NCBI GenBank assembly: GCA_902797695.1
Contig: CADBTW010000104.1
Coordinates: 1-62,404, forward strand
Source: an uncultured Sutterellaceae bacterium
GTDB taxonomy: Bacteria; Pseudomonadota; Gammaproteobacteria; Burkholderiales; Burkholderiaceae_F
DNA: 62,404 nt
Reading direction: 5' to 3'
Every line of letters starts with the position of its first letter. Positions within the stretch are counted from its first letter, which is position 1. The translations under genes were made by a program, and so were the position numbers. The notes beneath the pieces are model-generated. The model had not been told where the DNA came from. It saw nothing but the letters and a program-made list of their open reading frames with translations, and did not search any database. Below, piece after piece: positions 1 through 62,404 of this stretch.

Positions 1-199
1 AGAGAAATGGCCATACTCTTCGGTGACAGGCTTACAGCGTATATTGACTAGGGAAGGGGTCAACCCACAAGAATCTTTACACCCTCGCGGCCCCGCGACA
101 GGAACGGCGCCCTCTGAACTAAACTCGAAAGAGCGCCTCCGCGTTTCAGGCGCGGCTCCCGGAGTTGGAAAGAAGCAGAAAGAGAAAGGACCTCCCGCA

Positions 200-3037
200 A
201 TGATGTCAGGCCAAGACTTCAAATCCGTTATTGAGAATTCCTCCTTTGTCCGCAGATCCCTCATCAGCATGTTCCCCGGCGTTCCTGAAACGGAGCTTCC
301 CGGAAGGCTTGCTGAGATAGCCGCAACCGCCCTGGACCGGGCATCGATCCGGAAGGGCATCCTTTCGGGCGCGGAAAGCGAGGAGTCTCTCGGGATCGCG
401 ATGCGCGAAGTCCGGCGCCGGGTGCTGGTCGGCCTTGCGGCTCGGGACGCGGTTGGCCTCGGAGGCTACCCTGAGGTGGTTCGCGTGATGACCGAGCTCG
501 CCGAGGAATCCATACAGGCGGCCGTTTCCTTTGAGGTGAAGTCGCTCGCCTCGCGCTTCGGGGTGCCGATGAGCCCGGAAGGAGTGCCGCAGGATCTCCT
601 CGTGGTCGGCATGGGAAAGCTGGGGGGCGGGGAGCTCAATGTCTCCTCTGACATCGACCTCATCTACCTGTACGACGAGGACGGCGAGACGCGGCCGACG
701 GAGGAGTACCCGGCGCGGCGTTCCCTTACTAATAGGGAATTCTTCGAGCGCGTGGGGAAGCGGGTGATCACGCTTCTCTCCGACATCCGAGGCTGCGGCT
801 TCGTGTTCAGGGTCGACATGAGGCTGAGGCCCGACGGAACCTCTGGACCGCTTGCCTGCTCAAGCGGAATGCTCGAGGAATACCTCTACACCCAGGGCAG
901 GGACTGGGAACGCTTCGCCTGGCTGAAGGGGCGCATCGTTTCTTCCCCCGTGTTCTCTTCCGAGGAAGAGTTCCGGTCCCAGTGCCGCTCGGTCCGGATC
1001 CTGGTCCAGCCCTTCGTCTACCGGAAGTACGTGGACTTCAGCGCCATCTCTTCCCTTGCGTCGCTTCACGCGATGATCCGTGCGGAAACGAACCGCCGTG
1101 AGCTGAAGCACCTCGGCCGGGGCGTCAACGTGAAGCTCGGGAGCGGAGGGATCCGCGAGATCGAGTTCATTGCCCAGACCTACCAGCTGATCCGTGGAGG
1201 ACGGGATCCGAACCTCAGGAGCCGCAGCACCCTGCAGACGCTCAGCTACCTGTCCGAATGCGGTGTGCTGACGGGGGATGTTTCCGAGCGTCTGAAAAGA
1301 AGCTACGTCACGCTGCGGAACATCGAGCACGCGATCCAGTATGTCGATGACCAGCAGACGCAGCTCTGGCCCACGGACCCCGTGGCCCGTGGGCACGTTG
1401 CGGCGCTCTACGGCAAGGCGCCTGACGCCCTCGACCAGGAGCTCGGAGAGATCCGGAACTTCGTGAAGGAGACCTTCGACTCCATCTTCAATGCGCAGGA
1501 GAAGGAGACGCCTACTGGATGGCCCGAAGGCTGGGAGACGGGGGCCCCGGGGACCGACCGGCTTCTCGAGGCGCGGATCGCGGATCTCGGCTATGAGCAC
1601 CCGGAACAGCTTGCCGCCCGGGTCCTCGCGCTTGTCGGCTCGCGGGGTACGGGGCGGAGCAACGGTGCTCTCGACCGACTCGCCAGGGTGATCATGACGG
1701 TGTTCGAGCACTGCCGCGAATGGGTGAAGGACGACCTCTGCCGGGCGACACCGGAGGAGGCGCTTGACCGTGGCATCAGCCTTCTCGAAGTGATCGCCGG
1801 CAGGCCGACGTACGTCGCGCTGCTCTACCAGTACCCGGAACTATTGAAGCGGGTCGGAAGGATCCTCGCTTCCAGCCGCTGGGCCGCCGGCTACCTCGTC
1901 GAACACCCGATCATCCTCGACGAGCTCCTCGACCACCGGTCGGAAGAGTTCGGGAACGACACCCCTGTCGACTGGAGCGGCTGGAAGGACTCGCTTCTCT
2001 CGGATTTGGAGGCGTCCTCGGACGATCAGGAGCGGCAGCTGAATCTCATCCGGGATGCGCACCACGGGGCGGTGTTCCGCCTTCTCATGGCGGACCTCGA
2101 CCGACGGCTGACGACCGAGCGGCTCGCCGACCATCTTTCCGCCCTTGCCGATGCCGTGATCGAAATTGTGATGCGGCTCGCATGGGGGTCGATCGCGAGG
2201 AAGCCCGAGGGGGATCCGCGGTTCGCGGTGATCGCCTACGGAAAGCTTGGCGGCAAGGAGCTCGAGTATGCGTCCGACCTCGACCTGATCTACCTCTATG
2301 ACGACGACCGTCCGGATTCGGACGTCGCCTACACCCGGCTCATGCGCCGGATGATGAACTGGCTCACGATGCAGACCTCGTCCGGACGGCTCTTCGAGGT
2401 GGATCTCAGGCTGCGGCCGAACGGCGCCGACGGCCTGCTGGTCTCGCCGTTCGAAGCCTGGAGGAAGTACGAGCTGAACGAGGACGGCAAGGGAGCGTGG
2501 ACCTGGGAGCATCAGGCGCTCACCCGGGCGCGTTTCTGTGCGGGCGACCGCTCGATCGGCGAACGGTTCGAGGAGGAACGCAGGCGGATCCTGCAGCTTC
2601 CGCGCGATCCCGTGAAGCTCGCGTCCGAAATCGTCGAAATGCGCTCGAAGATGCTCGCGGGCCATGAGAACCGCTCCGGGTTGTTCGACATCAAGCAGGA
2701 CCGGGGCGGCATGGTCGACATCGAGTTCATCGTCCAGTACCTGGTCCTCTCGCACTCCGCGGACCACCCGACGCTCCTCGGGAACCTCGGAAACATCAGG
2801 CTCCTTTCGATCGCGGCGGATTCAGGGCTCATCCCCCGGGAAGCGGCGGAAGCCTGCTCCGGCGCGTACAGGAAGTACCGTGAGATCCAGCGCGAGTCGC
2901 GCCTCGCGAACGGCGACGGTCCGGTCCGGGTGGAGCCCGGGATCGTCTCGAAGGAAACGGCCGCGGTTCGCTCCCTCTGGCGCTCTGTTCTCGGAACCGA
3001 CGGGCCAGAGCGCGAGATGAAGCAGGAAGAGCATTGA
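200..3037 (+). CDS. glnE: Glutamine synthetase adenylyltransferase/deadenylase
   Basis: GlnE attaches AMP to glutamine synthetase and removes it again, tuning ammonium assimilation in the cytoplasm under PII control. The 945-residue product matches the usual length (about 946 in E. coli). It carries the two expected nucleotidyltransferase cores: GMGKLGG followed by SSDIDLIYLYDED from about residue 137, and YGKLGGKELEYASDLDLIYLYDDD-type sequence from about residue 681, corresponding to the deadenylylase and adenylylase halves. The frame stays open upstream to position 23, but the ATG at 200 follows AAAGGA and gives the family length, so I take it as the start. The next gene begins 16 nt downstream on the same strand. 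Confidence 0.96.
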   Translation: MMSGQDFKSVIENSSFVRRSLISMFPGVPETELPGRLAEIAATALDRASIRKGILSGAESEESLGIAMREVRRRVLVGLAARDAVGLGGYPEVVRVMTELAEESIQAAVSFEVKSLASRFGVPMSPEGVPQDLLVVGMGKLGGGELNVSSDIDLIYLYDEDGETRPTEEYPARRSLTNREFFERVGKRVITLLSDIRGCGFVFRVDMRLRPDGTSGPLACSSGMLEEYLYTQGRDWERFAWLKGRIVSSPVFSSEEEFRSQCRSVRILVQPFVYRKYVDFSAISSLASLHAMIRAETNRRELKHLGRGVNVKLGSGGIREIEFIAQTYQLIRGGRDPNLRSRSTLQTLSYLSECGVLTGDVSERLKRSYVTLRNIEHAIQYVDDQQTQLWPTDPVARGHVAALYGKAPDALDQELGEIRNFVKETFDSIFNAQEKETPTGWPEGWETGAPGTDRLLEARIADLGYEHPEQLAARVLALVGSRGTGRSNGALDRLARVIMTVFEHCREWVKDDLCRATPEEALDRGISLLEVIAGRPTYVALLYQYPELLKRVGRILASSRWAAGYLVEHPIILDELLDHRSEEFGNDTPVDWSGWKDSLLSDLEASSDDQERQLNLIRDAHHGAVFRLLMADLDRRLTTERLADHLSALADAVIEIVMRLAWGSIARKPEGDPRFAVIAYGKLGGKELEYASDLDLIYLYDDDRPDSDVAYTRLMRRMMNWLTMQTSSGRLFEVDLRLRPNGADGLLVSPFEAWRKYELNEDGKGAWTWEHQALTRARFCAGDRSIGERFEEERRRILQLPRDPVKLASEIVEMRSKMLAGHENRSGLFDIKQDRGGMVDIEFIVQYLVLSHSADHPTLLGNLGNIRLLSIAADSGLIPREAAEACSGAYRKYREIQRESRLANGDGPVRVEPGIVSKETAAVRSLWRSVLGTDGPEREMKQEEH

Positions 3038-3053
3038 GGAAGGAGCGGAAGCC

Positions 3054-4034
3054 TTGCCAGTAATACAGAGCGACTACAGGGCACCCTCCTGGGCGGTTGG
3101 CGCCCACGTCCAGACGATCGTTCCCGCACGGATTTCCCCTCGCCCGGCTGTCCGCTACAGGCGCGAGCACTGGGACACGCCGGACGGCGACTTCATGCTT
3201 TTCGACTGGGCGGAACCAGGGCCGGCCGATCCGACGGCGCCTATCCTCATCCATTTCCACGGGCTCGAGGGCTCGAGCGAGAGCCACTACGCGGTCGCCC
3301 TGATGGCTGAGGCCGTGCGGCACGGGTGGCGCGGGTGCGTTCCGCACTACCGGAGCTGCGGCGGAGAGCTGAACAGGCTCCCGAGAGCGTATTTCGCGGG
3401 CGACTCCGAGGACTGCGACTGGGTCGTCCGGAGCATCCACGGACGCTACCCGAACGCCCCGATCGTGCTTGCCGGTATGTCGCTCGGCGGGAACTACGTG
3501 GCGAAGTACGCGGGCGACATGGGTGCCGCGATGCATCCTTACGTCCGGGCCGCGGCTGCGGTCGGCGCGCCGCTCGACCTTGTGGCGGGGTCCGAGATCG
3601 TGAGCCACGGCGCGAACACGCTCTACGCGAAAATGTTCCTCGCGACGCTTCGCGAGAAGGTGGAGCGCAAGATCGAGGTGTTCGGGGACTTCATAGACGT
3701 CGCCGCGTTCCGGAAGGTAAGCACGCTTAGCGAATTCGACGAGGTCTACACCGCTCCGGTGCACGGCTTCAAGAACGGCATGGACTACTGGAACCGGTGC
3801 AGCGCGAAGTACGTGCTTCCCGACGTTCGCGTGCCGCTTCTTCTCCTCAATCCCCTGAACGATCCCTTCCAGCCCGTGTGGGCCCTTCCCGCAGAGAAGG
3901 ACGTTTCGGACTTCGTGTTCCTCGAGCAGCCGCAGGAGGGCGGGCACATCGGCTTTCCAACCGGAAAATGGCCGGGCGTGATCTCCTGGCTGCCCGAGCG
4001 GCTTTTTAAGTTTTTCCTCAGCGTTATCCGCTAG
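3054..4034 (+). CDS. YheT-family alpha/beta hydrolase
   Basis: A 326-residue cytosolic hydrolase of the YheT/embryogenesis-associated EMB8-like branch of the alpha/beta superfamily. The nucleophile elbow GMSLGGNYVAKYAG and the N-terminal opening APSWAVGAHVQTI are characteristic, and HFHGLEGSSES is the oxyanion-hole strand. A late GGHIGF supplies the catalytic His. The start is a TTG at 3054 preceded by AGGAAGGAG; there is no ATG in a better place. It follows glnE by 16 nt and is probably co-transcribed with it. The physiological substrate of this family is not settled, so I give no more than hydrolase. Confidence 0.88.
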   Translation: MPVIQSDYRAPSWAVGAHVQTIVPARISPRPAVRYRREHWDTPDGDFMLFDWAEPGPADPTAPILIHFHGLEGSSESHYAVALMAEAVRHGWRGCVPHYRSCGGELNRLPRAYFAGDSEDCDWVVRSIHGRYPNAPIVLAGMSLGGNYVAKYAGDMGAAMHPYVRAAAAVGAPLDLVAGSEIVSHGANTLYAKMFLATLREKVERKIEVFGDFIDVAAFRKVSTLSEFDEVYTAPVHGFKNGMDYWNRCSAKYVLPDVRVPLLLLNPLNDPFQPVWALPAEKDVSDFVFLEQPQEGGHIGFPTGKWPGVISWLPERLFKFFLSVIR

Positions 4035-4145
4035 CATTCTGCTCGCCGTGAGAAGCGGAGGGATCTTAAAATCTCCCTTTTCGGCCATATTGGTTTCAAG
4101 GCTGCTCAGGGAGACCATCCCTCTCGCGGCCGGGAGAAAGCGGAT

Positions 4146-4751
4146 ATGAAACGTATCCTGCAGACGCCGGGAAGAGCGTGGAATCTTCCTGCCCGCCGCA
4201 TGGCGGGCCTTGCGTTCCTGTTCCTCTATGTGATGACGATTCCGTTCGGGAACTGGATTGTGATGAACGTCGGGCTCGTGTGCCCGAGAGCGGGGGATCC
4301 GTGCCTCGTGCCGGTGCTCCCCGGAATGTGGGCGCCGTCCGGCGTCCTCGTCGCAGGCCTCGCGCTCGTGCTTCGGGATGCGGTCCAAAGCTACCTCGGG
4401 GCGAAGGCAGCGTTCGTGTCGATATTGCTCGGCGCAGCTCTCTCAGGGCTCCTTTCCCCGGTGTCCCTTGTCGTGGCCTCGGCCGTCGCTTTTCTTTTTT
4501 CAGAGACGGCGGACCTCGTGGTCTACACGCCCCTGAGGCGCCGCTCGGCCCCGCTCGCGGTGCTCCTGTCCGGGGTCGCGGGAGCGATGGCGGACTCTGC
4601 GCTCTTTTTGTCGCTCGCCTTCGGAAGCCTCGAGTTCTTCTGGGGGCAGGTTGTTGGAAAACTCTGGATGTCGGTCTTCGCGGCAGGCGCGCTCTTCCTC
4701 CTGAGGCAGCGTTCCGGCAGGATCCCCGCCGCGACCTCCGTCTCTATTTAG
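4146..4751 (+). CDS. VUT-family membrane transporter (putative queuosine-precursor transporter)
   Basis: A 201-residue, strongly hydrophobic protein with about six membrane segments. Its pattern fits the VUT/YhhQ family (for example the GVLVAGLALVLRDAVQ segment and the later ASAVAFLFSETADLVVYTPLRRR). Characterised members import queuosine precursors such as preQ0; that role is transferred here by family only. The start ATG lies 110 nt after the YheT-like gene. Its stop sits 11 nt before hemH, so the two are probably co-transcribed. I looked for a preQ1 riboswitch in the 4035-4145 leader and did not see one. Confidence 0.8.
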   Translation: MKRILQTPGRAWNLPARRMAGLAFLFLYVMTIPFGNWIVMNVGLVCPRAGDPCLVPVLPGMWAPSGVLVAGLALVLRDAVQSYLGAKAAFVSILLGAALSGLLSPVSLVVASAVAFLFSETADLVVYTPLRRRSAPLAVLLSGVAGAMADSALFLSLAFGSLEFFWGQVVGKLWMSVFAAGALFLLRQRSGRIPAATSVSI

Positions 4752-4762
4752 GATGCAAGTAC

Positions 4763-5773
4763 ATGGAAAACACGCCACGAGTCGCCGTGCTGCTCGCGAA
4801 CACCGGATCCCCGGACGCGCCGACGCCGGAAGCTGTCAGGCGCTACCTGAAGAGCTTCCTCGGTGACCCGTGCGTGGTGGAGATGCCGCGGCTTGTCTGG
4901 ACGTGCATCCTCTACGGCGTCATCCTTCCCCTCAGGCCCCGGCGTTCCGCGGCGAAGTACCGGAAGGTCTGGACCGGCCGCGGGTCTCCCCTTGTTTTCC
5001 ATACCGAGGATATCGCCTCGGGCCTGAACGCGAGGTTCAGGGAGGCGGGACTGCCGATCGAAGCTGCGGCGGCCATGAATTACGGGAACCCGTTCTTCGA
5101 CGACCAGATGCGGAAGTACGCTACGTCCGGCGTCGAACGGATCCTCATCCTGCCCCTTTTCCCGCTTTTCACCCCGCAGACCGTTGGTCCCGTCATGGCG
5201 GCCGCCGGCCGGGTGCTCGGCTCGCTTCGCGACGCGCCCGCGGTCCGCACCGTGAAGCGGTACTGGGACCGGGAAGGGTGGGTGTCCTGCATGGCGGGCC
5301 ACATCAGGTCCTACTGGGACAGGAACGGCGACCCGTTTGCCTCCGGAGGCCGGCTCTTCTTCAGTTTCCACGGGATCCCGAAGGAGTGCGTCGAGGTGAA
5401 GGGGGACCGGTACCAGGCCGAGTGCATTGAGTGCGCTTCCCGAATCGCGTCGGCGCTCGGGCTTCGCGAGGGCACGTGGGAAACGACCTTCCAGTCCCGT
5501 TTCGGCCCGCACGAGTGGCTCCAGCCCTATACGCAGGTTCGTGCCGAGGAAGCAGGGAAGGCCGGCGTCCCGAGGCTCGACATCGTGACGCCGGGATTCT
5601 CCTGCGACTGCCTCGAAACCCTGGAGGAAATAGGAATGGAAGTCCGCGACGGATTCCTCGCCGGGAACCCGAAGGGCGAATTCCACCACATCCCCTGCCT
5701 GAACAGCGCTCCCCGGGCGCTTGGCTTCTATGAGGAGCTCATCCGGAAGGAGACCTCCGGATGGCTCGAATGA
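4763..5773 (+). CDS. hemH: Ferrochelatase
   Basis: Inserts Fe2+ into protoporphyrin IX to make protohaem, the last step of haem synthesis. The 336-residue sequence has the family signature: VLLANTGSPDAPTPEAVRRYL at the N terminus, catalytic His203 in SFHGIPKE, and the SRFGPHEWLQPYT segment with the conserved acidic residue near 251. The frame is open far upstream (to 4178), but that part is a shadow of the transporter gene; the ATG at 4763 starts the conserved domain. A GAGGG-ATAA-CCCTC hairpin lies just beyond the stop. Haem demand fits the cytochromes elsewhere in the window. Confidence 0.96.
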   Translation: MENTPRVAVLLANTGSPDAPTPEAVRRYLKSFLGDPCVVEMPRLVWTCILYGVILPLRPRRSAAKYRKVWTGRGSPLVFHTEDIASGLNARFREAGLPIEAAAAMNYGNPFFDDQMRKYATSGVERILILPLFPLFTPQTVGPVMAAAGRVLGSLRDAPAVRTVKRYWDREGWVSCMAGHIRSYWDRNGDPFASGGRLFFSFHGIPKECVEVKGDRYQAECIECASRIASALGLREGTWETTFQSRFGPHEWLQPYTQVRAEEAGKAGVPRLDIVTPGFSCDCLETLEEIGMEVRDGFLAGNPKGEFHHIPCLNSAPRALGFYEELIRKETSGWLE

Positions 5774-5788
5774 GAGGGATAACCCTCA

Positions 5789-5817
5789 TGTGAAATTCCG
5801 TATTTCGTCCCCATATA
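5789..5817 (+). promoter_or_regulatory. RpoH (sigma-32) type promoter of grpE
   Basis: TGTGAAA at 5789-5795, a 14-nt spacer, then CCCCATATA at 5809-5817. This fits the sigma-32 consensus (CTTGAA, 13-17 nt, CCCCATnTA). The start of grpE lies about 40 nt downstream. The same -10 sequence recurs before dnaK. Confidence 0.8.
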
Positions 5818-5856
5818 GGCAAGGACAGCTTTTCTTTGCAGGATTTGGAGAACGAA

Positions 5857-6516
5857 ATGACGGAAAAAGCAGCACAGGCCGAAGAGAAGAAAGCGCAGCC
5901 CGAGGCCGCGCCCGCGCGCGGCGCTGCGGAGAAGGCGCCTGAGGCGGCTTCCTGCGATTGCGGCGCGAAGGAGGAGCAGAAGGGCGGCGAACCCCCCTGC
6001 GAGGAAGTTTCTCCTGAGGAACTCTCTTCCCGGCTGGCGGCGGCCGAGCAGAAGGTGGCGGAGCTCACCGCGAAGCTTGAGGCCTCCGAGAAGAAGGTTG
6101 CCTCCAACTACGACCTGTATGTCAGGGCGAAGGCCGAACTTGAAAATACGCGCAAGCGCGCCGACGCCGACGTTCTCAAGGCTCACAAGTTCGGCAACGA
6201 GAAGTTCGCGACGAACCTCCTCCCTGTCGTCGATTCCCTCGAGAAGGCGCTGGACCACGCGAAGGACATGGACGGCCCCCTGAAGGACGGCCTTGAGGCG
6301 ATCAACCGCCAGCTCCTCCACGCGATGGAGGTTTCCGGCATGAAGCCCTTTGACCCGAAGGGCGAGAAATTCGACCCGAACCTGCAACAGGCGGTCACCG
6401 TGGTGCCAAAGTCCGAGGGGCTTGAGCCCGGAATGGTCGCCGCCGTCTTCCAGAAGGGCTGGATGATCCAGGAGCGTGTGCTCCGCCCGGCGATGGTCGC
6501 CGTGGTGCAGGGTTGA
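5857..6516 (+). CDS. grpE: Nucleotide exchange factor GrpE
   Basis: GrpE releases ADP from DnaK and so resets the chaperone cycle. The 219-residue product has the expected long coiled coil (about residues 55-110) followed by the beta-wing domain with KDGLEAINRQLLHAME and the final motif LRPAMVAVVQG. The first 50 residues are charged, presumably disordered, and contain three cysteines (a CDC pair and a later single Cys), which I do not expect in GrpE. The ATG at 5857 has GGAG seven bases upstream; a TTG at 5836 is less likely. First gene of grpE-dnaK-dnaJ. Confidence 0.95.
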   Translation: MTEKAAQAEEKKAQPEAAPARGAAEKAPEAASCDCGAKEEQKGGEPPCEEVSPEELSSRLAAAEQKVAELTAKLEASEKKVASNYDLYVRAKAELENTRKRADADVLKAHKFGNEKFATNLLPVVDSLEKALDHAKDMDGPLKDGLEAINRQLLHAMEVSGMKPFDPKGEKFDPNLQQAVTVVPKSEGLEPGMVAAVFQKGWMIQERVLRPAMVAVVQG

Positions 6517-6540
6517 AAAAATCCAAACCGTCCCCATATA
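6513..6540 (+). promoter_or_regulatory. RpoH (sigma-32) type promoter of dnaK
   Basis: TTGAAA at 6513-6518, a 13-nt spacer, then CCCCATATA at 6532-6540: a near-perfect sigma-32 promoter. The -35 element includes the grpE stop codon (TGA at 6514-6516), so the promoter is built into the end of the upstream gene. Confidence 0.88.
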
Positions 6541-6550
6541 GGGAGTACGA

Positions 6551-6571
6551 GCGCGCAGGGGCTCTGCGCGC
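6551..6571 (+). promoter_or_regulatory. Hairpin in the dnaK 5' leader
   Basis: GCGCGCAG, a five-base loop GGGCT, then CTGCGCGC. This perfect 8-bp stem starts just after the expected transcription start and lies about 80 nt before the dnaK ATG. Function unknown; it could stabilise the mRNA or affect early elongation. Confidence 0.5.
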
Positions 6572-6651
6572 AGGCAGTCAGGTTTTCCAAACAATCTCAT
6601 TCGGCCGGAGCGCTTTCCCGAACCGGCCGCAGTTAAAGGACTTCTAGACAA

Positions 6652-8595
6652 ATGGGCAAGATCATTGGCATTGACCTTGGCACGACCAACTCCGCAGTTG
6701 CTGTGATGGAAGGCGACAAGGTCCGGGTGATTGAGAACAGCGAAGGCGCCCGCACGACGCCTTCCGTCGTGGCGTACATGGACAGCGGCGAAGTTGTCGT
6801 CGGCGTGCCGGCGAAGCGCCAGGCTGTCACGAACGCCCAGAACACGATTTTCGAGGTGAAGCGCCTGATCGGCCGCCGTTATGACGACACCGCCGTGCAG
6901 ACCGCGATGACCCACCTTCCCTACAAGATCATCCGCGCCGACAACGGCGACGCCTGGGTGCAGGTGAAGGGCGACCGCAAGCTCGCTCCGCAACAGGTTT
7001 CCGCGGAAGTGCTTCGCAAGATGAAGAAGACCGCCGAGGACTACCTTGGCGAGCCCGTGACCGAAGCCGTGATCACGGTGCCGGCCTACTTCAACGACAG
7101 CCAGCGCCAGGCGACGAAGGACGCGGGCAGGATCGCAGGGCTCGAAGTGAAGCGGATCATCAACGAACCGACTGCTTCCGCTCTCGCCTTCGGTCTTGAC
7201 AAGGGCGGAAAGGGCGACCGGAAGATCGCCGTGTACGACCTTGGCGGCGGCACGTTCGATATTTCGATCGTCGAGCTCGCCGACGTCGACGGCGACAAGC
7301 AGTTCGAGGTTCTTTCCACGAACGGCGACACGTTCCTCGGCGGCGCGGACTTCGACCGCCGGATCATGGAATACCTGATCAGCGAGTTCAAGCGCGACAC
7401 CGGGATCGACCTTTCGAAGGATTCCCTCGCTCTGCAGCGCCTGAAGGACGCCGCCGAATCCGCGAAGATCGAGCTCTCGAGCCGTCAGGAAACGGAAATC
7501 AACATTCCGTACATCACGGCTGACGCGACCGGCCCGAAGCACCTCAACGTGACGCTCACCCGCGCGAAGTTCGAGAGCCTCGTCGAGGACCTCGTGCAGC
7601 GCTCGATCGAGCCCTGCCGCAAGGCGCTGAAGGACGCCGGGCTTTCCCCTTCCGACATCTCCGACGTGATCCTTGTCGGCGGCCAGTCCCGCATGCCCCG
7701 CGTTCAGGAAGTCGTTAAGGAATTCTTCGGCCAGGAGCCGCGGAAGGACGTGAACCCGGACGAGGCCGTCGCGATCGGCGCCGCGGTTCAGGGTTCGGTT
7801 CTTTCCGGCGAGACCCGCGACGTGCTGCTCCTCGACGTCACCCCGCTCACGCTCGGCATTGAAACTCTCGGCGGCGTGATGACGCCGATGATCAAGCGCA
7901 ACACCACGATTCCGACCAAGCACCAGCAGGTGTTCTCCACTGCCGAGGACAACCAGCCGGCCGTGACGATCAAGGTCTATCAGGGCGAGCGCCAGATGGC
8001 CGAAGGCAACAAGCTCCTCGGCGAATTCAACCTCGAGGGGATTCCTCCTTCTCCGCGCGGACTGCCGCAGATCGAGGTGACCTTCGACATCGACGCGAAC
8101 GGCATCCTGCACGTGAGCGCGAAGGACAAGGCGACCGGCAAGGCGAACCACATCGAGATCAGGGCGAGCTCCGGCCTTTCGGACGCCGAGATCGACCGCA
8201 TGGTGAAGGAAGCCGAGGCGAACAAGGCCGAGGACCAGAAGCGCTACGACCTCGCCCAGGCCCGCAACCAGGCTGACGCCGCGATCGCCCAGGTCCAGAA
8301 GACCCTGAAGGACCTTGGTGACAAGGTCGATCCCGCCGACCGTGCGGCGTGCGAGTCCGGCATCAAGGATGTCGAGGCAGCGCAGCGCGGCGACAACAAG
8401 GATGCGATCAACAAGGCGGTCGAGAACCTGATGTCCGCCGCGCAGAAGATCGGCGAAAAGCTGAACAAGGCCGCCCAGCAGCAGGGCGCTGCACAGCAGC
8501 AGGCCCAGCAGCAGGCGAAGCCCCAGGGCGGCGCTTCCGCAGGCGGCAAGCCGGACGACGTGGTCGATGCGGACTTCAAGGAAGTGAAGCACTGA
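6652..8595 (+). CDS. dnaK: Molecular chaperone DnaK (Hsp70)
   Basis: ATP-driven Hsp70 chaperone of the cytoplasm. The 647-residue protein begins with the actin-like phosphate loop [16 protein letters not shown], has the second phosphate loop [15 protein letters not shown] and the adenosine motif [11 protein letters not shown], the [14 protein letters not shown] linker region and a C-terminal lid. It ends in a Gln/Ala-rich tail and a [10 protein letters not shown]-type terminus that resembles the EEVD-like ends of bacterial Hsp70s. It has its own RpoH-type promoter inside the end of grpE and a 135-nt leader. Codon choice is strongly biased to GGC, CGC and CTC, as expected of a highly expressed gene. 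Confidence 0.98.
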
Positions 8596-8667
8596 TCCGG
8601 CCCCGCAGGCTGATGCGGAGCGATGAGAGCGGTGGCTGGCCGTGACGGCTTCGCATGACAGGGTCGA

Positions 8668-8688
8668 TTCCCTCCTTCAGGGAGGGAA
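8668..8688 (+). terminator. Hairpin between dnaK and dnaJ (possible attenuator)
   Basis: TTCCCTCC, loop TTCAG, GGAGGGAA: a perfect 8-bp stem in the 183-nt dnaK-dnaJ gap. Only a short T run (CCCTTTTG) follows about seven bases later, so termination would be partial. It may lower dnaJ expression relative to dnaK or protect the dnaK mRNA end. Confidence 0.4.
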
Positions 8689-8778
8689 CCGGCCCTTTTG
8701 CGGTTACAGTAAGGGATTCTTTTTTTGGGAGCCTGAAGTGCTGGGAAGCGCCTTTCCCGCACTCGCGGCATGAACTAA

Positions 8779-9924
8779 ATGGCTGACAAAGACTATTACG
8801 AAGTGCTCGGCGTCTCGCGGGACGCCTCTGCCGAAGACATAAAGAAGGCATATCGGCGCCTGGCCATGAAATACCATCCCGACCGGAACCCGGGGGACGA
8901 GACCGCGAAGGAAAAGTTCGAGGAAGTGGGCGAAGCCTATGCCGTGCTTTCCGACTCCCAGAAGCGCGCGGCCTATGACCGGTTCGGCAAGCAGGGGCTG
9001 AACGGCGCCGCAGGCGGCCCGGACATGGGCGGAATGGGCGGCATGAACGGCGCCGACATCTTCGGCAGCGTCTTCGGGGACATTTTCGGCGACATGTTCA
9101 GGGGACAGGGAGCAACAGGACACGCGGGACCCCAGGCCTATCAGGGCGAGGACCTTCAGTACGAGCTCTCGATTTCGCTTGAGGAAGCCGCGAGCGGCGT
9201 GAAGCCTGAAATCCGCGTCCCGGTCTGGGAAACCTGCGGAACCTGCCACGGCACCGGCTGCAGGCCCGGCACTTCGAAGACCCGCTGCCCGCACTGCGGC
9301 GGCCGCGGCACCGTCCGGATGAGCCAGGGGTTCTTCGCGGTCGAGCAGACCTGCCCGAACTGCCACGGAACCGGCGAAGTGATCAAGGATCCTTGCCCGG
9401 ACTGCGGCGGCACGGGACATGTCCGCAAGACGAAGACCCTGCAGGTCAACATTCCCGCTGGCATCGACAACGGCCAGCGCATCCGCCTTTCCGGAATGGG
9501 CGGCCCGGGCGTGAACGGCGGTGCCTCCGGAGACCTCTACGTCGTGGTTCACGTGAAGCAGCACGAGATCTTCCGCCGCGATGGCGCGAACCTCTACGTG
9601 GACCAGCCGATTTCCTTCGCTCTCGCGGCACTCGGCGGCGAGCTCTCCGTCCCCAGCCTCACGGGCGAGTCGAAGATCACGATTCCGGAAGGAACCCAGA
9701 CCGGACAGGTCTTCAGGCTTCGCGGCAAGGGCGTGAAGAGCCTCCGCACGGGTGCGATGGGCGACCTGTACTGCCGAGTTTACGTGGAGACCCCGGTGAA
9801 CCTCACTTCGACCCAGAAGAAGCTGCTCCGTGAATTCAGCGACGCGGTTTCCTCGAATGAGGCGAAGCATTCCCCGAAGAGGCAGGGATTCCTTGACCGC
9901 GTGAAGAAGCTCTTCTCAGACTGA
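8779..9924 (+). CDS. dnaJ: Co-chaperone DnaJ (Hsp40, type A)
   Basis: DnaJ delivers unfolded clients to DnaK and stimulates its ATPase. The 381-residue protein has a J domain with the invariant HPD (KYHPDRNPG), then a Gly/Phe/Met-rich linker (about 75-120). Next come four zinc-binding CxxCxGxG repeats ([32 protein letters not shown]), and last the C-terminal substrate-binding domains. I find no RpoH promoter of its own in the 183-nt gap, so it probably depends on read-through from dnaK. A strong terminator follows. Confidence 0.98.
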
Positions 9925-9973
9925 ATCGGATTGTTCCTGCGGTGGATCAGGAACTGAAAAACGGCTAAGCCAC

Positions 9974-10021
9974 AAAAAAAGCGGCGCCCTTTCCTGCAGG
10001 CGGAAAAGGCGCCGCTTTTTC
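9974..10021. terminator. Bidirectional intrinsic terminator after dnaJ and the efflux locus
   Basis: A run of A, then GCGGCGCC with further pairing through CTTTTCC/GGAAAAG-type bases, then GGCGCCGC followed by TTTTT. It works as a terminator on both strands and separates dnaJ (+) from the MFS gene (-). Confidence 0.85.
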
Positions 10022-10051
10022 GCCCCTGGATGGGAAAGCGGCCGAACCGGA

Positions 10052-11260
10052 TCAGAGCCGGAGCGGCTCCCCTTCGGGAGAAGCAGGTTCGGACCTGATA
10101 AATCGTTCCACAAGGACGCTCGCAGCAAAAGCGAGCACTCCTGAGGAGGCGAGGGCAATTGCGGTAGAAATCCTGATATCCCCGAAGCCGACGAGAGGTG
10201 AAACGATTCCCCCCGAAAAGAATCCCGCGGCGCCGAGAATGGCTGACGCTGCCCCAGCCTGTTTCCTTTGCCGCGACATGGCGAGGGTCGCCGCGGTCGG
10301 GAAAGTGAAGCCAAGTGTAACGAGGCCTCCGGAAAGAAGCGCTTCGAAAAGCCAGAACGGGGCACCGAGGACCAAGGCGGTCCCGGCGAGGATTGAAAAG
10401 GCGAGGAGAACCAACGAACTGCGGCGGAGGACCTTCTCCGGGCGAGTCATTCTGGAAGCCAAAGCCGCTCCGATCCCGATCCCGCAGGCGTTCAGTCCGA
10501 AGCAGATCCCGAAGCCAAGCCCGGTAAGGCCATAGATTTTCTGGAAAATGAAGGGCGAGGAAGAAATGTAGGCGAAAAGGACGCAGAACGCAAAGCACTG
10601 CTGCAGGATGATGAGCGCGAAACCATGGTCCGAAAACACCTTCGGAAGGGAGGCGACGGCGGCGAGAGGGCTTCTGGGGTTCCGGCGGACGGGGTCCAGC
10701 GTTTCCGGAATCCTCACGCTCATCACAAGGAGTGCGGCACCGATCAGCGTCAGGAGAACGAAGATGCCCCGCCAGTCCGTCACAGTGATGAGAAGCGCTC
10801 CGATCACCGGGGCCGTGGCGGGGGCGATTCCGTTCACGGCGCCCATCGTTCCCATCGCGGACATCAGCTCCTTTCCGGAAAAGAGATCGGTCGCGATTGA
10901 GCGCGAAAGCACGATGCCGCTTGCTCCGGCAACGCCCTGTAGAAAGCGGAGAACGAGGAACGACTCAATGTTCGGGGAAAAGATCGCGGTTGCCGTGATG
11001 ACGACGAACGCGACAAGTGACAGGAGCAGTGGTTTCTTCCTTCCGCAGTGGTCGGATACGGGGCCGATGAGGAGCTGCCCCACCGCGAGCCCCGCCATGC
11101 TAGCTGTGAGCCCAAGCTGGACCAGGGAAGCGCTTGTGGCGAAATACTCTGCCTGGTCCGGAAGCGATGCGAGGTAAAGGTCAGTGACATACGGGCCGAA
11201 GGCGGTCAGCAGCCCGAGAGTCCACAACAGGTAAGTTTTCGAGATGCCCATGGCGAGCAT
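10052..11260 (-). CDS. Bcr/CflA-family MFS drug efflux transporter
   Basis: A 402-residue inner-membrane antiporter with twelve predicted membrane segments. MFS motif A appears as GPVSDHCGRKKPLLLS between TM2 and TM3, and motif C-like GGIAPATAPVIGALL-type sequence (here GAVNGIAPATAPVIGA) in TM5, as in 12-TM drug/H+ antiporters of the Bcr/CflA group. Substrate unknown. Two in-frame ATGs compete (11260 and 11251); neither has a clear ribosome-binding site. It starts only about 30 nt after the outer-membrane factor gene on the same strand, so it may be the last gene of the efflux operon, which would then end at the terminator at 9974-10021. Confidence 0.88.
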   Translation of the reverse strand: MLAMGISKTYLLWTLGLLTAFGPYVTDLYLASLPDQAEYFATSASLVQLGLTASMAGLAVGQLLIGPVSDHCGRKKPLLLSLVAFVVITATAIFSPNIESFLVLRFLQGVAGASGIVLSRSIATDLFSGKELMSAMGTMGAVNGIAPATAPVIGALLITVTDWRGIFVLLTLIGAALLVMSVRIPETLDPVRRNPRSPLAAVASLPKVFSDHGFALIILQQCFAFCVLFAYISSSPFIFQKIYGLTGLGFGICFGLNACGIGIGAALASRMTRPEKVLRRSSLVLLAFSILAGTALVLGAPFWLFEALLSGGLVTLGFTFPTAATLAMSRQRKQAGAASAILGAAGFFSGGIVSPLVGFGDIRISTAIALASSGVLAFAASVLVERFIRSEPASPEGEPLRL

Positions 11261-11290
11261 TATAGGTAGCGGACTTGCCTGCTTTGCCTG

Positions 11291-12688
11291 TCAGGACTCC
11301 GGGGTGCCCCTTCCCGCGCCAAGGGCGAGGTTAAGCGAGATGAAGCTTTCGAGCGTTGCGAGCTTTGCGGACTCGTGGGCGACGGAGGCATCGTTCAGAG
11401 CCCTTTGGGCTGTGAGGAGCGCGAGGAAGCTTCCGCTTCCGTGCTGGTATCGGCTTTGGGCGTTTTTGACCGCACTGCGGGCCGAGTTGAGCGCGGCAAG
11501 CCTGCTTCGCTCCGCTTCCCTTGAGTACTGGATTGAGGAAAGGGCGTCCCGGACGTCGGCGTACGCAGTTTCCGCCGCGAGCCGATAGGCTTCGAGCGCA
11601 CCGGCTTCAACCGCCTTCGAACGGTCGTATTCGGCGCTTCGCCTTCCGGCATCGAATATCGGGAGGTCGAGGCTGATTCCGGCGGACCAGATCCCCTTCG
11701 AGAAGAGGGCGCCGAGGGTGCGGGACTGGGTTCCGGCAGAGCCGGTGAGGGAAATGGATGGGAAAAACGCCGCATAGGCGACGGCGACCGACGCGTGCGC
11801 CGACTGGAGCGTCGAAGCTGCGGCCCTCACGTCAGGACGGTTCTGGAGAAGTTCGCTCGGGATTCCCGGCCGTACGGACGGAGCAGAGGGAAGAGGACCG
11901 TTCGCTTCAGGAAGAGCGAGTTCGGGATCCGCGGTGAGAAGCGCGAGCGCGTGCAGGGCGAGGTCCGCGGCCAGTTTCCGGTTTGCGAGGGCGGCCTCTG
12001 CGGTCGCCACGTCGGATCGTGCCGTCTCGGCGTCTGTCGGAGTTGCCGTCCCGGCGGAGAGCTTCGCGTCGGTGATCTCGGATGTTTTCCGCATGATTTC
12101 GAGGTTGCTTTCCGAAATCCGGATCATTTCCCTCGCGTTGAGCAGTGCGAGGTACTGTCGCGCGATGCTGCCGGAGAGCGAGAGCCGTACGGCGCGGGAC
12201 GCCCAAAGCTTCGAGTCGGCGGCCGCGATGGCGGCTTCCCTCTCATTCCGGTTCCTGCCCCAGAAGTCGAGTTCCCAGGACGCGGCGGCAGCGATTTTCG
12301 CCGTGCGTGAGGTTTGGCTTTTGCCGCTTGTCGAGCTCACTGTCCGGCCCCAAGAATAGCCGGCGCCGAGGTCCACGTACGGATACAGGTCGGCGCCGAC
12401 CGCACGGGCTTCCGCACGTGCCGCTTCCAGCGCCGCAAGCGCGGACCGCATGCTGTGCGAGCGGCTGAAGCCCTTCTCAATAAGAGTGGTCAGCTCCGGG
12501 ATTCCGAGGTCGACCCACCAGTTGTCCCGGGCCGAAGCGGCGCTGCCGGTGATGTCCGGTGCGTTCCACGCGGCGGGGAGAGACGCTCTTTCCCTGGGAA
12601 GCGTTTCAGGAAGTCCCGGAGGATTTGTCATGCAGGAGGGAAGGCCGAAGGCGGCGGCTGCCGCGAGGATCAGAGTGCGCCTTTTCAT
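11291..12688 (-). CDS. Outer-membrane efflux factor, lipoprotein (NodT/OprM type)
   Basis: Outer-membrane channel of a tripartite efflux pump. The 465-residue product starts with a lipoprotein signal peptide whose lipobox is LPSC, so Cys19 should be lipidated. It continues with the duplicated OEP repeat architecture of long amphipathic helices (for example AALEAARAEARAVGADLYPYVDLGAGYSW and the later RPDVRAAASTLQSAHASVAVA, given here as landmarks). The ATG overlaps the RND gene's stop by four bases (ATGA), indicating translational coupling. Homologous in type to OprM/CusC rather than to TolC, which is not a lipoprotein. Confidence 0.92.
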   Translation of the reverse strand: MKRRTLILAAAAAFGLPSCMTNPPGLPETLPRERASLPAAWNAPDITGSAASARDNWWVDLGIPELTTLIEKGFSRSHSMRSALAALEAARAEARAVGADLYPYVDLGAGYSWGRTVSSTSGKSQTSRTAKIAAAASWELDFWGRNRNEREAAIAAADSKLWASRAVRLSLSGSIARQYLALLNAREMIRISESNLEIMRKTSEITDAKLSAGTATPTDAETARSDVATAEAALANRKLAADLALHALALLTADPELALPEANGPLPSAPSVRPGIPSELLQNRPDVRAAASTLQSAHASVAVAYAAFFPSISLTGSAGTQSRTLGALFSKGIWSAGISLDLPIFDAGRRSAEYDRSKAVEAGALEAYRLAAETAYADVRDALSSIQYSREAERSRLAALNSARSAVKNAQSRYQHGSGSFLALLTAQRALNDASVAHESAKLATLESFISLNLALGAGRGTPES

Positions 12689-15600
12689 TTCCCGATCTCC
12701 TCTTTTCCCGGAGCGGCCTTCGGCCCTGCCTTGTTCCCTTTCCGCCATGCGGCAAACCACGTGAAGAAGACCGGGACGAAGACCGTCGCAACGAAGGTCG
12801 ACGCGATCATGCCCCCGAACACGCCGGTTCCCATCGACTGCCGGGCCATGGCGCCCGCTCCCGTCGCGATGACGAGCGGGAAGATGCCGAGAACGAAGGC
12901 GAGCGACGTCATGACGATCGGCCGCAGGCGTATCCGGGCGGCGAAGAGCGCGGCTTCGACAGGCGGCACGCCCTGTGCCATTTTCTGGAGGGCGAACTCG
13001 ATGATGAGGATCGCGTTTTTCGCTGAGAGCCCGATCAGGACAAGGAGGCCGATCTGGAAATAGATGTCGTTGCTGAAGCCCCGGCACTCGAGCGAAGCGA
13101 AGGCGCCGAGCAGGGCGAACGGAAGCGCGAAGACCACGGCGATCGGCATCGACCAGCGCTCGTAGAGCGCGGCGAGGATCAGGAAGACGACGAGGATTCC
13201 GAAGGCGAAGGCGGTTGTGGAGGAGCTTCCGATCCTCTTCTCCTGCCACGCCTGGTCCACCCAGGAGACCGCGTACCCTTCGGGGAGCACTTTCTCTGCC
13301 GTCTCCTCCACGATCCGGATCGCTTCTCCGGAGCTCACACCCTGGGAGGCGGCTCCCATGAACCGCGCCGCGAGGAATCCGTTCAGGCGGTTCATGCTGA
13401 TCGGGCCTGCGGTCCGCTTGACGGAAATGAGGGTGGAAAGCGGAACCATGGATCCGTCCGACGCACGGACCCAGGCCCGTCCGAGATCTTCGGGCGTCAT
13501 CCTGTAGGACTCGTCCGCCTGCACGATCACCCGGAGCAACTTCGAATTCCGCGGGAAGTCGTTCACATAGGTGCTTCCCATCAGCGTGCTCAGCGTGTTG
13601 TAAACCTGAGCGACCCCGACACCCATGGCGACCGCCTTTTCCTCATCGACGCTTACGGAAAGCTGCGGGGATTCGGCCTGCAGGAATCCCCTGATCGAGG
13701 TGAGTTCGGGCCTCGCGCGAAGCGCGGCGACGAATTCATCCGACACGGCCTGCAGGGCCTTGGGGTCGTCGTTCCCGCGGGCTTCGATGTAGCCCGTGAA
13801 GCCGTTCGCGCTTCCGAGCCCCGGGATCGCCGCCGGCAGGTTGGCCGTGCCTACCGCATCCGTCCGGGAGGCCGCAATCTTCTGCATCATCCCGCGGATT
13901 TCCTGCGCGGAGACGGTCCGGTCTTCCCAAAGCTTCAGCTTCGCAGTGACGGAGCCAACGTCAGGCCGGAAATCGCTCGTCATCGCGTCGCGGCCGGATT
14001 CGGTCAGCACGGACTCCATTCCGGGTAGCTTCTCCACCTTCTTCCCAACCGCCTCGATCAGGCGTTCGGTCCGGGGAAAGGCCGCGCCGTCAGGAAGCCT
14101 CAGCACCATGCGGACCAGCCCCTGGTCCTCGGTTGGCACGAATGATGTCGGGGTGATCCGGGAGAGTTCCCAAGCCCCTGCGCTCACGAGCACGAGGATC
14201 ACCGCGCAGACGGCGCCGTGCGAAAGCGTGAGGCAGACGATTCGCGTGAAGAGGTCGGTGAAGCGCTGGAATCCCTTGTTGAAGAACTGGAAGACGAGGG
14301 GTTTTCCCTTCCGTTCCGAGACTGGCCTCAGGAAGAGAGCGCAGAGGGCGGGCGTGAGAGTGAGGGCGTTGAACCCCGAGATCACGACAGCCATCGCGAC
14401 CGTCACGGCGAACTGTCGGTAGAGTTCGCCCGCCATGCCGCCGAGGAACGCGACCGGAATGAAGACCGAGGAGAGGACGAGGACGATCGCGACGAGCGCC
14501 CCGGCCACTTCCTTCATCGCCGCCACGGCGGCTTCACGCGGCGCCATGCCCTTTGTCGTCATCAGGCGGTCGACGTTCTCGAGGACCACGATCGCGTCGT
14601 CCACCACGATGCCGATCGAGAGGGTCATCGCGAAGAGCGTGAGCGTGTTGATCGAGAACCCGCAGAGCCAGAGGCCAGCCGTGCAGCCGATCAGGGACAC
14701 TGGAACCGAAATCATCGGGATCAGCGTCGCGCGCCATGACTGCAGGAAGAGGAATACGACGGCGAGGACGAGGAGGAACGCTTCCCCGATTGTCGTCACG
14801 ACTTCGCGAAGCGAGGCCTTCACGAAGACCGTGGTGTCGTCCGTGATGCTGTAGGTGAGCTTTCCCTTTGGGAAATGCGCCTTCAGCTCTTCCATTTTCG
14901 CCTTGACGGCGTTCGCGGCTGCAAGCGCGTTCCCGCCCGACTGCAGGAAGACGCCGATGTTCGCGGCAGGCGCGCCGCTCATTTCGGTATGGAACTCGTA
15001 GTTCCGCCGTCCGACCTCGACCCGGGCGACGTCCCTCAGGTGGATCACGCCGAGCTCGGGGTCGCTCCGAATCACTATCCTCCCGAACTGTTCCGGGTTC
15101 ACGAGCTGCCCGCGGCCGGTCACGGTGTAGAAGAGCTGCTGGGAGTCAGGGGTTGGAGCCGTGCCGGTCCGGCCGACGCCGTACTGCGTGTTCTGGGCCG
15201 AGATCGCGCTCGTAATGTCAGTGGTTGTCACGCGGAGCTTCGCCATCCGGAGGGGATCCACCCAAACCCGCATGGCGGACTCGACGTTGCCGAAGATCAT
15301 CACGTCGCCGATGTCCGGAACGCGCTTCAGGTCATCAAGGATGTTCACGTTCGCGTAGTCCGCCATGTCAAGCGGGGACATGCTGCGGTCAGGCGAGGTG
15401 AGGATCACGCGGAGCAGGTTGTCGCTGCTTCTCTTCCTCACCGAAACGCCGACATTTCGCACGGCCTGTGGGAGCTTTCGTTCGGCGGTTCGCACCCGGT
15501 TGTTGATCTCGAGGACGGCATCGTTCGGGTCGGTGCCGACTTCGAACGTGCACCGGATGCGGACTTCACCGCTCGAACGAAGCGTCGTCGTGTAGTAGAG

Positions 15601-15828
15601 GAGCCCCTGGATGCCGGAAAGCTGCGCCTCGATCGGCTGCGCCACCGTGCGCGACAGGGTCTGGATGTCGGCACCGTCGTAGGACGCGCTGATCATCACG
15701 GACGGGGGCGTGATGTTCGGGTACTGGGATACCGGTAGCACGCGAATGGAAATGATGCCGCTAAGCACGATCAGGATCGCCATGACGGTGGCGAAGATCG
15801 GCCTCTTGATGCAGAACTGGGACAGCAT
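12685..15828 (-). CDS. RND multidrug efflux permease (HAE1 family)
   Basis: Proton-driven inner-membrane pump of the AcrB/MexB class; 1047 residues is the standard length. It begins with the typical IKRPIFATVMAI first helix. TM4 contains the proton-relay Asp pair in GIVVDDAIVVLEN, and TM10 contains the conserved Lys in LIGLSAKNAILIIEFA. Both large periplasmic porter loops are present. It lies between the adaptor gene (21 nt upstream) and the outer-membrane factor gene (4-nt overlap). The substrate range cannot be read from sequence, and no TetR- or MarR-type regulator lies beside it. Confidence 0.95.
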   Translation of the reverse strand: MLSQFCIKRPIFATVMAILIVLSGIISIRVLPVSQYPNITPPSVMISASYDGADIQTLSRTVAQPIEAQLSGIQGLLYYTTTLRSSGEVRIRCTFEVGTDPNDAVLEINNRVRTAERKLPQAVRNVGVSVRKRSSDNLLRVILTSPDRSMSPLDMADYANVNILDDLKRVPDIGDVMIFGNVESAMRVWVDPLRMAKLRVTTTDITSAISAQNTQYGVGRTGTAPTPDSQQLFYTVTGRGQLVNPEQFGRIVIRSDPELGVIHLRDVARVEVGRRNYEFHTEMSGAPAANIGVFLQSGGNALAAANAVKAKMEELKAHFPKGKLTYSITDDTTVFVKASLREVVTTIGEAFLLVLAVVFLFLQSWRATLIPMISVPVSLIGCTAGLWLCGFSINTLTLFAMTLSIGIVVDDAIVVLENVDRLMTTKGMAPREAAVAAMKEVAGALVAIVLVLSSVFIPVAFLGGMAGELYRQFAVTVAMAVVISGFNALTLTPALCALFLRPVSERKGKPLVFQFFNKGFQRFTDLFTRIVCLTLSHGAVCAVILVLVSAGAWELSRITPTSFVPTEDQGLVRMVLRLPDGAAFPRTERLIEAVGKKVEKLPGMESVLTESGRDAMTSDFRPDVGSVTAKLKLWEDRTVSAQEIRGMMQKIAASRTDAVGTANLPAAIPGLGSANGFTGYIEARGNDDPKALQAVSDEFVAALRARPELTSIRGFLQAESPQLSVSVDEEKAVAMGVGVAQVYNTLSTLMGSTYVNDFPRNSKLLRVIVQADESYRMTPEDLGRAWVRASDGSMVPLSTLISVKRTAGPISMNRLNGFLAARFMGAASQGVSSGEAIRIVEETAEKVLPEGYAVSWVDQAWQEKRIGSSSTTAFAFGILVVFLILAALYERWSMPIAVVFALPFALLGAFASLECRGFSNDIYFQIGLLVLIGLSAKNAILIIEFALQKMAQGVPPVEAALFAARIRLRPIVMTSLAFVLGIFPLVIATGAGAMARQSMGTGVFGGMIASTFVATVFVPVFFTWFAAWRKGNKAGPKAAPGKEEIGK

Positions 15829-15849
15829 GGCGAATGGCTCTCCCCGTGG

Positions 15850-16992
15850 CTACGCGGCTGGGGCCGAGGCTGAGGCGGCGGAGCCGGACGTTGTCGTCGG
15901 TTTGCTTCCGGACTCCCTTTCCTTCGCGGCTTTCCCGTCCTGAAGCCGCAGGATCTGGTCCGTGATCACCAGGTCCCCGGGCTTGAGTCCGCTTCTCACG
16001 ATCCAGTCCGTATCGTTCCAGGGGCCAACCGTCACGGCGGTTCTCTTCGCCTTTCCGTCCTTCAGGACATAGACGGCGTAGGTGCCGTCTGAAAGCTGCA
16101 GGACGGCGGACTGCGGAACGCGGAACACCTGCTTCTCGGTCCCCGTCTGGAGCCTCACGCGGACGTATTGCCCTGAGAGCAGCCTTTCGGGCTGGTCGAG
16201 CTTCGCTCGGAACTGCCGGGTTCCGAGATCCGGGTCCACCGACTGGGACACGTAGTCGAGATGCGCCTTGAGCCTTGAGCCCGACGCATTCACGACTTCG
16301 ACTCTGCTCGCGCGGGTGATTGCCGCGTCCTTCAGGTCGCGGTCGCTCATGGAGAAGACCACCTTGAGGTCGCCTTTCTGCGTCAGCGTCGCAAGCAGCG
16401 TCGACTGGGCCGAGACAAGCGCCCCCGGGTTCACGAGGGAAATGCCGGCGACGCCTGCGGAAGGCGCCGTGATCCTCGTGTGCGAAAGGGCGACCCGGGA
16501 GGATTCGACCCGAGCATCCGCGCTCTGGAGCGCGGCGCGGGCGACCTTTTCAGCGCTCACCGCGTCGTCAAGCTCCTTCTGGGGGACAGCTTGGGAAGCG
16601 GAAAGGCGCCTGGTGCGCTCAAGCTCCCGCTCGCTCTGCTCAAGCTGCGCGAACGCCTGGGCCCTTGCGGCCGTGGCCGCCCTCAGGTCCGCTTCGAATG
16701 GTGCGGGGTCGATCAGGAACAACAGCTGACCGGGCTTCACGGAAGCGCCTTCCGAGTAGGCGAGTTTTTTCAGGATTCCGGAAACCTGGGAACGGATTTC
16801 GACCTGGGAAGAGCCTTCCGTCCGCCCCATCACCTCGCGCCATTCAGGAACATCCTCAGGGGTTGCCGCGATGGTGCTGACGACAACCGGCTTCTGGGCC
16901 GGGTTTTTCTGTTCGGCCTTTTTCGTGCAGCCTGCGGCGATGATCGCCGAGAGTGCCGCGATGAGTACTGTGCTGATGATCTTGTGGGGCAT
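15850..16992 (-). CDS. RND efflux periplasmic adaptor lipoprotein (AcrA/MexA type)
   Basis: Membrane-fusion protein linking the RND pump to the outer-membrane channel. The 380-residue product has a lipoprotein signal (lipobox IAAGC). Next come the first lipoyl half (VEIRSQVSGILKKLAY), a helical hairpin around residues 100-165, the second lipoyl half (LSHTRITAPSAGVAG) and the beta-barrel and membrane-proximal domains. A low-complexity Ser/Ala/Thr tail ends the protein. It is the first gene of the efflux operon. Its ribosome-binding site lies in a small hairpin directly upstream of the ATG. Confidence 0.93.
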   Translation of the reverse strand: MPHKIISTVLIAALSAIIAAGCTKKAEQKNPAQKPVVVSTIAATPEDVPEWREVMGRTEGSSQVEIRSQVSGILKKLAYSEGASVKPGQLLFLIDPAPFEADLRAATAARAQAFAQLEQSERELERTRRLSASQAVPQKELDDAVSAEKVARAALQSADARVESSRVALSHTRITAPSAGVAGISLVNPGALVSAQSTLLATLTQKGDLKVVFSMSDRDLKDAAITRASRVEVVNASGSRLKAHLDYVSQSVDPDLGTRQFRAKLDQPERLLSGQYVRVRLQTGTEKQVFRVPQSAVLQLSDGTYAVYVLKDGKAKRTAVTVGPWNDTDWIVRSGLKPGDLVITDQILRLQDGKAAKERESGSKPTTTSGSAASASAPAA

Positions 16993-16995
16993 GAC

Positions 16996-17011
16996 AGACC
17001 TTTGGAGGTCT
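16996..17011 (-). promoter_or_regulatory. Hairpin overlapping the ribosome-binding site of the efflux adaptor gene
   Basis: On the - strand AGACCT, loop CCAA, AGGTCT lies four bases before the ATG; the AAAGG ribosome-binding sequence spans the loop and 3' arm. Folding would hide the site. This is inference from sequence only. Confidence 0.4.
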
Positions 17012-17074
17012 CCGGAGGGGTGGAGGCGCCGCAGCTTGAATTGTACTGGCGCCGGGAGCGGCCTTCCTGCAGCG

Positions 17075-17103
17075 CCGACTGCTTTGCTTTTCTTTACAGT
17101 CGG
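17075..17103 (-). promoter_or_regulatory. Inverted repeat upstream of the efflux operon
   Basis: CCGACTG and CAGTCGG are separated by 15 A- or T-rich bases, about 85-110 nt before the adaptor gene and just past the aminopeptidase P stop. No clean T run follows on the - strand, so an operator is as likely as a weak terminator of the gene upstream. Confidence 0.35.
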
Positions 17104-17120
17104 TGCCGTGAAGAGAACGT

Positions 17121-18911
17121 CTAGAAAACAGCAGTGTTCCGGATGAGCCAGTTCTTCGCTTCGCCGTCCACCGCGGGAAGGAGCTTCTCGCGGACATGCC
17201 TGTGGTATTCGTTAAGCTTCGCGATTTCCCAGGACTTCATCATCCGGGGAACGATGAGCGAAGTGTCGATGGGGCAGAGCGTAAGGGGGCGGAACGCCAT
17301 GAAGCGTCCGAATTCGCTCGAAGCCTGCGGAACAGGGGTGACGAGGCTCTCGATCCGGATGCCCCAGCGGCCCGGGCGGTAGAGGCCGGGTTCGTCCGAC
17401 ACGACGATCCCTTCGACGGTCCTCGTTCCCTCGGAAGGAAGGGAGCGTGGGGAAATGCTGTAGGGGCGCTCGTGGACGTTGAGGAAGAAACCGACCCCGT
17501 GTCCCGTGCCGTGTCCGAAGTCGGCGTCGACCTCCCAGAGCGGCGCGCGCGCGAAAGTGTCGAGCTGCGAAGCGTAGGCGCCTTCGGGGAAATAGGCGTC
17601 AAGCAGTGCGAGATGCGCCCGGAGCACCGCCGTGTAGTCGCGCTTCAGCGCTTCAGGCGGATTGTGGATCCGGGTGACGCGCGTGATGTCGGTCGTGCCC
17701 GTCTGGTACTGCGCGCCGGAGTCGATGAGGAGAATGGTGTCTCCCGAAAGCGGCGCGCAGGAGCTCTCGGAGGGCTCGTAGTGCGGCAGGGCGGCGTTCG
17801 GGCCGACCGCGGCGATGGTCCCGAAGGATTCGCTCACGTAATCCTTTCCCTTCGCGCGTTCATCATGCAGCTTCCGCACGACGTCCATTTCCGTAAGTGG
17901 CTCCCTCGCGGCAAGGGCCTTCTCGAGCCATGCGTAGAACCTGCAGAGCGCGGCGCCGTCCTCCACCATGGCTTCGTCGATCAGCCGGAGCTCGGCCTGG
18001 GTCTTCCTGGTTTTCAGGAGCGCGACGGGCGAGAGCCCTTCGATTGTCCTGACGGTGGACGGAACGAGATTCCTCGTGCTTACCGAAGTGGTGGCGGGGT
18101 CAATGAGAAGGCTGCTTCCGGCGGGGAGCCCGGAAACCGCGCGGGCGAAGTCTTCGTAAGGCCGCACCTGGATTCCTTCCGAACCGAGGAAGGCTCGGAT
18201 CTCGTCTGAAAGCCGGGAAGAGTCCGTGAACAGCACGGCTTCCTGCGGGGTGAGGATGAAGTGCGAGAGGAAAACCGGATTGTACGGAACGTCAGAACCG
18301 CGGAGATTCGTGATCCAGCAGGGCTCGTCGAGGGAAGACGTGATGAAGGAATCCGCTCCTTCGCGCTCGAGTTCGCTCCGGAGCCGCAGGATCTTCTCAT
18401 GCGGCGATTCGGGGGCGGCCGTGTTCCGATAGGCGGCTGAGGACGGAACCGCGGGCCGGCCTTCCTTCCAGGCACGGCCAATGATGTCGATGTCGGTCCG
18501 GAGGCCTACGCCGTGGAAGCGGAATATCCTTTCCGCCCTTTCCCCGGAACGGACTGAAAGGCACCGGCCGTCAAGCGCAGCAGTGCTCCCGGGCTTGAGC
18601 GCGGAGGCAGTCCATTCCTCCCAGGACGGCACTCCCGGGGCGCCGTCCTTCATGAGGCTGATGCCGGACCCCCTGAGCTCGTTCGCTGCCTGCACCCAGT
18701 AGCGGCTGTCAGTCCAGAGCCTCGCTTCCGATCCGGTTACCACGAGGACACCGTTGTCACCTGAAAAGCCCGAGGCCCATGCGAGGGCTGCCCAGTGGGC
18801 GGGAACGTATTCGGAAGCGTGCGGGTCCGAAGGAAGCGTTATCCAGCAGTCGATGCCTTCCGCCTTCATGAGCGAGCGAATGGTCCCGATGCTTTTCCGA
18901 GTGTCTGACAT
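17121..18911 (-). CDS. Xaa-Pro aminopeptidase (aminopeptidase P, M24B)
   Basis: Cytosolic metallopeptidase removing N-terminal residues before proline. At 596 residues it is the long form with two creatinase-like N-terminal domains and a C-terminal pita-bread domain. Metal ligands are recognisable: the Asp pair in IDSGAQYQTGTTDITR, His in HGTGHGVGFFLNVHE, and Glu residues in DEPGLYRPGRWGIRIE. The ATG at 18911 has GGAGG six bases upstream and is preferred to an in-frame TTG at 18923. A small lipoprotein gene lies 51 nt upstream on the same strand. Confidence 0.93.
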   Translation of the reverse strand: MSDTRKSIGTIRSLMKAEGIDCWITLPSDPHASEYVPAHWAALAWASGFSGDNGVLVVTGSEARLWTDSRYWVQAANELRGSGISLMKDGAPGVPSWEEWTASALKPGSTAALDGRCLSVRSGERAERIFRFHGVGLRTDIDIIGRAWKEGRPAVPSSAAYRNTAAPESPHEKILRLRSELEREGADSFITSSLDEPCWITNLRGSDVPYNPVFLSHFILTPQEAVLFTDSSRLSDEIRAFLGSEGIQVRPYEDFARAVSGLPAGSSLLIDPATTSVSTRNLVPSTVRTIEGLSPVALLKTRKTQAELRLIDEAMVEDGAALCRFYAWLEKALAAREPLTEMDVVRKLHDERAKGKDYVSESFGTIAAVGPNAALPHYEPSESSCAPLSGDTILLIDSGAQYQTGTTDITRVTRIHNPPEALKRDYTAVLRAHLALLDAYFPEGAYASQLDTFARAPLWEVDADFGHGTGHGVGFFLNVHERPYSISPRSLPSEGTRTVEGIVVSDEPGLYRPGRWGIRIESLVTPVPQASSEFGRFMAFRPLTLCPIDTSLIVPRMMKSWEIAKLNEYHRHVREKLLPAVDGEAKNWLIRNTAVF

Positions 18912-18962
18912 TAGTGCCTCCAAGGCAAAAAACTTCCCTTTTCCGCTCCCCGTCGTTCCGGC

Positions 18963-19391
18963 TTAGAAAAGCTTCCTCAGGCTTACGCTGAAGGGGATTG
19001 CGAAGGCGCCTTCCGGAGTCTTCGATTCGCTCATCCGGATCTCCTCGATGCGCCATCCGGCATCGCGGAATTCGGTGATCGTCGCCGTCACGCGAAGGCT
19101 GTGGCAGAGGAGCCGCACGTCGCCGAATTTTTCCCCCGCTACGAGGGGTTCCTCGGCATCGCACCGGATGAGGGTCCTGTACGGTGCGTCGATCAGGGGA
19201 TCAGTGGGTTCGCTGATGAGCGAAGCCGGAGGCAGGGCGCCTTTCCGCCGGGGAGCTTTTGCTGGCTGGGCCGGCTGGTCCTGCCGAACGGTCGCGGCAT
19301 GCGGCTCGGCCGGGGCGGGGTCCGGGGACGATGACGCGCATCCCGCGAGGACTGCGGCGGCGAATGAGCAAAGTACGAGGCGATAGCGCAA
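18963..19391 (-). CDS. Uncharacterised small lipoprotein
   Basis: I do not recognise this 142-residue protein. It has a clear lipoprotein signal peptide with lipobox LAGC, so Cys18 should be lipidated. A Pro/Ala-rich linker (about 20-55) leads to a compact domain with two further cysteines (RCDAEE and LLCHSL) that could form a disulphide. The final segment SVSLRKLF suggests a beta-structured end. It precedes aminopeptidase P by 51 nt and could be co-transcribed with it. No function is assigned. Confidence 0.75.
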   Translation of the reverse strand: MRYRLVLCSFAAAVLAGCASSSPDPAPAEPHAATVRQDQPAQPAKAPRRKGALPPASLISEPTDPLIDAPYRTLIRCDAEEPLVAGEKFGDVRLLCHSLRVTATITEFRDAGWRIEEIRMSESKTPEGAFAIPFSVSLRKLF

Positions 19392-19555
19392 GTCTGTCTC
19401 TCCGGCGCCGCGTCTCAGGCGGCGATTGGAATGGGAAACAATGAGTGCATTTTAGTTTTGCCCGCGCGGGGAATCTCTCCTCCCCGCTTCCCCAGGGGGG
19501 AAAGCGGGCGGAGGGAACCCTTCTTCAGGGGAAGAGCAAAAGGGGTCTTCCCTTC

Positions 19556-21322
19556 TCAGCGGCCGCGGGAGCGGTTCCGCCTCGGGGCGATCCCGGGCGG
19601 AAGGTTGCTTCGCGTGAGGCTGTTCGAGTAGCGCGAGTTCTGCTCGAAGTAGTCCGTGCTCCGGGCGGCCCGAGGGCCGCGCTGGTTCTTCCGGCGCGGA
19701 TTCTGGCGCCGCCGTCCTGCGGGACCGGCTTCGTACGGCCTTTCGCCAGGCATGCTCTGAGGAAGGAAGAGCGCCTGTTCTTCCGGGGCGAAGGGATCCT
19801 TCGGCTCGTAGCGGGCGATTTCCCCGTTCCTCTGTCCCTTGGACGCGCTGCGGCGGGGCCTGTAGTTGATCGAGTTCCCGAAGTCATCCGGGTCGATCGC
19901 CTCGGGGGCCGGGCGGCGGTTCTGGTTCCTGCGGGCCGCGGGCCGCTTTGCGCCGCGCTTCTTCTGCGTGGCGCGGCGGGCGGGAGCCGCGGTGTCGCGG
20001 TCCGAAGCAGAGTCGGAAGGAGACGTTTCCGGACGGGATTCGGCTTCGCACTCGTCCGCGGCGGCCTGTGCCACCGCGGTCTTCCGGCGGCGAGGCTGCT
20101 GGCGGGCGCCCGACGCGGGCTTCCGGGAGGCTTTCCTCTCAGAGGCCTCCTCCTTCCGCTCCTCTTCCGCAAGGTCGTCCGCCATCGGGCCGTCGTAGCC
20201 GTCCGGCGTGATGAGCTCGATCTTCTCCTTGAGAAGCTTCTCGATCTGCGCGAGAAGCGGGCGGTCCTCCGGAGAGACGAGGCTCACCGCATGGCCTTCG
20301 ACGCCCGCGCGGCCAGTCCTGCCGATCCGGTGCACGTAGTCCTCGGGAACGTCAGGGAGGTCGTAGTTCACGACGTGGGGAAGCTGCTCGATGTCAAGGC
20401 CTCGAGCGGCGATATCGGTCGCGACGAGCACCCGGACGCGCTTCGCCTTGAAGTCCGCGAGAGCCTTTGTTCTCGCGTTCTGGCTTTTGTTTCCGTGGAT
20501 CGCTGCGGCGGAAATCCCGTCGCGGACGAGCTGCTGGCAGAGGCGGTTCGCGGCGTGCTTCATGCGTGTGAAGACGAGCACCTGGCTCCACTGGCCATCG
20601 ACGATCAGGTCGCGGAGCAGTTCGCGCTTCCTTTTCTTGGGGATCGCGTAGGCCTGCTGCCGGATGAGGGCCGACTCCTTGTTCGGGGAGATCTCCACGG
20701 AAACGGGATTCCTGAGGAAAGAGTCGGCGAGCTTCCGGATGTCCGGGCTGAAGGTCGCGGAGAAAAGCAGGCTCTGGCGGTCCTCCGGAATGAGCCGGAT
20801 GATTTTCCGGATGTCATGGATGAATCCCATGTCGAGCATCCGGTCGGCCTCGTCGAGGACGAGGAACCGGACAGAACCCAGCGTGACGTTCTTCTGGCCG
20901 ACGTGGTCGAGAAGGCGGCCCGGGGTCGCGACGAGGATGTCCACGCCGCGCGCGAGCGCCTGGGTCTGCGGCTTGATGTTCACGCCTCCGAAGACGAGCG
21001 AAGAACGGATGTCGAGGTGCTTCGAGTAGGAAACGATGTTCTCGTGGATCTGGGCCGCGAGCTCGCGGGTTGGGGCGAGGATCAGCGCCGTCACTTCCTT
21101 CGGCCCGGGGTGCGAGCCCGACGCGGCGATCTTCTGGATAATCGGCAGGCTGTAGGCGGCGGTCTTTCCGGTGCCGGTCTGGGCGGCCGCGAGCATGTCG
21201 CGTCCGTCAAGGAGAGGGGGAATCGCCTTTACCTGAACCGGGGTCGGCTCGGTGTAGTTCATTTCATCGACCGCGAGAAGGAGCGGCTCGATGAGCCCGA
21301 GGGAGGCAAATGCTTCGTTCAC
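19556..21322 (-). CDS. DEAD-box ATP-dependent RNA helicase (RhlE-like)
   Basis: Unwinds short RNA duplexes, typically in ribosome assembly, RNA decay or cold adaptation. The 588-residue product has the Q motif ([14 protein letters not shown]), Walker [17 protein letters not shown] in [16 protein letters not shown] (LFSATFSPD) and [23 protein letters not shown] is typical of RhlE. About 220 residues after the helicase core form a basic Arg/Lys/Ala/Pro-rich tail, probably disordered and RNA-binding. The most plausible start is a GTG at 21322 just before the Q-motif region; the frame remains open to 21556, and the start is uncertain. Confidence 0.92.
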
Positions 21323-21684
21323 TTGTGAAGAAACCTGAAGGAGTGCGCCGAAGGCGGCCGGAAGCAAGGCTTCAGGCCCAGGCGTGCGCGGGCGGACTCC
21401 AGTTAATGTATAAATGACAGGCGGCTCCGCTCTCAGCGGCTGCAGGACATGCGGCGGGAAGGGCGGTCCTTTGCGCGTCCGGCGACATGGAAGGGCGGAA
21501 GGATGCCACCCCGGTGCCGGAGCTCCGCGCGGCGGGCCTGGATTGCCGCGCGGCATGACTGTCTGTGGTTGCCGGGGAAGCTGCGGATTCGCACGCTCTC
21601 CCAGGTCGGCAGAGCGTGCATTGTACCCGATTTCAATCGGGCGGCTTTTCTTTTTTTTGGCGGGCCGCGAGCCCCGGGAGCACC
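21323..21684. other. Divergent intergenic region between the helicase and triple-FKBP genes
   Basis: 362 nt without a gene I can support. It must hold the helicase promoter (a TTATACAT-like -10 near 21405-21415 on the - strand is possible) and the FKBP promoter. Near its right end is a strong hairpin with a T run on the + strand, described separately. Confidence 0.5.
21626..21658 (+). terminator. Terminator-like hairpin in the leader of the triple-FKBP gene
   Basis: CCCGAT, loop TTCA, ATCGGG, then CGG and CTTTTCTTTTTTTT. It sits about 26 nt before the FKBP start codon with no + strand gene upstream to end, so it looks like an attenuator or the end of a short leader RNA. Confidence 0.6.
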
Positions 21685-22668
21685 ATGAGCGAACTGAAAA
21701 TTGAGGAAATTCTTGTCGGAACGGGAGACGAGGCGAAGCCCGGAGACTTTGTTTCCGTCCATTACACGGGACGGCTTCAGGACGGGACGAAATTCGACTC
21801 GAGCCTTGACCGCGGGGAACCGATCGAGTTCCAGCTCGGGGCCGGCATGGTGATCCCGGGCTGGGAAGAGGGAATCCGGGGCCTGCGGGTCGGCGGAAAG
21901 AGGAAGCTCGTCATTCCGCCCGAACTCGGGTACGGGGAAGCGGGAGCCGGGGAGGCGATTCCTCCTGGGGCGACCCTCGTCTTCGACGTGGAGCTCGTCG
22001 GCGTCCGCCCGAAGCCCGAGGTAAAGGTCGAAGTGCTTCGCGAGGGCACCGGCCGCGAGGCCCAGGACGGCGACACGGTTTCCGTCCACTACACGGGGAA
22101 GCTTGACGACGGGACGAAGTTCGACTCGAGCCTTGAGCGCGGGGAGCCGATCACGTTCCCGCTCGGTGCCGGCATGGTGATTCCGGGCTGGGAAGAGGGG
22201 ATCCGGGGCATGCGCGTTGGCGAGAAACGGAACCTTACGATTCCGCCCGAACTCGGGTACGGGGAATACGGTGCCGGGGATGCCATCCCGCCGAACGCCA
22301 CGCTGCACTTCGAGGTGGAGCTCGTCGATGCGCGTCCGAAGGGCGAGCTGAAGATCGAGGACATTGAGGAGGGAACCGGCCGCGAGGCAAAGGACGGGGA
22401 TTCGGTTTCCGTCCACTATACGGGGTGGCTTGAGAATGGCACGAAGTTTGATTCGAGCCTCGACCGGAACGAGCCGTTCGAATTCGTGCTCGGTGCCGGC
22501 ATGGTGATCCCGGGCTGGGACCAGGGCGTTCTCGGCATGAAGGAAGGAGGCGTCAGGCGCCTCACGATCCCGTCCGACCTCGCCTACGGTGCGTCGGGAG
22601 CGGGTGGAGTGATCCCGCCCTTCGCGACCCTCGTGTTCGAGGTGAGGCTGCTCAAGGTTTCCGACTAG
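21685..22668 (+). CDS. Peptidyl-prolyl isomerase with three tandem FKBP domains
   Basis: The 327-residue protein is three complete FKBP domains (about residues 3-107, 112-216 and 221-325) joined by short RPKPE/RPKGE-like linkers. Each has [15 protein letters not shown] or [17 protein letters not shown] and the late IPP-ATL strand, so the Tyr, Phe-Asp and Trp residues of the FKBP pocket are present three times. There is no signal peptide, so it should be cytosolic. Bacterial FKBPs usually carry one such domain; three in tandem is unusual. The ATG at 21685 has GGGAG five bases upstream. Its stop shares a CTAG with the stop of the opposing maf gene. Confidence 0.92.
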
Positions 22669-23291
22669 TCCGAGAGCGCGGGGACCGGCGCTCCAAACCG
22701 TGCGAGGAGTCCGGCCGACTCCCGGAGCGGAAGACCCATGATCCCGGAGTATGAGCCGTCGATCCGGGTGATGAAGGCGGCGGCGAGTCCCTGGACCGCA
22801 TAGCCGCCCGCCTTGTCGTAGGGCTCTGAGGTCCTCGCGTACGCTTCCATTTCCTCCTCGGAAAGCGAGGCGAAGGTTACCCGGGATTCCGAGACGACGG
22901 TTTCGAGGTTCTCCTCGGACGTCCCCGCGACGACCGCCGTGCGGACGACATGCGTCGCGCCTGAGAGGAGCCGGAGGAACTTCCGCTCTTCTTCCATGGA
23001 AGCGGGTTTCCCGAGGATCGCTTCCCCGAGCACTACTGTCGTGTCTGCCGCGATGACGGGGAGCAGGGGGAGCCCTTCCTCCCGGATGCGCTTCACGGCG
23101 TGGAGCGCTTTTTCACGGGCGGTCCGTGTGACGTAGCTTCGGGCCGATTCGCCGGGAAGCCTTTCCTCGTCCCCCGGGAAGGCTCTTCCTCCTGCCGGTC
23201 CCTTCGGAAGGAGGACGGGCTCATAGCCGAGACGCGCCAGCAGCTCAAGACGCCTCGGGCTCTTGCTCGCGAGGTAAATCCGGGTTCCCAT
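22665..23291 (-). CDS. maf: Maf-family nucleotide pyrophosphatase
   Basis: House-cleaning enzyme that hydrolyses non-canonical or excess NTPs to NMP and PPi. The 208-residue protein shows the Maf signatures: IYLASKSPRRLELL at the N terminus, the catalytic Asp in IAADTTVV, and the late block GYAVQGLAAAFITRIDGSYSGIMGLPL (abbreviated landmarks). Its pattern is closest to the YhdE (dTTP/UTP) branch, which I infer rather than prove. AAGGA five bases before the ATG supports the start. It follows rlmH by 16 nt in the nadD-rsfS-rlmH-maf block. Confidence 0.92.
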   Translation of the reverse strand: MGTRIYLASKSPRRLELLARLGYEPVLLPKGPAGGRAFPGDEERLPGESARSYVTRTAREKALHAVKRIREEGLPLLPVIAADTTVVLGEAILGKPASMEEERKFLRLLSGATHVVRTAVVAGTSEENLETVVSESRVTFASLSEEEMEAYARTSEPYDKAGGYAVQGLAAAFITRIDGSYSGIMGLPLRESAGLLARFGAPVPALSD

Positions 23292-23307
23292 TTTTCCTTC
23301 CTTCCTT

Positions 23308-23775
23308 TCAGGCCCTGTGGTACGGGTGGCCGTTCAGCACGGACCATGCCCGGTAGATCTGCTCGGAGAGCATTACCCGGGCAAGCGCGTGCGGAAGAGT
23401 CATCGAGGAAAGCCTGATCATCATTCGGCTTTCACGCTTGAGGTCCGGGTCAATGCCGTCGGTTCCTCCGATCACGAAGGTAACGGAATCCCCTCCGCGC
23501 TCCCAGGCAGAGAGCTGCCTTGCGAATTCCACCGTCGTCAGGTCCCGTCCATGTTCGTCCAAAGTGACGAGGAGCGAGCCCTTCGGGATCGACTTCCGGA
23601 TGCGCTCGGCCTCGGCCGCCATCAGTTTTTCCTTAGGGTGCCCGCGCCGGGGTTCTTCCTTCACGGTTTTCAGCTCCACCTTCCAGTCGCGTGGAAAGCG
23701 GCCGAGGTAGTCCGAGACGGCCTCGGCCGCCCAGCCGGGCGAGCGGAGGTCAACCGCGACAATCGTGATTTTCAT
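23308..23775 (-). CDS. rlmH: 23S rRNA (pseudouridine1915-N3)-methyltransferase RlmH
   Basis: SPOUT methyltransferase acting on helix 69 of 23S rRNA in the assembled 70S ribosome. The 155-residue length equals that of E. coli. The C-terminal knot is intact: VTFVIGGTDGIDPDL, SSMTLPHALARVMLSEQIYRA and the terminal HPYHR that recognises the ribosome. The start codon overlaps the rsfS stop by four bases, so the two are translationally coupled. The order rsfS-rlmH is widely conserved. Confidence 0.96.
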   Translation of the reverse strand: MKITIVAVDLRSPGWAAEAVSDYLGRFPRDWKVELKTVKEEPRRGHPKEKLMAAEAERIRKSIPKGSLLVTLDEHGRDLTTVEFARQLSAWERGGDSVTFVIGGTDGIDPDLKRESRMMIRLSSMTLPHALARVMLSEQIYRAWSVLNGHPYHRA

Positions 23776-24194
23776 TCTTCCGCGTTGCTGCCGGCAGCGG
23801 CCGCTGCGGCGGCCTTTGCCCGGAGAGAGCGGCTCGGGAGGGCGTATTCCGGGTCGATTTTCATGTTGACGCGCTTCGCGCCCCAGAGTTCCTCGAGGTT
23901 GTAGTAGTCGCGGATCTGGGGCTGCATCACGTGGACGATGGCGGCGCCGCAGTCGACCAGCACCCATTCGCCGGTCTCGCGGCCTTCCATGCTGACCACC
24001 TCGCCCCCGGCTTTCTTCACCATCTCCTTCACGTTTTCCGCGAGGGCGACGGTGTGGCGGTTCGAGGTTCCGGACGCGATCACGACGCGTGCGAACTGGT
24101 CGCTCAGCTTTTCGGTGTTGTAGACAACGATGTCCTTGCCCTTGAGGTCGATGAGGGCGTCGACGATGGTGCGCTGAAGCTTGCGAATATCCAT
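23772..24194 (-). CDS. rsfS: Ribosomal silencing factor RsfS
   Basis: RsfS binds ribosomal protein uL14 and blocks 50S-30S joining when cells starve. The 140-residue protein has the family core: LKGKDIVVYNTEKLSDQFARVVIASGTS, GEWVLVDCGAAIVHVMQPQIRDYYNLEELWG (landmarks). An Ala-rich tail follows. The start (ATG at 24194) has only a poor ribosome-binding site, so expression may depend on coupling to nadD, whose stop lies 23 nt upstream. Confidence 0.94.
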   Translation of the reverse strand: MDIRKLQRTIVDALIDLKGKDIVVYNTEKLSDQFARVVIASGTSNRHTVALAENVKEMVKKAGGEVVSMEGRETGEWVLVDCGAAIVHVMQPQIRDYYNLEELWGAKRVNMKIDPEYALPSRSLRAKAAAAAAAGSNAEE

Positions 24195-24217
24195 ATGTGG
24201 TTTGAGAAAATTAAAAG

Positions 24218-24904
24218 CTATTGCCTCGGGCGGTACAGCCCGTGCTGGTTGATGTAGCGAAGCACCCCGGCAGGGAGCCACCCTTCAAGTTTAGCCGTGC
24301 CGGAGGCGGTGCTGGCGCCTGAAAGAATCGCGCGGATCTCGGTTGAGCTTGCCGCGTGCGGCGCCATCGGGAAGAAGCTCACGAGCCCGCAGGGGGCCGA
24401 GGTGCAGAGCTCAGGCGAAACTACTCGGCCGTCGCTCCATGCCCTGAGCGCGGCGGGCTCGGCCCCGGCTCTCCCGCGGCCCGTGCGGGTAAAGACCGCG
24501 ATGTCCGCGTAGTCCCCGAGCAGTTCCCAGGAACGCCATGTGGTGAGGTTCGTCCACTGGTCGAACCCCATCAGCAGGACGAGCGGCATGTACGGCCCGG
24601 CTTTCTTCCGGAGCGAAACGAGGGTGTCGATCGTGTAGGTAAGCCCGGGGCGGTAGACCTCCTCCAGGTTCACGCGCAGCCTCGGCCTGCCTGCGATGGC
24701 CACTTCTATCATCCTTACCCGGTCGGTGACCGAGGTGAGGACGGATTTCTGCCACGGGCGGGAAGCGGGAAGGAAATCCACTTCCAGGAGCCCGAGCGAA
24801 CCGAGCGCCTCTTCCGCTATGGCGAGGTGCCCGTTGTGGATGGGATCGAAGGTTCCTCCGAGGAGGCCGATCCCTCGCCGGTAGGGAAGGGGAACTCCTG
24901 TCAC
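24218..24904 (-). CDS. nadD: Nicotinate-nucleotide adenylyltransferase
   Basis: Converts nicotinate mononucleotide and ATP to deamido-NAD in NAD synthesis. The 228-residue protein has the nucleotidyltransferase loop GGTFDPIHNGHL (phosphate-binding HxGH), the substrate-binding GFDQWTNLTTWRSW and the SSTEIR motif near the C terminus. It starts with a GTG that overlaps the stop of the upstream exported-protein gene by four bases (GTGA), so the two are coupled. It heads the conserved nadD-rsfS-rlmH-maf run. Confidence 0.94.
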   Translation of the reverse strand: MTGVPLPYRRGIGLLGGTFDPIHNGHLAIAEEALGSLGLLEVDFLPASRPWQKSVLTSVTDRVRMIEVAIAGRPRLRVNLEEVYRPGLTYTIDTLVSLRKKAGPYMPLVLLMGFDQWTNLTTWRSWELLGDYADIAVFTRTGRGRAGAEPAALRAWSDGRVVSPELCTSAPCGLVSFFPMAPHAASSTEIRAILSGASTASGTAKLEGWLPAGVLRYINQHGLYRPRQ

Positions 24905-25536
24905 GGGCTGGTCACCTGGCTGGAGAAGATGCGTTCCGCACGTCCGTTCTTCATTTGGACGCCGGTCCAGTTCATGCGGACCCGGCTGCTGCTGATTTCC
25001 TCCACGGAGCGTCTCGTCGACCAGAAGTACCAGCCGTCGCCGGCCGCGTAGGTCGGTTTCCCAAGCTTGGAAAAGACGTCCTTTTCAGTCATGCCGGGCG
25101 CCGTCCCGCCGATCGAGACAGGAAGCGCGGACTCCGAAAGCAGCACGCAGTCGCCTTTTCCGCGCGGAACGGACGAGGCCGCCATCTGCACTTCTGTCAC
25201 GGCGGGAGACCCCGACGCGACGAGCCAGATCGAAAAGCCGCCGTGCTTCGCGTCTGTCCTGAGGCAGGTCCAGTCGCGCGTATAGTCGCCGGCCCCTTCG
25301 CGCATCAGCGGGAAGTGGTGTCTTGAGGCGAGCTCGCGGATGGAGGTTTCCTCAAGCGTCACGCGGTCCTGTCCGATTTCGATCCCCGTGGTTGCCGGCT
25401 CGCCGGTGACGGGAAGGCCTGTGACGAGGCTTTCCGGATAGTCGAAGGGCTCCGCGACCGCTCCCGCAAGGGCGGGCAGGGCGGCGGCCGAGGCCGCTGC
25501 GGCGAGAATCAGCTTCTGAATGAGAAATTTCTGCAT
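24901..25536 (-). CDS. Unknown exported protein coupled to nadD
   Basis: I do not recognise this 211-residue protein. It starts with a Sec signal peptide (basic MQKFLIQK, then an Ala/Leu-rich core and an ALAGA-type cleavage site). A segment with GGTAPGMTEKDVFSKLGKP followed by aromatic residues resembles the BamE/SmpA-like fold seen in small envelope proteins, but this is weak. Two cysteines (WTCLRT and GDCVLL) may pair. The ATG at 25536 starts the signal peptide; an upstream in-frame codon at 25596 would spoil it. In Burkholderia hemF often occupies this place between purD and nadD. Confidence 0.72.
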   Translation of the reverse strand: MQKFLIQKLILAAAASAAALPALAGAVAEPFDYPESLVTGLPVTGEPATTGIEIGQDRVTLEETSIRELASRHHFPLMREGAGDYTRDWTCLRTDAKHGGFSIWLVASGSPAVTEVQMAASSVPRGKGDCVLLSESALPVSIGGTAPGMTEKDVFSKLGKPTYAAGDGWYFWSTRRSVEEISSSRVRMNWTGVQMKNGRAERIFSSQVTSP

Positions 25537-25620
25537 GTTTTCTTCAGGAGGGGAGGAAGAAATCCCCGGTTTCTCTTCAGAGAGGAAAGCTACCACAGAA
25601 TGGCCGTGCGGGAATCCCGG

Positions 25621-25656
25621 GTGAAAAGAAAGGCGGTCCCTTGCGGGGCCGCCATC
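25621..25656 (-). terminator. Intrinsic terminator after purD
   Basis: On the - strand GGCGG-CCC, a short loop, GGG-CCGCC, then TTTCTTTT. It lies about 60 nt beyond the purD stop. Confidence 0.75.
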
Positions 25657-25711
25657 CGGTGAGAGGGCTTCCCTTCCGGCTGGCAGTCAGCCGCAGCCGG
25701 AAGGACTGCCG

Positions 25712-26998
25712 CTACTTCAGCGCGCGCCAGCCGATGTCGGAACGATGCTGCATCCCGTTCCACCTGACGCCCTTCACGCCTTCGTACGCGCGCGACTGGG
25801 CTTCCCGGAGCGTAGCGCCGAGTCCGACCACGCAGAGCACGCGGCCGCCGTTCACGACCATGCGGTGCTCGGAGTCCCAGGCGGTTCCTGCGTGGAACAC
25901 CTTGAGGGATTCCTCGTTTTCCGGGAGCGATTCGATCACTGCCCCCTTCTTCGGGCTTTCCGGATAGCCTTCCGCGGCGCATACGACGCCGAGGGCGCTC
26001 CTCGCGTCCCAGTCGACCGAGGCCTTGTCGAGCGTTCCGGCGATGGCGTTCTCGTAGACCTGCGAGACGTCGCTGCGGATGCGGCTCATGATGGGCTGGG
26101 TCTCTGGGTCGCCCATGCGGCAGTTGAACTCGAGGACCCGGACGTCAGGCTTTCCGTCCGGCTTCTTTCCGATCATGAGGCCCGCGTAGAGGAAGCCCGT
26201 GAAGGGATTGCCCTCCGCCGCCATGCCGTCGATCACCGGGCGGATCACCTGCTCCATCACGATCCCGTATACCTCGTCCGTCACCACCGGGGCGGGCGAA
26301 TAGGCTCCCATTCCGCCGGTGTTAGGGCCGCGGTCGTGGTCAAGAAGGCGCTTGTGGTCCTGGCTGGTCGCCATCGGAAGCACGTGGCAGCCGTCACATG
26401 CGACGATGAAGGAAGCCTCCTCGCCTTCAAGGTAGTCCTCGATCACGACACGGGCGCCGGCCGCCCCGAACTTGTTGCCTTCGAGCATGTCGTCCACGGC
26501 CTTCAGCGCTTCCTCGACCGTCATCGCGACGACGACGCCCTTGCCCGCGGCGAGCCCGTCTGCCTTGACGACGATCGGGGCGCCGTGCTTCGCGATGTAG
26601 TCGCGGGCCGCGCGGTCGTCGGTGAAGGTCTCATAGGCCGCGGTCGGAATTCCGTGCCTCTTCATGAAGGCCTTCGCGAAGTCCTTGGAGGACTCAAGCT
26701 GCGCCGCGGCCTTCGTCGGTCCGAAGATCCTCTCGCCTGCCGCGCGGAAAACATCGACGATGCCCGCGGCAAGGGGGGCCTCGGGCCCGACCACCGTGTA
26801 GTCGACCGAGTTCTCCTTCGCGAACTTCAGAAGCCCTTCGAGATCCGTCGCCTTCACGGGCACGTTGGTGAGAAGAGGATCGGCGTCAGTCCCCGCATTG
26901 CCCGGGGCGACGTAGACAGTCCGTCCCTCGCCGCCCTTCGCGATTCTCCAGGCGAGCGCGTGCTCGCGTCCGCCGCTGCCGACAACCAGAACTTTCAT
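25712..26998 (-). CDS. purD: Phosphoribosylamine-glycine ligase (GAR synthetase)
   Basis: Second step of purine synthesis: joins glycine to phosphoribosylamine using ATP. The 428-residue ATP-grasp protein starts MKVLVVGSGGREHALAWR, the family hallmark. It contains PIVVKADGLAAGKGVVVA, the ATP-grasp loop, plus DHKRLLDHDRGPNTGGMGAYSP and the metal-binding EFNCRMGDPE. GGAGAAAACC precedes the ATG. Five purine genes lie in this window, but purD is separate from the purC-E-K group. It ends at its own terminator. Confidence 0.97.
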   Translation of the reverse strand: MKVLVVGSGGREHALAWRIAKGGEGRTVYVAPGNAGTDADPLLTNVPVKATDLEGLLKFAKENSVDYTVVGPEAPLAAGIVDVFRAAGERIFGPTKAAAQLESSKDFAKAFMKRHGIPTAAYETFTDDRAARDYIAKHGAPIVVKADGLAAGKGVVVAMTVEEALKAVDDMLEGNKFGAAGARVVIEDYLEGEEASFIVACDGCHVLPMATSQDHKRLLDHDRGPNTGGMGAYSPAPVVTDEVYGIVMEQVIRPVIDGMAAEGNPFTGFLYAGLMIGKKPDGKPDVRVLEFNCRMGDPETQPIMSRIRSDVSQVYENAIAGTLDKASVDWDARSALGVVCAAEGYPESPKKGAVIESLPENEESLKVFHAGTAWDSEHRMVVNGGRVLCVVGLGATLREAQSRAYEGVKGVRWNGMQHRSDIGWRALK

Positions 26999-27134
26999 GG
27001 TTTTCTCCGTAGTGCGCCCCGGGCGCGGCCTGCGCCGGGAAGGGGCTCTTCCCTTTCGCCTGCAGGCCCGTGGGCGATGGTGAATCGAATTCCTGACTCA
27101 GGCCGCCAGCCCGGCCGTCCGGGAAGGCGGGTAC

Positions 27135-27190
27135 GAAAAAAGGAGCCGCTCTGAGGAGATCTTTGCAGACTTCTCCAAGGAGGGGCTCCT
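27135..27190 (-). terminator. Intrinsic terminator after yebC
   Basis: On the - strand AGGAGCC and GGCTCCT flank an inner GGAGA/TCTCC hairpin, followed by TTTTTTCG. It separates yebC from purD. Confidence 0.75.
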
Positions 27191-27205
27191 CTGTTGCCTT
27201 AAAGC

Positions 27206-27955
27206 TTACTCGGCGTCTTCGGGAAGGTCGAGGGTCGCGGAGCAGTAGACCTTGCTCACGTCGTCGTTGTCCTCAAGTTCGTCGATGATCCGCTGCATGC
27301 GGACGGCATCGTCCCCGGAGAGCACCGTTTCATTCACGGGCTTCATCGTGATTTCCGCGAATTCGGGCGTCAGGCCTGCGCCTTCAAGGGCCTTCTGGAC
27401 GGCTTCGAATTCCTGGATCGTCGGCGGCGTCACGACCTCGATCGTGCCGTCCTCGTTCGAGACGACGTCCTCCGCGCCCGCGTCGAGGGCGACTTCCATC
27501 ACCTTGTCCTCGTCGGTCCCGGAGGGCAGGACGATCAGTCCGCAGTGCTTGAACATGAACGTGACGGAGCCTTCGGTGCCGAGGGAGCCGCCGTTCGAAG
27601 TGAGGATGTGGCGGACGTCGGAAACCGTGCGGACCTTGTTGTCCGTCGTGCAGTCGATGATGAGGGCGGCTCCGGCGACGCCGTATCCTTCATAGCGGAC
27701 TTCCTCGTAGTTCACGCCTTCGAGCTGGCCGGTGCCCTTCAGGATCGCGTTCTTGATCGTGTCCTTCGGAACATTGGCGGCGCGGGCCTTGACGAGGGAA
27801 AGGCGAAGCCTCGGGTTCATGTCGGGGTCTCCGCCGCCGCCCACACGGGCGGCGATGATGATTTCACGGACGATCTTCGTCCAGATGTTGGAACGCTTGG
27901 CATCCTGGCGGCCCTTGCGGTGCTGGATGTTGGCCCACTTTGAATGACCGGACAT
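27206..27955 (-). CDS. YebC/PmpR-family protein (translation factor or transcriptional regulator)
   Basis: The 249-residue protein begins [21 protein letters not shown], the family signature, and keeps the three-domain layout with [13 protein letters not shown] in domain 1 and [29 protein letters not shown] in domain 2 (landmarks). Family members have been described as DNA-binding regulators and, more recently, as factors that relieve ribosome stalling; which applies here cannot be told. An open frame extends to 28207, but the family starts at this ATG. Upstream of purD, as in Burkholderia. Confidence 0.93.
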
Positions 27956-28373
27956 GCTTGTAACCCTAATTAAATAGAACAGACTGGAGCGGGGGCGGGA
28001 CGGCGGCTTTTGGCTGCCGCGGGGTGCGCCCGTGCGAGGCCCCTGGATCAAAAAGAAACTGTATTTTAGCTGTGGCGCATGATCCCGGAAAGCCTTTCCC
28101 CGGGCTTTGCTGGTCGGACTATCCCTCAGTGGGGAGAAAGCCACCGGATGGAAGGCCTTCTTTGGCGTTAGTGTTTTCCCGTAAAAAACGAAGGAAATGG
28201 GTAGCAATGTGCGCCTTAAGGCTCACCTCCTTGCAGGAAGAGGCCATAATCCTTTTGTAGTATGGAGAGCGTACTAAAAAAGATAAATGCGAGAGGGTGG
28301 GCATCCTGCGGGGGATTCAGCGCCCGCAGGCGGTGCCGCGCACCTCTCTAGGGGCGAGGATAAGGGGGCGTGT
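27956..28373. other. 418-nt intergenic region, divergent promoters of yebC and the response regulator
   Basis: No gene I can support. It holds a CCCGG/CCGGG-flanked dyad at about 28084-28104. A second dyad, TAGTATG-GAGAG-CGTACTA (one G-T pair), lies at 28258-28276, about 100 nt before the regulator gene. Both are candidate protein-binding sites. Confidence 0.4.
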
Positions 28374-29057
28374 ATGACCGAAGAACAAGGTCAGAAAACA
28401 CTGCTGGTTGTCGACGAGAGCCCGATATTCCGTCAGGCTCTGTCCCAGGTGCTGAAGCAGAAGGGAATATTTTCCACGGCGATAGACACGGGCTCGGCGG
28501 AAAAGGCGAGCAGCGAGATTGCCTCCCGGAGGCTCGCGATGGTGATACTCGACCTCGCGCTGCCGAACCACAAGGCGCTTGAGCTCCTGCGGGAAGTGAA
28601 GGAGCTGCAGCCCCAGTGCAAGGGAATCATCCTCCTGCAGGGCGCCCACAATGACGAGCTGATGGCGGCGATACGGCTCGAGGCGGACGGCTTCCTCACG
28701 AAGAAGCATACGGTGGAGGAGATGGTCTCCATGGTCGAGCGGGTGCTCTCGGGCCAGATGGTGATCAGCGACAGCCTGACGAACGTCCTCGCCCTCACGC
28801 TCCGGAATGGGGGCGTCGAGGAGGAGAAGAACGTCGACTGCCTCACCTCGCGCGAGCAGGAGGTCCTCGGGTACATCGCGTCCGGCCTCAGCAACAAGGC
28901 GATCGCCTCCCGTCTCTCCATCACGGACGGTACCGTCAAGGTGCACGTGAAGCACATGCTGAAGAAGCTCGGGTTCCGTTCCCGGGTCGAGGCCGCCGTA
29001 TGGGCGAGCGAACGAGGGTTCAGGACTCCCGGCAGCGAGCCAAAGAAGGGGGCCTGA
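28374..29057 (+). CDS. Orphan LuxR/NarL-type response regulator
   Basis: A 227-residue two-domain regulator: receiver (about 8-125) and GerE/LuxR helix-turn-helix (about 155-215, LTSREQEVLGYIASGLSNKAI then GTVKVHVKHMLKKLG). The phosphoacceptor Asp60 (VILDLALPN), the acidic pair Asp14-Glu15 and a Lys at 110-111 are present. The position normally Ser or Thr at the end of strand 4 appears to be Gln89 (ILLQGA), which would alter the switch mechanism. No histidine kinase lies nearby. AGGGGG five bases before the ATG supports the start. The larA gene begins 55 nt downstream, so it may regulate or share a transcript with larAB. Confidence 0.88.
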   Translation: MTEEQGQKTLLVVDESPIFRQALSQVLKQKGIFSTAIDTGSAEKASSEIASRRLAMVILDLALPNHKALELLREVKELQPQCKGIILLQGAHNDELMAAIRLEADGFLTKKHTVEEMVSMVERVLSGQMVISDSLTNVLALTLRNGGVEEEKNVDCLTSREQEVLGYIASGLSNKAIASRLSITDGTVKVHVKHMLKKLGFRSRVEAAVWASERGFRTPGSEPKKGA

Positions 29058-29112
29058 GCGTCGGGTTTCTCAGGCAAACATCAACCATACCTTTACATTT
29101 AGGAAGAGAAAA

Positions 29113-30396
29113 ATGGCAGTTCGGCAATATGACTTCGCCTACGGGCGCGGGCGGATGAAGTTCTCGCTTGAGGAAGATGACGTCGCGATGGAGGTCCGCA
29201 CCGAGGCCTTCCCTCCCATGAAGGACATCAAGGCCGGGGTGCTCGAGGCCGTCCGGCATCCGATCGGCTGCCCGTCGCTTGACGAGATCGTGAAGCCCGG
29301 GGACACCGTCGCCTTCATCTGCAACGATCTCACGCGCGTTGCGAACACGTACGACTTCATGCCGGTCCTCGTCGACGAGCTGAACCGGCTCGGCGTTCCC
29401 GATGAAAACATGCGGATCGTCTTTTCGCTCGGCACGCACCGCTGCATGACGAAGGAAGAGATGACCCAGGCAGTCGGGGAGAATGTCGCTTCCCGGCTGC
29501 AGATGTACAACTCGGACTGCCACATCGACGAGGACTTCCTCTACTTCGGGCAGACCTCCCGCGGCACGCCGGTCCTCATCAACAAGCGGATCTGCGACGT
29601 CGACCACGTGATCCTCACGGGCTCCATCGTCTACCACTATTTCTCCGGCTACGGCGGCGGGAGGAAGGCGATTCTCCCGGGCTGCGCCGCGATGGAAACG
29701 GTCCGCAAGAACCACAGCTTCATGCTGGACCCGCACTCCGGCCTCGGCCTTACCACGGGGAATCCCGTGTACGAGGACCAGATGGAAGGCGTCGCGCGGT
29801 TCGCGAAGGGCCGCTCCCTGTTCCTCTTCAACGGGGTGCTGAACGCGAAGCACGAGTTCCTCAAGATGTTTGCGGGCGACTACATCGCGGCCCACAAGGA
29901 AGCGTGCCGCTTCGTGGACGAGGTCTACGGCGCCGTGATTCCGAGGGAGGCCGACCTCGTGGTCGCTTCCTGCGGCGGCTATCCGAAGGACATCAACGTC
30001 TACCAGATGCAGAAGACGATGGACAACGCGGCGCTCGCCGTGCGGGAAGGCGGCGTCGTGGTCCTGCTCGCTGACTGCGAGGAGGGAAGCGGGTCCAAGG
30101 TCCTCGAGGAGACCTTCCAGCGGCTGAAGACGCCGGAAGCGATCGAGAAGGATCTTGAGGACCACTTCGTGATCGGGGCGAACAAGGCCTACGCGGTGAC
30201 CCGCCCGATGAAGAAGGCGAAGTTCATCCTCGTGACGAGCCTCGACCGCGGGATGGCGGCGAGCATGCACTTCGCCGGCGCGGTCAGCACGGCTGACGAG
30301 GCAATCGCCATGGCGAAGAAGTTCCTCGGAACCGAGCATCCCTGCACGATCCTGATGCCCGAGGGGTCTCTCACGGTCCCGCGCGTCGCGAAGTAG
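29113..30396 (+). CDS. larA: LarA-family nickel-pincer-dependent racemase
   Basis: LarA enzymes carry a nickel pincer nucleotide and racemise 2-hydroxyacids such as lactate. This 427-residue protein keeps the catalytic set in the right spacing. Asp72 and Arg75 lie in NDLTR and His109 in GTHR; His175, Lys185 and His201 lie in the block running from YHYFSGYGGGRK to KNHS. The last three are spaced 10 and 16 residues apart, as in His174, Lys184 and His200 of the Lactobacillus plantarum enzyme. Lys185 should bind the cofactor and His201 the nickel. Lactate is the best-known substrate, but LarA homologues differ, so the substrate is not certain. larB follows 17 nt downstream. Confidence 0.88.
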   Translation: MAVRQYDFAYGRGRMKFSLEEDDVAMEVRTEAFPPMKDIKAGVLEAVRHPIGCPSLDEIVKPGDTVAFICNDLTRVANTYDFMPVLVDELNRLGVPDENMRIVFSLGTHRCMTKEEMTQAVGENVASRLQMYNSDCHIDEDFLYFGQTSRGTPVLINKRICDVDHVILTGSIVYHYFSGYGGGRKAILPGCAAMETVRKNHSFMLDPHSGLGLTTGNPVYEDQMEGVARFAKGRSLFLFNGVLNAKHEFLKMFAGDYIAAHKEACRFVDEVYGAVIPREADLVVASCGGYPKDINVYQMQKTMDNAALAVREGGVVVLLADCEEGSGSKVLEETFQRLKTPEAIEKDLEDHFVIGANKAYAVTRPMKKAKFILVTSLDRGMAASMHFAGAVSTADEAIAMAKKFLGTEHPCTILMPEGSLTVPRVAK

Positions 30397-30413
30397 TTCC
30401 TTAAGGAGTGCCT

Positions 30414-31091
30414 TTGCGCGATATGTCGGGCCGGATCCTGTTCGATATGGCGCGGGAGGCCCGCATCGGCCTCCCGGAAGCGGTCTACTGCGAAGGGAAG
30501 GACTTCGAGAGCCTGAGGGATCTGATGGGGCGCTTCGTCCGCGGGAGCGGGAAGAGAATCCTCTTCACTCGCCTCAGGCCGGAAACCTTCGAGAGGATGC
30601 CGGAAGGCGTCCGGGCGGGGTACGACTACGATCCCCTTTCGCGGACCGCTGTGGGGGAATCGTTTCCGGACCGCGGGGAAAAGGCAGGAGTCGTCGCCGT
30701 TGTCTCGGCCGGCACGTCGGACGCGTTCGTCGTTCACGAGGCTGCCCGCACGCTTGCGTACCTCGGGTTCCGGACAAGGCTTTTCGAGGACTGCGGGGTA
30801 GCCGGGCTCTGGCGGGTCGAGCAGAACCTGCCGGAAATCCGGAAGGCTGATGTCGTCATTGTCTGCGCAGGGCTCGACGCAGCGCTCGCAAGCGTTCTCG
30901 GGGGACTCGTCTCATGCCCCGTCCTCGCCGTGCCGACTTCCGTCGGCTACGGAGTGGCCTCAGGCGGCGGCACGGCCCTGCGCTCAATGCTTTCCTCGTG
31001 CGCTCCGGGAATTGCGGTCTTCAACATAGACAATGGCTACGGGGCCGCCTGCGCGGCGGCGAGGATCCTTTCCCTGAAAGCGGGCGGCTGA
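30414..31091 (+). CDS. larB: Nickel-pincer cofactor biosynthesis protein LarB
   Basis: LarB carboxylates and hydrolyses nicotinic acid adenine dinucleotide in the first step of nickel-pincer nucleotide synthesis. The 225-residue protein has the PurE-like carboxylase fold in its C-terminal half: VVAVVSAGTSDAFVVHEAARTL, DVVIVCAGLDAALASVLGGL and VPTSVGYGVASGGGTAL (landmarks). The best start is the TTG at 30414, with AAGGAG five bases upstream; a GTG at 30408 overlaps that site and an ATG at 30423 is farther away. It directly follows larA; larC lies 24 kb away and larE is not in the window. Confidence 0.88.
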   Translation: MRDMSGRILFDMAREARIGLPEAVYCEGKDFESLRDLMGRFVRGSGKRILFTRLRPETFERMPEGVRAGYDYDPLSRTAVGESFPDRGEKAGVVAVVSAGTSDAFVVHEAARTLAYLGFRTRLFEDCGVAGLWRVEQNLPEIRKADVVIVCAGLDAALASVLGGLVSCPVLAVPTSVGYGVASGGGTALRSMLSSCAPGIAVFNIDNGYGAACAAARILSLKAGG

Positions 31092-31138
31092 GGCGGCGCG
31101 GAGCTCTTTCGGGGTTGCCCGTCCGGGCATCCGGATGC

Positions 31139-31178
31139 GAAAAAAGAAATCCCGCGCGGCGCAGGACCGTGCGGGATG
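31139..31178 (-). terminator. Terminator after tRNA-Thr
   Basis: ATCCCGC and GCGGGAT flank further GCGG/CCGT pairing. On the - strand the stem is followed by TTTCTTTTT. It may also stop larB transcripts weakly on the + strand. Confidence 0.65.
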
Positions 31179-31183
31179 AATTT

Positions 31184-31259
31184 TGGTGCCGGTGAAGAGA
31201 GTCGAACTCCCGACCTTCGCATTACGAATGCGCTGCTCTACCAACTGAGCTACACCGGC
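31184..31259 (-). tRNA. tRNA-Thr (anticodon CGU)
   Basis: On the - strand the acceptor GCCGGTG pairs with CACCGGC, the D arm contains AGCTCAGTTGGTAGAGC, and the anticodon loop is TTCGTAA with anticodon CGT. The T loop is TTCGACT, and CCA is encoded at 31184-31186. The anticodon arm GCGCATTCGTAATGCGA is the same as that of E. coli thrW as I remember it. It reads ACG codons, common in this GC-rich genome. Confidence 0.95.
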
Positions 31260-31435
31260 ATCGTGGCCGTCTGATTTTCATCGGACTGGCAAAATAGACT
31301 TCACATTATATTGGAAAATGCGAAAATAGCAAGAGTTTTCTGAGAAGAAATTGGAACAGCAGGAAGCGCTGCGAAGGTTTCAGGCTTTTCAGTGTTTTGC
31401 CGAGGCAGGGAAACTTGTTCACGGCTGGTTTGGAG

Positions 31436-31951
31436 ATGAAAGTGGGTGATGTCCCGTACGACGTTGTTTCCATTGAACTGCCTGATGAGGCGGCGACCGA
31501 GGCGCTCGGAAAATGCCTTGCAGGGGCAGTGAAGAAGCTCGCCGGAGGGATCCGGGACGAAGGGCTGAATTTCAGGCTTGAGGGAACGCTCGGCGCCGGG
31601 AAGACAACCCTGACCCGTGCCTTTCTCCGGAACCTAGGCGTGACCGGACGGGTCCGGAGCCCGACTTTCACGCTGGTCGAAACATATTCGGCCCTTGGTC
31701 TCACGATCAATCATTTCGACTTTTATCGGTTTGAATCGCCGGAGGAATTCGATGACGCGGGGTTCCGGGACCTGTTCGGGGCCGGTCGCGTCACGCTTTG
31801 CGAGTGGCCGGAAAAGGCGGGAGAGTTCCTTCCGGCTTCTGACGTTGACGTGCAAATCGAGCTTTCGGGCGATGGAAGGAAAATTTTCCTGAGGCCCCGG
31901 ACGGAGCGGGGCCGGAAAGTTGCAGAAGAGGTTGGACGGGAATGGAAATGA
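31436..31951 (+). CDS. tsaE: tRNA t6A37 threonylcarbamoyladenosine biosynthesis ATPase TsaE
   Basis: TsaE is the ATPase that resets the TsaBD complex in t6A modification of ANN-decoding tRNAs. The protein has the P-loop GTLGAGKTTLTRAF, RSPTFTLVETY, the DFYRFESPEEFDDAGFRDLF segment and LCEWPEKA, all diagnostic. The start is unsure: the ATG at 31436 has GGAG directly against it, and a GTG at 31442 has better spacing. The next gene overlaps its end by up to ten bases. sua5, which makes the threonylcarbamoyl-AMP, is also in this window. Confidence 0.93.
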   Translation: MKVGDVPYDVVSIELPDEAATEALGKCLAGAVKKLAGGIRDEGLNFRLEGTLGAGKTTLTRAFLRNLGVTGRVRSPTFTLVETYSALGLTINHFDFYRFESPEEFDDAGFRDLFGAGRVTLCEWPEKAGEFLPASDVDVQIELSGDGRKIFLRPRTERGRKVAEEVGREWK

Positions 31952-33144
31952 GGCGGCGGAATCTTCTCGCGGGAGGTGGCGGGGTCCTTCTCCTTTCGCT
32001 TTTGCCGTGGGAAATTGCCGAAGGGGCGGAACTTGTCGACGTCAGGATCTGGCCCGCGGACGAATACACGAGGATCACGATCGAGCATGACGGTGCGCTG
32101 AAGTACCGCACGAGGGTCGCTCAGGGGCAGCTGCTGATTGACCTTGAAGGGCTTTCCCTTGATGAGCGGCTCCGGGGTTTCGTGAAGAAAGTGCAGGCTG
32201 ACGATCCCTACATAAGGTCGATCCGCGTGGGCCAGGGATCGCCTAAGGCGGTCCGCATGACGGTCGACCTGAAGGCGCCCGTCAAGCCCCAGGTGTTCGA
32301 ACTCGCTCCGGTCGCGGGCTATAAGCGGCGCCTTGTAGTGGACCTCTACGGGGCGGCTCCTGCAGCGTCCGACGATCCGCTTCTGCAGGCGATCCGGGAC
32401 GAATCCTCGGCCCGGCCCTCCGCGGGCTCCGCCGGGCCTTCGAGCGGCAAGGTGCTTGTCATGATCGATCCGGGGCATGGCGGCGAGGATCCCGGAGCGA
32501 GCGGCGTCATGGGCACGCACGAGAAGGACATCGTTCTGTCGATCGGAGAGCGCCTCTGCGACCTGATCTCCCAGGATTCCCAGATAGAGGCGAGAATGAC
32601 CCGGCGGCGCGACTATTTCATTCCTCTAGCCGAGCGCGTGAGGCTCGCCCAGAAGGCCGGGGCCAAGCTTTTCGTCAGCGTCCACGCGGACGGCTGGATT
32701 TCCCCCTCCGCCCGCGGCTCGTCGGTCTTCGCCCTGTCGGAAAAGGGGGCGACGTCCGCCGCCGCCAAGTGGCTTGCCCAGCAGCAGAACAACGCGGACA
32801 GGATCGGCGGAATCAACGTGAAGGGCGTCGCGAAGGAAGTGCAGAGCGTCCTGGTCGACATGTCGAACACCTGGAAGATCAACTACAGCCTCGCCCTCGG
32901 CGCCTCGGTGCTCCGGGAGATCGGCCAGGTGAACCGGCTGCACAAGAACCGCGTGGAACAGGCGGGCTTTGCTGTCCTCAAGGGGCAGGGCATCCCGTCG
33001 ATTCTTGTCGAAACGGCGTTCATTTCGAACCCCGACGAGGAGCAGAAGCTCCGGAACGACGCCTATCAGGAGGACATGGCAAAGGGGATCCTTGCCGGGA
33101 TCCGCCGGCAGCTGAGCCGCGACAAGTCCGTGCTTGCCGGCTGA
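31942..33144 (+). CDS. amiC: N-acetylmuramoyl-L-alanine amidase, AmiC type
   Basis: Periplasmic zinc amidase that cleaves septal peptidoglycan for daughter-cell separation. The 400-residue protein starts with a twin-arginine signal ([11 protein letters not shown] then a Leu-rich stretch), so it should go out through Tat as AmiC does. An AMIN domain (about 30-130) is followed by an Amidase_3 domain with [18 protein letters not shown] and the late [12 protein letters not shown]. The ATG at 31942 overlaps tsaE; an ATG at 31948 would give an ATGA overlap and better spacing from GGACGGG. The pair tsaE-amiC is common in Burkholderiales. Confidence 0.94.
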
Positions 33145-33181
33145 GGGGCCCGAGAAACCGGGCGGGCCCGGCTACCGCTTT

Positions 33182-33189
33182 GCTAAAAT
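33182..33189 (+). promoter_or_regulatory. Putative extended -10 element of fba
   Basis: TGCTAAAAT-type sequence (TG-n-TAAAAT) about 85 nt before the fba ATG; no good -35 is visible. The same motif occurs before purB. Confidence 0.4.
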
Positions 33190-33271
33190 ATCCCGTACTT
33201 CCGGGAAGGGAGCAGGCTTCCTCCGTAGGGGTCCTCCCGAACGAAAATTCCTTTTAGCGGAGTTTGCATTC

Positions 33272-34336
33272 ATGGCTCTTGTCGCTATGCGCCAGCTTCT
33301 CGACCATGCCGCCGAGAATGGCTATGGCATTCCTGCCTTCAACGTCAACAATCTCGAACAGGTCCAGGCGATCATGTCGGCCGCGGCCGAGGTGGGCGCT
33401 CCTGTCATCCTCCAGGCTTCCGCCGGAGCCCGCAAGTACGCGGGCGAGCTTTTCCTCGAGCACCTCATCCGCGCAGCCGTCGAGTCCTATCCTGACATTC
33501 CCGTCGCCATGCACCTCGACCACGGCCGCAGCCCGGCTTCCTGCGTGAGCGCCATGCGCTACGGCTTCACTTCCGTCATGATGGACGGCTCCCTGATGCC
33601 TGACGGGAAGACGGTCGCAACCTACGAGTACAACGTCGAGACGACCCGCCGGATCGTCGAGACCGCGCACTGCATCGGTGTTTCCGTCGAAGGCGAGCTT
33701 GGCTGCATCGGTTCCCTTGAAACTCTGCAGAGCGAAAAGGAGGACGGTCAGGGCGCCGAGGGGAAGCTCACCCGCGATCAGCTTCTCACCGATCCGGACC
33801 AGGCTGTCGACTTCGTGCGCCGGACGCAGCTTGACGCCCTCGCCATCGCGATCGGCACGAGCCACGGCGCGTACAAGTTCACCCGCGAGCCCACCGGGGA
33901 AATCCTTTCGATTGACCGTGTTAAGGAAATCCACGCCCGTCTCCCGAACACCCACCTCGTGATGCACGGTTCCTCTTCGGTTCCCCAGGAGTTCCTCGCC
34001 GAGATCCGCAAGTATGGCGGCGAGATGCGCGAGACCTACGGCGTTCCGGTGAAGGAGATCCAGACCGCGATCAAGCACGGCGTGCGCAAGGTGAATGTCG
34101 ACACCGATATCCGACTCGCCATGACTGCCGCCATTCGCCGCCACCTCGTCGAGAATCCGAGCGACTTCGATCCCCGCAGCTTCATGAAGGACGCGCGCAA
34201 AGCCGAACAGGAGATGTGCAAGTCCCGTTACCTTGCCTTCGGCTGCGAAGGGCAGGGCGCGAAGATCCATCCGATTCCGCTTGACAAGTTCGCCCGCGGG
34301 TACGCGGACGGCACAATCACCCAAAAGGTTCTTTAG
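33272..34336 (+). CDS. fba: Fructose-1,6-bisphosphate aldolase, class II
   Basis: Zinc aldolase of glycolysis and gluconeogenesis, cleaving fructose 1,6-bisphosphate to two triose phosphates. The 354-residue length and sequence fit the CbbA/Fba type of beta-proteobacteria: [11 protein letters not shown] at the N terminus, zinc-binding MHLDHGRSP, the later [10 protein letters not shown] and VMHGSSSVP, and the phosphate-binding [11 protein letters not shown]. The start ATG at 33272 has CGGAG nine bases upstream. Codon use is very biased (GGC, CGC, CTC), indicating high expression. A terminator follows before dgkA. fbp, the opposing gluconeogenic enzyme, lies at 49.8 kb. Confidence 0.96.
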
Positions 34337-34352
34337 GACCAGAGCATCGAAG

Positions 34353-34387
34353 AGGGGAGAACGGTCCAGCCGTTCTTCCCTTTGTTA
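34353..34387 (+). terminator. Intrinsic terminator after fba
   Basis: AGGGGAGAACGG, loop TCCAG, CCGTTCTTCCCT, then TTGTTATT. It lies just past the fba stop and before dgkA. Confidence 0.75.
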
Positions 34388-34412
34388 TTGCGCAATCCGC
34401 AGGGAAACAAAC

Positions 34413-34802
34413 ATGGCGAAGACTGACGCACGGGACCTGAAGGGGAAGAGCGGTCCCACGAGGCTGATGAACGCATTCCATTACTCCTGCGACGGCTTCA
34501 GGAGCGCCTGGGCGACCGAGGAGGCGTTCCGGCAGGAAGTGGTCCTTGCGGTGATCCTGGTGCCCGTTGCCCTACTGCTCCCGGCGAGCGGCACCCAGAA
34601 GGGAATCCTGATTCTCACCGCCCTTCTTCTCATCGTCGTGGAAACCCTGAACTCCGCGATCGAGGCTGTCGTCGACCGCATCGGTCCGGAACTCCATCCG
34701 CTCTCCAAGAAGGCCAAGGACCTCGGGAGCCTCGCGGTTCTCGTCACGATTTTTGCCGAGGTCTGCGTCTGGGCGGGGGTTCTAGTGGATCTCTTCCTCT
34801 AG
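34413..34802 (+). CDS. dgkA: Diacylglycerol kinase, prokaryotic DgkA type
   Basis: Small inner-membrane kinase that recycles diacylglycerol from membrane-derived oligosaccharide or lipopolysaccharide modification back to phosphatidate. The 129-residue protein has an amphipathic N-terminal helix with EEAFRQE, then three membrane helices and the catalytic block [15 protein letters not shown] followed by [18 protein letters not shown] seven bases before the ATG supports the start; the open frame to 34233 is an extension in the fba gene. It sits between fba and purC, an insertion relative to the Burkholderia order I know. Confidence 0.95.
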
Positions 34803-34933
34803 CCGCTTCCTACGGAAAACAGCCAAGGGGAAAACGCTTTTTCCGCCGGCGCCTGAAAACACGGCCGCTCGGGCATCAGGCGCTAGAATTGATCCGTCAG
34901 GTCCTTATCACTTCTGTCAGGAGATCACCCACT

Positions 34934-35824
34934 ATGAAGGGTCTACTGAAAACCAGCCTGAAGTCGCTTCCGCTTGTCTACAGCGGCAAGGTGCGCGACA
35001 GCTACGCGGTGGGGGACGACAAGCTCCTCATCGTCGCCACTGACCGCATCTCGGCCTTTGACTTCATCCTCGCGGCTCCTGTGCCTTACAAGGGGCAGGT
35101 CCTTACCGCGCTCACGAACTTCTGGTTCGAAAAGCTGAAGGGAGTCCTCCCGAACCACCTTACCGGAATCGATCCCCTCTCCGTGGTTGATCCATCCGAG
35201 GCGGACCAGGTCCGCGGCCGTTCCGTCGTCGCGATGAAGCTGAAGCCGATTCTCGTGGAATGCGTCGCCCGCGGCTACCTGACGGGTGGCGGCTGGAAGG
35301 AATACCTCGCGAGCGGCTCTGTTTCCGGGATAAAGCTCCCCGCAGGGCTGCAGATGTCGCAGAAGCTCGACGAGCCGATCTTCACGCCGTCCGCGAAGTC
35401 CCCCGTCGGAACCCACGATGAGCCGATCAGCTACGAGGAGTGCGTGAAGCGCTACGGCGGCGACGTTGCAAAGACGATCCGCGACGCCACTCTTACGCTC
35501 TACAAGCGCGCGGCGGAGTACGCCGCGACCAAGGGCATCATCATCGCTGACACGAAGTTCGAGTTTGGGATCGACAGCGAGGGCAACATTCGCCTGATGG
35601 ACGAAGTGCTTACGCCTGACTCCTCCCGCTTCTGGCCTGCTGACCAGTACAATGTCGGCATTTCGCCGCCCTCCTATGACAAGCAGTACGTCCGCGACTG
35701 GCTCGAGTCGACCGGCTGGAACAAGACGGCTCCGGCTCCGGTGCCTCCCGAGGACGTGCTTGAGCGCACGAGCGAAAAGTACCGCGAGGCGCTTTACAGG
35801 CTCGCCGGTGTGAAGCTTGCCTAG
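34934..35824 (+). CDS. purC: SAICAR synthetase (phosphoribosylaminoimidazole-succinocarboxamide synthase)
   Basis: Adds aspartate to CAIR in purine synthesis. The 296-residue length is that of the yeast/beta-proteobacterial long form. Motifs: [11 protein letters not shown] at the N terminus, [28 protein letters not shown], and [15 protein letters not shown] near the C-terminal substrate site. The ATG at 34934 has AGGAG ten bases upstream. It is followed by purE and purK, with a hairpin between purC and purE. Confidence 0.96.
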
Positions 35825-35887
35825 GGAAAAGGCTGGGCAGGAAGCTGGGATCTCCGGCCAGGGTGCCGGGGATTCCTTCGCGCGCGA

Positions 35888-35930
35888 ACGGAGACGGGAG
35901 GGAAACTTCCTGCCTCCGTCATTTTCTTTT
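35888..35930 (+). terminator. Terminator or attenuator between purC and purE
   Basis: ACGGAG plus inner pairs, GAAA loop, matching arm ending CTCCGT, then CATTTTCTTTT. It splits purC from purE-purK and may let purE be expressed at a different level. Confidence 0.55.
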
Positions 35931-35961
35931 CAGCAGAAAAATCGGAAATTCAGGAAGAATC

Positions 35962-36480
35962 ATGGCTAATGAAAGGAAACCGCTTGTAGGCGTGGTAATG
36001 GGGTCTTCATCCGACTGGGACGTGATGAGCAACGCCTGCAGGATCCTTGAGCAGTTCGGCATTCCCTTTGAGGCTAAGGTCGTGTCCGCGCACCGCATGC
36101 CTGACGAGATGTTCGCCTATGCGGAGAGCGCGAAGAGCCGTGGCCTTCGCGCGATCATCGCTGGCGCCGGCGGCGCAGCCCATCTCCCCGGCATGCTTGC
36201 CGCGAAGACGACGGTGCCCGTGCTCGGCGTTCCCTGTGTCTCCAAGTACCTCCGGGGTGTCGATTCCCTGCATTCGATCGTCCAGATGCCGAAGGGGGTT
36301 CCTGTCGCAACGTTCGCGATCGGCGAGGCGGGAGCCGCCAACGCGGCGATCTTTGCCGTGAAGATGCTCGCGACGACTGACGAGGCGCTTTCCGGGAAGG
36401 TTTCCGAGTACATGAAGAGCCTGAACGAGGCGGCCCGCTCTATGACGCTTCCGACCGAAGAATTCAAAGAGGCTGTCTGA
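35962..36480 (+). CDS. purE: N5-carboxyaminoimidazole ribonucleotide mutase
   Basis: Class I PurE moves the carboxyl group of N5-CAIR to give CAIR. The 172-residue protein has GVVMGSSSDWDVM, SAHRMPDEMF with the catalytic His, AGAGGAAHLPGMLA and SIVQMPKGVPVATFAIG. AGGAAG precedes the ATG at the right distance; the open frame to 35863 is intergenic. The purK start codon overlaps the purE stop by one base (TGATG), so the two enzymes that act in sequence are translationally coupled. Confidence 0.97.
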   Translation: MANERKPLVGVVMGSSSDWDVMSNACRILEQFGIPFEAKVVSAHRMPDEMFAYAESAKSRGLRAIIAGAGGAAHLPGMLAAKTTVPVLGVPCVSKYLRGVDSLHSIVQMPKGVPVATFAIGEAGAANAAIFAVKMLATTDEALSGKVSEYMKSLNEAARSMTLPTEEFKEAV

Positions 36481-37646
36481 TGGATAAGCGCGAAGAGCTC
36501 CTGCCAGGCACGACCCTCGGCATGATGGGGGGCGGCCAGCTCGGCCGCATGTTCAGCGAGGCGGCCGCACGCCTCGGCTACCATGTCCTTGTCCTCGATC
36601 CGGGCGAGGTGAGCCCCGCGGGAGAGGTTTCCTCCCGCCGCATCAAGGCGGGCTACAAGGACCGGGCGGCGCTGGACGACATGGCCGCGTCCTGCCCTGC
36701 CGTGAGTACGGAGTTCGAGAACGTTCCGGCAGCTTCCCTCGCGTATCTTGCGGAAAAGGGCTGCCATACGGCTCCCATGGCCCGTGCGGTTTCGATTTCC
36801 CAGGACCGCAATGTCGAGAAGGCGTTCCTTGTCTCTTCGGGCGTCCCCGTGGCGCCCCATGCCGCTGTGCTTTCCGCAGAGGACTGCCAGGGGGCGGACG
36901 AGTCCCTCTTCCCCGCGATCCTGAAGACGGCGCGGCTCGGCTACGACGGGAAGGGGCAGGTCCAGGTGAAGTCTCCAGCGGAACTCCCGGCCGCCTGGCA
37001 AAGCCTTGGCGCCGTTGACTGCATCCTTGAGAAAAAGCTCCCTCTCAGGACCGAGTGCTCGGTGATCGTCTGCCGCGGGTTCGATGGCGAAACCGCCACG
37101 TTCCCCGTGTTCGAGAACCATCACCGCAACGGTATCCTCGCGGAAACCGTCCTGCCTGCCCGCATTCCTGACGATACCGAATCCGCTGCCCGCGCCTACG
37201 CGATCCGCGTCGCGGACGAGATGAAGTATGTCGGCGTTCTCTGCATCGAATTCTTTGTCCTGGAGGACGGATCCGTCGTCGCGAATGAAACCGCGCCCCG
37301 TCCGCACAATTCCGGCCACGCGACGATCGAAGCCTGCATGACGAGCCAGTTCGAGGAGCAGGTGAGGGCGATGGCAGGGCTGCCGCTTGGGAACACGACC
37401 CTTCTTTCGCCCGCCGTCATGCTGAACATCCTCGGGGATGCCTGGGAGACGGATGAAGGGCTCAAGGATCCGGACTGGGGAAGGGCGCTCGCGATTCCGG
37501 GCGTGAAATTGCATCTCTACGGGAAGTCCGAGGTGAGGCATGGGCGCAAGATGGGGCACGTGACATGTCTCGGAAAGACGCCTGAGGAAGCGCTGGAAAG
37601 GGCGAAGAAGGTCGCCCGGATCCTGAGGCTCCCGGAGCCCGTCTGA
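36480..37646 (+). CDS. purK: N5-carboxyaminoimidazole ribonucleotide synthase
   Basis: ATP-grasp enzyme that carboxylates AIR with bicarbonate to N5-CAIR, the substrate of PurE. The 388-residue protein begins TLGMMGGGQLGRMF, a nucleotide-binding Gly-rich loop. It contains PAILKTARLGYDGKGQ, LRTECSVIVCR, and the C-terminal EFFVLEDGSVVANETAPRPHNSGH. It starts by one-base overlap with purE and is followed by sua5 after 23 nt. Having PurK with class I PurE is the usual bacterial route. Confidence 0.97.
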   Translation: MDKREELLPGTTLGMMGGGQLGRMFSEAAARLGYHVLVLDPGEVSPAGEVSSRRIKAGYKDRAALDDMAASCPAVSTEFENVPAASLAYLAEKGCHTAPMARAVSISQDRNVEKAFLVSSGVPVAPHAAVLSAEDCQGADESLFPAILKTARLGYDGKGQVQVKSPAELPAAWQSLGAVDCILEKKLPLRTECSVIVCRGFDGETATFPVFENHHRNGILAETVLPARIPDDTESAARAYAIRVADEMKYVGVLCIEFFVLEDGSVVANETAPRPHNSGHATIEACMTSQFEEQVRAMAGLPLGNTTLLSPAVMLNILGDAWETDEGLKDPDWGRALAIPGVKLHLYGKSEVRHGRKMGHVTCLGKTPEEALERAKKVARILRLPEPV

Positions 37647-37669
37647 GGGTGGCCGGCAAGGGAAGCGAA

Positions 37670-38680
37670 ATGATCCTGACAAAGGAAGAAGAAGCGCGTG
37701 TTGCCCGCGCGGTCGAGGTCCTGGAGCGTGGCGGCCTCGTCGCGTTCCCGACAGAAACCGTCTACGGGCTCGGCGCCGATGCTGACAACGAGGAGGCGGT
37801 CGGGAAGGTTTTCGCGGCCAAGCACCGGCCGACCTGGCACCCGCTGATTGTTCATTTGCCGAGCGCGGAAAGCATTTCCTGGTGGGCTGACCCCGTTCCG
37901 GAACTCGCGGGCGTTCTCGCCGAGAAGTTTTGGCCCGGCCCCCTCACGATGGTGGTCCCGAGGGCGGCCCGCTGCGGCGCCTGGGTAACGGGCGGCCAGG
38001 CCTCGGTCGGCCTTCGCTGTCCTTCCCATCGGCTGGGGCACGCGCTTTTCGAGGCTTTCTCCGGTCCCCGGCACAGGGGTGTTGTCGGCCCTTCAGCGAA
38101 CAGCTTTGGCCGCATTTCGCCCACCACGGCGCAGCACGTGATTGACGATCTCGGGCTGAAGCCCTTTGGGCAGGTTGACATGGTGCTTGACGGGGGGGCC
38201 TGCACGGTGGGGGTCGAGTCGACGATCATCAACCTCGCAAGCCCTGAGCCTGAACTCCTCCGGTTCGGCGCGATCACCCGCGAAATGCTCGAGGAGGCGA
38301 TCGGCCGTCCGGTGCGCAATCCGACCCCGAAGTCCCCGAAGGTTTCGGGCCAGCTGAAGAGCCATTACGCGCCCCGGACCCCAGTGACGCTCGCTGACGC
38401 GGACGAGATTCCCGAACTCATTTCGAAGGAGCCGGGAACGCCCTGCGCGGTTCTCGCCCCGCGGGAAGTCCTTGGAAAATGCCCTTCCAATGCTGTCTGC
38501 CGGATCGAAGCGCCCGAAAAGGAGCCGGAATACGCTGCCTCGCTCTACGCGAACCTGCACGCCCTGGATGCCGCGGGGGCTGAAAGGATCTTCATCGCGA
38601 GGCCGCCAAGGGGCTCTGCCTGGGCCGCGGTGAATGACCGGCTTGGAAGGGCTTCCGCTCCGAGGAGCCCCCTGAAATGA
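37670..38680 (+). CDS. L-threonylcarbamoyladenylate synthase, Sua5 type
   Basis: Makes threonylcarbamoyl-AMP from threonine, bicarbonate and ATP for t6A modification of tRNA. At 336 residues it is the long Sua5 form. It has a YrdC domain (GLVAFPTETVYGLGADA, KHRPTWHPLIVH, SVGLRCPSHRLGHALF, TVGVESTIINL) and a C-terminal Sua5 domain (about 200-336). The ATG at 37670 has AAGGGA six bases upstream; a GTG at 37649 is possible but worse. Its stop overlaps the murI start by four bases. TsaE, the partner ATPase of the pathway, is encoded at 31.4 kb. Confidence 0.94.
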   Translation: MILTKEEEARVARAVEVLERGGLVAFPTETVYGLGADADNEEAVGKVFAAKHRPTWHPLIVHLPSAESISWWADPVPELAGVLAEKFWPGPLTMVVPRAARCGAWVTGGQASVGLRCPSHRLGHALFEAFSGPRHRGVVGPSANSFGRISPTTAQHVIDDLGLKPFGQVDMVLDGGACTVGVESTIINLASPEPELLRFGAITREMLEEAIGRPVRNPTPKSPKVSGQLKSHYAPRTPVTLADADEIPELISKEPGTPCAVLAPREVLGKCPSNAVCRIEAPEKEPEYAASLYANLHALDAAGAERIFIARPPRGSAWAAVNDRLGRASAPRSPLK

Positions 38681-39525
38681 TTTCCCTTGCATACGACTGG
38701 CGGGATCCAGCCCTTCCGATTGGCGCGCTCGATTCCGGACTAGGCGGACTCTCCGTACTGAGGGAAGTGAGAATGGCGCTTCCCCGGGAGGATCTGCTTT
38801 TCGCCTGCGACTGCGGCAAGGCTCCTTGGGGAGACAGGTCCCAGGGCTGGATCGTGGAGAGGGTGAGGAAGATTGCCGCTTTCCTCGTCTCGAAGCGGGT
38901 GAAGGCCATCACGGTCGCCTGCAACACGGCAACGGCCGCCGCGATTGAAGTGCTGAGGTCGGAACTTCCGTTTCCAATCATCGGCATTGAGCCAGCCGTG
39001 AAGCCTGCGGCGAGGCTTACGCGGAACGGAACGATCGGAATCCTTGCGACCACCGGGACCATTTCGTCCCCGAGGCTGCAGGGCCTGATCGACCGTTATG
39101 GAAAGGGGTGCAATGTCCTTCGGATGGCCTGTCCCGGCCTCATGAACCGGGTGGAGGCAGGCGACTTCCATTCCCCCGAGACCCGGGAAGTGCTTCATCA
39201 GTTCATCGACCCCCTGATAAGGGAAGGGGCGGACACGCTTGTCCTCGGCTGCACGCATTACCCGTTCCTCGCGAGCGAAATCCGTCAGATCGCGGGAAGC
39301 GCGGTTACCGTGATCGACCCCAGCCGGGCGGTCGCGCATTTCCTCGTCGAGCGGCTTGAGGAGGAGGGGCTGATCCGCGGGATACGCGGCGAAGAGCCGG
39401 TGGAACGCTTCTGGTGCACCGGGGAAACAGTTCAGAAGACCACAGTCCTTCGCCACCTGTGGAACGACCGGGCCGAAATGGAAAGCCTCGACGAGGCCTG
39501 GCCCTCCCTCAGTGCCCAGGCATGA
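38677..39525 (+). CDS. murI: Glutamate racemase
   Basis: Makes D-glutamate for peptidoglycan. The 282-residue protein has the cofactor-free racemase motifs: GALDSGLGGLSVL (Asp19), catalytic Cys82 in ACNTAT, and catalytic Cys192 in GCTHYPFL. A Trp replaces the usual Tyr of the PYG loop (here APWGDRS). The start overlaps the sua5 stop by four bases. The last 17 bases overlap the end of the DUF72 gene on the opposite strand, so the two converge tail to tail. Confidence 0.95.
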   Translation: MISLAYDWRDPALPIGALDSGLGGLSVLREVRMALPREDLLFACDCGKAPWGDRSQGWIVERVRKIAAFLVSKRVKAITVACNTATAAAIEVLRSELPFPIIGIEPAVKPAARLTRNGTIGILATTGTISSPRLQGLIDRYGKGCNVLRMACPGLMNRVEAGDFHSPETREVLHQFIDPLIREGADTLVLGCTHYPFLASEIRQIAGSAVTVIDPSRAVAHFLVERLEEEGLIRGIRGEEPVERFWCTGETVQKTTVLRHLWNDRAEMESLDEAWPSLSAQA

Positions 39526-40642
39526 GGCGGTCGGCCGCCATCCTGTCGCGTTCGGCTGATAGCCGGTCCGCTACGCGTTCAGCAAGGGCTGCCATTGATA
39601 GCGGCGCGCAGCCTTCCGCCTTGTTGTTCGCGACGACGTAGGAAGGAACTCCGCTTCGGACGGCGGCGAGCACGAGGGACGCCACCACTTCCCGAGTAAC
39701 GGGGTCCGGGCGCTGGATCCGCGAGAATGGCTCGTAGCGGCGCCTCGCGTCGTCGAACCTGTCTCCCATTCCCAGCGTCCAGCGGACCACAAGGGGACCC
39801 TTCAGCCTCAGCCTTGCCGGGTCGCCTTCCGGGTCGTCCATCGCGCGGAGGGCGTTTGCCTGGCGGGAAGCGTCAGGCATAGAGGGATGCAGTCCTATCG
39901 TGAGCCTCGCGCCGGCAGCGGAAAGCGCGGCGACGAACCTTGGCGTGTAGATTTGCGGGGTCCTGATTTCCACGGCGTAGAAAGCGGCTGGCGCCGCATC
40001 CCTGTCAATCGCGGGGAGTGACGAGAGGAAGTCGCCGAGCCGTTCGATCAGCCGGATCCTGGATTCCTGGGTCGCGACCCACTCGGCAGGGGAAGCCGCG
40101 AATTCGAAGACGAGGGGGCCTGCCTTTTTCCCCAGGCCTTCGAGGACGGGGCCCACGAATTCCTCCGCAGCCTTGTCCGGATTAAGGAAAAAGTGATTTT
40201 CCCGCAGGGGCCTGCCGCCCGGTCCCCGGACCATGCAGTCCGTGACTGAGGCCGGGGCCTTCACGAGAAAGCGGAAGTCTTCCGGAACCTGTTCCGCGAA
40301 ATGCCAGTACTGTCCGACGGACAGCGGCTTGTAATAGGCGCGGTCAACGCCGACGGTCCTGAGGAGAGGGTGGCGGCTGTAGGCCGAGAGTCCCTCGTTC
40401 GCGAGGTTGCGGATGCCGCTCCTGCGGCTCCATACGATGCCTTTCCAACCGGGAAAGGCCCAAGAGCAGGAGCCTAGCCTCACGGATCGGGGAAGTATTC
40501 TCGCGAGCCGCTGGATGCTGTCCGGCGGAATCTGGGGAAGGATCGGGCTGTCCTCGGGGACATCCCCGAAGAGGTCCGAGTCCCAGCCTCCTGCGTGGCG
40601 GCTCGGTTTCCTCGCGCTGCGAAGTTCTTCTTTCTCGCCCAT
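39509..40642 (-). CDS. DUF72-family protein
   Basis: A 377-residue protein of the DUF72/YecE family (TIM-barrel-like; function not established). Family landmarks: LGSCSWAFPGWKGIVW, VDRAYYKPLSVGQYWHFAEQVPEDFRFLVKAP (landmark) and late strands with the SYVVANNKAEGCAP motif. About 60 extra N-terminal residues precede the barrel. The start is taken as the ATG at 40642, with AAAGGAGG 13 bases upstream; a GTG at 40693 is an alternative. It is the only - strand gene between 31.3 and 42.4 kb. Confidence 0.85.
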   Translation of the reverse strand: MGEKEELRSARKPSRHAGGWDSDLFGDVPEDSPILPQIPPDSIQRLARILPRSVRLGSCSWAFPGWKGIVWSRRSGIRNLANEGLSAYSRHPLLRTVGVDRAYYKPLSVGQYWHFAEQVPEDFRFLVKAPASVTDCMVRGPGGRPLRENHFFLNPDKAAEEFVGPVLEGLGKKAGPLVFEFAASPAEWVATQESRIRLIERLGDFLSSLPAIDRDAAPAAFYAVEIRTPQIYTPRFVAALSAAGARLTIGLHPSMPDASRQANALRAMDDPEGDPARLRLKGPLVVRWTLGMGDRFDDARRRYEPFSRIQRPDPVTREVVASLVLAAVRSGVPSYVVANNKAEGCAPLSMAALAERVADRLSAERDRMAADRLMPGH

Positions 40643-40859
40643 GTCTGGTAAGGCGCCTCCTTTCGCGCAGGTGAAAGAGCCTTTCCGAGGCACAGGCCTT
40701 CGGCGGACCCGGGGCCGGAAAACGCAGGATTCCTGCCCGCTCTTTCCCCATATAAGGAATGATCCGTTCTTTTCCGCCGGGTTTCAAATCCCCGTGCCGG
40801 CAGGTCATCCGGAAACAAGCCTGCATGCGCACTGGCGGGCTTCAGCAGCCGCTTCGACT

Positions 40860-42307
<1,448 letters not shown>

Positions 42308-42332
42308 GTTCCGGAAGCTGTTCTCTTTAAAA

Positions 42333-42375
42333 CAGGCTCCCTGCCGCTCGTGCGGCAGGGAGCCTGAAATTTTTA
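42333..42375. terminator. Bidirectional terminator between purB and modC
   Basis: AGGCTCCCTGCCGC and GCGGCAGGGAGCCT with a four-base loop, TTTTT on the + side and TTTT on the - side. It ends purB (+) and modABC (-). Confidence 0.88.
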
Positions 42376-42432
42376 TGGAAAGATACGAATCCCGTCTTCG
42401 GGCAATGGGCCTGCCTGCTGAAGGAGCAGTGC

Positions 42433-43533
42433 TCAGGGCTTGATTGCAGCAGACTTCAGCTGGGCAAAGACCGGGAGTCCGACCTTGAGCTCAAGCTTGT
42501 CGCAGGAGCGGCGGGTGATGCGGGAGGCGAGGACCTGATCCCCGGCGCGGAGCGTCACCCGTACCTGAGACACAGAAACCCCTTCGATTGACTCGATCAC
42601 TGCAGGAATGGTGTTCTGGATGCTGGTCGCCTCGGGAGGGATCACCGCGAGCGACACGTCGCGCTCCAAAACCGTGACCCGGACAGGGGATCCCGTGGGA
42701 AGGCCTTTATCCTGAACCCAAAGGCTCCCGACGCCTCCCGGAAGCCCAACCTTCGCGAGGCCGTACTTTTCATCTCGCTCCGTGACCGAGCCCTTCACCA
42801 GGAATTCCGGCTCCTCGGTGAGGGTGAGCGGCGAGCGGACGAGCGGAAGCATTTTCTCCACAGACCCCGACGCCCGGACCTTTCCCTGCTCGATCAGCAC
42901 GACTTCGTTCGCGAGCTTTGCGAGCTCGTCAGCGGAGTGCGTGACGTAAAGGATCGGGAGACTCTGCTCGTCGCGGATCCGGGCGATCCACGGAATGATC
43001 TCGGCCCTCCGTTCCCAGTCGAGGGCGGAGAGAGGTTCGTCCATCAGGAGGATCTTCGGATTCAGGACCAGCGCCCGGGCAATGGCGACACGCTGCTGCT
43101 CGCCGCCCGAGAGTTCGGAGGGGCGGTGATCAAGAAGCTTCCCGAGGCCGAGAAGCTCGACCGCTTCTGAAATCCTCTCCTCGGTCGTCCCGCGGCCGCG
43201 GGCATATCGGAGGCCAAAGCGGATGTTCTCGTCCGCCGTCATGTGCGGGAAGAGGCTTGCGCCCTGGAAGACATACCCGAGCGGCCGCTTCCATGTAGGA
43301 ACGAAGATCTTCCGGGAATCATCCTGCCAGGTTTCGCCCGCGATTCGCACTTCTCCCTTCGCCCGCTCAAGGCCGGCGACCGAACGTAGGATTGTCGTTT
43401 TACCGCAGCCTGACGGTCCGAAGAGCACCGTGACGCCAGACGGTGCCGGCGTGATGTCCACGTCAAGCGCGAAATCCTGAGAACGCTTCAGGGTGAGCCG
43501 GACGTGGCTCAGGTTGTTTTTTTCTTCGGTCAA
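42433..43533 (-). CDS. modC: Molybdate ABC transporter ATP-binding protein
   Basis: ATPase of the ModABC molybdate importer. The 366-residue protein has Walker A GPSGCGKTTIL, signature LSGGEQQRVAIARAL, Walker B ILLMDEPLSALD and the switch His in VTHSADEL. It ends in a Mop/TOBE domain (about 290-366, NTIPAVIESIEGVSVSQVRVTL) that binds oxyanion. The start overlaps the modB stop by four bases. Molybdate uptake fits MogA in this window and molybdoenzymes expected elsewhere in the genome. Confidence 0.95.
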   Translation of the reverse strand: MTEEKNNLSHVRLTLKRSQDFALDVDITPAPSGVTVLFGPSGCGKTTILRSVAGLERAKGEVRIAGETWQDDSRKIFVPTWKRPLGYVFQGASLFPHMTADENIRFGLRYARGRGTTEERISEAVELLGLGKLLDHRPSELSGGEQQRVAIARALVLNPKILLMDEPLSALDWERRAEIIPWIARIRDEQSLPILYVTHSADELAKLANEVVLIEQGKVRASGSVEKMLPLVRSPLTLTEEPEFLVKGSVTERDEKYGLAKVGLPGGVGSLWVQDKGLPTGSPVRVTVLERDVSLAVIPPEATSIQNTIPAVIESIEGVSVSQVRVTLRAGDQVLASRITRRSCDKLELKVGLPVFAQLKSAAIKP

Positions 43534-44222
43534 AGCGCCCTCCCGCCTTTTTTATTGAGGAGCGACAGCGCGAGAAGCACCGCGAACGAGAAGATGAGCA
43601 TTCCGAGCGCGAGCGTGTGCGCTTTCCCGTACTCCATGGCTTCCACAAACGAATAGATTTCGGTCGATACCACCTGGGTCTTTCCGGGCACGTTGCCGCC
43701 GATCATCAGCACGACGCCGAATTCGCCGATCGTATGGGCAAAGGTGAGGACGATGCCAGTGAGGAATCCGGGCTTCGAGAGCGGGAGAATCACGCGGAAG
43801 AAGGCGCCGAGCGGGGTTGCGCCAAGCGTTGCCGCGACTTCCGATGGCCTCCGCCCCAGGGCTTCGAACGCTCCCTGGAGCGGCTGCACCATGAAGGGGA
43901 GCGAGTAGACGATCGATCCCACGAGAAGCCCGGGGAAAGTGAACGTGAGAAGCCCGAGGCCGAGCGCCCCGGTGAGCTTCCCGAGCGGGCCGTTCGGGCC
44001 CATGAAGACCAGCATGTAGAAGCCGAGCACCGAGGGCGGCAGAACGAGGGGGAGGGTGACGATCGAGCTGATCACGGACCGTGCCGTTGTCCTTTTCCTC
44101 GACAGCCACCAGGCGATCGGCGTGGAGACGAGGAGGAGAAAGATCGTGGTGAGTACCGCGAGCTCAAGGCTCACCCAGACGGGCTCAAGCTCCTCGAGCG
44201 TGAAATCCAGGGCTTCTGGCAT
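43530..44222 (-). CDS. modB: Molybdate ABC transporter permease
   Basis: Inner-membrane channel of the molybdate importer. The 230-residue protein has about six membrane helices. The cytoplasmic EAA loop contacting ModC is seen as EVAATLGATPLGAFFRVILPLSKPG (landmark), with FGVVLMIGGNVPGKTQV typical of ModB. It lies between modA (40 nt upstream) and modC (4-nt overlap). Confidence 0.95.
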   Translation of the reverse strand: MPEALDFTLEELEPVWVSLELAVLTTIFLLLVSTPIAWWLSRKRTTARSVISSIVTLPLVLPPSVLGFYMLVFMGPNGPLGKLTGALGLGLLTFTFPGLLVGSIVYSLPFMVQPLQGAFEALGRRPSEVAATLGATPLGAFFRVILPLSKPGFLTGIVLTFAHTIGEFGVVLMIGGNVPGKTQVVSTEIYSFVEAMEYGKAHTLALGMLIFSFAVLLALSLLNKKGGRAL

Positions 44223-44262
44223 GCTTCTTCAGGGCCTTATTCTCAAGTTCGGAATGCGGGAA

Positions 44263-45030
44263 TCAGCGGATGCCGTATCCGTAGGATTCCTTAAGCTTAT
44301 TCGCTTCCGGGGACTGGAGGAACTTCAGGAAGGCCTTCGCGGCGTCGCTCTTCGCGCCGTGGTTGAGGAGCACGGCGTCCTGACGGATCGGCTTGTAATA
44401 CTTCGCGGGAACGATCCAGCCGGAACCGGAGGTGAACTTGCCGTTCCTGAAGACCTGCGAGAGGGCGACGAAGCCCACTTCGGCGTTTCCGGTCTTCACG
44501 AACTGGAAGGTCTTGCCGATGTTGTTGCCGGTCACGAACTTCGGCTCATAGGCCTTGAGGAGATTGAAGGACTCGAGCGTCTGGTAGGAGGCTTCGCCGT
44601 AGGGGGCGAGCTTCGGGTCCGCGACGGCGCACTTCGCGAACTTCATTTTCTTCAGGGCGTTCCCGTTCGAATCGACCTTCGCGGGGTCGGAGGACCAGAA
44701 GACGAGCTTCCCGAGAGCGTAGGTGAAGGACGAGCCCCTCACGCCAAGCCCCTTCTGCTCGATCTTCGCAGGGGTCTTCGCGTCGGCGGCGAGCAGGATG
44801 TCAAAGGGAGCCCCGTTCTCGATTTGCGCGTAGAACGCGCCGGTGCCGCCAAAGGAAAGCTTTACCTTGTGGCCCGTCTGCTTTTCGAACACCGGAGCGA
44901 GGTCCTTCGCCGGAGCGGTGAAGTTCGCGGCGACGGCGACCTGGATTTCCTCGGCGACGGCCGAGAGGGAGAAAGCGCTGCAAAGCGTTGCGGAAACGGC
45001 GGCAAGGCAAATTGTCTTAAACTTGGTCAT
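44263..45030 (-). CDS. modA: Molybdate-binding periplasmic protein
   Basis: Periplasmic receptor of the ModABC system. The 255-residue protein has a Sec signal peptide (MTKFKTICLAAVSATLCSAF with cleavage near AVAEE), then the ModA opening IQVAVAANFTAPAKDLAPVFEKQTG. Oxyanion contacts include the Ser of FGGTGAFYAQIENGAPFDILLAAD (landmark) and the later VKTGNAEVGFVALSQ. It is divergent from modE, the likely repressor, with a 144-nt shared regulatory region. Confidence 0.95.
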   Translation of the reverse strand: MTKFKTICLAAVSATLCSAFSLSAVAEEIQVAVAANFTAPAKDLAPVFEKQTGHKVKLSFGGTGAFYAQIENGAPFDILLAADAKTPAKIEQKGLGVRGSSFTYALGKLVFWSSDPAKVDSNGNALKKMKFAKCAVADPKLAPYGEASYQTLESFNLLKAYEPKFVTGNNIGKTFQFVKTGNAEVGFVALSQVFRNGKFTSGSGWIVPAKYYKPIRQDAVLLNHGAKSDAAKAFLKFLQSPEANKLKESYGYGIR

Positions 45031-45068
45031 GAGGCACCATTAAAATCGAAGCCAATGTTTTTAGCTGG

Positions 45069-45089
45069 CGTTATTACTGTTTCGTTATT
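45069..45089. promoter_or_regulatory. Candidate ModE-binding region between modA and modE
   Basis: Two direct copies of CGTTATT (45069-45075 and 45083-45089) spaced 14 bp apart. The E. coli ModE site contains CGTTATAT-type half-sites. On the - strand the copies sit just downstream of a TAGAAT -10 candidate for modA, a suitable place for repression. Confidence 0.5.
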
Positions 45090-45174
45090 CTATCATTGAA
45101 TTTCGAAAATCGCCACGGAAAACGCCTTTCGTTCAGTTTTCGGCAGCTGATTTCGCTTTTTTTGGGGAAAGTCG

Positions 45175-45969
45175 ATGAAAAAGAAAACCTTGCCTTCTGC
45201 TCCGGCACGGGAGGCTGATCCCGTCGAGTTCACGCGCACGCTGGCAACCCTTGCCGACAGGAGAATCGACATCCTGAGGCGAATCGAGGAAACGGGTTCC
45301 ATATCCGAGGCTGCCAGGGCGGCAGGGGTTTCCTACAAGGCTGCCTGGCAGGCGATCGAGACGCTGGAGAACCTCGCGGGCGGGAAGCTCGTCGAGAAAT
45401 CCGTCGGCGGAAGCCGGGGCGGCGGAACCCACCTTACGGAGACGGGCCGCACGGCCCTGCTGATCGCGGATCGCATCGCGGAGGCGAGGAGCCGGGTACT
45501 GAAGGGCTTCACCAAGGAGGAGATGTCGCTTGCCGGAAGCATTTCACCGGCCGCAAGCGTCCTCACCAGCATGCGGAACAATCTTCCCTGCACGGTCGAG
45601 GATGTCCGGCACGGGCCGGCGCTCGTCCGCGTCACGCTTAAGCTCGATGAAGAGAACAGCCTCAGGGCTTCCGTCACGCAGGAAAGCGCTCAGCTCCTTG
45701 GCCTCGAGCCCGGCGCTCGCATGATCGCCGCCGCCAAGGCGACCGCGGTCGAGGTATCCCGCGGCTTTTCCTCTTTTTCCGAGTCGAATGTCTTTCGCGG
45801 GACCGTGATTCGTTGCGCGAGGAGCGAAAAGGGCGGAGAAGTCGCGCTCAGGCTTCCGTCCGGAATCGTGGTTGTCGGGTTCGCCCGCCATAACCACGGC
45901 CTTCGGGTCGGAATGCCGGCCGAGGCGAGCATCCCTCCGAATGCCGTGGTGATCGCCCGGGTGAGCTGA
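45175..45969 (+). CDS. modE: Molybdate-responsive transcriptional regulator ModE
   Basis: Molybdate-binding repressor of modABC and often activator of molybdoenzyme genes. The 264-residue protein has an N-terminal winged helix of the ModE/LysR type (SISEAARAAGVSYKAAWQAIETLE, then GGSRGGGTHLTETG). Two Mop/TOBE domains follow (about 125-190 and 195-264), as in full-length E. coli ModE. The start is the ATG at 45175. It is transcribed away from modA. Confidence 0.94.
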   Translation: MKKKTLPSAPAREADPVEFTRTLATLADRRIDILRRIEETGSISEAARAAGVSYKAAWQAIETLENLAGGKLVEKSVGGSRGGGTHLTETGRTALLIADRIAEARSRVLKGFTKEEMSLAGSISPAASVLTSMRNNLPCTVEDVRHGPALVRVTLKLDEENSLRASVTQESAQLLGLEPGARMIAAAKATAVEVSRGFSSFSESNVFRGTVIRCARSEKGGEVALRLPSGIVVVGFARHNHGLRVGMPAEASIPPNAVVIARVS

Positions 45970-46017
45970 TCACCGTCTCCTCCTGAAGGAGGACTCCTTA
46001 ACACATTCTTAAGAGAT

Positions 46018-46031
46018 TTGACGGATGTCAA
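46018..46031 (+). promoter_or_regulatory. FNR/CRP-family box upstream of the tetrahaem cytochrome gene
   Basis: TTGAC-GGAT-GTCAA, a perfect dyad close to the FNR consensus TTGAT-N4-ATCAA. It lies 168 nt before the start codon. A TATGAT -10 candidate at 46065-46070 would place it about 52 bases upstream of transcription start. Confidence 0.55.
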
Positions 46032-46198
46032 GTCTTTTGCCTCTCTCGGAATCCTCCTTGCGCCTATGATTTCGGCATGTCCGGATGAGGAGAGGTCCGG
46101 ATTTCCGGTATATCAACAATAAATAAAGAAGCCTTGCCGGCCGTTTTCCTGACTGGCGGCAGAAGGCTTCAGATAAAGAATCCTGTAGGAACAGAGTC

Positions 46199-46897
46199 AT
46201 GAAAAACTGCAAAAAGGGCGCCATTCTGGTCGGCCTCGTCGGTGCCGTGATCGGCATCGTCGCCTTCGGCATCTTCAATTCCGTCGTGCACTGGGCCGGC
46301 TCCACCCAGTTCTGCGGCACGTTCTGCCACTCGATGGACTATGTGTACGCGGCCTACCATCAGGGCCAGCATGCGGCGACTCCGTCCGGCTATACCGCTG
46401 GCTGCTCCGACTGCCACCTGAAGTACGGCTCCCATCACTCGATCAACGGCTTCCAGTACGTCGGCATGCTCGTCCACAAGGCCCAGTCCGGCTCCAAGTC
46501 CTTCTTCGGCCAGGTTGCCGGCCACCTGAACACGTTCGACAAGCAGAAGGAACTCGCTCCTGAGCTTTCGAAGGAAGTCCATGAGTGGATGAAGAGCACC
46601 GGCTTCGCGAACTGCCGCGCCTGCCATGACCTCAACAAGATGAAGAACGCGAAGAATCCGGACGTCGCCACCTTCCACAAGGTGTTCGCGAACGACATGA
46701 AGGCTGACTGCCTCGAGTGCCACAAGACCGCCGGCCACGACTACAAGGGCATCAACACCCAGGCTGACGCCGACCTGCTGATCGCCGGCAAGTCCCTGCC
46801 GACCGCCGCCTCTTCCGAGGCTGCCGCCTCTGAAGCTGCCTCTTCCGAGGCCGCCGCTTCTGAAGCCGCCGCTTCCTCGAGCGCCGCCGCGAAGTAA
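46199..46897 (+). CDS. Membrane-anchored tetrahaem cytochrome c (NapC/NirT/NrfH family)
   Basis: Quinol dehydrogenase-type cytochrome that takes electrons from menaquinol to periplasmic reductases. The 232-residue protein has one N-terminal membrane anchor (about 8-30) and four CxxCH haem sites at residues 39, 69, 139 and 171, beginning with CGTFCHSM, typical of this family. The C terminus (about 204-232) is an Ala/Ser/Glu repeat (SSEAAASEAA type) unlike other family members I know. No reductase gene is adjacent, so it may serve several partners, as CymA does. Codon use is highly biased, suggesting high expression. An FNR-like box lies upstream and two terminators follow. Confidence 0.9.
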   Translation: MKNCKKGAILVGLVGAVIGIVAFGIFNSVVHWAGSTQFCGTFCHSMDYVYAAYHQGQHAATPSGYTAGCSDCHLKYGSHHSINGFQYVGMLVHKAQSGSKSFFGQVAGHLNTFDKQKELAPELSKEVHEWMKSTGFANCRACHDLNKMKNAKNPDVATFHKVFANDMKADCLECHKTAGHDYKGINTQADADLLIAGKSLPTAASSEAAASEAASSEAAASEAAASSSAAAK

Positions 46898-46916
46898 TAC
46901 TGCCGGCGACGGACAA

Positions 46917-46943
46917 AAGGGCCCGGGAAATCCGGGCCCTTTA
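46917..46943 (+). terminator. First of two tandem terminators after the cytochrome gene
   Basis: AAGGGCCCGG, GAAAT loop, CCGGGCCCTTTA. Directly follows the cytochrome stop. Confidence 0.7.
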
Positions 46944-46950
46944 TTCAGAG

Positions 46951-46986
46951 AAAAAAGCCCGATGTTTCATCGCATCGGGCTTTTTA
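46951..46986. terminator. Second tandem terminator before pepN
   Basis: AAAAAAGCCCGATG, TTTCATCG region, CATCGGGCTTTTT. The A and T flanks make it active on both strands. Confidence 0.8.
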
Positions 46987-47069
46987 TTTGCCCGGGGCCG
47001 TCATTTCCCCATGCACCGGGGCTTCGTCCAATTAGAATGATGAGATCAACTGAAGGAGCCTTTTCTGTC

Positions 47070-49721
47070 ATGAGTTCTGCTGTGACCTACCGGCTTGACT
47101 ACAAGGAGCCGGCGTTCCGCATCGAGTCGACGAATCTCGTCTTCGACCTCGACCCCGCAACCACTACGGTCTACAACACGATGCGGGTCGTGCCGGTATC
47201 GGATGCCCCCGGGGACCTCGTACTGAACGCGAGCGGGCTCGAACTGGTCTCGGTGTATGAAAACGGAAGCCCGCTGTCCGAAGGCCGCTACGAACTCACG
47301 CCCGACGCCCTTGTGATCCGCGGGATCCGCGAGCCGTCCACGCTTGCGATCATCAACAAGTTCCATCCCGCCGCGAACACGCTGCTCTCCGGAATCTACA
47401 TGTCGCACGGGAACTTCATGTCCCAGTGTGAGTCGGAGGGCTTCCGGAGGATTACGTATTTTCCGGACCATCCCGACATGCTCACGCGGTTCAGGGTCGA
47501 AATCCGCGCGGACCGCGCGGAGTATCCCGTTCTTCTTTCGAACGGCAACCTTAAGGACCACGGAGAGCTCGACAATGGCCGCCATTACGCGGTGTGGGAG
47601 GACCCCTCGCTCAAGCCCTGCTACCTGTTCGCGCTTGTCGCCGGGAAGCTCGTGAAGCGGGAGGACACGATCAAGCTCGCGAACGGGAAGGACTGCCTGC
47701 TCCAGGTCTGGGTCGAGCCCCAGAACGGCGACAAGACGCAGCACACCATGGACTGCATCAAGAAGGCGATCCGCTGGGACGAGGAGCGCTGGGGACTTGA
47801 GTACGACCTCGACCGTTTCATGCTCGTCGCGACGGACGACTTCAATTTCGGCGCGATGGAGAACAAGGGCCTCAACGTCTTCAATACGCGCTACGTGCTC
47901 GCCACGCCCGAGATGGCGACGGACCGCGACTACTTCAATATAGAGGGCGTTGTCGGCCACGAGTACTTCCACAACTGGACCGGGGACAGGATCACGCTCC
48001 GCGACTGGTTCCAGCTCACGCTGAAGGAAGGGCTCACGGTCTTCCGCGACCAGGAGTTCTCTCGCGACATGCTCGGCACTGCCGCGGCGATCAAGAGGAT
48101 CGACGACGTGAAGTTCCTCCGCAGCCGCCAGTTTCCTGAGGACGCAGGTCCGATGGCGCACCCGATCCGCCCGGAAAGCTACCGGCAGATCAACAACTTC
48201 TACACGACCACCGTTTACGAGAAGGGGGCCGAGGTCTACAGGATGCTGCAGACGATGCTCGGCAAGGAAGGCTTCAAGAAGGGCCTTTCGCTCTACGTGG
48301 AGAGGAACGACGGTCGTGCCGCAACCTGCGAGGACTTCATCAACGCCATGGCGGAGGCGAACGGCCGGGACCTGAAGCAGTTCTTCCTCTGGTACAGCCA
48401 GGCGGGGACGCCCCGCGTCACCGTGAAGACCTACTGGGACCCGGAAGCGAGCACCTACACGGTGGTCGCGAGCCAGAGCACGCCTCCGACCCCGGGGCAG
48501 CCGGTGAAGCGCCCGTTCGTGATCCCGCTCGCGGTAGGGCTCCTCGACTCCTCCGGAAAGGACATTCCGCTGCAGCTTGAGGGCGAGCCGGCCCCCGACG
48601 GGACAACCCGGGTGCTGGAGCTGAAGGACGAGGAGAACGAGTGGACGTTCGTGAACATCGGCGCCCGCCCTGTTCCATCGCTTCTCCGCGACTTCTCCGC
48701 CCCGGTTGTCCTCGACTACGCCTATACGAAGGACGAGCTCGCGTTCCTTGCCCGTTCCGACAGCGATCCCTTCAATCGCTGGGACGCGATGAACAGGCTT
48801 CTCACCGGAGCGCTTGAGGACGCGGCCGACGCGATCGAGGCGGGCGAGAAGCCCGAGGTCGAACGTAATGTCTTCACGGCGTTCGAGCAGATGCTCGCTG
48901 ACGAAAGGCTCGCCCCGGCGTTCCGCGCGGCTGCGCTCACGCTTCCGGACGAGAAGTCGCTTGCCGAGCGCCGGGTCCTCATCGACCCGGATGCCGTGCG
49001 GGCCGCGAGGAACGAGCTGAAGGCCGCGATCGGCCGCCGCTATTCGTCGCTTCTGATGAAGACCGCCGAGACGAACCAGACGCCGGGAGCCTATTCCCCG
49101 GACACTGAGCCCGCGGGCAGGCGCGCCCTGAAGAACCTCGCCTACGATTACCTGCTTTCAGGCGGAAACACAAAGGCGCTGCTTGCCCTTCGCAGCCAGT
49201 TCGAGCACGCGACGAACCTTACCGACAAGCTTGCGGCTCTCACGATTGTCGTGAATTCCCCGAGCCCGGCAAAGCTCGGGATGCTCGTGGATGCGGCGAA
49301 GTCCTGGCAGGGCAATCCGATTCTCATCAACAAGTGGCTTACCGTGCAGGCAACGGCTGCGGCGCAGCCTGGCGAAGTCCCGGTGCTCGAGCGCGTGCGG
49401 CAGCTGATGCAGTGCGGGGCCTTCTCGATCAAGAACCCGAACAACGTCTATGCCCTCATCGTAGCCTTCTGCGGCAACGAGCCTGAGTTCCACAAACGGG
49501 ACGGCTCCGGATACCGCTTCTGGCTCGAGGCGCTCCAGGCCCTTTGCGGAGTGAACGAGTACGTCGCCGCGCGGGTCGCGCGCTCCCTCGACCACTGGAA
49601 GCGTTACACGCCGGACCGCGCGAAGCTCATGTACGAGGCCCTGCAGCGCGCGAAGCGGATTCCCAATATCCCGGAGGGCGTCGAGGAGATCCTCGACAAG
49701 GCTCTCGGAACTGAAGGCTGA
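47070..49721 (+). CDS. pepN: Aminopeptidase N (M1 family)
   Basis: Broad zinc aminopeptidase of the cytoplasm, a main enzyme of peptide breakdown. The 883-residue protein has the exopeptidase motif GAMEN at 261-265 and the zinc motif HEYFHNW with His297 and His301. The third ligand is Glu320 in LKEGLT, the same numbers as in E. coli PepN. The C-terminal half is the helical ERAP-like cap (DUF3458). The ATG at 47070 follows AAGGAG by 11 bases; upstream in-frame codons would read into the terminator. Confidence 0.96.
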   Translation: MSSAVTYRLDYKEPAFRIESTNLVFDLDPATTTVYNTMRVVPVSDAPGDLVLNASGLELVSVYENGSPLSEGRYELTPDALVIRGIREPSTLAIINKFHPAANTLLSGIYMSHGNFMSQCESEGFRRITYFPDHPDMLTRFRVEIRADRAEYPVLLSNGNLKDHGELDNGRHYAVWEDPSLKPCYLFALVAGKLVKREDTIKLANGKDCLLQVWVEPQNGDKTQHTMDCIKKAIRWDEERWGLEYDLDRFMLVATDDFNFGAMENKGLNVFNTRYVLATPEMATDRDYFNIEGVVGHEYFHNWTGDRITLRDWFQLTLKEGLTVFRDQEFSRDMLGTAAAIKRIDDVKFLRSRQFPEDAGPMAHPIRPESYRQINNFYTTTVYEKGAEVYRMLQTMLGKEGFKKGLSLYVERNDGRAATCEDFINAMAEANGRDLKQFFLWYSQAGTPRVTVKTYWDPEASTYTVVASQSTPPTPGQPVKRPFVIPLAVGLLDSSGKDIPLQLEGEPAPDGTTRVLELKDEENEWTFVNIGARPVPSLLRDFSAPVVLDYAYTKDELAFLARSDSDPFNRWDAMNRLLTGALEDAADAIEAGEKPEVERNVFTAFEQMLADERLAPAFRAAALTLPDEKSLAERRVLIDPDAVRAARNELKAAIGRRYSSLLMKTAETNQTPGAYSPDTEPAGRRALKNLAYDYLLSGGNTKALLALRSQFEHATNLTDKLAALTIVVNSPSPAKLGMLVDAAKSWQGNPILINKWLTVQATAAAQPGEVPVLERVRQLMQCGAFSIKNPNNVYALIVAFCGNEPEFHKRDGSGYRFWLEALQALCGVNEYVAARVARSLDHWKRYTPDRAKLMYEALQRAKRIPNIPEGVEEILDKALGTEG

Positions 49722-49767
49722 ACAGTTTTTCTTGACGACAACAGTTTGACGGCAAAGGATTAAAAAG

Positions 49768-50784
49768 ATGGCACTTCTTACGCTGAACCAGTACCTCGCC
49801 CGTGAGGAGCGGGAGAACGGAGTTCCTGCCGAGCTCTCGAAGCTTCTCCTCTCTGTGGCCGATGCGGCAAAGAACATTCGCGGCAAGGTATCCAAGGGGG
49901 CGCTCGCCGGCGTGCTTGGCCTTGCGGGCACCGAAAACGTCCAGGGCGAGGACCAGAAGAAGCTCGACGTGATCAGCAACGAGATCATGTGCACGGCGAA
50001 TGAGCCGTGCGGGATGCTTTCCGGCCTCGCGAGCGAAGAAATGACCGAGGTACTCCGGGTTTCCGGCGAATACGCGGTCGGCCCCTACCTCATCCTTTTT
50101 GATCCGCTCGACGGTTCCAGCAACATCGACATCGACGCTCCGATCGGCACGATCTTCTCGATCCTTCCGTGCCCGGGCGGCGCGAAGCGGGAGGTAACGG
50201 AGGCTGATTTCCTGCAGCCTGGCGTCAACCAGGCGGCTGCCGGCTACGCGCTCTACGGCACCCAGACCCAGTTCGTCATCACGACCGGGCACGGCGTAGC
50301 GGCCTTCACGCTCGATCCTGAAAGCGGAATCTTCTTCCTTGTGAAGGAGGGGATCCGGATAGCGCCCGACGCGAGCGAATTCGCCATCAACTGCTCGAAC
50401 AGCCGTCACTGGCTCGCCCCCGTGAAGCAGTATGTTTCCGAACTTCTCGCCGGGGCCGACGGTCCGCGCGGGAGGAACTTCAACATGCGCTGGATCGCCT
50501 GCTTCGTGGCCGAAGTCCATCGCATCCTCTGCCGCGGCGGAATCTTCACCTATCCCAAGGATGACCGGAATCCCGCCCGCCCGGGGAAGCTTCGCCTCAT
50601 GTACGAGGCAAATCCGATGGCGTTCCTCGTCGAGCAGGCGGGCGGCCGGGCGACGAACGGCTTCAGGCGGATCATGGAGATTCAGCCTGAGAAGGTTCAC
50701 CAGCGAGTGGCGGTCTTTCTCGGGGCTGCGAACGAGGTGGACTACGTGACCGACCTCCACAGGAAGTCAGGCCTTGCGGAATAA
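49768..50784 (+). CDS. fbp: Fructose-1,6-bisphosphatase, class I
   Basis: Gluconeogenic phosphatase converting fructose 1,6-bisphosphate to fructose 6-phosphate. The 338-residue protein has the metal-binding signature [22 protein letters not shown] (landmark). The substrate-binding segment [20 protein letters not shown] and the C-terminal [20 protein letters not shown] are also present. It starts 46 nt after pepN and ends at a terminator. With fba, it supports growth on C4 acids or amino acids. Confidence 0.96.
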
Positions 50785-50828
50785 CTGGAGAAAGAGGAAA
50801 GCCCAAAGCTTTCCCTGAAGAAATGAAG

Positions 50829-50868
50829 AACGGGGTTCCATTTTTTTTGTGGAACCCCGCTTTTTTGG
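50829..50868. terminator. Terminator between fbp and the LapA-like gene
   Basis: CGGGGTTCCA, T-rich loop, TGGAACCCCG, then CTTTTTT. It ends fbp and may act for the opposite gene. Confidence 0.75.
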
Positions 50869-50889
50869 ACTCCGCGCGGTCTTTCGGCT

Positions 50890-51393
50890 TCAGATCAGCC
50901 GCTCGGAAAGCTTCTCCTCGATCCGGGCAAGCGCGGCGTTCGCCTTTTCAAGCTCCGCCTTCAGCTCGGCCGCTTCCTTCCTCATGTCCTCGGCGGACTG
51001 GGGGACGGCGGGGAGGGCTTCGTTGCTGCCAAGTGAAGCCGAGGGTTGTGCCTGGGACGCCTGTTCTAGCTTCGCGAAGCCTTCCTTCATCGCCTCCTCA
51101 AGCTTTGCGACTCGGGAGTTTTCCGCGCTTTCCGCGGTAGCCCTCGCTTCCCTCGCCTCGCGGTTCGCCTTCTGCAGGTCGACCAGCGAACGGGCTTCCT
51201 TCCAAAGCATCCACAGCAGGCTGAGCAGGAAGACGAGTCCTCCGCCGACGATGAGGAGGAGTCCGAACGGGGCGTTCACCGTGAACAGGATGAAGCTCAC
51301 CGGCATCGGGGCCATGACAGAGCCCCAGTTCACGATGGTGAAGAGAATGGACGCAAGGAAGAGGATTAGTACGCCGATCGAGCGGAAAGTCAT
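50890..51393 (-). CDS. LapA-like small membrane protein with coiled coil
   Basis: A 167-residue inner-membrane protein with two N-terminal membrane helices (about 3-22 and 38-62), spaced as in LapA/DUF1049 proteins that help control lipopolysaccharide synthesis or assembly. The cytoplasmic remainder is Glu/Ala/Lys-rich and probably coiled coil (about 68-105 and 135-165). The match to LapA is by layout and the LFTIVNWGSVMAPMPVSF loop, so the role is tentative. AGGAG seven bases before the ATG at 51393 fixes the start. No lapB is next to it. Confidence 0.7.
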   Translation of the reverse strand: MTFRSIGVLILFLASILFTIVNWGSVMAPMPVSFILFTVNAPFGLLLIVGGGLVFLLSLLWMLWKEARSLVDLQKANREAREARATAESAENSRVAKLEEAMKEGFAKLEQASQAQPSASLGSNEALPAVPQSAEDMRKEAAELKAELEKANAALARIEEKLSERLI

Positions 51394-51569
51394 TTGGTGG
51401 CTCCTGATAGAGAACGGTTGCCGGTAGGCGGGCCGGCGCCTCACTTAATGGTAGTGTCTCACAGAGCGGGCTGTCGCGCTTCTTGGAATGCGGAAGCGCC
51501 GGGATTAGAATCTCGGCGGCCCCATAGGGCCGCAGCGCAAAAGGCGCAATTTTCCGCAGGAGCAATATC

Positions 51570-52223
51570 GTGAAAACTGATCCCCGCTATCCCCGCCTCC
51601 ACATCGTCGACCATCCTCTCGTGCAGCACAAGCTTTCACTGATGCGCGAGAAGAACTGCTCCACGAAGGATTTCCGCACGCTGCTTCACGAACTCACGAT
51701 GCTGATGGGCTACGAGCTCACGAGGGACCTGCCGCTTGAATACCACCCGATCGAGACTCCGGTCGCCCCGATGAACGCTCCCTTCATTGCGGGCAAGAAG
51801 CCTGTGGTCATTCCCGTGCTTCGGGCGGGGCTTGGCATGTCGGACGGGATCCTCGAGCTGATGCCTTCTGCCCGGGTCGGGCACATCGGGCTTTACCGAG
51901 ACGAGAACAAGCACCCGGTCGAATACCTTGTCCGGATGCCCCAGGAGCTCACGGACCGCCTCTGCATCATCACGGACCCGATGGTCGCGACCGGGAATTC
52001 CTCGGTTTACGCGGTGGACGTCCTCGTGCGCCGCGGCGTGAAGGAGGAGAACATCAAGTTTCTTTCCCTCGTCTCGGCCCCCGAGGGGATCGAGGTCTTC
52101 TTCAAGGCCCACCCGAATGTCGACCTCTATACGGCTTCGGTCGATGAGCGGCTGAACGAGAACGCCTACATCGTCCCGGGGCTTGGGGACGCAGGCGACC
52201 GGATTTTCGGCACGAAAATCTAG
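51570..52223 (+). CDS. upp: Uracil phosphoribosyltransferase
   Basis: Salvages uracil to UMP with PRPP. The 217-residue protein has the family PRPP loop as [14 protein letters not shown], the [29 protein letters not shown] block (landmark) and the C-terminal uracil-binding [16 protein letters not shown]. It starts with GTG at 51570, supported by AGGAG seven to eight bases upstream. It is a single-gene unit; no uracil permease lies beside it. Confidence 0.96.
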
Positions 52224-52244
52224 GCAAGAGAATTTTTTCTTGTT

Positions 52245-52312
52245 TTAAGGGATAACCCTTAAAATTGATCAAAAAACAGTCAATTGTTTAGGGTTATCAC
52301 TTATTTTTAACC
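52245..52312 (+). terminator. Long imperfect hairpin between upp and the cytochrome b gene
   Basis: GATAACCC (52251-52258) pairs with GGGTTATC (52291-52298). Inside it ATTGA pairs with TCAAT around an A-rich loop, and CTTATTTTT follows. Probably the upp terminator; the inner arms overlap FNR-like half-sites, so a regulatory role is also possible. Confidence 0.5.
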
Positions 52313-52474
52313 GCCGGCAAGCCTGTTCACCCCAAGTTTATTTGATATAGGTTAAATGTTGGGTGGGGGCCGGGGTGCAAAATGACGGCGACGGGCGGAA
52401 GCCCGGATGACTATAAGACAAGCGGAAGAGGAGAGAGGTCCGACTGCTCCGTTCCTCCGCATATGGAGATCTTC

Positions 52475-53281
52475 ATGCAACTCCCAGACAACGTACTCCG
52501 CGCCCATACTCCGTCCGCGGAAGACAACATCAACGGCGCCATCAACCTGAAGGACGCTCCCCGCCGCTCCAGGTGGACTGCCTGGTGCGACATTGCCCAG
52601 TCCGTGACCGGCGGCCTGCTCGCGATCTTCCTCTTCTGCCACATGGCGTTCACGAGCTCGATCCAGGTTTCCGAGGATCTCTTCTGGAACCTCGTCGCGA
52701 CCTCCGGCCTCACCTTCATTGGCGGCACGCCGCATGAATGGGCCCACGTGGTGTTCATCGGCGCGATCGGCCTCCTCGTCTGCATCCACGGGCTGTGCGC
52801 TCTTCGCCGCTTCCCGAGCAGCTATCACCAGTGCCGTGACATGGCAAAGCACGTTCGCCTCGTCCATCACTTCGACACCTCTCTGTGGGCCGTGCAGATT
52901 GTCACCGCCGTGATCCTCCTCATCTGCGTCTTCCCGCACATCATCTCGATGCTGACGAGCCCGTCCAACATCGGCCCGTGGCTCTCCGGGCTGCACGCCT
53001 ATCATGACGGCCTGCTCTACACCCTGATCTTCCTGATCGCCGCGGAAGTGCACGGCCTTGTCGGCCTCTACCGCGTCCTCGTGAAGTGGGGCGTCTGGAG
53101 CGGTGAGCGCGAAGGCCTCCGCCGCGTGATGCTCGTGATCACCGTCCTCATGATCTGCTGCGGCGCTGCCACCGCCTGGAAGTACTACAGCATCGGTGCC
53201 GCCCGTGCCGTGAGCGAGAATCCGTCCGCGCACTACACCCCGGTGCACCCCTGGTACGATCTTGACCAGATGAAGAACTAA
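52475..53281 (+). CDS. Quinol:fumarate reductase-type dihaem cytochrome b subunit
   Basis: Membrane subunit that anchors a fumarate reductase or succinate dehydrogenase and carries two b haems and the menaquinol site. The 268-residue protein has five membrane helices. His56, His105, His155 and His193 are spaced 49, 50 and 38, almost exactly as His44, 93, 143 and 182 of Wolinella succinogenes FrdC. Glu191, two before the last His, matches Wolinella Glu180 of the proton path. The ATG at 52475 has GGAG six bases upstream; upstream codons are less likely. It is alone: no frdA or frdB follows, and a terminator comes 30 nt after the stop. Codon bias is high. Confidence 0.88.
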   Translation: MQLPDNVLRAHTPSAEDNINGAINLKDAPRRSRWTAWCDIAQSVTGGLLAIFLFCHMAFTSSIQVSEDLFWNLVATSGLTFIGGTPHEWAHVVFIGAIGLLVCIHGLCALRRFPSSYHQCRDMAKHVRLVHHFDTSLWAVQIVTAVILLICVFPHIISMLTSPSNIGPWLSGLHAYHDGLLYTLIFLIAAEVHGLVGLYRVLVKWGVWSGEREGLRRVMLVITVLMICCGAATAWKYYSIGAARAVSENPSAHYTPVHPWYDLDQMKN

Positions 53282-53310
53282 GAGCCGAAGTCCGGTTCTG
53301 TGGTTTGAAG

Positions 53311-53336
53311 AAGCCCCGCGAAAGCGGGGCTTTTTT
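53311..53336 (+). terminator. Terminator after the cytochrome b gene
   Basis: AAGCCCCGC, GAAA loop, GCGGGGC, TTTTTT: a textbook intrinsic terminator. Confidence 0.92.
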
Positions 53337-53567
53337 GATATGTGCCTTGCGTGCGACCAAGGGGCGATGGAACCAAACGCGGACGACGGTGCGCAGGCGC
53401 GCGGCCGGGGCGAAGAGTGCCCGCCGCGTGGATGAATTCGCTGAAGACCCGAGCGGGCACGGGGGAGGCCTTATGTAATTCCGGGCAGTTGACAGGATGT
53501 TGGCAGGATGCCTATCCGCGCCTTCAGTTTGCAGGCAGTTTTCCCTAGGCGAAAAAACAGAAAAGTA

Positions 53568-53591
53568 ATACCTGTAAATAGGTATTTACAG
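53568..53591. promoter_or_regulatory. Nested inverted repeats upstream of dcuB
   Basis: Two overlapping dyads: AATACCT-N6-AGGTATT (53568-53587) and CTGTAAAT-N4-ATTTACAG (53572-53591). The arms overlap, so alternative pairings are possible. The binding factor is unknown. Confidence 0.55.
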
Positions 53592-53742
53592 ACCTGATTT
53601 TGGATGGCCATTCCGGTTTCTGATAGCTCAAAATAACTAGCCGCAACCGGCGTTATTAACAAACTTCTACCGACATCAGGGGAAAAGAGGAAGAGCCTGA
53701 TGCCAGCCGAACGATTCAGATACGGTATAGACCCTATAAAAA

Positions 53743-53756
53743 ATGATTTGTATCAA
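53743..53756 (+). promoter_or_regulatory. FNR box of dcuB
   Basis: ATGAT-TTGT-ATCAA differs from the FNR consensus TTGAT-N4-ATCAA at one position. It lies 130 nt before the dcuB ATG. If it activates from position -41.5, transcription would start near 53791. Confidence 0.7.
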
Positions 53757-53885
53757 AAGAATTGCCGAAATACCCGGGTAATCCCGGAATTTATGTCAAC
53801 GACTAGTCAATTTTCGTTACATAAGGATACCTCTTTGTGATAAAACAGCTCCGTCCTAATCATCTCGAAGTAGAGAGAGACAAAA

Positions 53886-55238
53886 ATGATCCCAACTGTA
53901 TTCTGGATAGAACTACTGGTCATCCTGATCTGCTTGTTCTATGGTGCGAGAAAGGGCGGCATGGCCCTGGGCCTCGTTTCTGGTATTGGCCTTCTGGTCC
54001 TCACCTTCGTCTTCCATGTGAAGCCGGGCACTCCGCCGGTCTCCGTGATTCTGACGATTCTCGCCGTGGTCATGGGTTCCGCCACGCTTCAGGCTTCCGG
54101 CGGTCTCGACTGCCTGCTGCAGATCGCTGAAAAGGCGCTCCGCTCCCGTCCCCGCCTCGTGGTGTACATCGCTCCGTACTGCGCCTGGATCCTGACGATC
54201 CTCTGCGGCACGGGCCACACCGTTTACACCCTTCTCCCGATTATTTACGACGTCGCGATCAAGACCGGCATTCGTCCGGAACGCCCGATGGCCGCTTCCA
54301 CCATCGCTTCCCAGATGGGCGTCATCTGCTCGCCGGCTTCCGTTGCCGTCGTGTCCGCTGTCGCGATTCTCGAAGGCCATGTCCTTCCGAACGGCTCTCC
54401 GGTCGACCTGCTCACGATCCTCGGCATCACGATCCCTGCGGGCTTTGTCGGCATCTTCGCTGAGGCCACCTTCTCGCTCTTCCGCGGCAAGGATCTGGAC
54501 AAGGATCCCGAGTTCCAGAAGCTGATCTCCGACCCCGAGCAGAAGCAGTACGTCTACGGCGACAGCATGACGCTGATCGGCAAGAAGTTCGCTGCGTCCC
54601 AGTGGCTCGCGCTCTGGATCTTCCTCGGCTCCGTTGCGATCGTTGCCGTTTTCGGCGCCTTCCCGGAACTCCGCCCGGTCTTCGGCAAGAAGTCCCTCTC
54701 GATGACCCTCGTCATCCAGATGATGATGCTCTGCGCCGGCGCCCTGATGGTGATCTTCTGCCGCACCCGTGCTGCTGACGTTGGCAAGAGCTCGGTGTTC
54801 CGCTCCGGTGCCGTGGCAATCGCCGCCGTGTACGGCGTCGCGTGGATGTCCGACTCCCTCTTCCAGGCTCACCTCCCCGCCCTGAAGGCGTCCCTCACCG
54901 GCGCTGTCCAGGCTTACCCCTGGCTCTACGCTGTGGTGATCCTGATCGTGTCCAAGTTCGTGAACTCCCAGGCTGCCGCCGTGGCGATCATTCTCCCGGT
55001 CGCCATTCAGGTGGGCGTTCCGACCGGCATCGCGGTGTCCATGATCTCCGCCTGCTACGGCTACTACATCCTGCCGACCTATCCGTCTGACCTTGCGGCT
55101 CTCCAGTTCGACCGCTCCGGCACGACCCACATCGGCAAGTTCGTGATCAACCACTCCTTCATCATTCCGGGCCTGATCGGCGTCATCACGGCGACCGTTG
55201 TCGGTACGCTTCTCGGCTTCGTCTACGGCTACATCTAG
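53886..55238 (+). CDS. dcuB: Anaerobic C4-dicarboxylate antiporter DcuB
   Basis: Exchanges fumarate, malate or aspartate for succinate across the inner membrane during fumarate respiration. The 450-residue protein resembles E. coli DcuB (446) along its whole length as I recall it. Shared segments are [66 protein letters not shown] and the near-identical [28 protein letters not shown] end (landmarks). It has 12-14 membrane segments. An FNR box and an unusual dyad precede it, a strong terminator follows, and codon use is highly biased. Confidence 0.94.
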
Positions 55239-55305
55239 TCCGTGGCTGAAAGCTGACAGGAAGGCGGTGCCGGAACTGCTCCGGTGCCGCTTCAGTTGAA
55301 GGCAT

Positions 55306-55349
55306 AATCAGGGCTGCTTCCGAAAAAAGGAAGCAGCCCTGATTTTTTT
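55306..55349 (+). terminator. Terminator after dcuB
   Basis: AATCAGGGCTGCTTCC, A-rich loop, GGAAGCAGCCCTGATT, then TTTTT. It separates dcuB from larC. Confidence 0.92.
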
Positions 55350-55413
55350 ATTGCCCGGACGGCTGCCGGAATGCGCAACCGGGAATCCGGAATGAAAGGA
55401 AAGGCGAAGGGAC

Positions 55414-56625
55414 ATGAGAATCCTTTATCTCCAGTGCGGAATGGGCGCCTCGGGCGACATGCTGACATCAGCTCTCGCCGGGCTGCTGACGGAGGAAGAA
55501 CGAGCCGAATTTCTTCAAGCGGTGAACGGCATGGGGCTTCCGGGGACGAGGACCGAGCTCGTTCCCGCGTCTTCCCTCGGCATGGCGGGGCTCGGCGCCC
55601 GCGTCACGGTGGATGGTGTGGAGGAGGGGCACGAAGGCCACGTTCATGGCTCGGATCAGCATCAGCACCATCATCACGTGCACCATTCTCTTTCAGATAT
55701 CCTCGGCGTGATCTCCGGGCTACGCCTGGATGACGAAGTCAGGCGCCGGGCGGCGGGGGTCTACCGGCTGATCGCTGAGGCTGAGGGCGCGGCCCACGGG
55801 CGTCCTGTCGGGGAAGTCCATTTCCACGAGGTCGGGGCGAAGGACGCGGTGAGCGACATCGTCTCGGTCTGTCTTCTCATGAAGATGGTGGGGGTTGGCA
55901 GGGTCGTTTCGTCCCCGGTCTGCGTAGGAAGCGGAACCGTGAGAACCGGGCACGGGATCCTCGGCGTTCCCGTGCCGGCAGTGGCGAAGCTCCTTGAAGG
56001 CGTACCCTGCTTCGGAAGCGCTTTCCCGGGCGAGCTCTGCACGCCAACCGGAGCGGCGCTGATAAGAACGTTTGCGGACGACTTCGGGCCGATGCCTGTC
56101 ATGAGGCCCCTGAAGGAAGGCTGCGGCGTCGGCTCCCGGGTTTTCCCTGAACCGAACTGCCTGCGGGCGATTCTGGGGGAATCCGGGGAAGCACCGCAGG
56201 CGGACGAGGTGCTGGAGCTCGAGGCAAACATCGATGACATGACGCCCGAGGACCTTGGATTCGCCCGGGACAGCCTCCTGCGGGCCGGGGCGCTCGACGC
56301 CTGGCTCACCCCGATCGTGATGAAGAAGGGGAGGGCGGCGGAAATGCTTTCCTGCCTGTGCCGCAGGGAGGACTTCGCGGCGGTGCGGGACGTTTTCTTC
56401 CGAAATACCTCTACGCTCGGGATCCGGTACTCCGCAAAGCCGCGGTTCCTGCTCAGCAGGCGAGTCGAGGAACGGCAGACTTCGGCCGGCACTGTCCGGG
56501 TGAAGGTGTCCGAAGGGTTTGGTGTAAGGCGCGAGAAAGTGGAATTTGACGATCTCGCGGCCGCAGCCGAACAGACCGGGAGGTCCCTCTTCGAACTCAG
56601 GGCTGAGGCGAAGGGAAAGCCCTGA
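55414..56625 (+). CDS. larC: Nickel insertion protein LarC
   Basis: LarC is the CTP-dependent cyclometallase that puts nickel into the pincer nucleotide used by LarA. The 403-residue protein has the family opening LYLQCGMGASGDMLTSAL, HFHEVGAKDAVSDIV, the GELCTPTGAAL motif and ANIDDMTPEDLGF (landmarks). Residues 73-91 contain ten histidines, a probable nickel store. Here LarC is one continuous frame, whereas L. plantarum makes it from larC1 and larC2 by frameshifting. It is 24 kb from larAB and follows dcuB by 175 nt, past a terminator. AAGGGAC directly before the ATG is the ribosome-binding site. Confidence 0.9.
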   Translation: MRILYLQCGMGASGDMLTSALAGLLTEEERAEFLQAVNGMGLPGTRTELVPASSLGMAGLGARVTVDGVEEGHEGHVHGSDQHQHHHHVHHSLSDILGVISGLRLDDEVRRRAAGVYRLIAEAEGAAHGRPVGEVHFHEVGAKDAVSDIVSVCLLMKMVGVGRVVSSPVCVGSGTVRTGHGILGVPVPAVAKLLEGVPCFGSAFPGELCTPTGAALIRTFADDFGPMPVMRPLKEGCGVGSRVFPEPNCLRAILGESGEAPQADEVLELEANIDDMTPEDLGFARDSLLRAGALDAWLTPIVMKKGRAAEMLSCLCRREDFAAVRDVFFRNTSTLGIRYSAKPRFLLSRRVEERQTSAGTVRVKVSEGFGVRREKVEFDDLAAAAEQTGRSLFELRAEAKGKP

Positions 56626-56653
56626 GTTTTATCCGGCCCGCACGGGGAGCTCT

Positions 56654-57445
56654 CTAGGAGCTTCCAAGCCGGGAGGCAATGTCCTCCATGCAGTCAAAGG
56701 CGGGAACGGGGTCGGGCGGCGTCATTTCCACTACGCGGAACCCAAATGATTCCGCCTTTTCACGGATTCTCGGATGGATGACGGCGGCGCCTCCGGAAAG
56801 GATCCACTCCCAGGCGCCCTGCACGCAGGACACCGCGCTGCGGATCACCTCGAACGCTTCCGAGCTCGCGGCGAAGAGGACCGGGGACGGTCCCCCGATC
56901 GCTTCCCGGAGCTTAGCTTTGTCATCTTCCGAAAGACTGTAGGGGACGCGCTCGTAGCACGCGAGCTTTTCAACGTGAACGCCCTTTGCGGCGAGCTTTT
57001 CCGAGAGCCATTCCCGGCCCTTGTCCCCTCGGCAGATCAGCAGGCGGCGGGGGAGCCCCCGCGATTCCAGGAGGCTGAGGAGCGCTTCGCTTCCGGAGTG
57101 CGCCGTGTCTCCCTCCGGGCTGATGACGGAGAGGCTTTCCCCCCAGGCTTCATGAGCAGCCCGTGCCGTTCCGGATCCGGCTGCGGAAATCAGGATTCCG
57201 GCTGGCCACTTCTTCACCCAGTGGGAAAGTGAGCGGACCGTCGCGGGGCTGACGAGGTGGACGAGGTCGAAATCCCGGATCCCCGCGAGCGTTTCCCGGA
57301 TCCGGGTGTCGTCCTCAGGAAGGCGGATGGAGAAGGCAGGCCAGAGGAATGCGGGAACGCTTCTTTTCGACGCTTCCGCGGCGAGAAGGGTGTTCGCGGT
57401 CCCGGTCCGGGTGAGGATGACGGGGCGGGGGCTTGGTTCGCTCAT
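56654..57445 (-). CDS. hemD: Uroporphyrinogen-III synthase
   Basis: Closes hydroxymethylbilane to uroporphyrinogen III with inversion of ring D. The family is poorly conserved; this 263-residue protein has the two-lobed pattern, with VILTRTGTANTLLA at the start, LVHLVSPATVRSL, LLICRGDKGREWL and LFAASSEAFEVIRS. Its place directly after hemC, with a four-base overlap, confirms the call. Its 3' end converges on larC with a 28-nt gap. The hemX and hemY genes that often follow hemD in Burkholderia are absent here. Confidence 0.92.
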   Translation of the reverse strand: MSEPSPRPVILTRTGTANTLLAAEASKRSVPAFLWPAFSIRLPEDDTRIRETLAGIRDFDLVHLVSPATVRSLSHWVKKWPAGILISAAGSGTARAAHEAWGESLSVISPEGDTAHSGSEALLSLLESRGLPRRLLICRGDKGREWLSEKLAAKGVHVEKLACYERVPYSLSEDDKAKLREAIGGPSPVLFAASSEAFEVIRSAVSCVQGAWEWILSGGAAVIHPRIREKAESFGFRVVEMTPPDPVPAFDCMEDIASRLGSS

Positions 57446-58377
57446 TCCCCGAGGATCTCTGAGAGGATCCGCTCGGCCCCCTTCGATCGGAGTTCCGCGA
57501 GGGCTTTGCGCGCGGCTTCAAGCGGTTTCCCGATCGAACCATGGACTTCGGCGAAGACCGCTTCGCCGGTGTGGTGGTTTCCTACCATGGCGCGAAGCCA
57601 AAGCCCGTCAGTTCCTTCGGGAACAGCGTATGCCGCGAGCGGAACCTGGCAGGAGCCGCCAAGCGCGCGCGACACCTCGCGCTCTGCCGCCGTGCAGGCG
57701 CGGACCTTGGGATCATTGATGAATGAGACGAGGCGAAGCGTTTCCTCGTCGCCCGCGAGCACCTCGATCCCGAGCGCTCCCTGGCCGGGTGAGGGCAGAC
57801 TTACAGAAGCGTCGATCACCTGGCGGATGCGTTCTTCGAAGCCGAGCCGCTTCAGGCCGGCGGAAGCCATGATCAGGGCGTCGTATTCCCCTGAGTCGAG
57901 CTTGCGGAGCCGCGTTCCCACGTTTCCGCGCACCGGCTTCACGACGAGCTTCGGGAAGCGGCTGCGAACCATGAGCTCCCGCCTGAGGGATGCCGTGCCG
58001 ACCACGGCGCCGTCAGGCATTTCCTCGAGGCTCCGGTACTTCGGGCTCACGAAGGCGTCACGCGGATCCTCACGGGAGGAAACCGCGCCGAGCATGAATC
58101 CTGGGGAAAGCTCCATCGGAACATCCTTCAGGGAGTGGACCGCGAGGTGGGCCTTCCTCTGGCGGATCGTTTCCTCGAGCTCCACGACGAAAAGCCCCTT
58201 CCCGCCGATTTTCGAAAGGGTCTTGTTGAGGATCTTGTCACCCTTCGTGGTCATGCCGAGGAGGTCGACCTGTAGGCCGGCGTAGCGGCTTTCAAGGAGC
58301 GCCTTCACATGCTCCGCCTGCCACAGTGCTAGCGGGCTTTCTCGAGTGGCAATCACGCAGTTCGTCATTTCGGGCAT
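57442..58377 (-). CDS. hemC: Hydroxymethylbilane synthase (porphobilinogen deaminase)
   Basis: Joins four porphobilinogens to hydroxymethylbilane on a dipyrromethane cofactor. The 311-residue protein has Cys243, the cofactor attachment residue (ALGGSCQVPLAAY), Asp85 of HSLKDVP, and the Arg-rich VGTASLRRE and RGNVGTRLRKL motifs. The start ATG has GGGGAAAAG just upstream. It is divergent from argH, an order shared with Burkholderia, and overlaps hemD by four bases. Confidence 0.96.
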   Translation of the reverse strand: MPEMTNCVIATRESPLALWQAEHVKALLESRYAGLQVDLLGMTTKGDKILNKTLSKIGGKGLFVVELEETIRQRKAHLAVHSLKDVPMELSPGFMLGAVSSREDPRDAFVSPKYRSLEEMPDGAVVGTASLRRELMVRSRFPKLVVKPVRGNVGTRLRKLDSGEYDALIMASAGLKRLGFEERIRQVIDASVSLPSPGQGALGIEVLAGDEETLRLVSFINDPKVRACTAAEREVSRALGGSCQVPLAAYAVPEGTDGLWLRAMVGNHHTGEAVFAEVHGSIGKPLEAARKALAELRSKGAERILSEILGE

Positions 58378-58572
58378 CTTTTCCCCAGATCCTTTTGTAG
58401 CTTGAAAGCGGGAGTGGGCAGGAACAGGGCAGGCGGTGCGCCTCCGGGAAGCGAACCCCGCCGTCCTGTCGCTTCTTGAACTTGGGAAGCCATTCTAGCA
58501 ACGGGCTCTTTCCCGGCGCTTAAGGGAAAAGCAAAAACGCCCTGCAACTCTCAAGTTCGTCTCAAGCCGCTG

Positions 58573-58578
58573 TAAAAT
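58573..58578 (+). promoter_or_regulatory. Putative -10 element of argH
   Basis: TAAAAT 35 nt before the argH ATG; no clear -35 is visible at the right distance. Confidence 0.35.
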
Positions 58579-58612
58579 CAAGCCTCCATTCATCCAGCAG
58601 GTGGGTTCTCAC

Positions 58613-60064
58613 ATGGCAGACACCAACGATTCCCTCGATCCCCTCCACGCAAAAAACAAGGCCTGGTCTGGCCGGTTCTCCGAGCCGGTTGCGGATTTCG
58701 TGCTCCGTTACACGGCTTCGGTCGGCTTTGACAAGCGCATGGCGAAAGCCGACATCGACGGATCCCTCGCCCATGCGGCGATGCTCGCGAAGGCAGGCGT
58801 CATTTCCCAGAAGGACCTTGAGGACATTCGCCGCGGGATGGCCCAGATCCGCGAGGAAATCCGCTCGGGGAAGTTCGAGTGGAAGCTTGAGCTCGAGGAC
58901 GTGCACCTCAACATCGAAGCGCGCCTCACGGCGCTGATCGGCGACGCCGGGAAGCGCCTCCACACCGGCCGCTCGCGGAACGACCAGGTTGCGACCGACC
59001 TGAGGCTCTACCTCCGGGACGAAATCGACGTGATCACATTCCAGCTGAACGAGCTTCAGAAGGTGCTCGTGCGTCTCGCGGAAAACGAGGCCGACACCGC
59101 GATGCCGGGCTTCACCCACATGCAGGTCGCCCAGCCGGTGACCTTCGGGCATCACATGCTCGCCTATGCCGAAATGTTCGAGCGCGACCATGAGCGGATG
59201 CTCGACCTCCGGCATCGCGTGAATCGCTCGCCGCTCGGCGCGGCGGCACTTGCCGGCACCACCTACCCGATTGACCGCGAATATTCGGCGAAGCTCCTCG
59301 GGTTCGAGGGCGTCATGCAGAACTCTCTTGACAGCGTTTCCGACCGCGACTACGGCGTTGAATTCCTTGCCGCGGCGAGCCTCATCATGATCCATATCTC
59401 GAGGCTTTCCGAGGAACTCGTCTACTGGATGAGCCAGCGCTTCAACTTCATCCATCTTCCGGACCGCTTCACGACCGGCTCGTCCATCATGCCGCAGAAG
59501 AAGAACCCGGACGTTCCCGAAACCGCCCGCGGCAAGGCCGCGCGCGTGATCGGCGAGCTCGCCCAGTTCTGCGTCCTCGTGAAGGGGCTTCCGCTCGCTT
59601 ACAACAAGGACCTTCAGGAAGACAAGGAGCCGGTGTTCGACGCGATCGACACGGTCCGCGACACGCTTCACGCCTTCATCGAGATGATGCCCGGGGTCGA
59701 GCCCCAGAGGGACGAGCTTCGGGCGGCCTGCCACGCGGGCTACCCGACCGCGACCGACCTCGCCGACTATCTGGTCCGTAAGGGCGTTCCTTTCCGTTCC
59801 GCCCACGACATCGTCGGGCGCGTCGTTCGCCGCGCGGTGGAGATGAAGGTCGGGCTCCACGAGATGCCGCTTGACGTCCTCCGTTCGTTCAGCGACAAGA
59901 TCGGGGAGGACGTGTACGAGAGCCTGACGCTTGAAGGCGCCCTGAACGCGAGGAACCACACGGGCGGAACCGCGCCGGCCCAGGTCCGTCGTCAGGTTGG
60001 GCTCTGGAAGGAGCTCTTCGCGCGGCGCGAGAAGGATCCTTCCGCGGGCGAGTACGCGAGGTAG
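58613..60064 (+). CDS. argH: Argininosuccinate lyase
   Basis: Last step of arginine synthesis: splits argininosuccinate to arginine and fumarate. The 483-residue protein starts the family domain at [10 protein letters not shown], has [33 protein letters not shown] with the catalytic His, and the mobile signature [12 protein letters not shown]. The ATG at 58613 has AGGTGGG six to seven bases upstream; a GTG at 58601 lies inside that site. The fumarate it releases could feed fumarate respiration. Confidence 0.97.
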
Positions 60065-60197
60065 CCTGAAGCGGGGAGACTTCTGGCGCGCGGGGTCCCG
60101 GCGCCGGAAGGCCCTGAAGGCACCGTCCGCGGGAGCCGGAAGCTTCCCGCCCTCGGTGCCTTTCCTTTTTGCAACACAGGTTTTTTGAGGTACTTTT

Positions 60198-60791
60198 ATG
60201 CAGATCATGGTTCGCGACGCCTACGCGTTCGGCGATGACGGCGGCGAAGACGAGGACCTTGGCCCGAGCAAGTCCGAGGTGAAGCGCCGGATGCTGGCGC
60301 TTCAGGCGCTCGGGAAGGAGCTCACCGGGCTCTCGGAGGAAGTGCTAGGGAAGCTTCCGCTTTCCGAGGAAGTGCTGGAGGCCGTCCGCAGCTACCAGAA
60401 GATCCGGACGTTCAAGGCAAGGCAGCGCGAGGTGCAGCACATCGGAAAGCTCCTGAGGCAGGCGGACGCCGACGCGATCCGCAAGGCGATCGCGGACGCG
60501 GAGGGGACGAGTTCCGACATGGTTGCGATCCAGCACCAGTGTGAACGGCTGCGGGACGAGCTCCTTGCCTCCGACGCTCCTCTCACGGATCTCATGAACC
60601 GGTTCCCCGGGATCGATCTCCAGAAGATCCGCCAGTCGGTCCGTTCGGCCCGCCGCGAGGCCGCGAAGGAAGATCCCGCGAAACGGAATCCTAAGTTCTC
60701 CCGCGAGATCTACAGGATGCTGCACGAAGCCCTGGTCGAGGATTACCGGAACCGGCAGGGCGCAGGAAAGGAAATGGGGGAAGAGGAATGA
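60198..60791 (+). CDS. darP: Ribosome-associated protein DarP (YjgA/DUF615)
   Basis: Late 50S-assembly factor that binds the pre-50S particle. The 197-residue protein is the DUF615 type: an acidic N terminus, then PSKSEVKRRMLALQALGKEL, KIRTFKARQREVQHIGKLLR, and a C-terminal basic stretch ending in KFSREIYRMLHEAL (landmarks). Mostly helical. Its stop overlaps the next start by four bases (ATGA). darP followed by mogA is the order I know from Burkholderia. Confidence 0.92.
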   Translation: MQIMVRDAYAFGDDGGEDEDLGPSKSEVKRRMLALQALGKELTGLSEEVLGKLPLSEEVLEAVRSYQKIRTFKARQREVQHIGKLLRQADADAIRKAIADAEGTSSDMVAIQHQCERLRDELLASDAPLTDLMNRFPGIDLQKIRQSVRSARREAAKEDPAKRNPKFSREIYRMLHEALVEDYRNRQGAGKEMGEEE

Positions 60792-62242
60792 CCGAAGGCG
60801 AAGAAGGAATCCGGATCGGGCTGGTTTCCGTTTCCGACCGCGCGAGCAGCGGCGTCTATGAGGACAAGGGGATCCCCGCGCTCAGGGACTGGTGCCTCAG
60901 GGCGATCGCGACCCCGGTCGAGACGGTCGAGCGCCTGATTCCGGACGATCGTTTCACGATCGAGAAGACCCTGCGGGAACTGGTTGACGACGAACGGTGC
61001 GACCTCGTCCTTACGACAGGCGGCACGGGGCCGTCGCGGCGCGACGTGACGCCAGAGGCGACCCTCGCGGTGTCGACTCGGGAGCTTCCCGGCTTCGGCG
61101 AGCAGATGAGGGCGATTTCGCTCCGCTTCGTCCCGACCGCGATCCTTTCCAGGCAGGTGGGAGCCCTTCGGGAAATTCCTGACCACGCCGCGCTCATCAT
61201 CAACCTTCCTGGGCAGCCGAAGGCAATCGCGGAAACGCTCGGGGGGCTGAGGAACGCCGAGGGCCGGGTCGAGGTGCCCGGGATTTTTGCCGCCGTTCCC
61301 TACTGCATCGACCTGATTGGGGGCCCCTACATCGAAACGAACCCGGACGTCTGCAAGGCGTTCCGTCCGAAGTCCGCGAGGCGGAAGCCTGAAGCCCAGG
61401 CGGGGAACAAGGGCCGTGACGACAAGTCAGTGGATAAGCCTGCCTCCGAGCCTCTTGCCGAAAACGCGCCCCGCGAGCCTGAGCCCGCCCGGAAGCCCTT
61501 TGTCGACCCGGCGCCGGTGAGGATCCCATCCGGCCGCCCGGTTGAGGTGGAGAAGGACGAGGAGCCCCTCGAAACCTTTGAAATCGCCTCGGTCGAATCG
61601 AGCCTGCCTCCGCCCTGCACCGTCATCTGGCTGGGAAGCATGGCGATGGACGTGCACGCCTTCACGGAGCTTCCGTCGCAGGTCCTCTCATTCGGGGGGC
61701 CTGCCGCGCGGTACGTCATGGTGAACGCCCCGATGGGCGAGCTTTCAGCCGATCCCGGGAAGCCCGTCCGTGCCTGGTACGACTTTCCGGGGAACGGACT
61801 TGTCGACACCGAGGATCTCCCGGGGATACGCCGGAGCGCGAAGCGGATCAGCCGTCTTATTGACCGGATTTCCGCGAAAGGCATGCCGAGGCAGCGGATT
61901 TTCCTCGCAGGATTCTCCCAGGGAGCTGCGATGGCGCTCTACACGGGGCTCCACGAAGACCTGTCGCTTGCCGGCATCGTCGCGCTTTCGGGCTATCTGC
62001 CGCTTGCCCGGTCCCTTCCTCAGGAAATCGGGCTCGGGGGCCGCGCTACACCGGTCTTCATGGGGCACGGGGCCTTCGATGACGTTGTCCCCCTGCCTTA
62101 CGCCCGGCAGTCTGCCGAGATCATCAGCCGCTGCGGTTCGGAGGTTTTCTGGCGCGAATACAACGCCGAGCACGATTTCGGGGACGATGCCGTGCGCGAC
62201 ATGGCGCGCTTCATGAGGAACGCGGTCGCGAAGGGGGCGTAG
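60788..62242 (+). CDS. Molybdopterin adenylyltransferase MogA fused to a carboxylesterase domain
   Basis: Residues 5 to about 185 are MogA, which activates molybdopterin by adenylylation before molybdenum insertion. Landmarks are LVSVSDRASSGVYEDKG, LTTGGTGPSRRDVTPEA (about 75-91), INLPGQPKAIAETL and FAAVPYCIDLIGG. A charged Pro/Glu/Lys-rich linker (about 190-275) follows. Residues 275-484 form a phospholipase/carboxylesterase-type alpha/beta hydrolase with Ser377 in GFSQGAAMAL, Asp432 in GAFDDVVP and His462 in AEHDF, a plausible triad. The usual HGLGA oxyanion strand is altered (IWLGSMAMD). Frame and codon use continue through the join, so this is not an assembly artefact on its face. Standalone MogA is about 195 residues. 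Confidence 0.88.
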   Translation: MTEGEEGIRIGLVSVSDRASSGVYEDKGIPALRDWCLRAIATPVETVERLIPDDRFTIEKTLRELVDDERCDLVLTTGGTGPSRRDVTPEATLAVSTRELPGFGEQMRAISLRFVPTAILSRQVGALREIPDHAALIINLPGQPKAIAETLGGLRNAEGRVEVPGIFAAVPYCIDLIGGPYIETNPDVCKAFRPKSARRKPEAQAGNKGRDDKSVDKPASEPLAENAPREPEPARKPFVDPAPVRIPSGRPVEVEKDEEPLETFEIASVESSLPPPCTVIWLGSMAMDVHAFTELPSQVLSFGGPAARYVMVNAPMGELSADPGKPVRAWYDFPGNGLVDTEDLPGIRRSAKRISRLIDRISAKGMPRQRIFLAGFSQGAAMALYTGLHEDLSLAGIVALSGYLPLARSLPQEIGLGGRATPVFMGHGAFDDVVPLPYARQSAEIISRCGSEVFWREYNAEHDFGDDAVRDMARFMRNAVAKGA

Positions 62243-62285
62243 AGGATCGCGGGCTTTCGTTCCTCTCGAGGGAGAAGAAGCCCCA

Positions 62286-62316
62286 GGGCTCCGATGCGCG
62301 CACCGGAGCCCGTCTT
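62286..62316 (+). terminator. Terminator after the mogA fusion gene
   Basis: GGGCTCCG, ten-base loop, CGGAGCCC, then GTCTTTT. Confidence 0.65.
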
Positions 62317-62334
62317 TTGGGACTGCTCGGGAAA

Positions 62335-62374
62335 CGAAAAAACCCGGAACCGTCATGCGGTTCCGGGTTTTTGG
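62335..62374. terminator. Bidirectional terminator before the edge tRNA
   Basis: AAAAAACCCGGAACCG, TCATG loop, CGGTTCCGGGTTTTT. It ends the - strand tRNA transcript and backs up the + strand terminator. Confidence 0.85.
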
Positions 62375-62379
62375 AATTT

Positions 62380-62404
62380 TGGTGGAGAAGAGGAGGATCG
62401 AACT
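62380..62404 (-). tRNA. 3' end of a tRNA gene cut by the window edge
   Basis: On the - strand the visible bases are part of the T arm (AGTTCGATC with CTCCT as the 3' stem), the acceptor strand CTTCTCC, discriminator A and an encoded CCA. The anticodon lies outside the window, so I do not name the amino acid. Confidence 0.8.

Follow-up and report, generated by a model that had tools for sequence, protein, structure and literature searches.

MogA is a trimer, and the E. coli protein carries two aspartates, Asp49 and Asp82, which we take to be catalytic; the COG1058 domain of CinA is presumably kin to the MoCF domain. The eukaryotic MogA-MoeA fusions gephyrin, Cnx1 and NIT-9 combine, as described in the available parts of the sources (PMC11489736, PMC11733289), a MogA-type domain with a variable linker and a second enzyme, and in CinA and the COG1058-PncC fusions a MoCF-type domain is joined to a hydrolase, likewise according to the available parts of the reports (PMC3680494, PMC3855486). 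A survey of molybdenum-related domain fusions treats, in the part covered, fusions of molybdoenzymes, none of them with an esterase (PMC6147048).

The locus described here shares features with both sets of proteins, in that a MogA domain is followed in one polypeptide by a variable linker and a hydrolase. It lies near the end of the window, by which we mean the whole stretch of 62,404 nucleotides that was analyzed. Each half belongs to a known family; searches aimed at the pair in the open-access literature (most subscription journals lie outside it) yielded no description of the fusion, which is thus apparently undescribed there, as the original prediction had supposed.

Architecture of the fusion gene

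The features of the locus are as follows.

60198..60791, plus strand: darP (yjgA), ribosome maturation factor, directly upstream of the fusion (PF04751, 151.0 bits; NF003593, 149.4 bits, cut-off 70)
60788..62242, plus strand: mogA-esterase fusion gene, 484 aa, one open frame
60809..61381, plus strand: MogA domain, residues 8-198 (NF006932; phmmer to 1di6)
61382..61591, plus strand: linker, about residues 199-268 (~70 aa; alignment)
61592..62239, plus strand: Abhydrolase_2 carboxylesterase domain, about residues 269-484 (PF02230)
61634..61648, plus strand: altered oxyanion-side strand, GSMAM for HGLGA, residues 283-287 (alignment, census of 106 esterases)
61910..61924, plus strand: nucleophile elbow GFSQG, residues 375-379, with Ser377 and Gln378 (invariant in 15 fused proteins)
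62078..62080, plus strand: Asp431, predicted catalytic acid (invariant in 15/15 fused proteins; Asp in 106/106 esterase rows)
62171..62173, plus strand: His462, predicted catalytic histidine (invariant in 15/15 fused proteins; His in 106/106 esterase rows)

The ATG of the fusion gene overlaps the darP stop by 4 bases, an argininosuccinate lyase gene precedes darP, and the fusion frame is the final protein gene of the window ahead of the contig end; darP had been named as the preceding gene from the outset, and the two profile matches upstream of the fusion start bear this out. Between the gene and the contig end, a hairpin flanked by A and T tails (62338-62372) resembles a two-way terminator, as read from the letters (the scan of positions 59900-62404 does not list it), and an apparent tRNA 3' end on the minus strand (62380-62404; read from the letters, with no ARAGORN call) is cut by the contig end. 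Elsewhere in the window, positions 52001-54000 have a G+C content of 0.560, below that of the other sampled stretches (0.606-0.651).

The N-terminal half is a MogA domain: MoCF_biosynth (Pfam) matches residues 12-151 (85.1 bits, cut-off 26.6), the MogA equivalog NF006932 (NCBIfam) is passed over residues 7-200 with 312.7 bits versus a cut-off of 158, and phmmer comparison with E. coli MogA (1di6) gave an E value of 2e-82. The domain extends to about residue 198, beyond the end at about residue 185 given in the original prediction. As in MogA proteins (NF006932; E. coli 1di6), the domain is full-length and both aspartates are present, Asp53 and Asp86 of the fusion aligning with Asp49 and Asp82 of the E. 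coli protein and being invariant in all 15 aligned fused proteins. The linker that follows is, as judged by eye, rich in Pro, Glu and Lys, and neither its length nor its sequence is conserved in the alignment of fused proteins; when the window protein was compared with two relatives from its genus, linker identity was 34-38% versus 82-87% for the MogA domain. An internal start that would yield a free esterase was considered and rejected, as a sigma-70-type scan of positions 59900-62404 gave no sigma-70-like promoter match and the alignment of fused proteins, inspected by eye, has no conserved Met in the linker.

The C-terminal half is matched by Abhydrolase_2 (PF02230) over residues 305-477 (106.3 bits, cut-off 23), and the solved structures closest to it in sequence belong to acyl-protein thioesterase 1 and to bacterial carboxylesterases. 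The catalytic triad had been proposed as Ser377-Asp432-His462; Ser377 and His462 stand, both being invariant in 15/15 fused proteins, but the acid is the invariant Asp431, since residue 432 varies. With both domain profiles above their cut-offs in one open frame, the central claim that a single 484-residue protein is encoded holds for the window, and a fused frame recurs in all five genomes of the genus examined.

Distribution and origin of the fusion

The fused frame is present in all five genomes of the window's genus (g1); the four other proteins share 65-69% identity with the window protein, and their frames contain no internal stop. Across the family, both domains occur in one frame in 31 of 67 genomes belonging to six genera, Sutterella included (g1, 5/5; g10, 11/12; g16, 9/10; g5, 3/3; g13, 2/2; g15, 1/1), and darP lies just upstream of the fusion in all 31. 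Two of the checks proposed at the start, conservation of the fused domain across the genus and a search for other proteins with both domains in the same order, came out positive. The matches to both domains are near full length in 29 of the 31 fused genomes (exceptions, G083 and G087). In the single g16 exception (G069) the gene is cut by a contig end, and the g10 exception (G081) carries a frameshift.

Among 20 genomes tested for PF02230, 15 have a single match, including 5/5 of the window's genus; further matches are weak in four genomes, and G008 has a true second copy. This copy, in a genome of a fused genus, is a diverged Abhydrolase_2 gene at positions 85-834 of locus L061 (127.7 bits).

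The original prediction regarded the esterase as a lineage-specific addition, which does not agree with the neighborhood of mogA in relatives. The esterase is a separate gene immediately behind mogA in 11 further genomes of the family, and the same layout was seen in the match list of a twelfth (G015). In a tally of 45 other families of the order, with one genome per family (f1 and the families f16, f17, f30, f40 and f41, whose genome looked at gave no MogA match, stand outside it), the esterase is directly adjacent to mogA in 14, with one more pair split at a contig end; it lies within about 1-2 kb in 5 and at another genomic site in 4. For the other 21, the examined stretch yielded no esterase, the search being genome-wide (E ≤ 0.001) for 6 of them and covering the fetched stretch for the rest. 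Among the 80 best named loci (80 confirmed of at least 583), a set biased towards pairs, 2 are fused, 33 have adjacent genes (including Massilia, Herminiimonas, Undibacterium, Pigmentiphaga and Silvimonas), 8 have the esterase near and 37 are without it; of the same 80, 63 have darP no more than 700 bases ahead of the MogA domain, and in 16 darP was not found. As the esterase already stands behind mogA as a separate gene in relatives, the joining alone is lineage-specific: the esterase is an old neighbor of mogA, and the new event is the fusion. A recent gain of a foreign esterase was rejected on the same ground.

Such a pair could be joined by loss of the intervening stop, since the esterase is in the reading frame of mogA in 23 of 61 distinct adjacent pairs (67 listed, minus the frameshifted G081 and five loci duplicating a genome). 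In one genome (G059, locus L053, 2181-3466), the esterase comes immediately after darP, both on one strand, and mogA lies elsewhere on the same contig, darP and the esterase thus remaining neighbors without mogA between them.

As for the number of joining events, the esterase tree places the fused copies together with the esterases of genus g8 in one group versus all others (SH-aLRT 98; 98.7 with fewer rows), the g8 esterases sitting on a long branch. The fused MogA halves group together in the best MogA tree with a weak support of 71, and a tree constrained to group the fused esterases to the exclusion of g8 could not be rejected (p-AU 0.657). The simplest history is probably a single event in which two neighboring genes were joined, with g8 perhaps having branched off before the fusion or having lost the MogA half later; there may also have been two independent fusions, one in g5, g13 and g15, with a short linker, and one in g1, g10 and g16, with a long linker. 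The esterase tree and census comprise 106 rows, from which G036 and G083, being cut or short, seven named loci duplicating a genome, the second copies G008b, G034b, G066b and G077b, and 15 close outgroup rows were left out. The MogA tree comprises 126 rows, 62 of which were used in the run that gave the support of 71; G087, G006, others removed by hand or too short, and about three in four named loci were left out of it.

The esterase in genomes lacking cofactor markers

We propose that the fusion is a two-enzyme polypeptide that arose from joined neighbors of an old darP-mogA-esterase row and whose halves most likely work independently, a reading that we consider probable. Judging by family membership and conserved residues, the N-terminal half would be a normal MogA that adenylylates molybdopterin, and the C-terminal half, the genome's sole Abhydrolase_2 serine esterase, would hydrolyze a carboxyl- or thioester by means of Ser377-His462-Asp431. 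The fast-evolving linker would act as a mere tether, and fusion would fix the ratio of the two halves and place esterases on MogA oligomers.

One alternative is a functional coupling. The esterase would then either belong to the molybdenum-cofactor pathway or act upon it, its target being, for example, a molybdopterin-derived ester, a carrier or a modified Moco enzyme, with the step channeled by the fusion. The adjacency of mogA and esterase in 14 of the 45 other families (plus the pair on a split contig) speaks for it, as do the purifying selection on both halves described below and the persistence of the fused gene in six genera; such lasting adjacency and fusion would equally be expected from a functional link. 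Against it stands the pattern of loss. All nine g8 genomes keep an esterase of the fused group and have no match to PF06463 (MoaA C-terminal), PF00994 (MoCF), PF01568 (Molydop_binding) or PF01967 (MoaC); three of them are 97-98% complete and six 75-93%. Likewise, G051, from another family, has no match to any of these four profiles, though its esterase is present, bringing to 10 the genomes in which the esterase is kept without the four cofactor markers. MoeA was covered in these searches only through PF00994. Conversely, six one-per-family genomes that have MogA (G037, G047, G050, G053, G054 and G055) gave no esterase match genome-wide at E ≤ 0.001. The window genome itself retains parts of the pathway, namely MoaA, MoaC, two further MoCF proteins (PF00994 matches in frames of their own, 427 and 473 aa long) and seven Molydop_binding matches.

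At the four g8 loci examined (L056-L058 and L173), the esterase occupies one shared site away from darP, and next to it in L058 lie genes for a low-molecular-weight phosphatase and an MFS transporter. Given this other locus and the long branch, the g8 esterase may have changed its job.

A second line of evidence against coupling comes from one Sutterella-group (g10) genome, G087, in which the MogA half has decayed inside an intact fusion frame.

L165, 1863-3239: fusion of G087 with decayed MogA half (NF006932 score, alignment)

Its MogA half scores 64.8 bits with NF006932 versus the cut-off of 158 and keeps 63 of 156 positions that are identical in four sister proteins, a further 28 falling in gaps; in the esterase half, 89 of 101 such positions are retained. 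Three-way Nei-Gojobori estimates for the G087 branch gave a dN/dS of about 1.1 for MogA and 0.42 for the esterase, rough values as synonymous sites are near saturation. The MogA half has three gaps in the protein alignment, but the frame is kept and free of stops, for which the neutral chance is 0.03-0.08; on a plain reading, translation of the esterase through this frame appears to be what keeps it open. G087 has no match to PF06463 or PF01967 and none to PF00994 outside the fusion (a profile that should also reveal an ordinary MoeA); it is a single genome, 89% complete, with one PF01568 match remaining, so that its cofactor loss is not clean.

Taken together, the pattern of loss speaks against a coupling of the two activities, which we regard as unlikely. 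The esterase half appears to have a separate job, because it survives where cofactor markers are missing, and for the same reason the earlier suggestion that it processes a molybdopterin ester is disfavored. A bolder form of the coupling idea, which we offer as a speculation with little chance of being right, is that the esterase is an unrecognized partner of Moco synthesis in Betaproteobacteria, with an ester linked to molybdopterin or an acylated protein of the Moco pathway as its target; channeling of this step would then be the role of the fusion, the rebuilt oxyanion strand of the window's genus would be a specialized site, and the lineages without the cofactor would have switched substrate.

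The altered strand, frame integrity and comparison with described systems

Within our preferred reading of two independently working enzymes, the esterase of the window's genus calls for separate consideration. The original prediction pointed to an altered HGLGA strand and to a changed or lost activity. The alteration is present and confined to the genus: the HG before the oxyanion residue is replaced in 5/5 genus rows (GS in the window, GG in the four relatives) and kept in 100 of 101 non-genus esterase rows, the one other row having a gap there. At the oxyanion position, 24 rows have Met (23 besides the window) and 81 have Leu, and Met is therefore not unusual.

These changes could mean that catalysis has been lost in the genus and that the domain serves as a binding or scaffolding part. 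Besides the replaced HG, two observations on the window protein fit such a loss: its match to the Pfam profile starts only at position 41, and its esterase dN/dS versus two genus relatives (0.22 and 0.31) falls about at the upper end of the range of other fused pairs or slightly beyond it (0.02-0.25 for the seven pairs that could be computed in other fused genera, excluding G087). However, the four genus relatives match the profile from position 11-12, two close pairs within the genus have esterase dN/dS values of 0.06 and 0.19, and the active-site Ser, Asp, His and Gln are all kept in 5/5 genus rows. Throughout the census, the three triad residues are present in 106/106 rows and the oxyanion Gln in 105/106, with Met in the remaining row. 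Moreover, the available part of a report on Abhydrolase_2 describes an oxyanion hole built from backbone nitrogens, with Y, W, V, L or S at the residue (PMC5493697). Purifying selection acts on both halves. As the triad and purifying selection persist, a change of activity is more likely than its loss; of the two outcomes envisaged, simple loss has the kept triad and the pairwise esterase dN/dS of 0.06-0.31 against it, and we judge lost catalysis to be quite improbable. On sequence grounds, the esterase of the genus is probably still a hydrolase, perhaps with an altered preference and slightly relaxed in the window species.

The original prediction named a stop or frameshift in the linker of relatives as the observation to look for against a single protein. 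Two of the 12 g10 (Sutterella-group) genomes have a broken fusion gene, and the breaks lie in the esterase: the frameshift of G081 (locus L183) is in the first esterase strand, outside the linker, and G083 (locus L153; counted as fused) has an in-frame stop inside the esterase, beside the catalytic serine. A further reading would attribute the long frame to faulty assembly or annotation, or have it split into two proteins in the cell. These two breaks lend it something, but we hold it to be very improbable, as the fused frame recurs in six genera, is unbroken in 5/5 genus genomes and 25 of the 26 other fused family genomes (exception, G083), is broken in G081 at a site other than the linker, and is stop-free even through the neutral-looking MogA half of G087.

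Gene fusion is widely taken as a hint of shared function, for which the family tree described here offers a natural test, and an esterase kept without cofactor markers, together with MogA decay inside one frame, makes a useful warning example. The fusion is also a tractable two-enzyme protein, and the genus-specific change beside the oxyanion hole poses a small, directly testable question on Abhydrolase_2 catalysis.

Compared with E. coli MogA, the window protein differs in carrying a linker and an esterase at its C terminus. Like other PF02230 enzymes (acyl-protein thioesterase 1, P. fluorescens esterase II 1auo, PA3859 3cn9, FTT258 4f21 and PE8 5dwd), it has the GFSQG elbow, the Ser-Asp-His triad and the oxyanion Gln; unlike them, it has GS for HG and an oxyanion Met for Leu, and is fused behind MogA. 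In contrast to CinA and the COG1058-PncC fusions, in which, in the available parts of the reports, the hydrolase is a different one, the setting is NAD recycling and COG1058 is a pyrophosphatase, the N-terminal partner here is MogA. Finally, the second domain of gephyrin-type proteins is MoeA, whereas the C-terminal half here is a PF02230 domain: as far as the available parts of the sources go, the partner in gephyrin, Cnx1 and NIT-9 is the next enzyme of the pathway, and in the window protein it is an esterase of a kind that persists where the pathway seems to have been lost.
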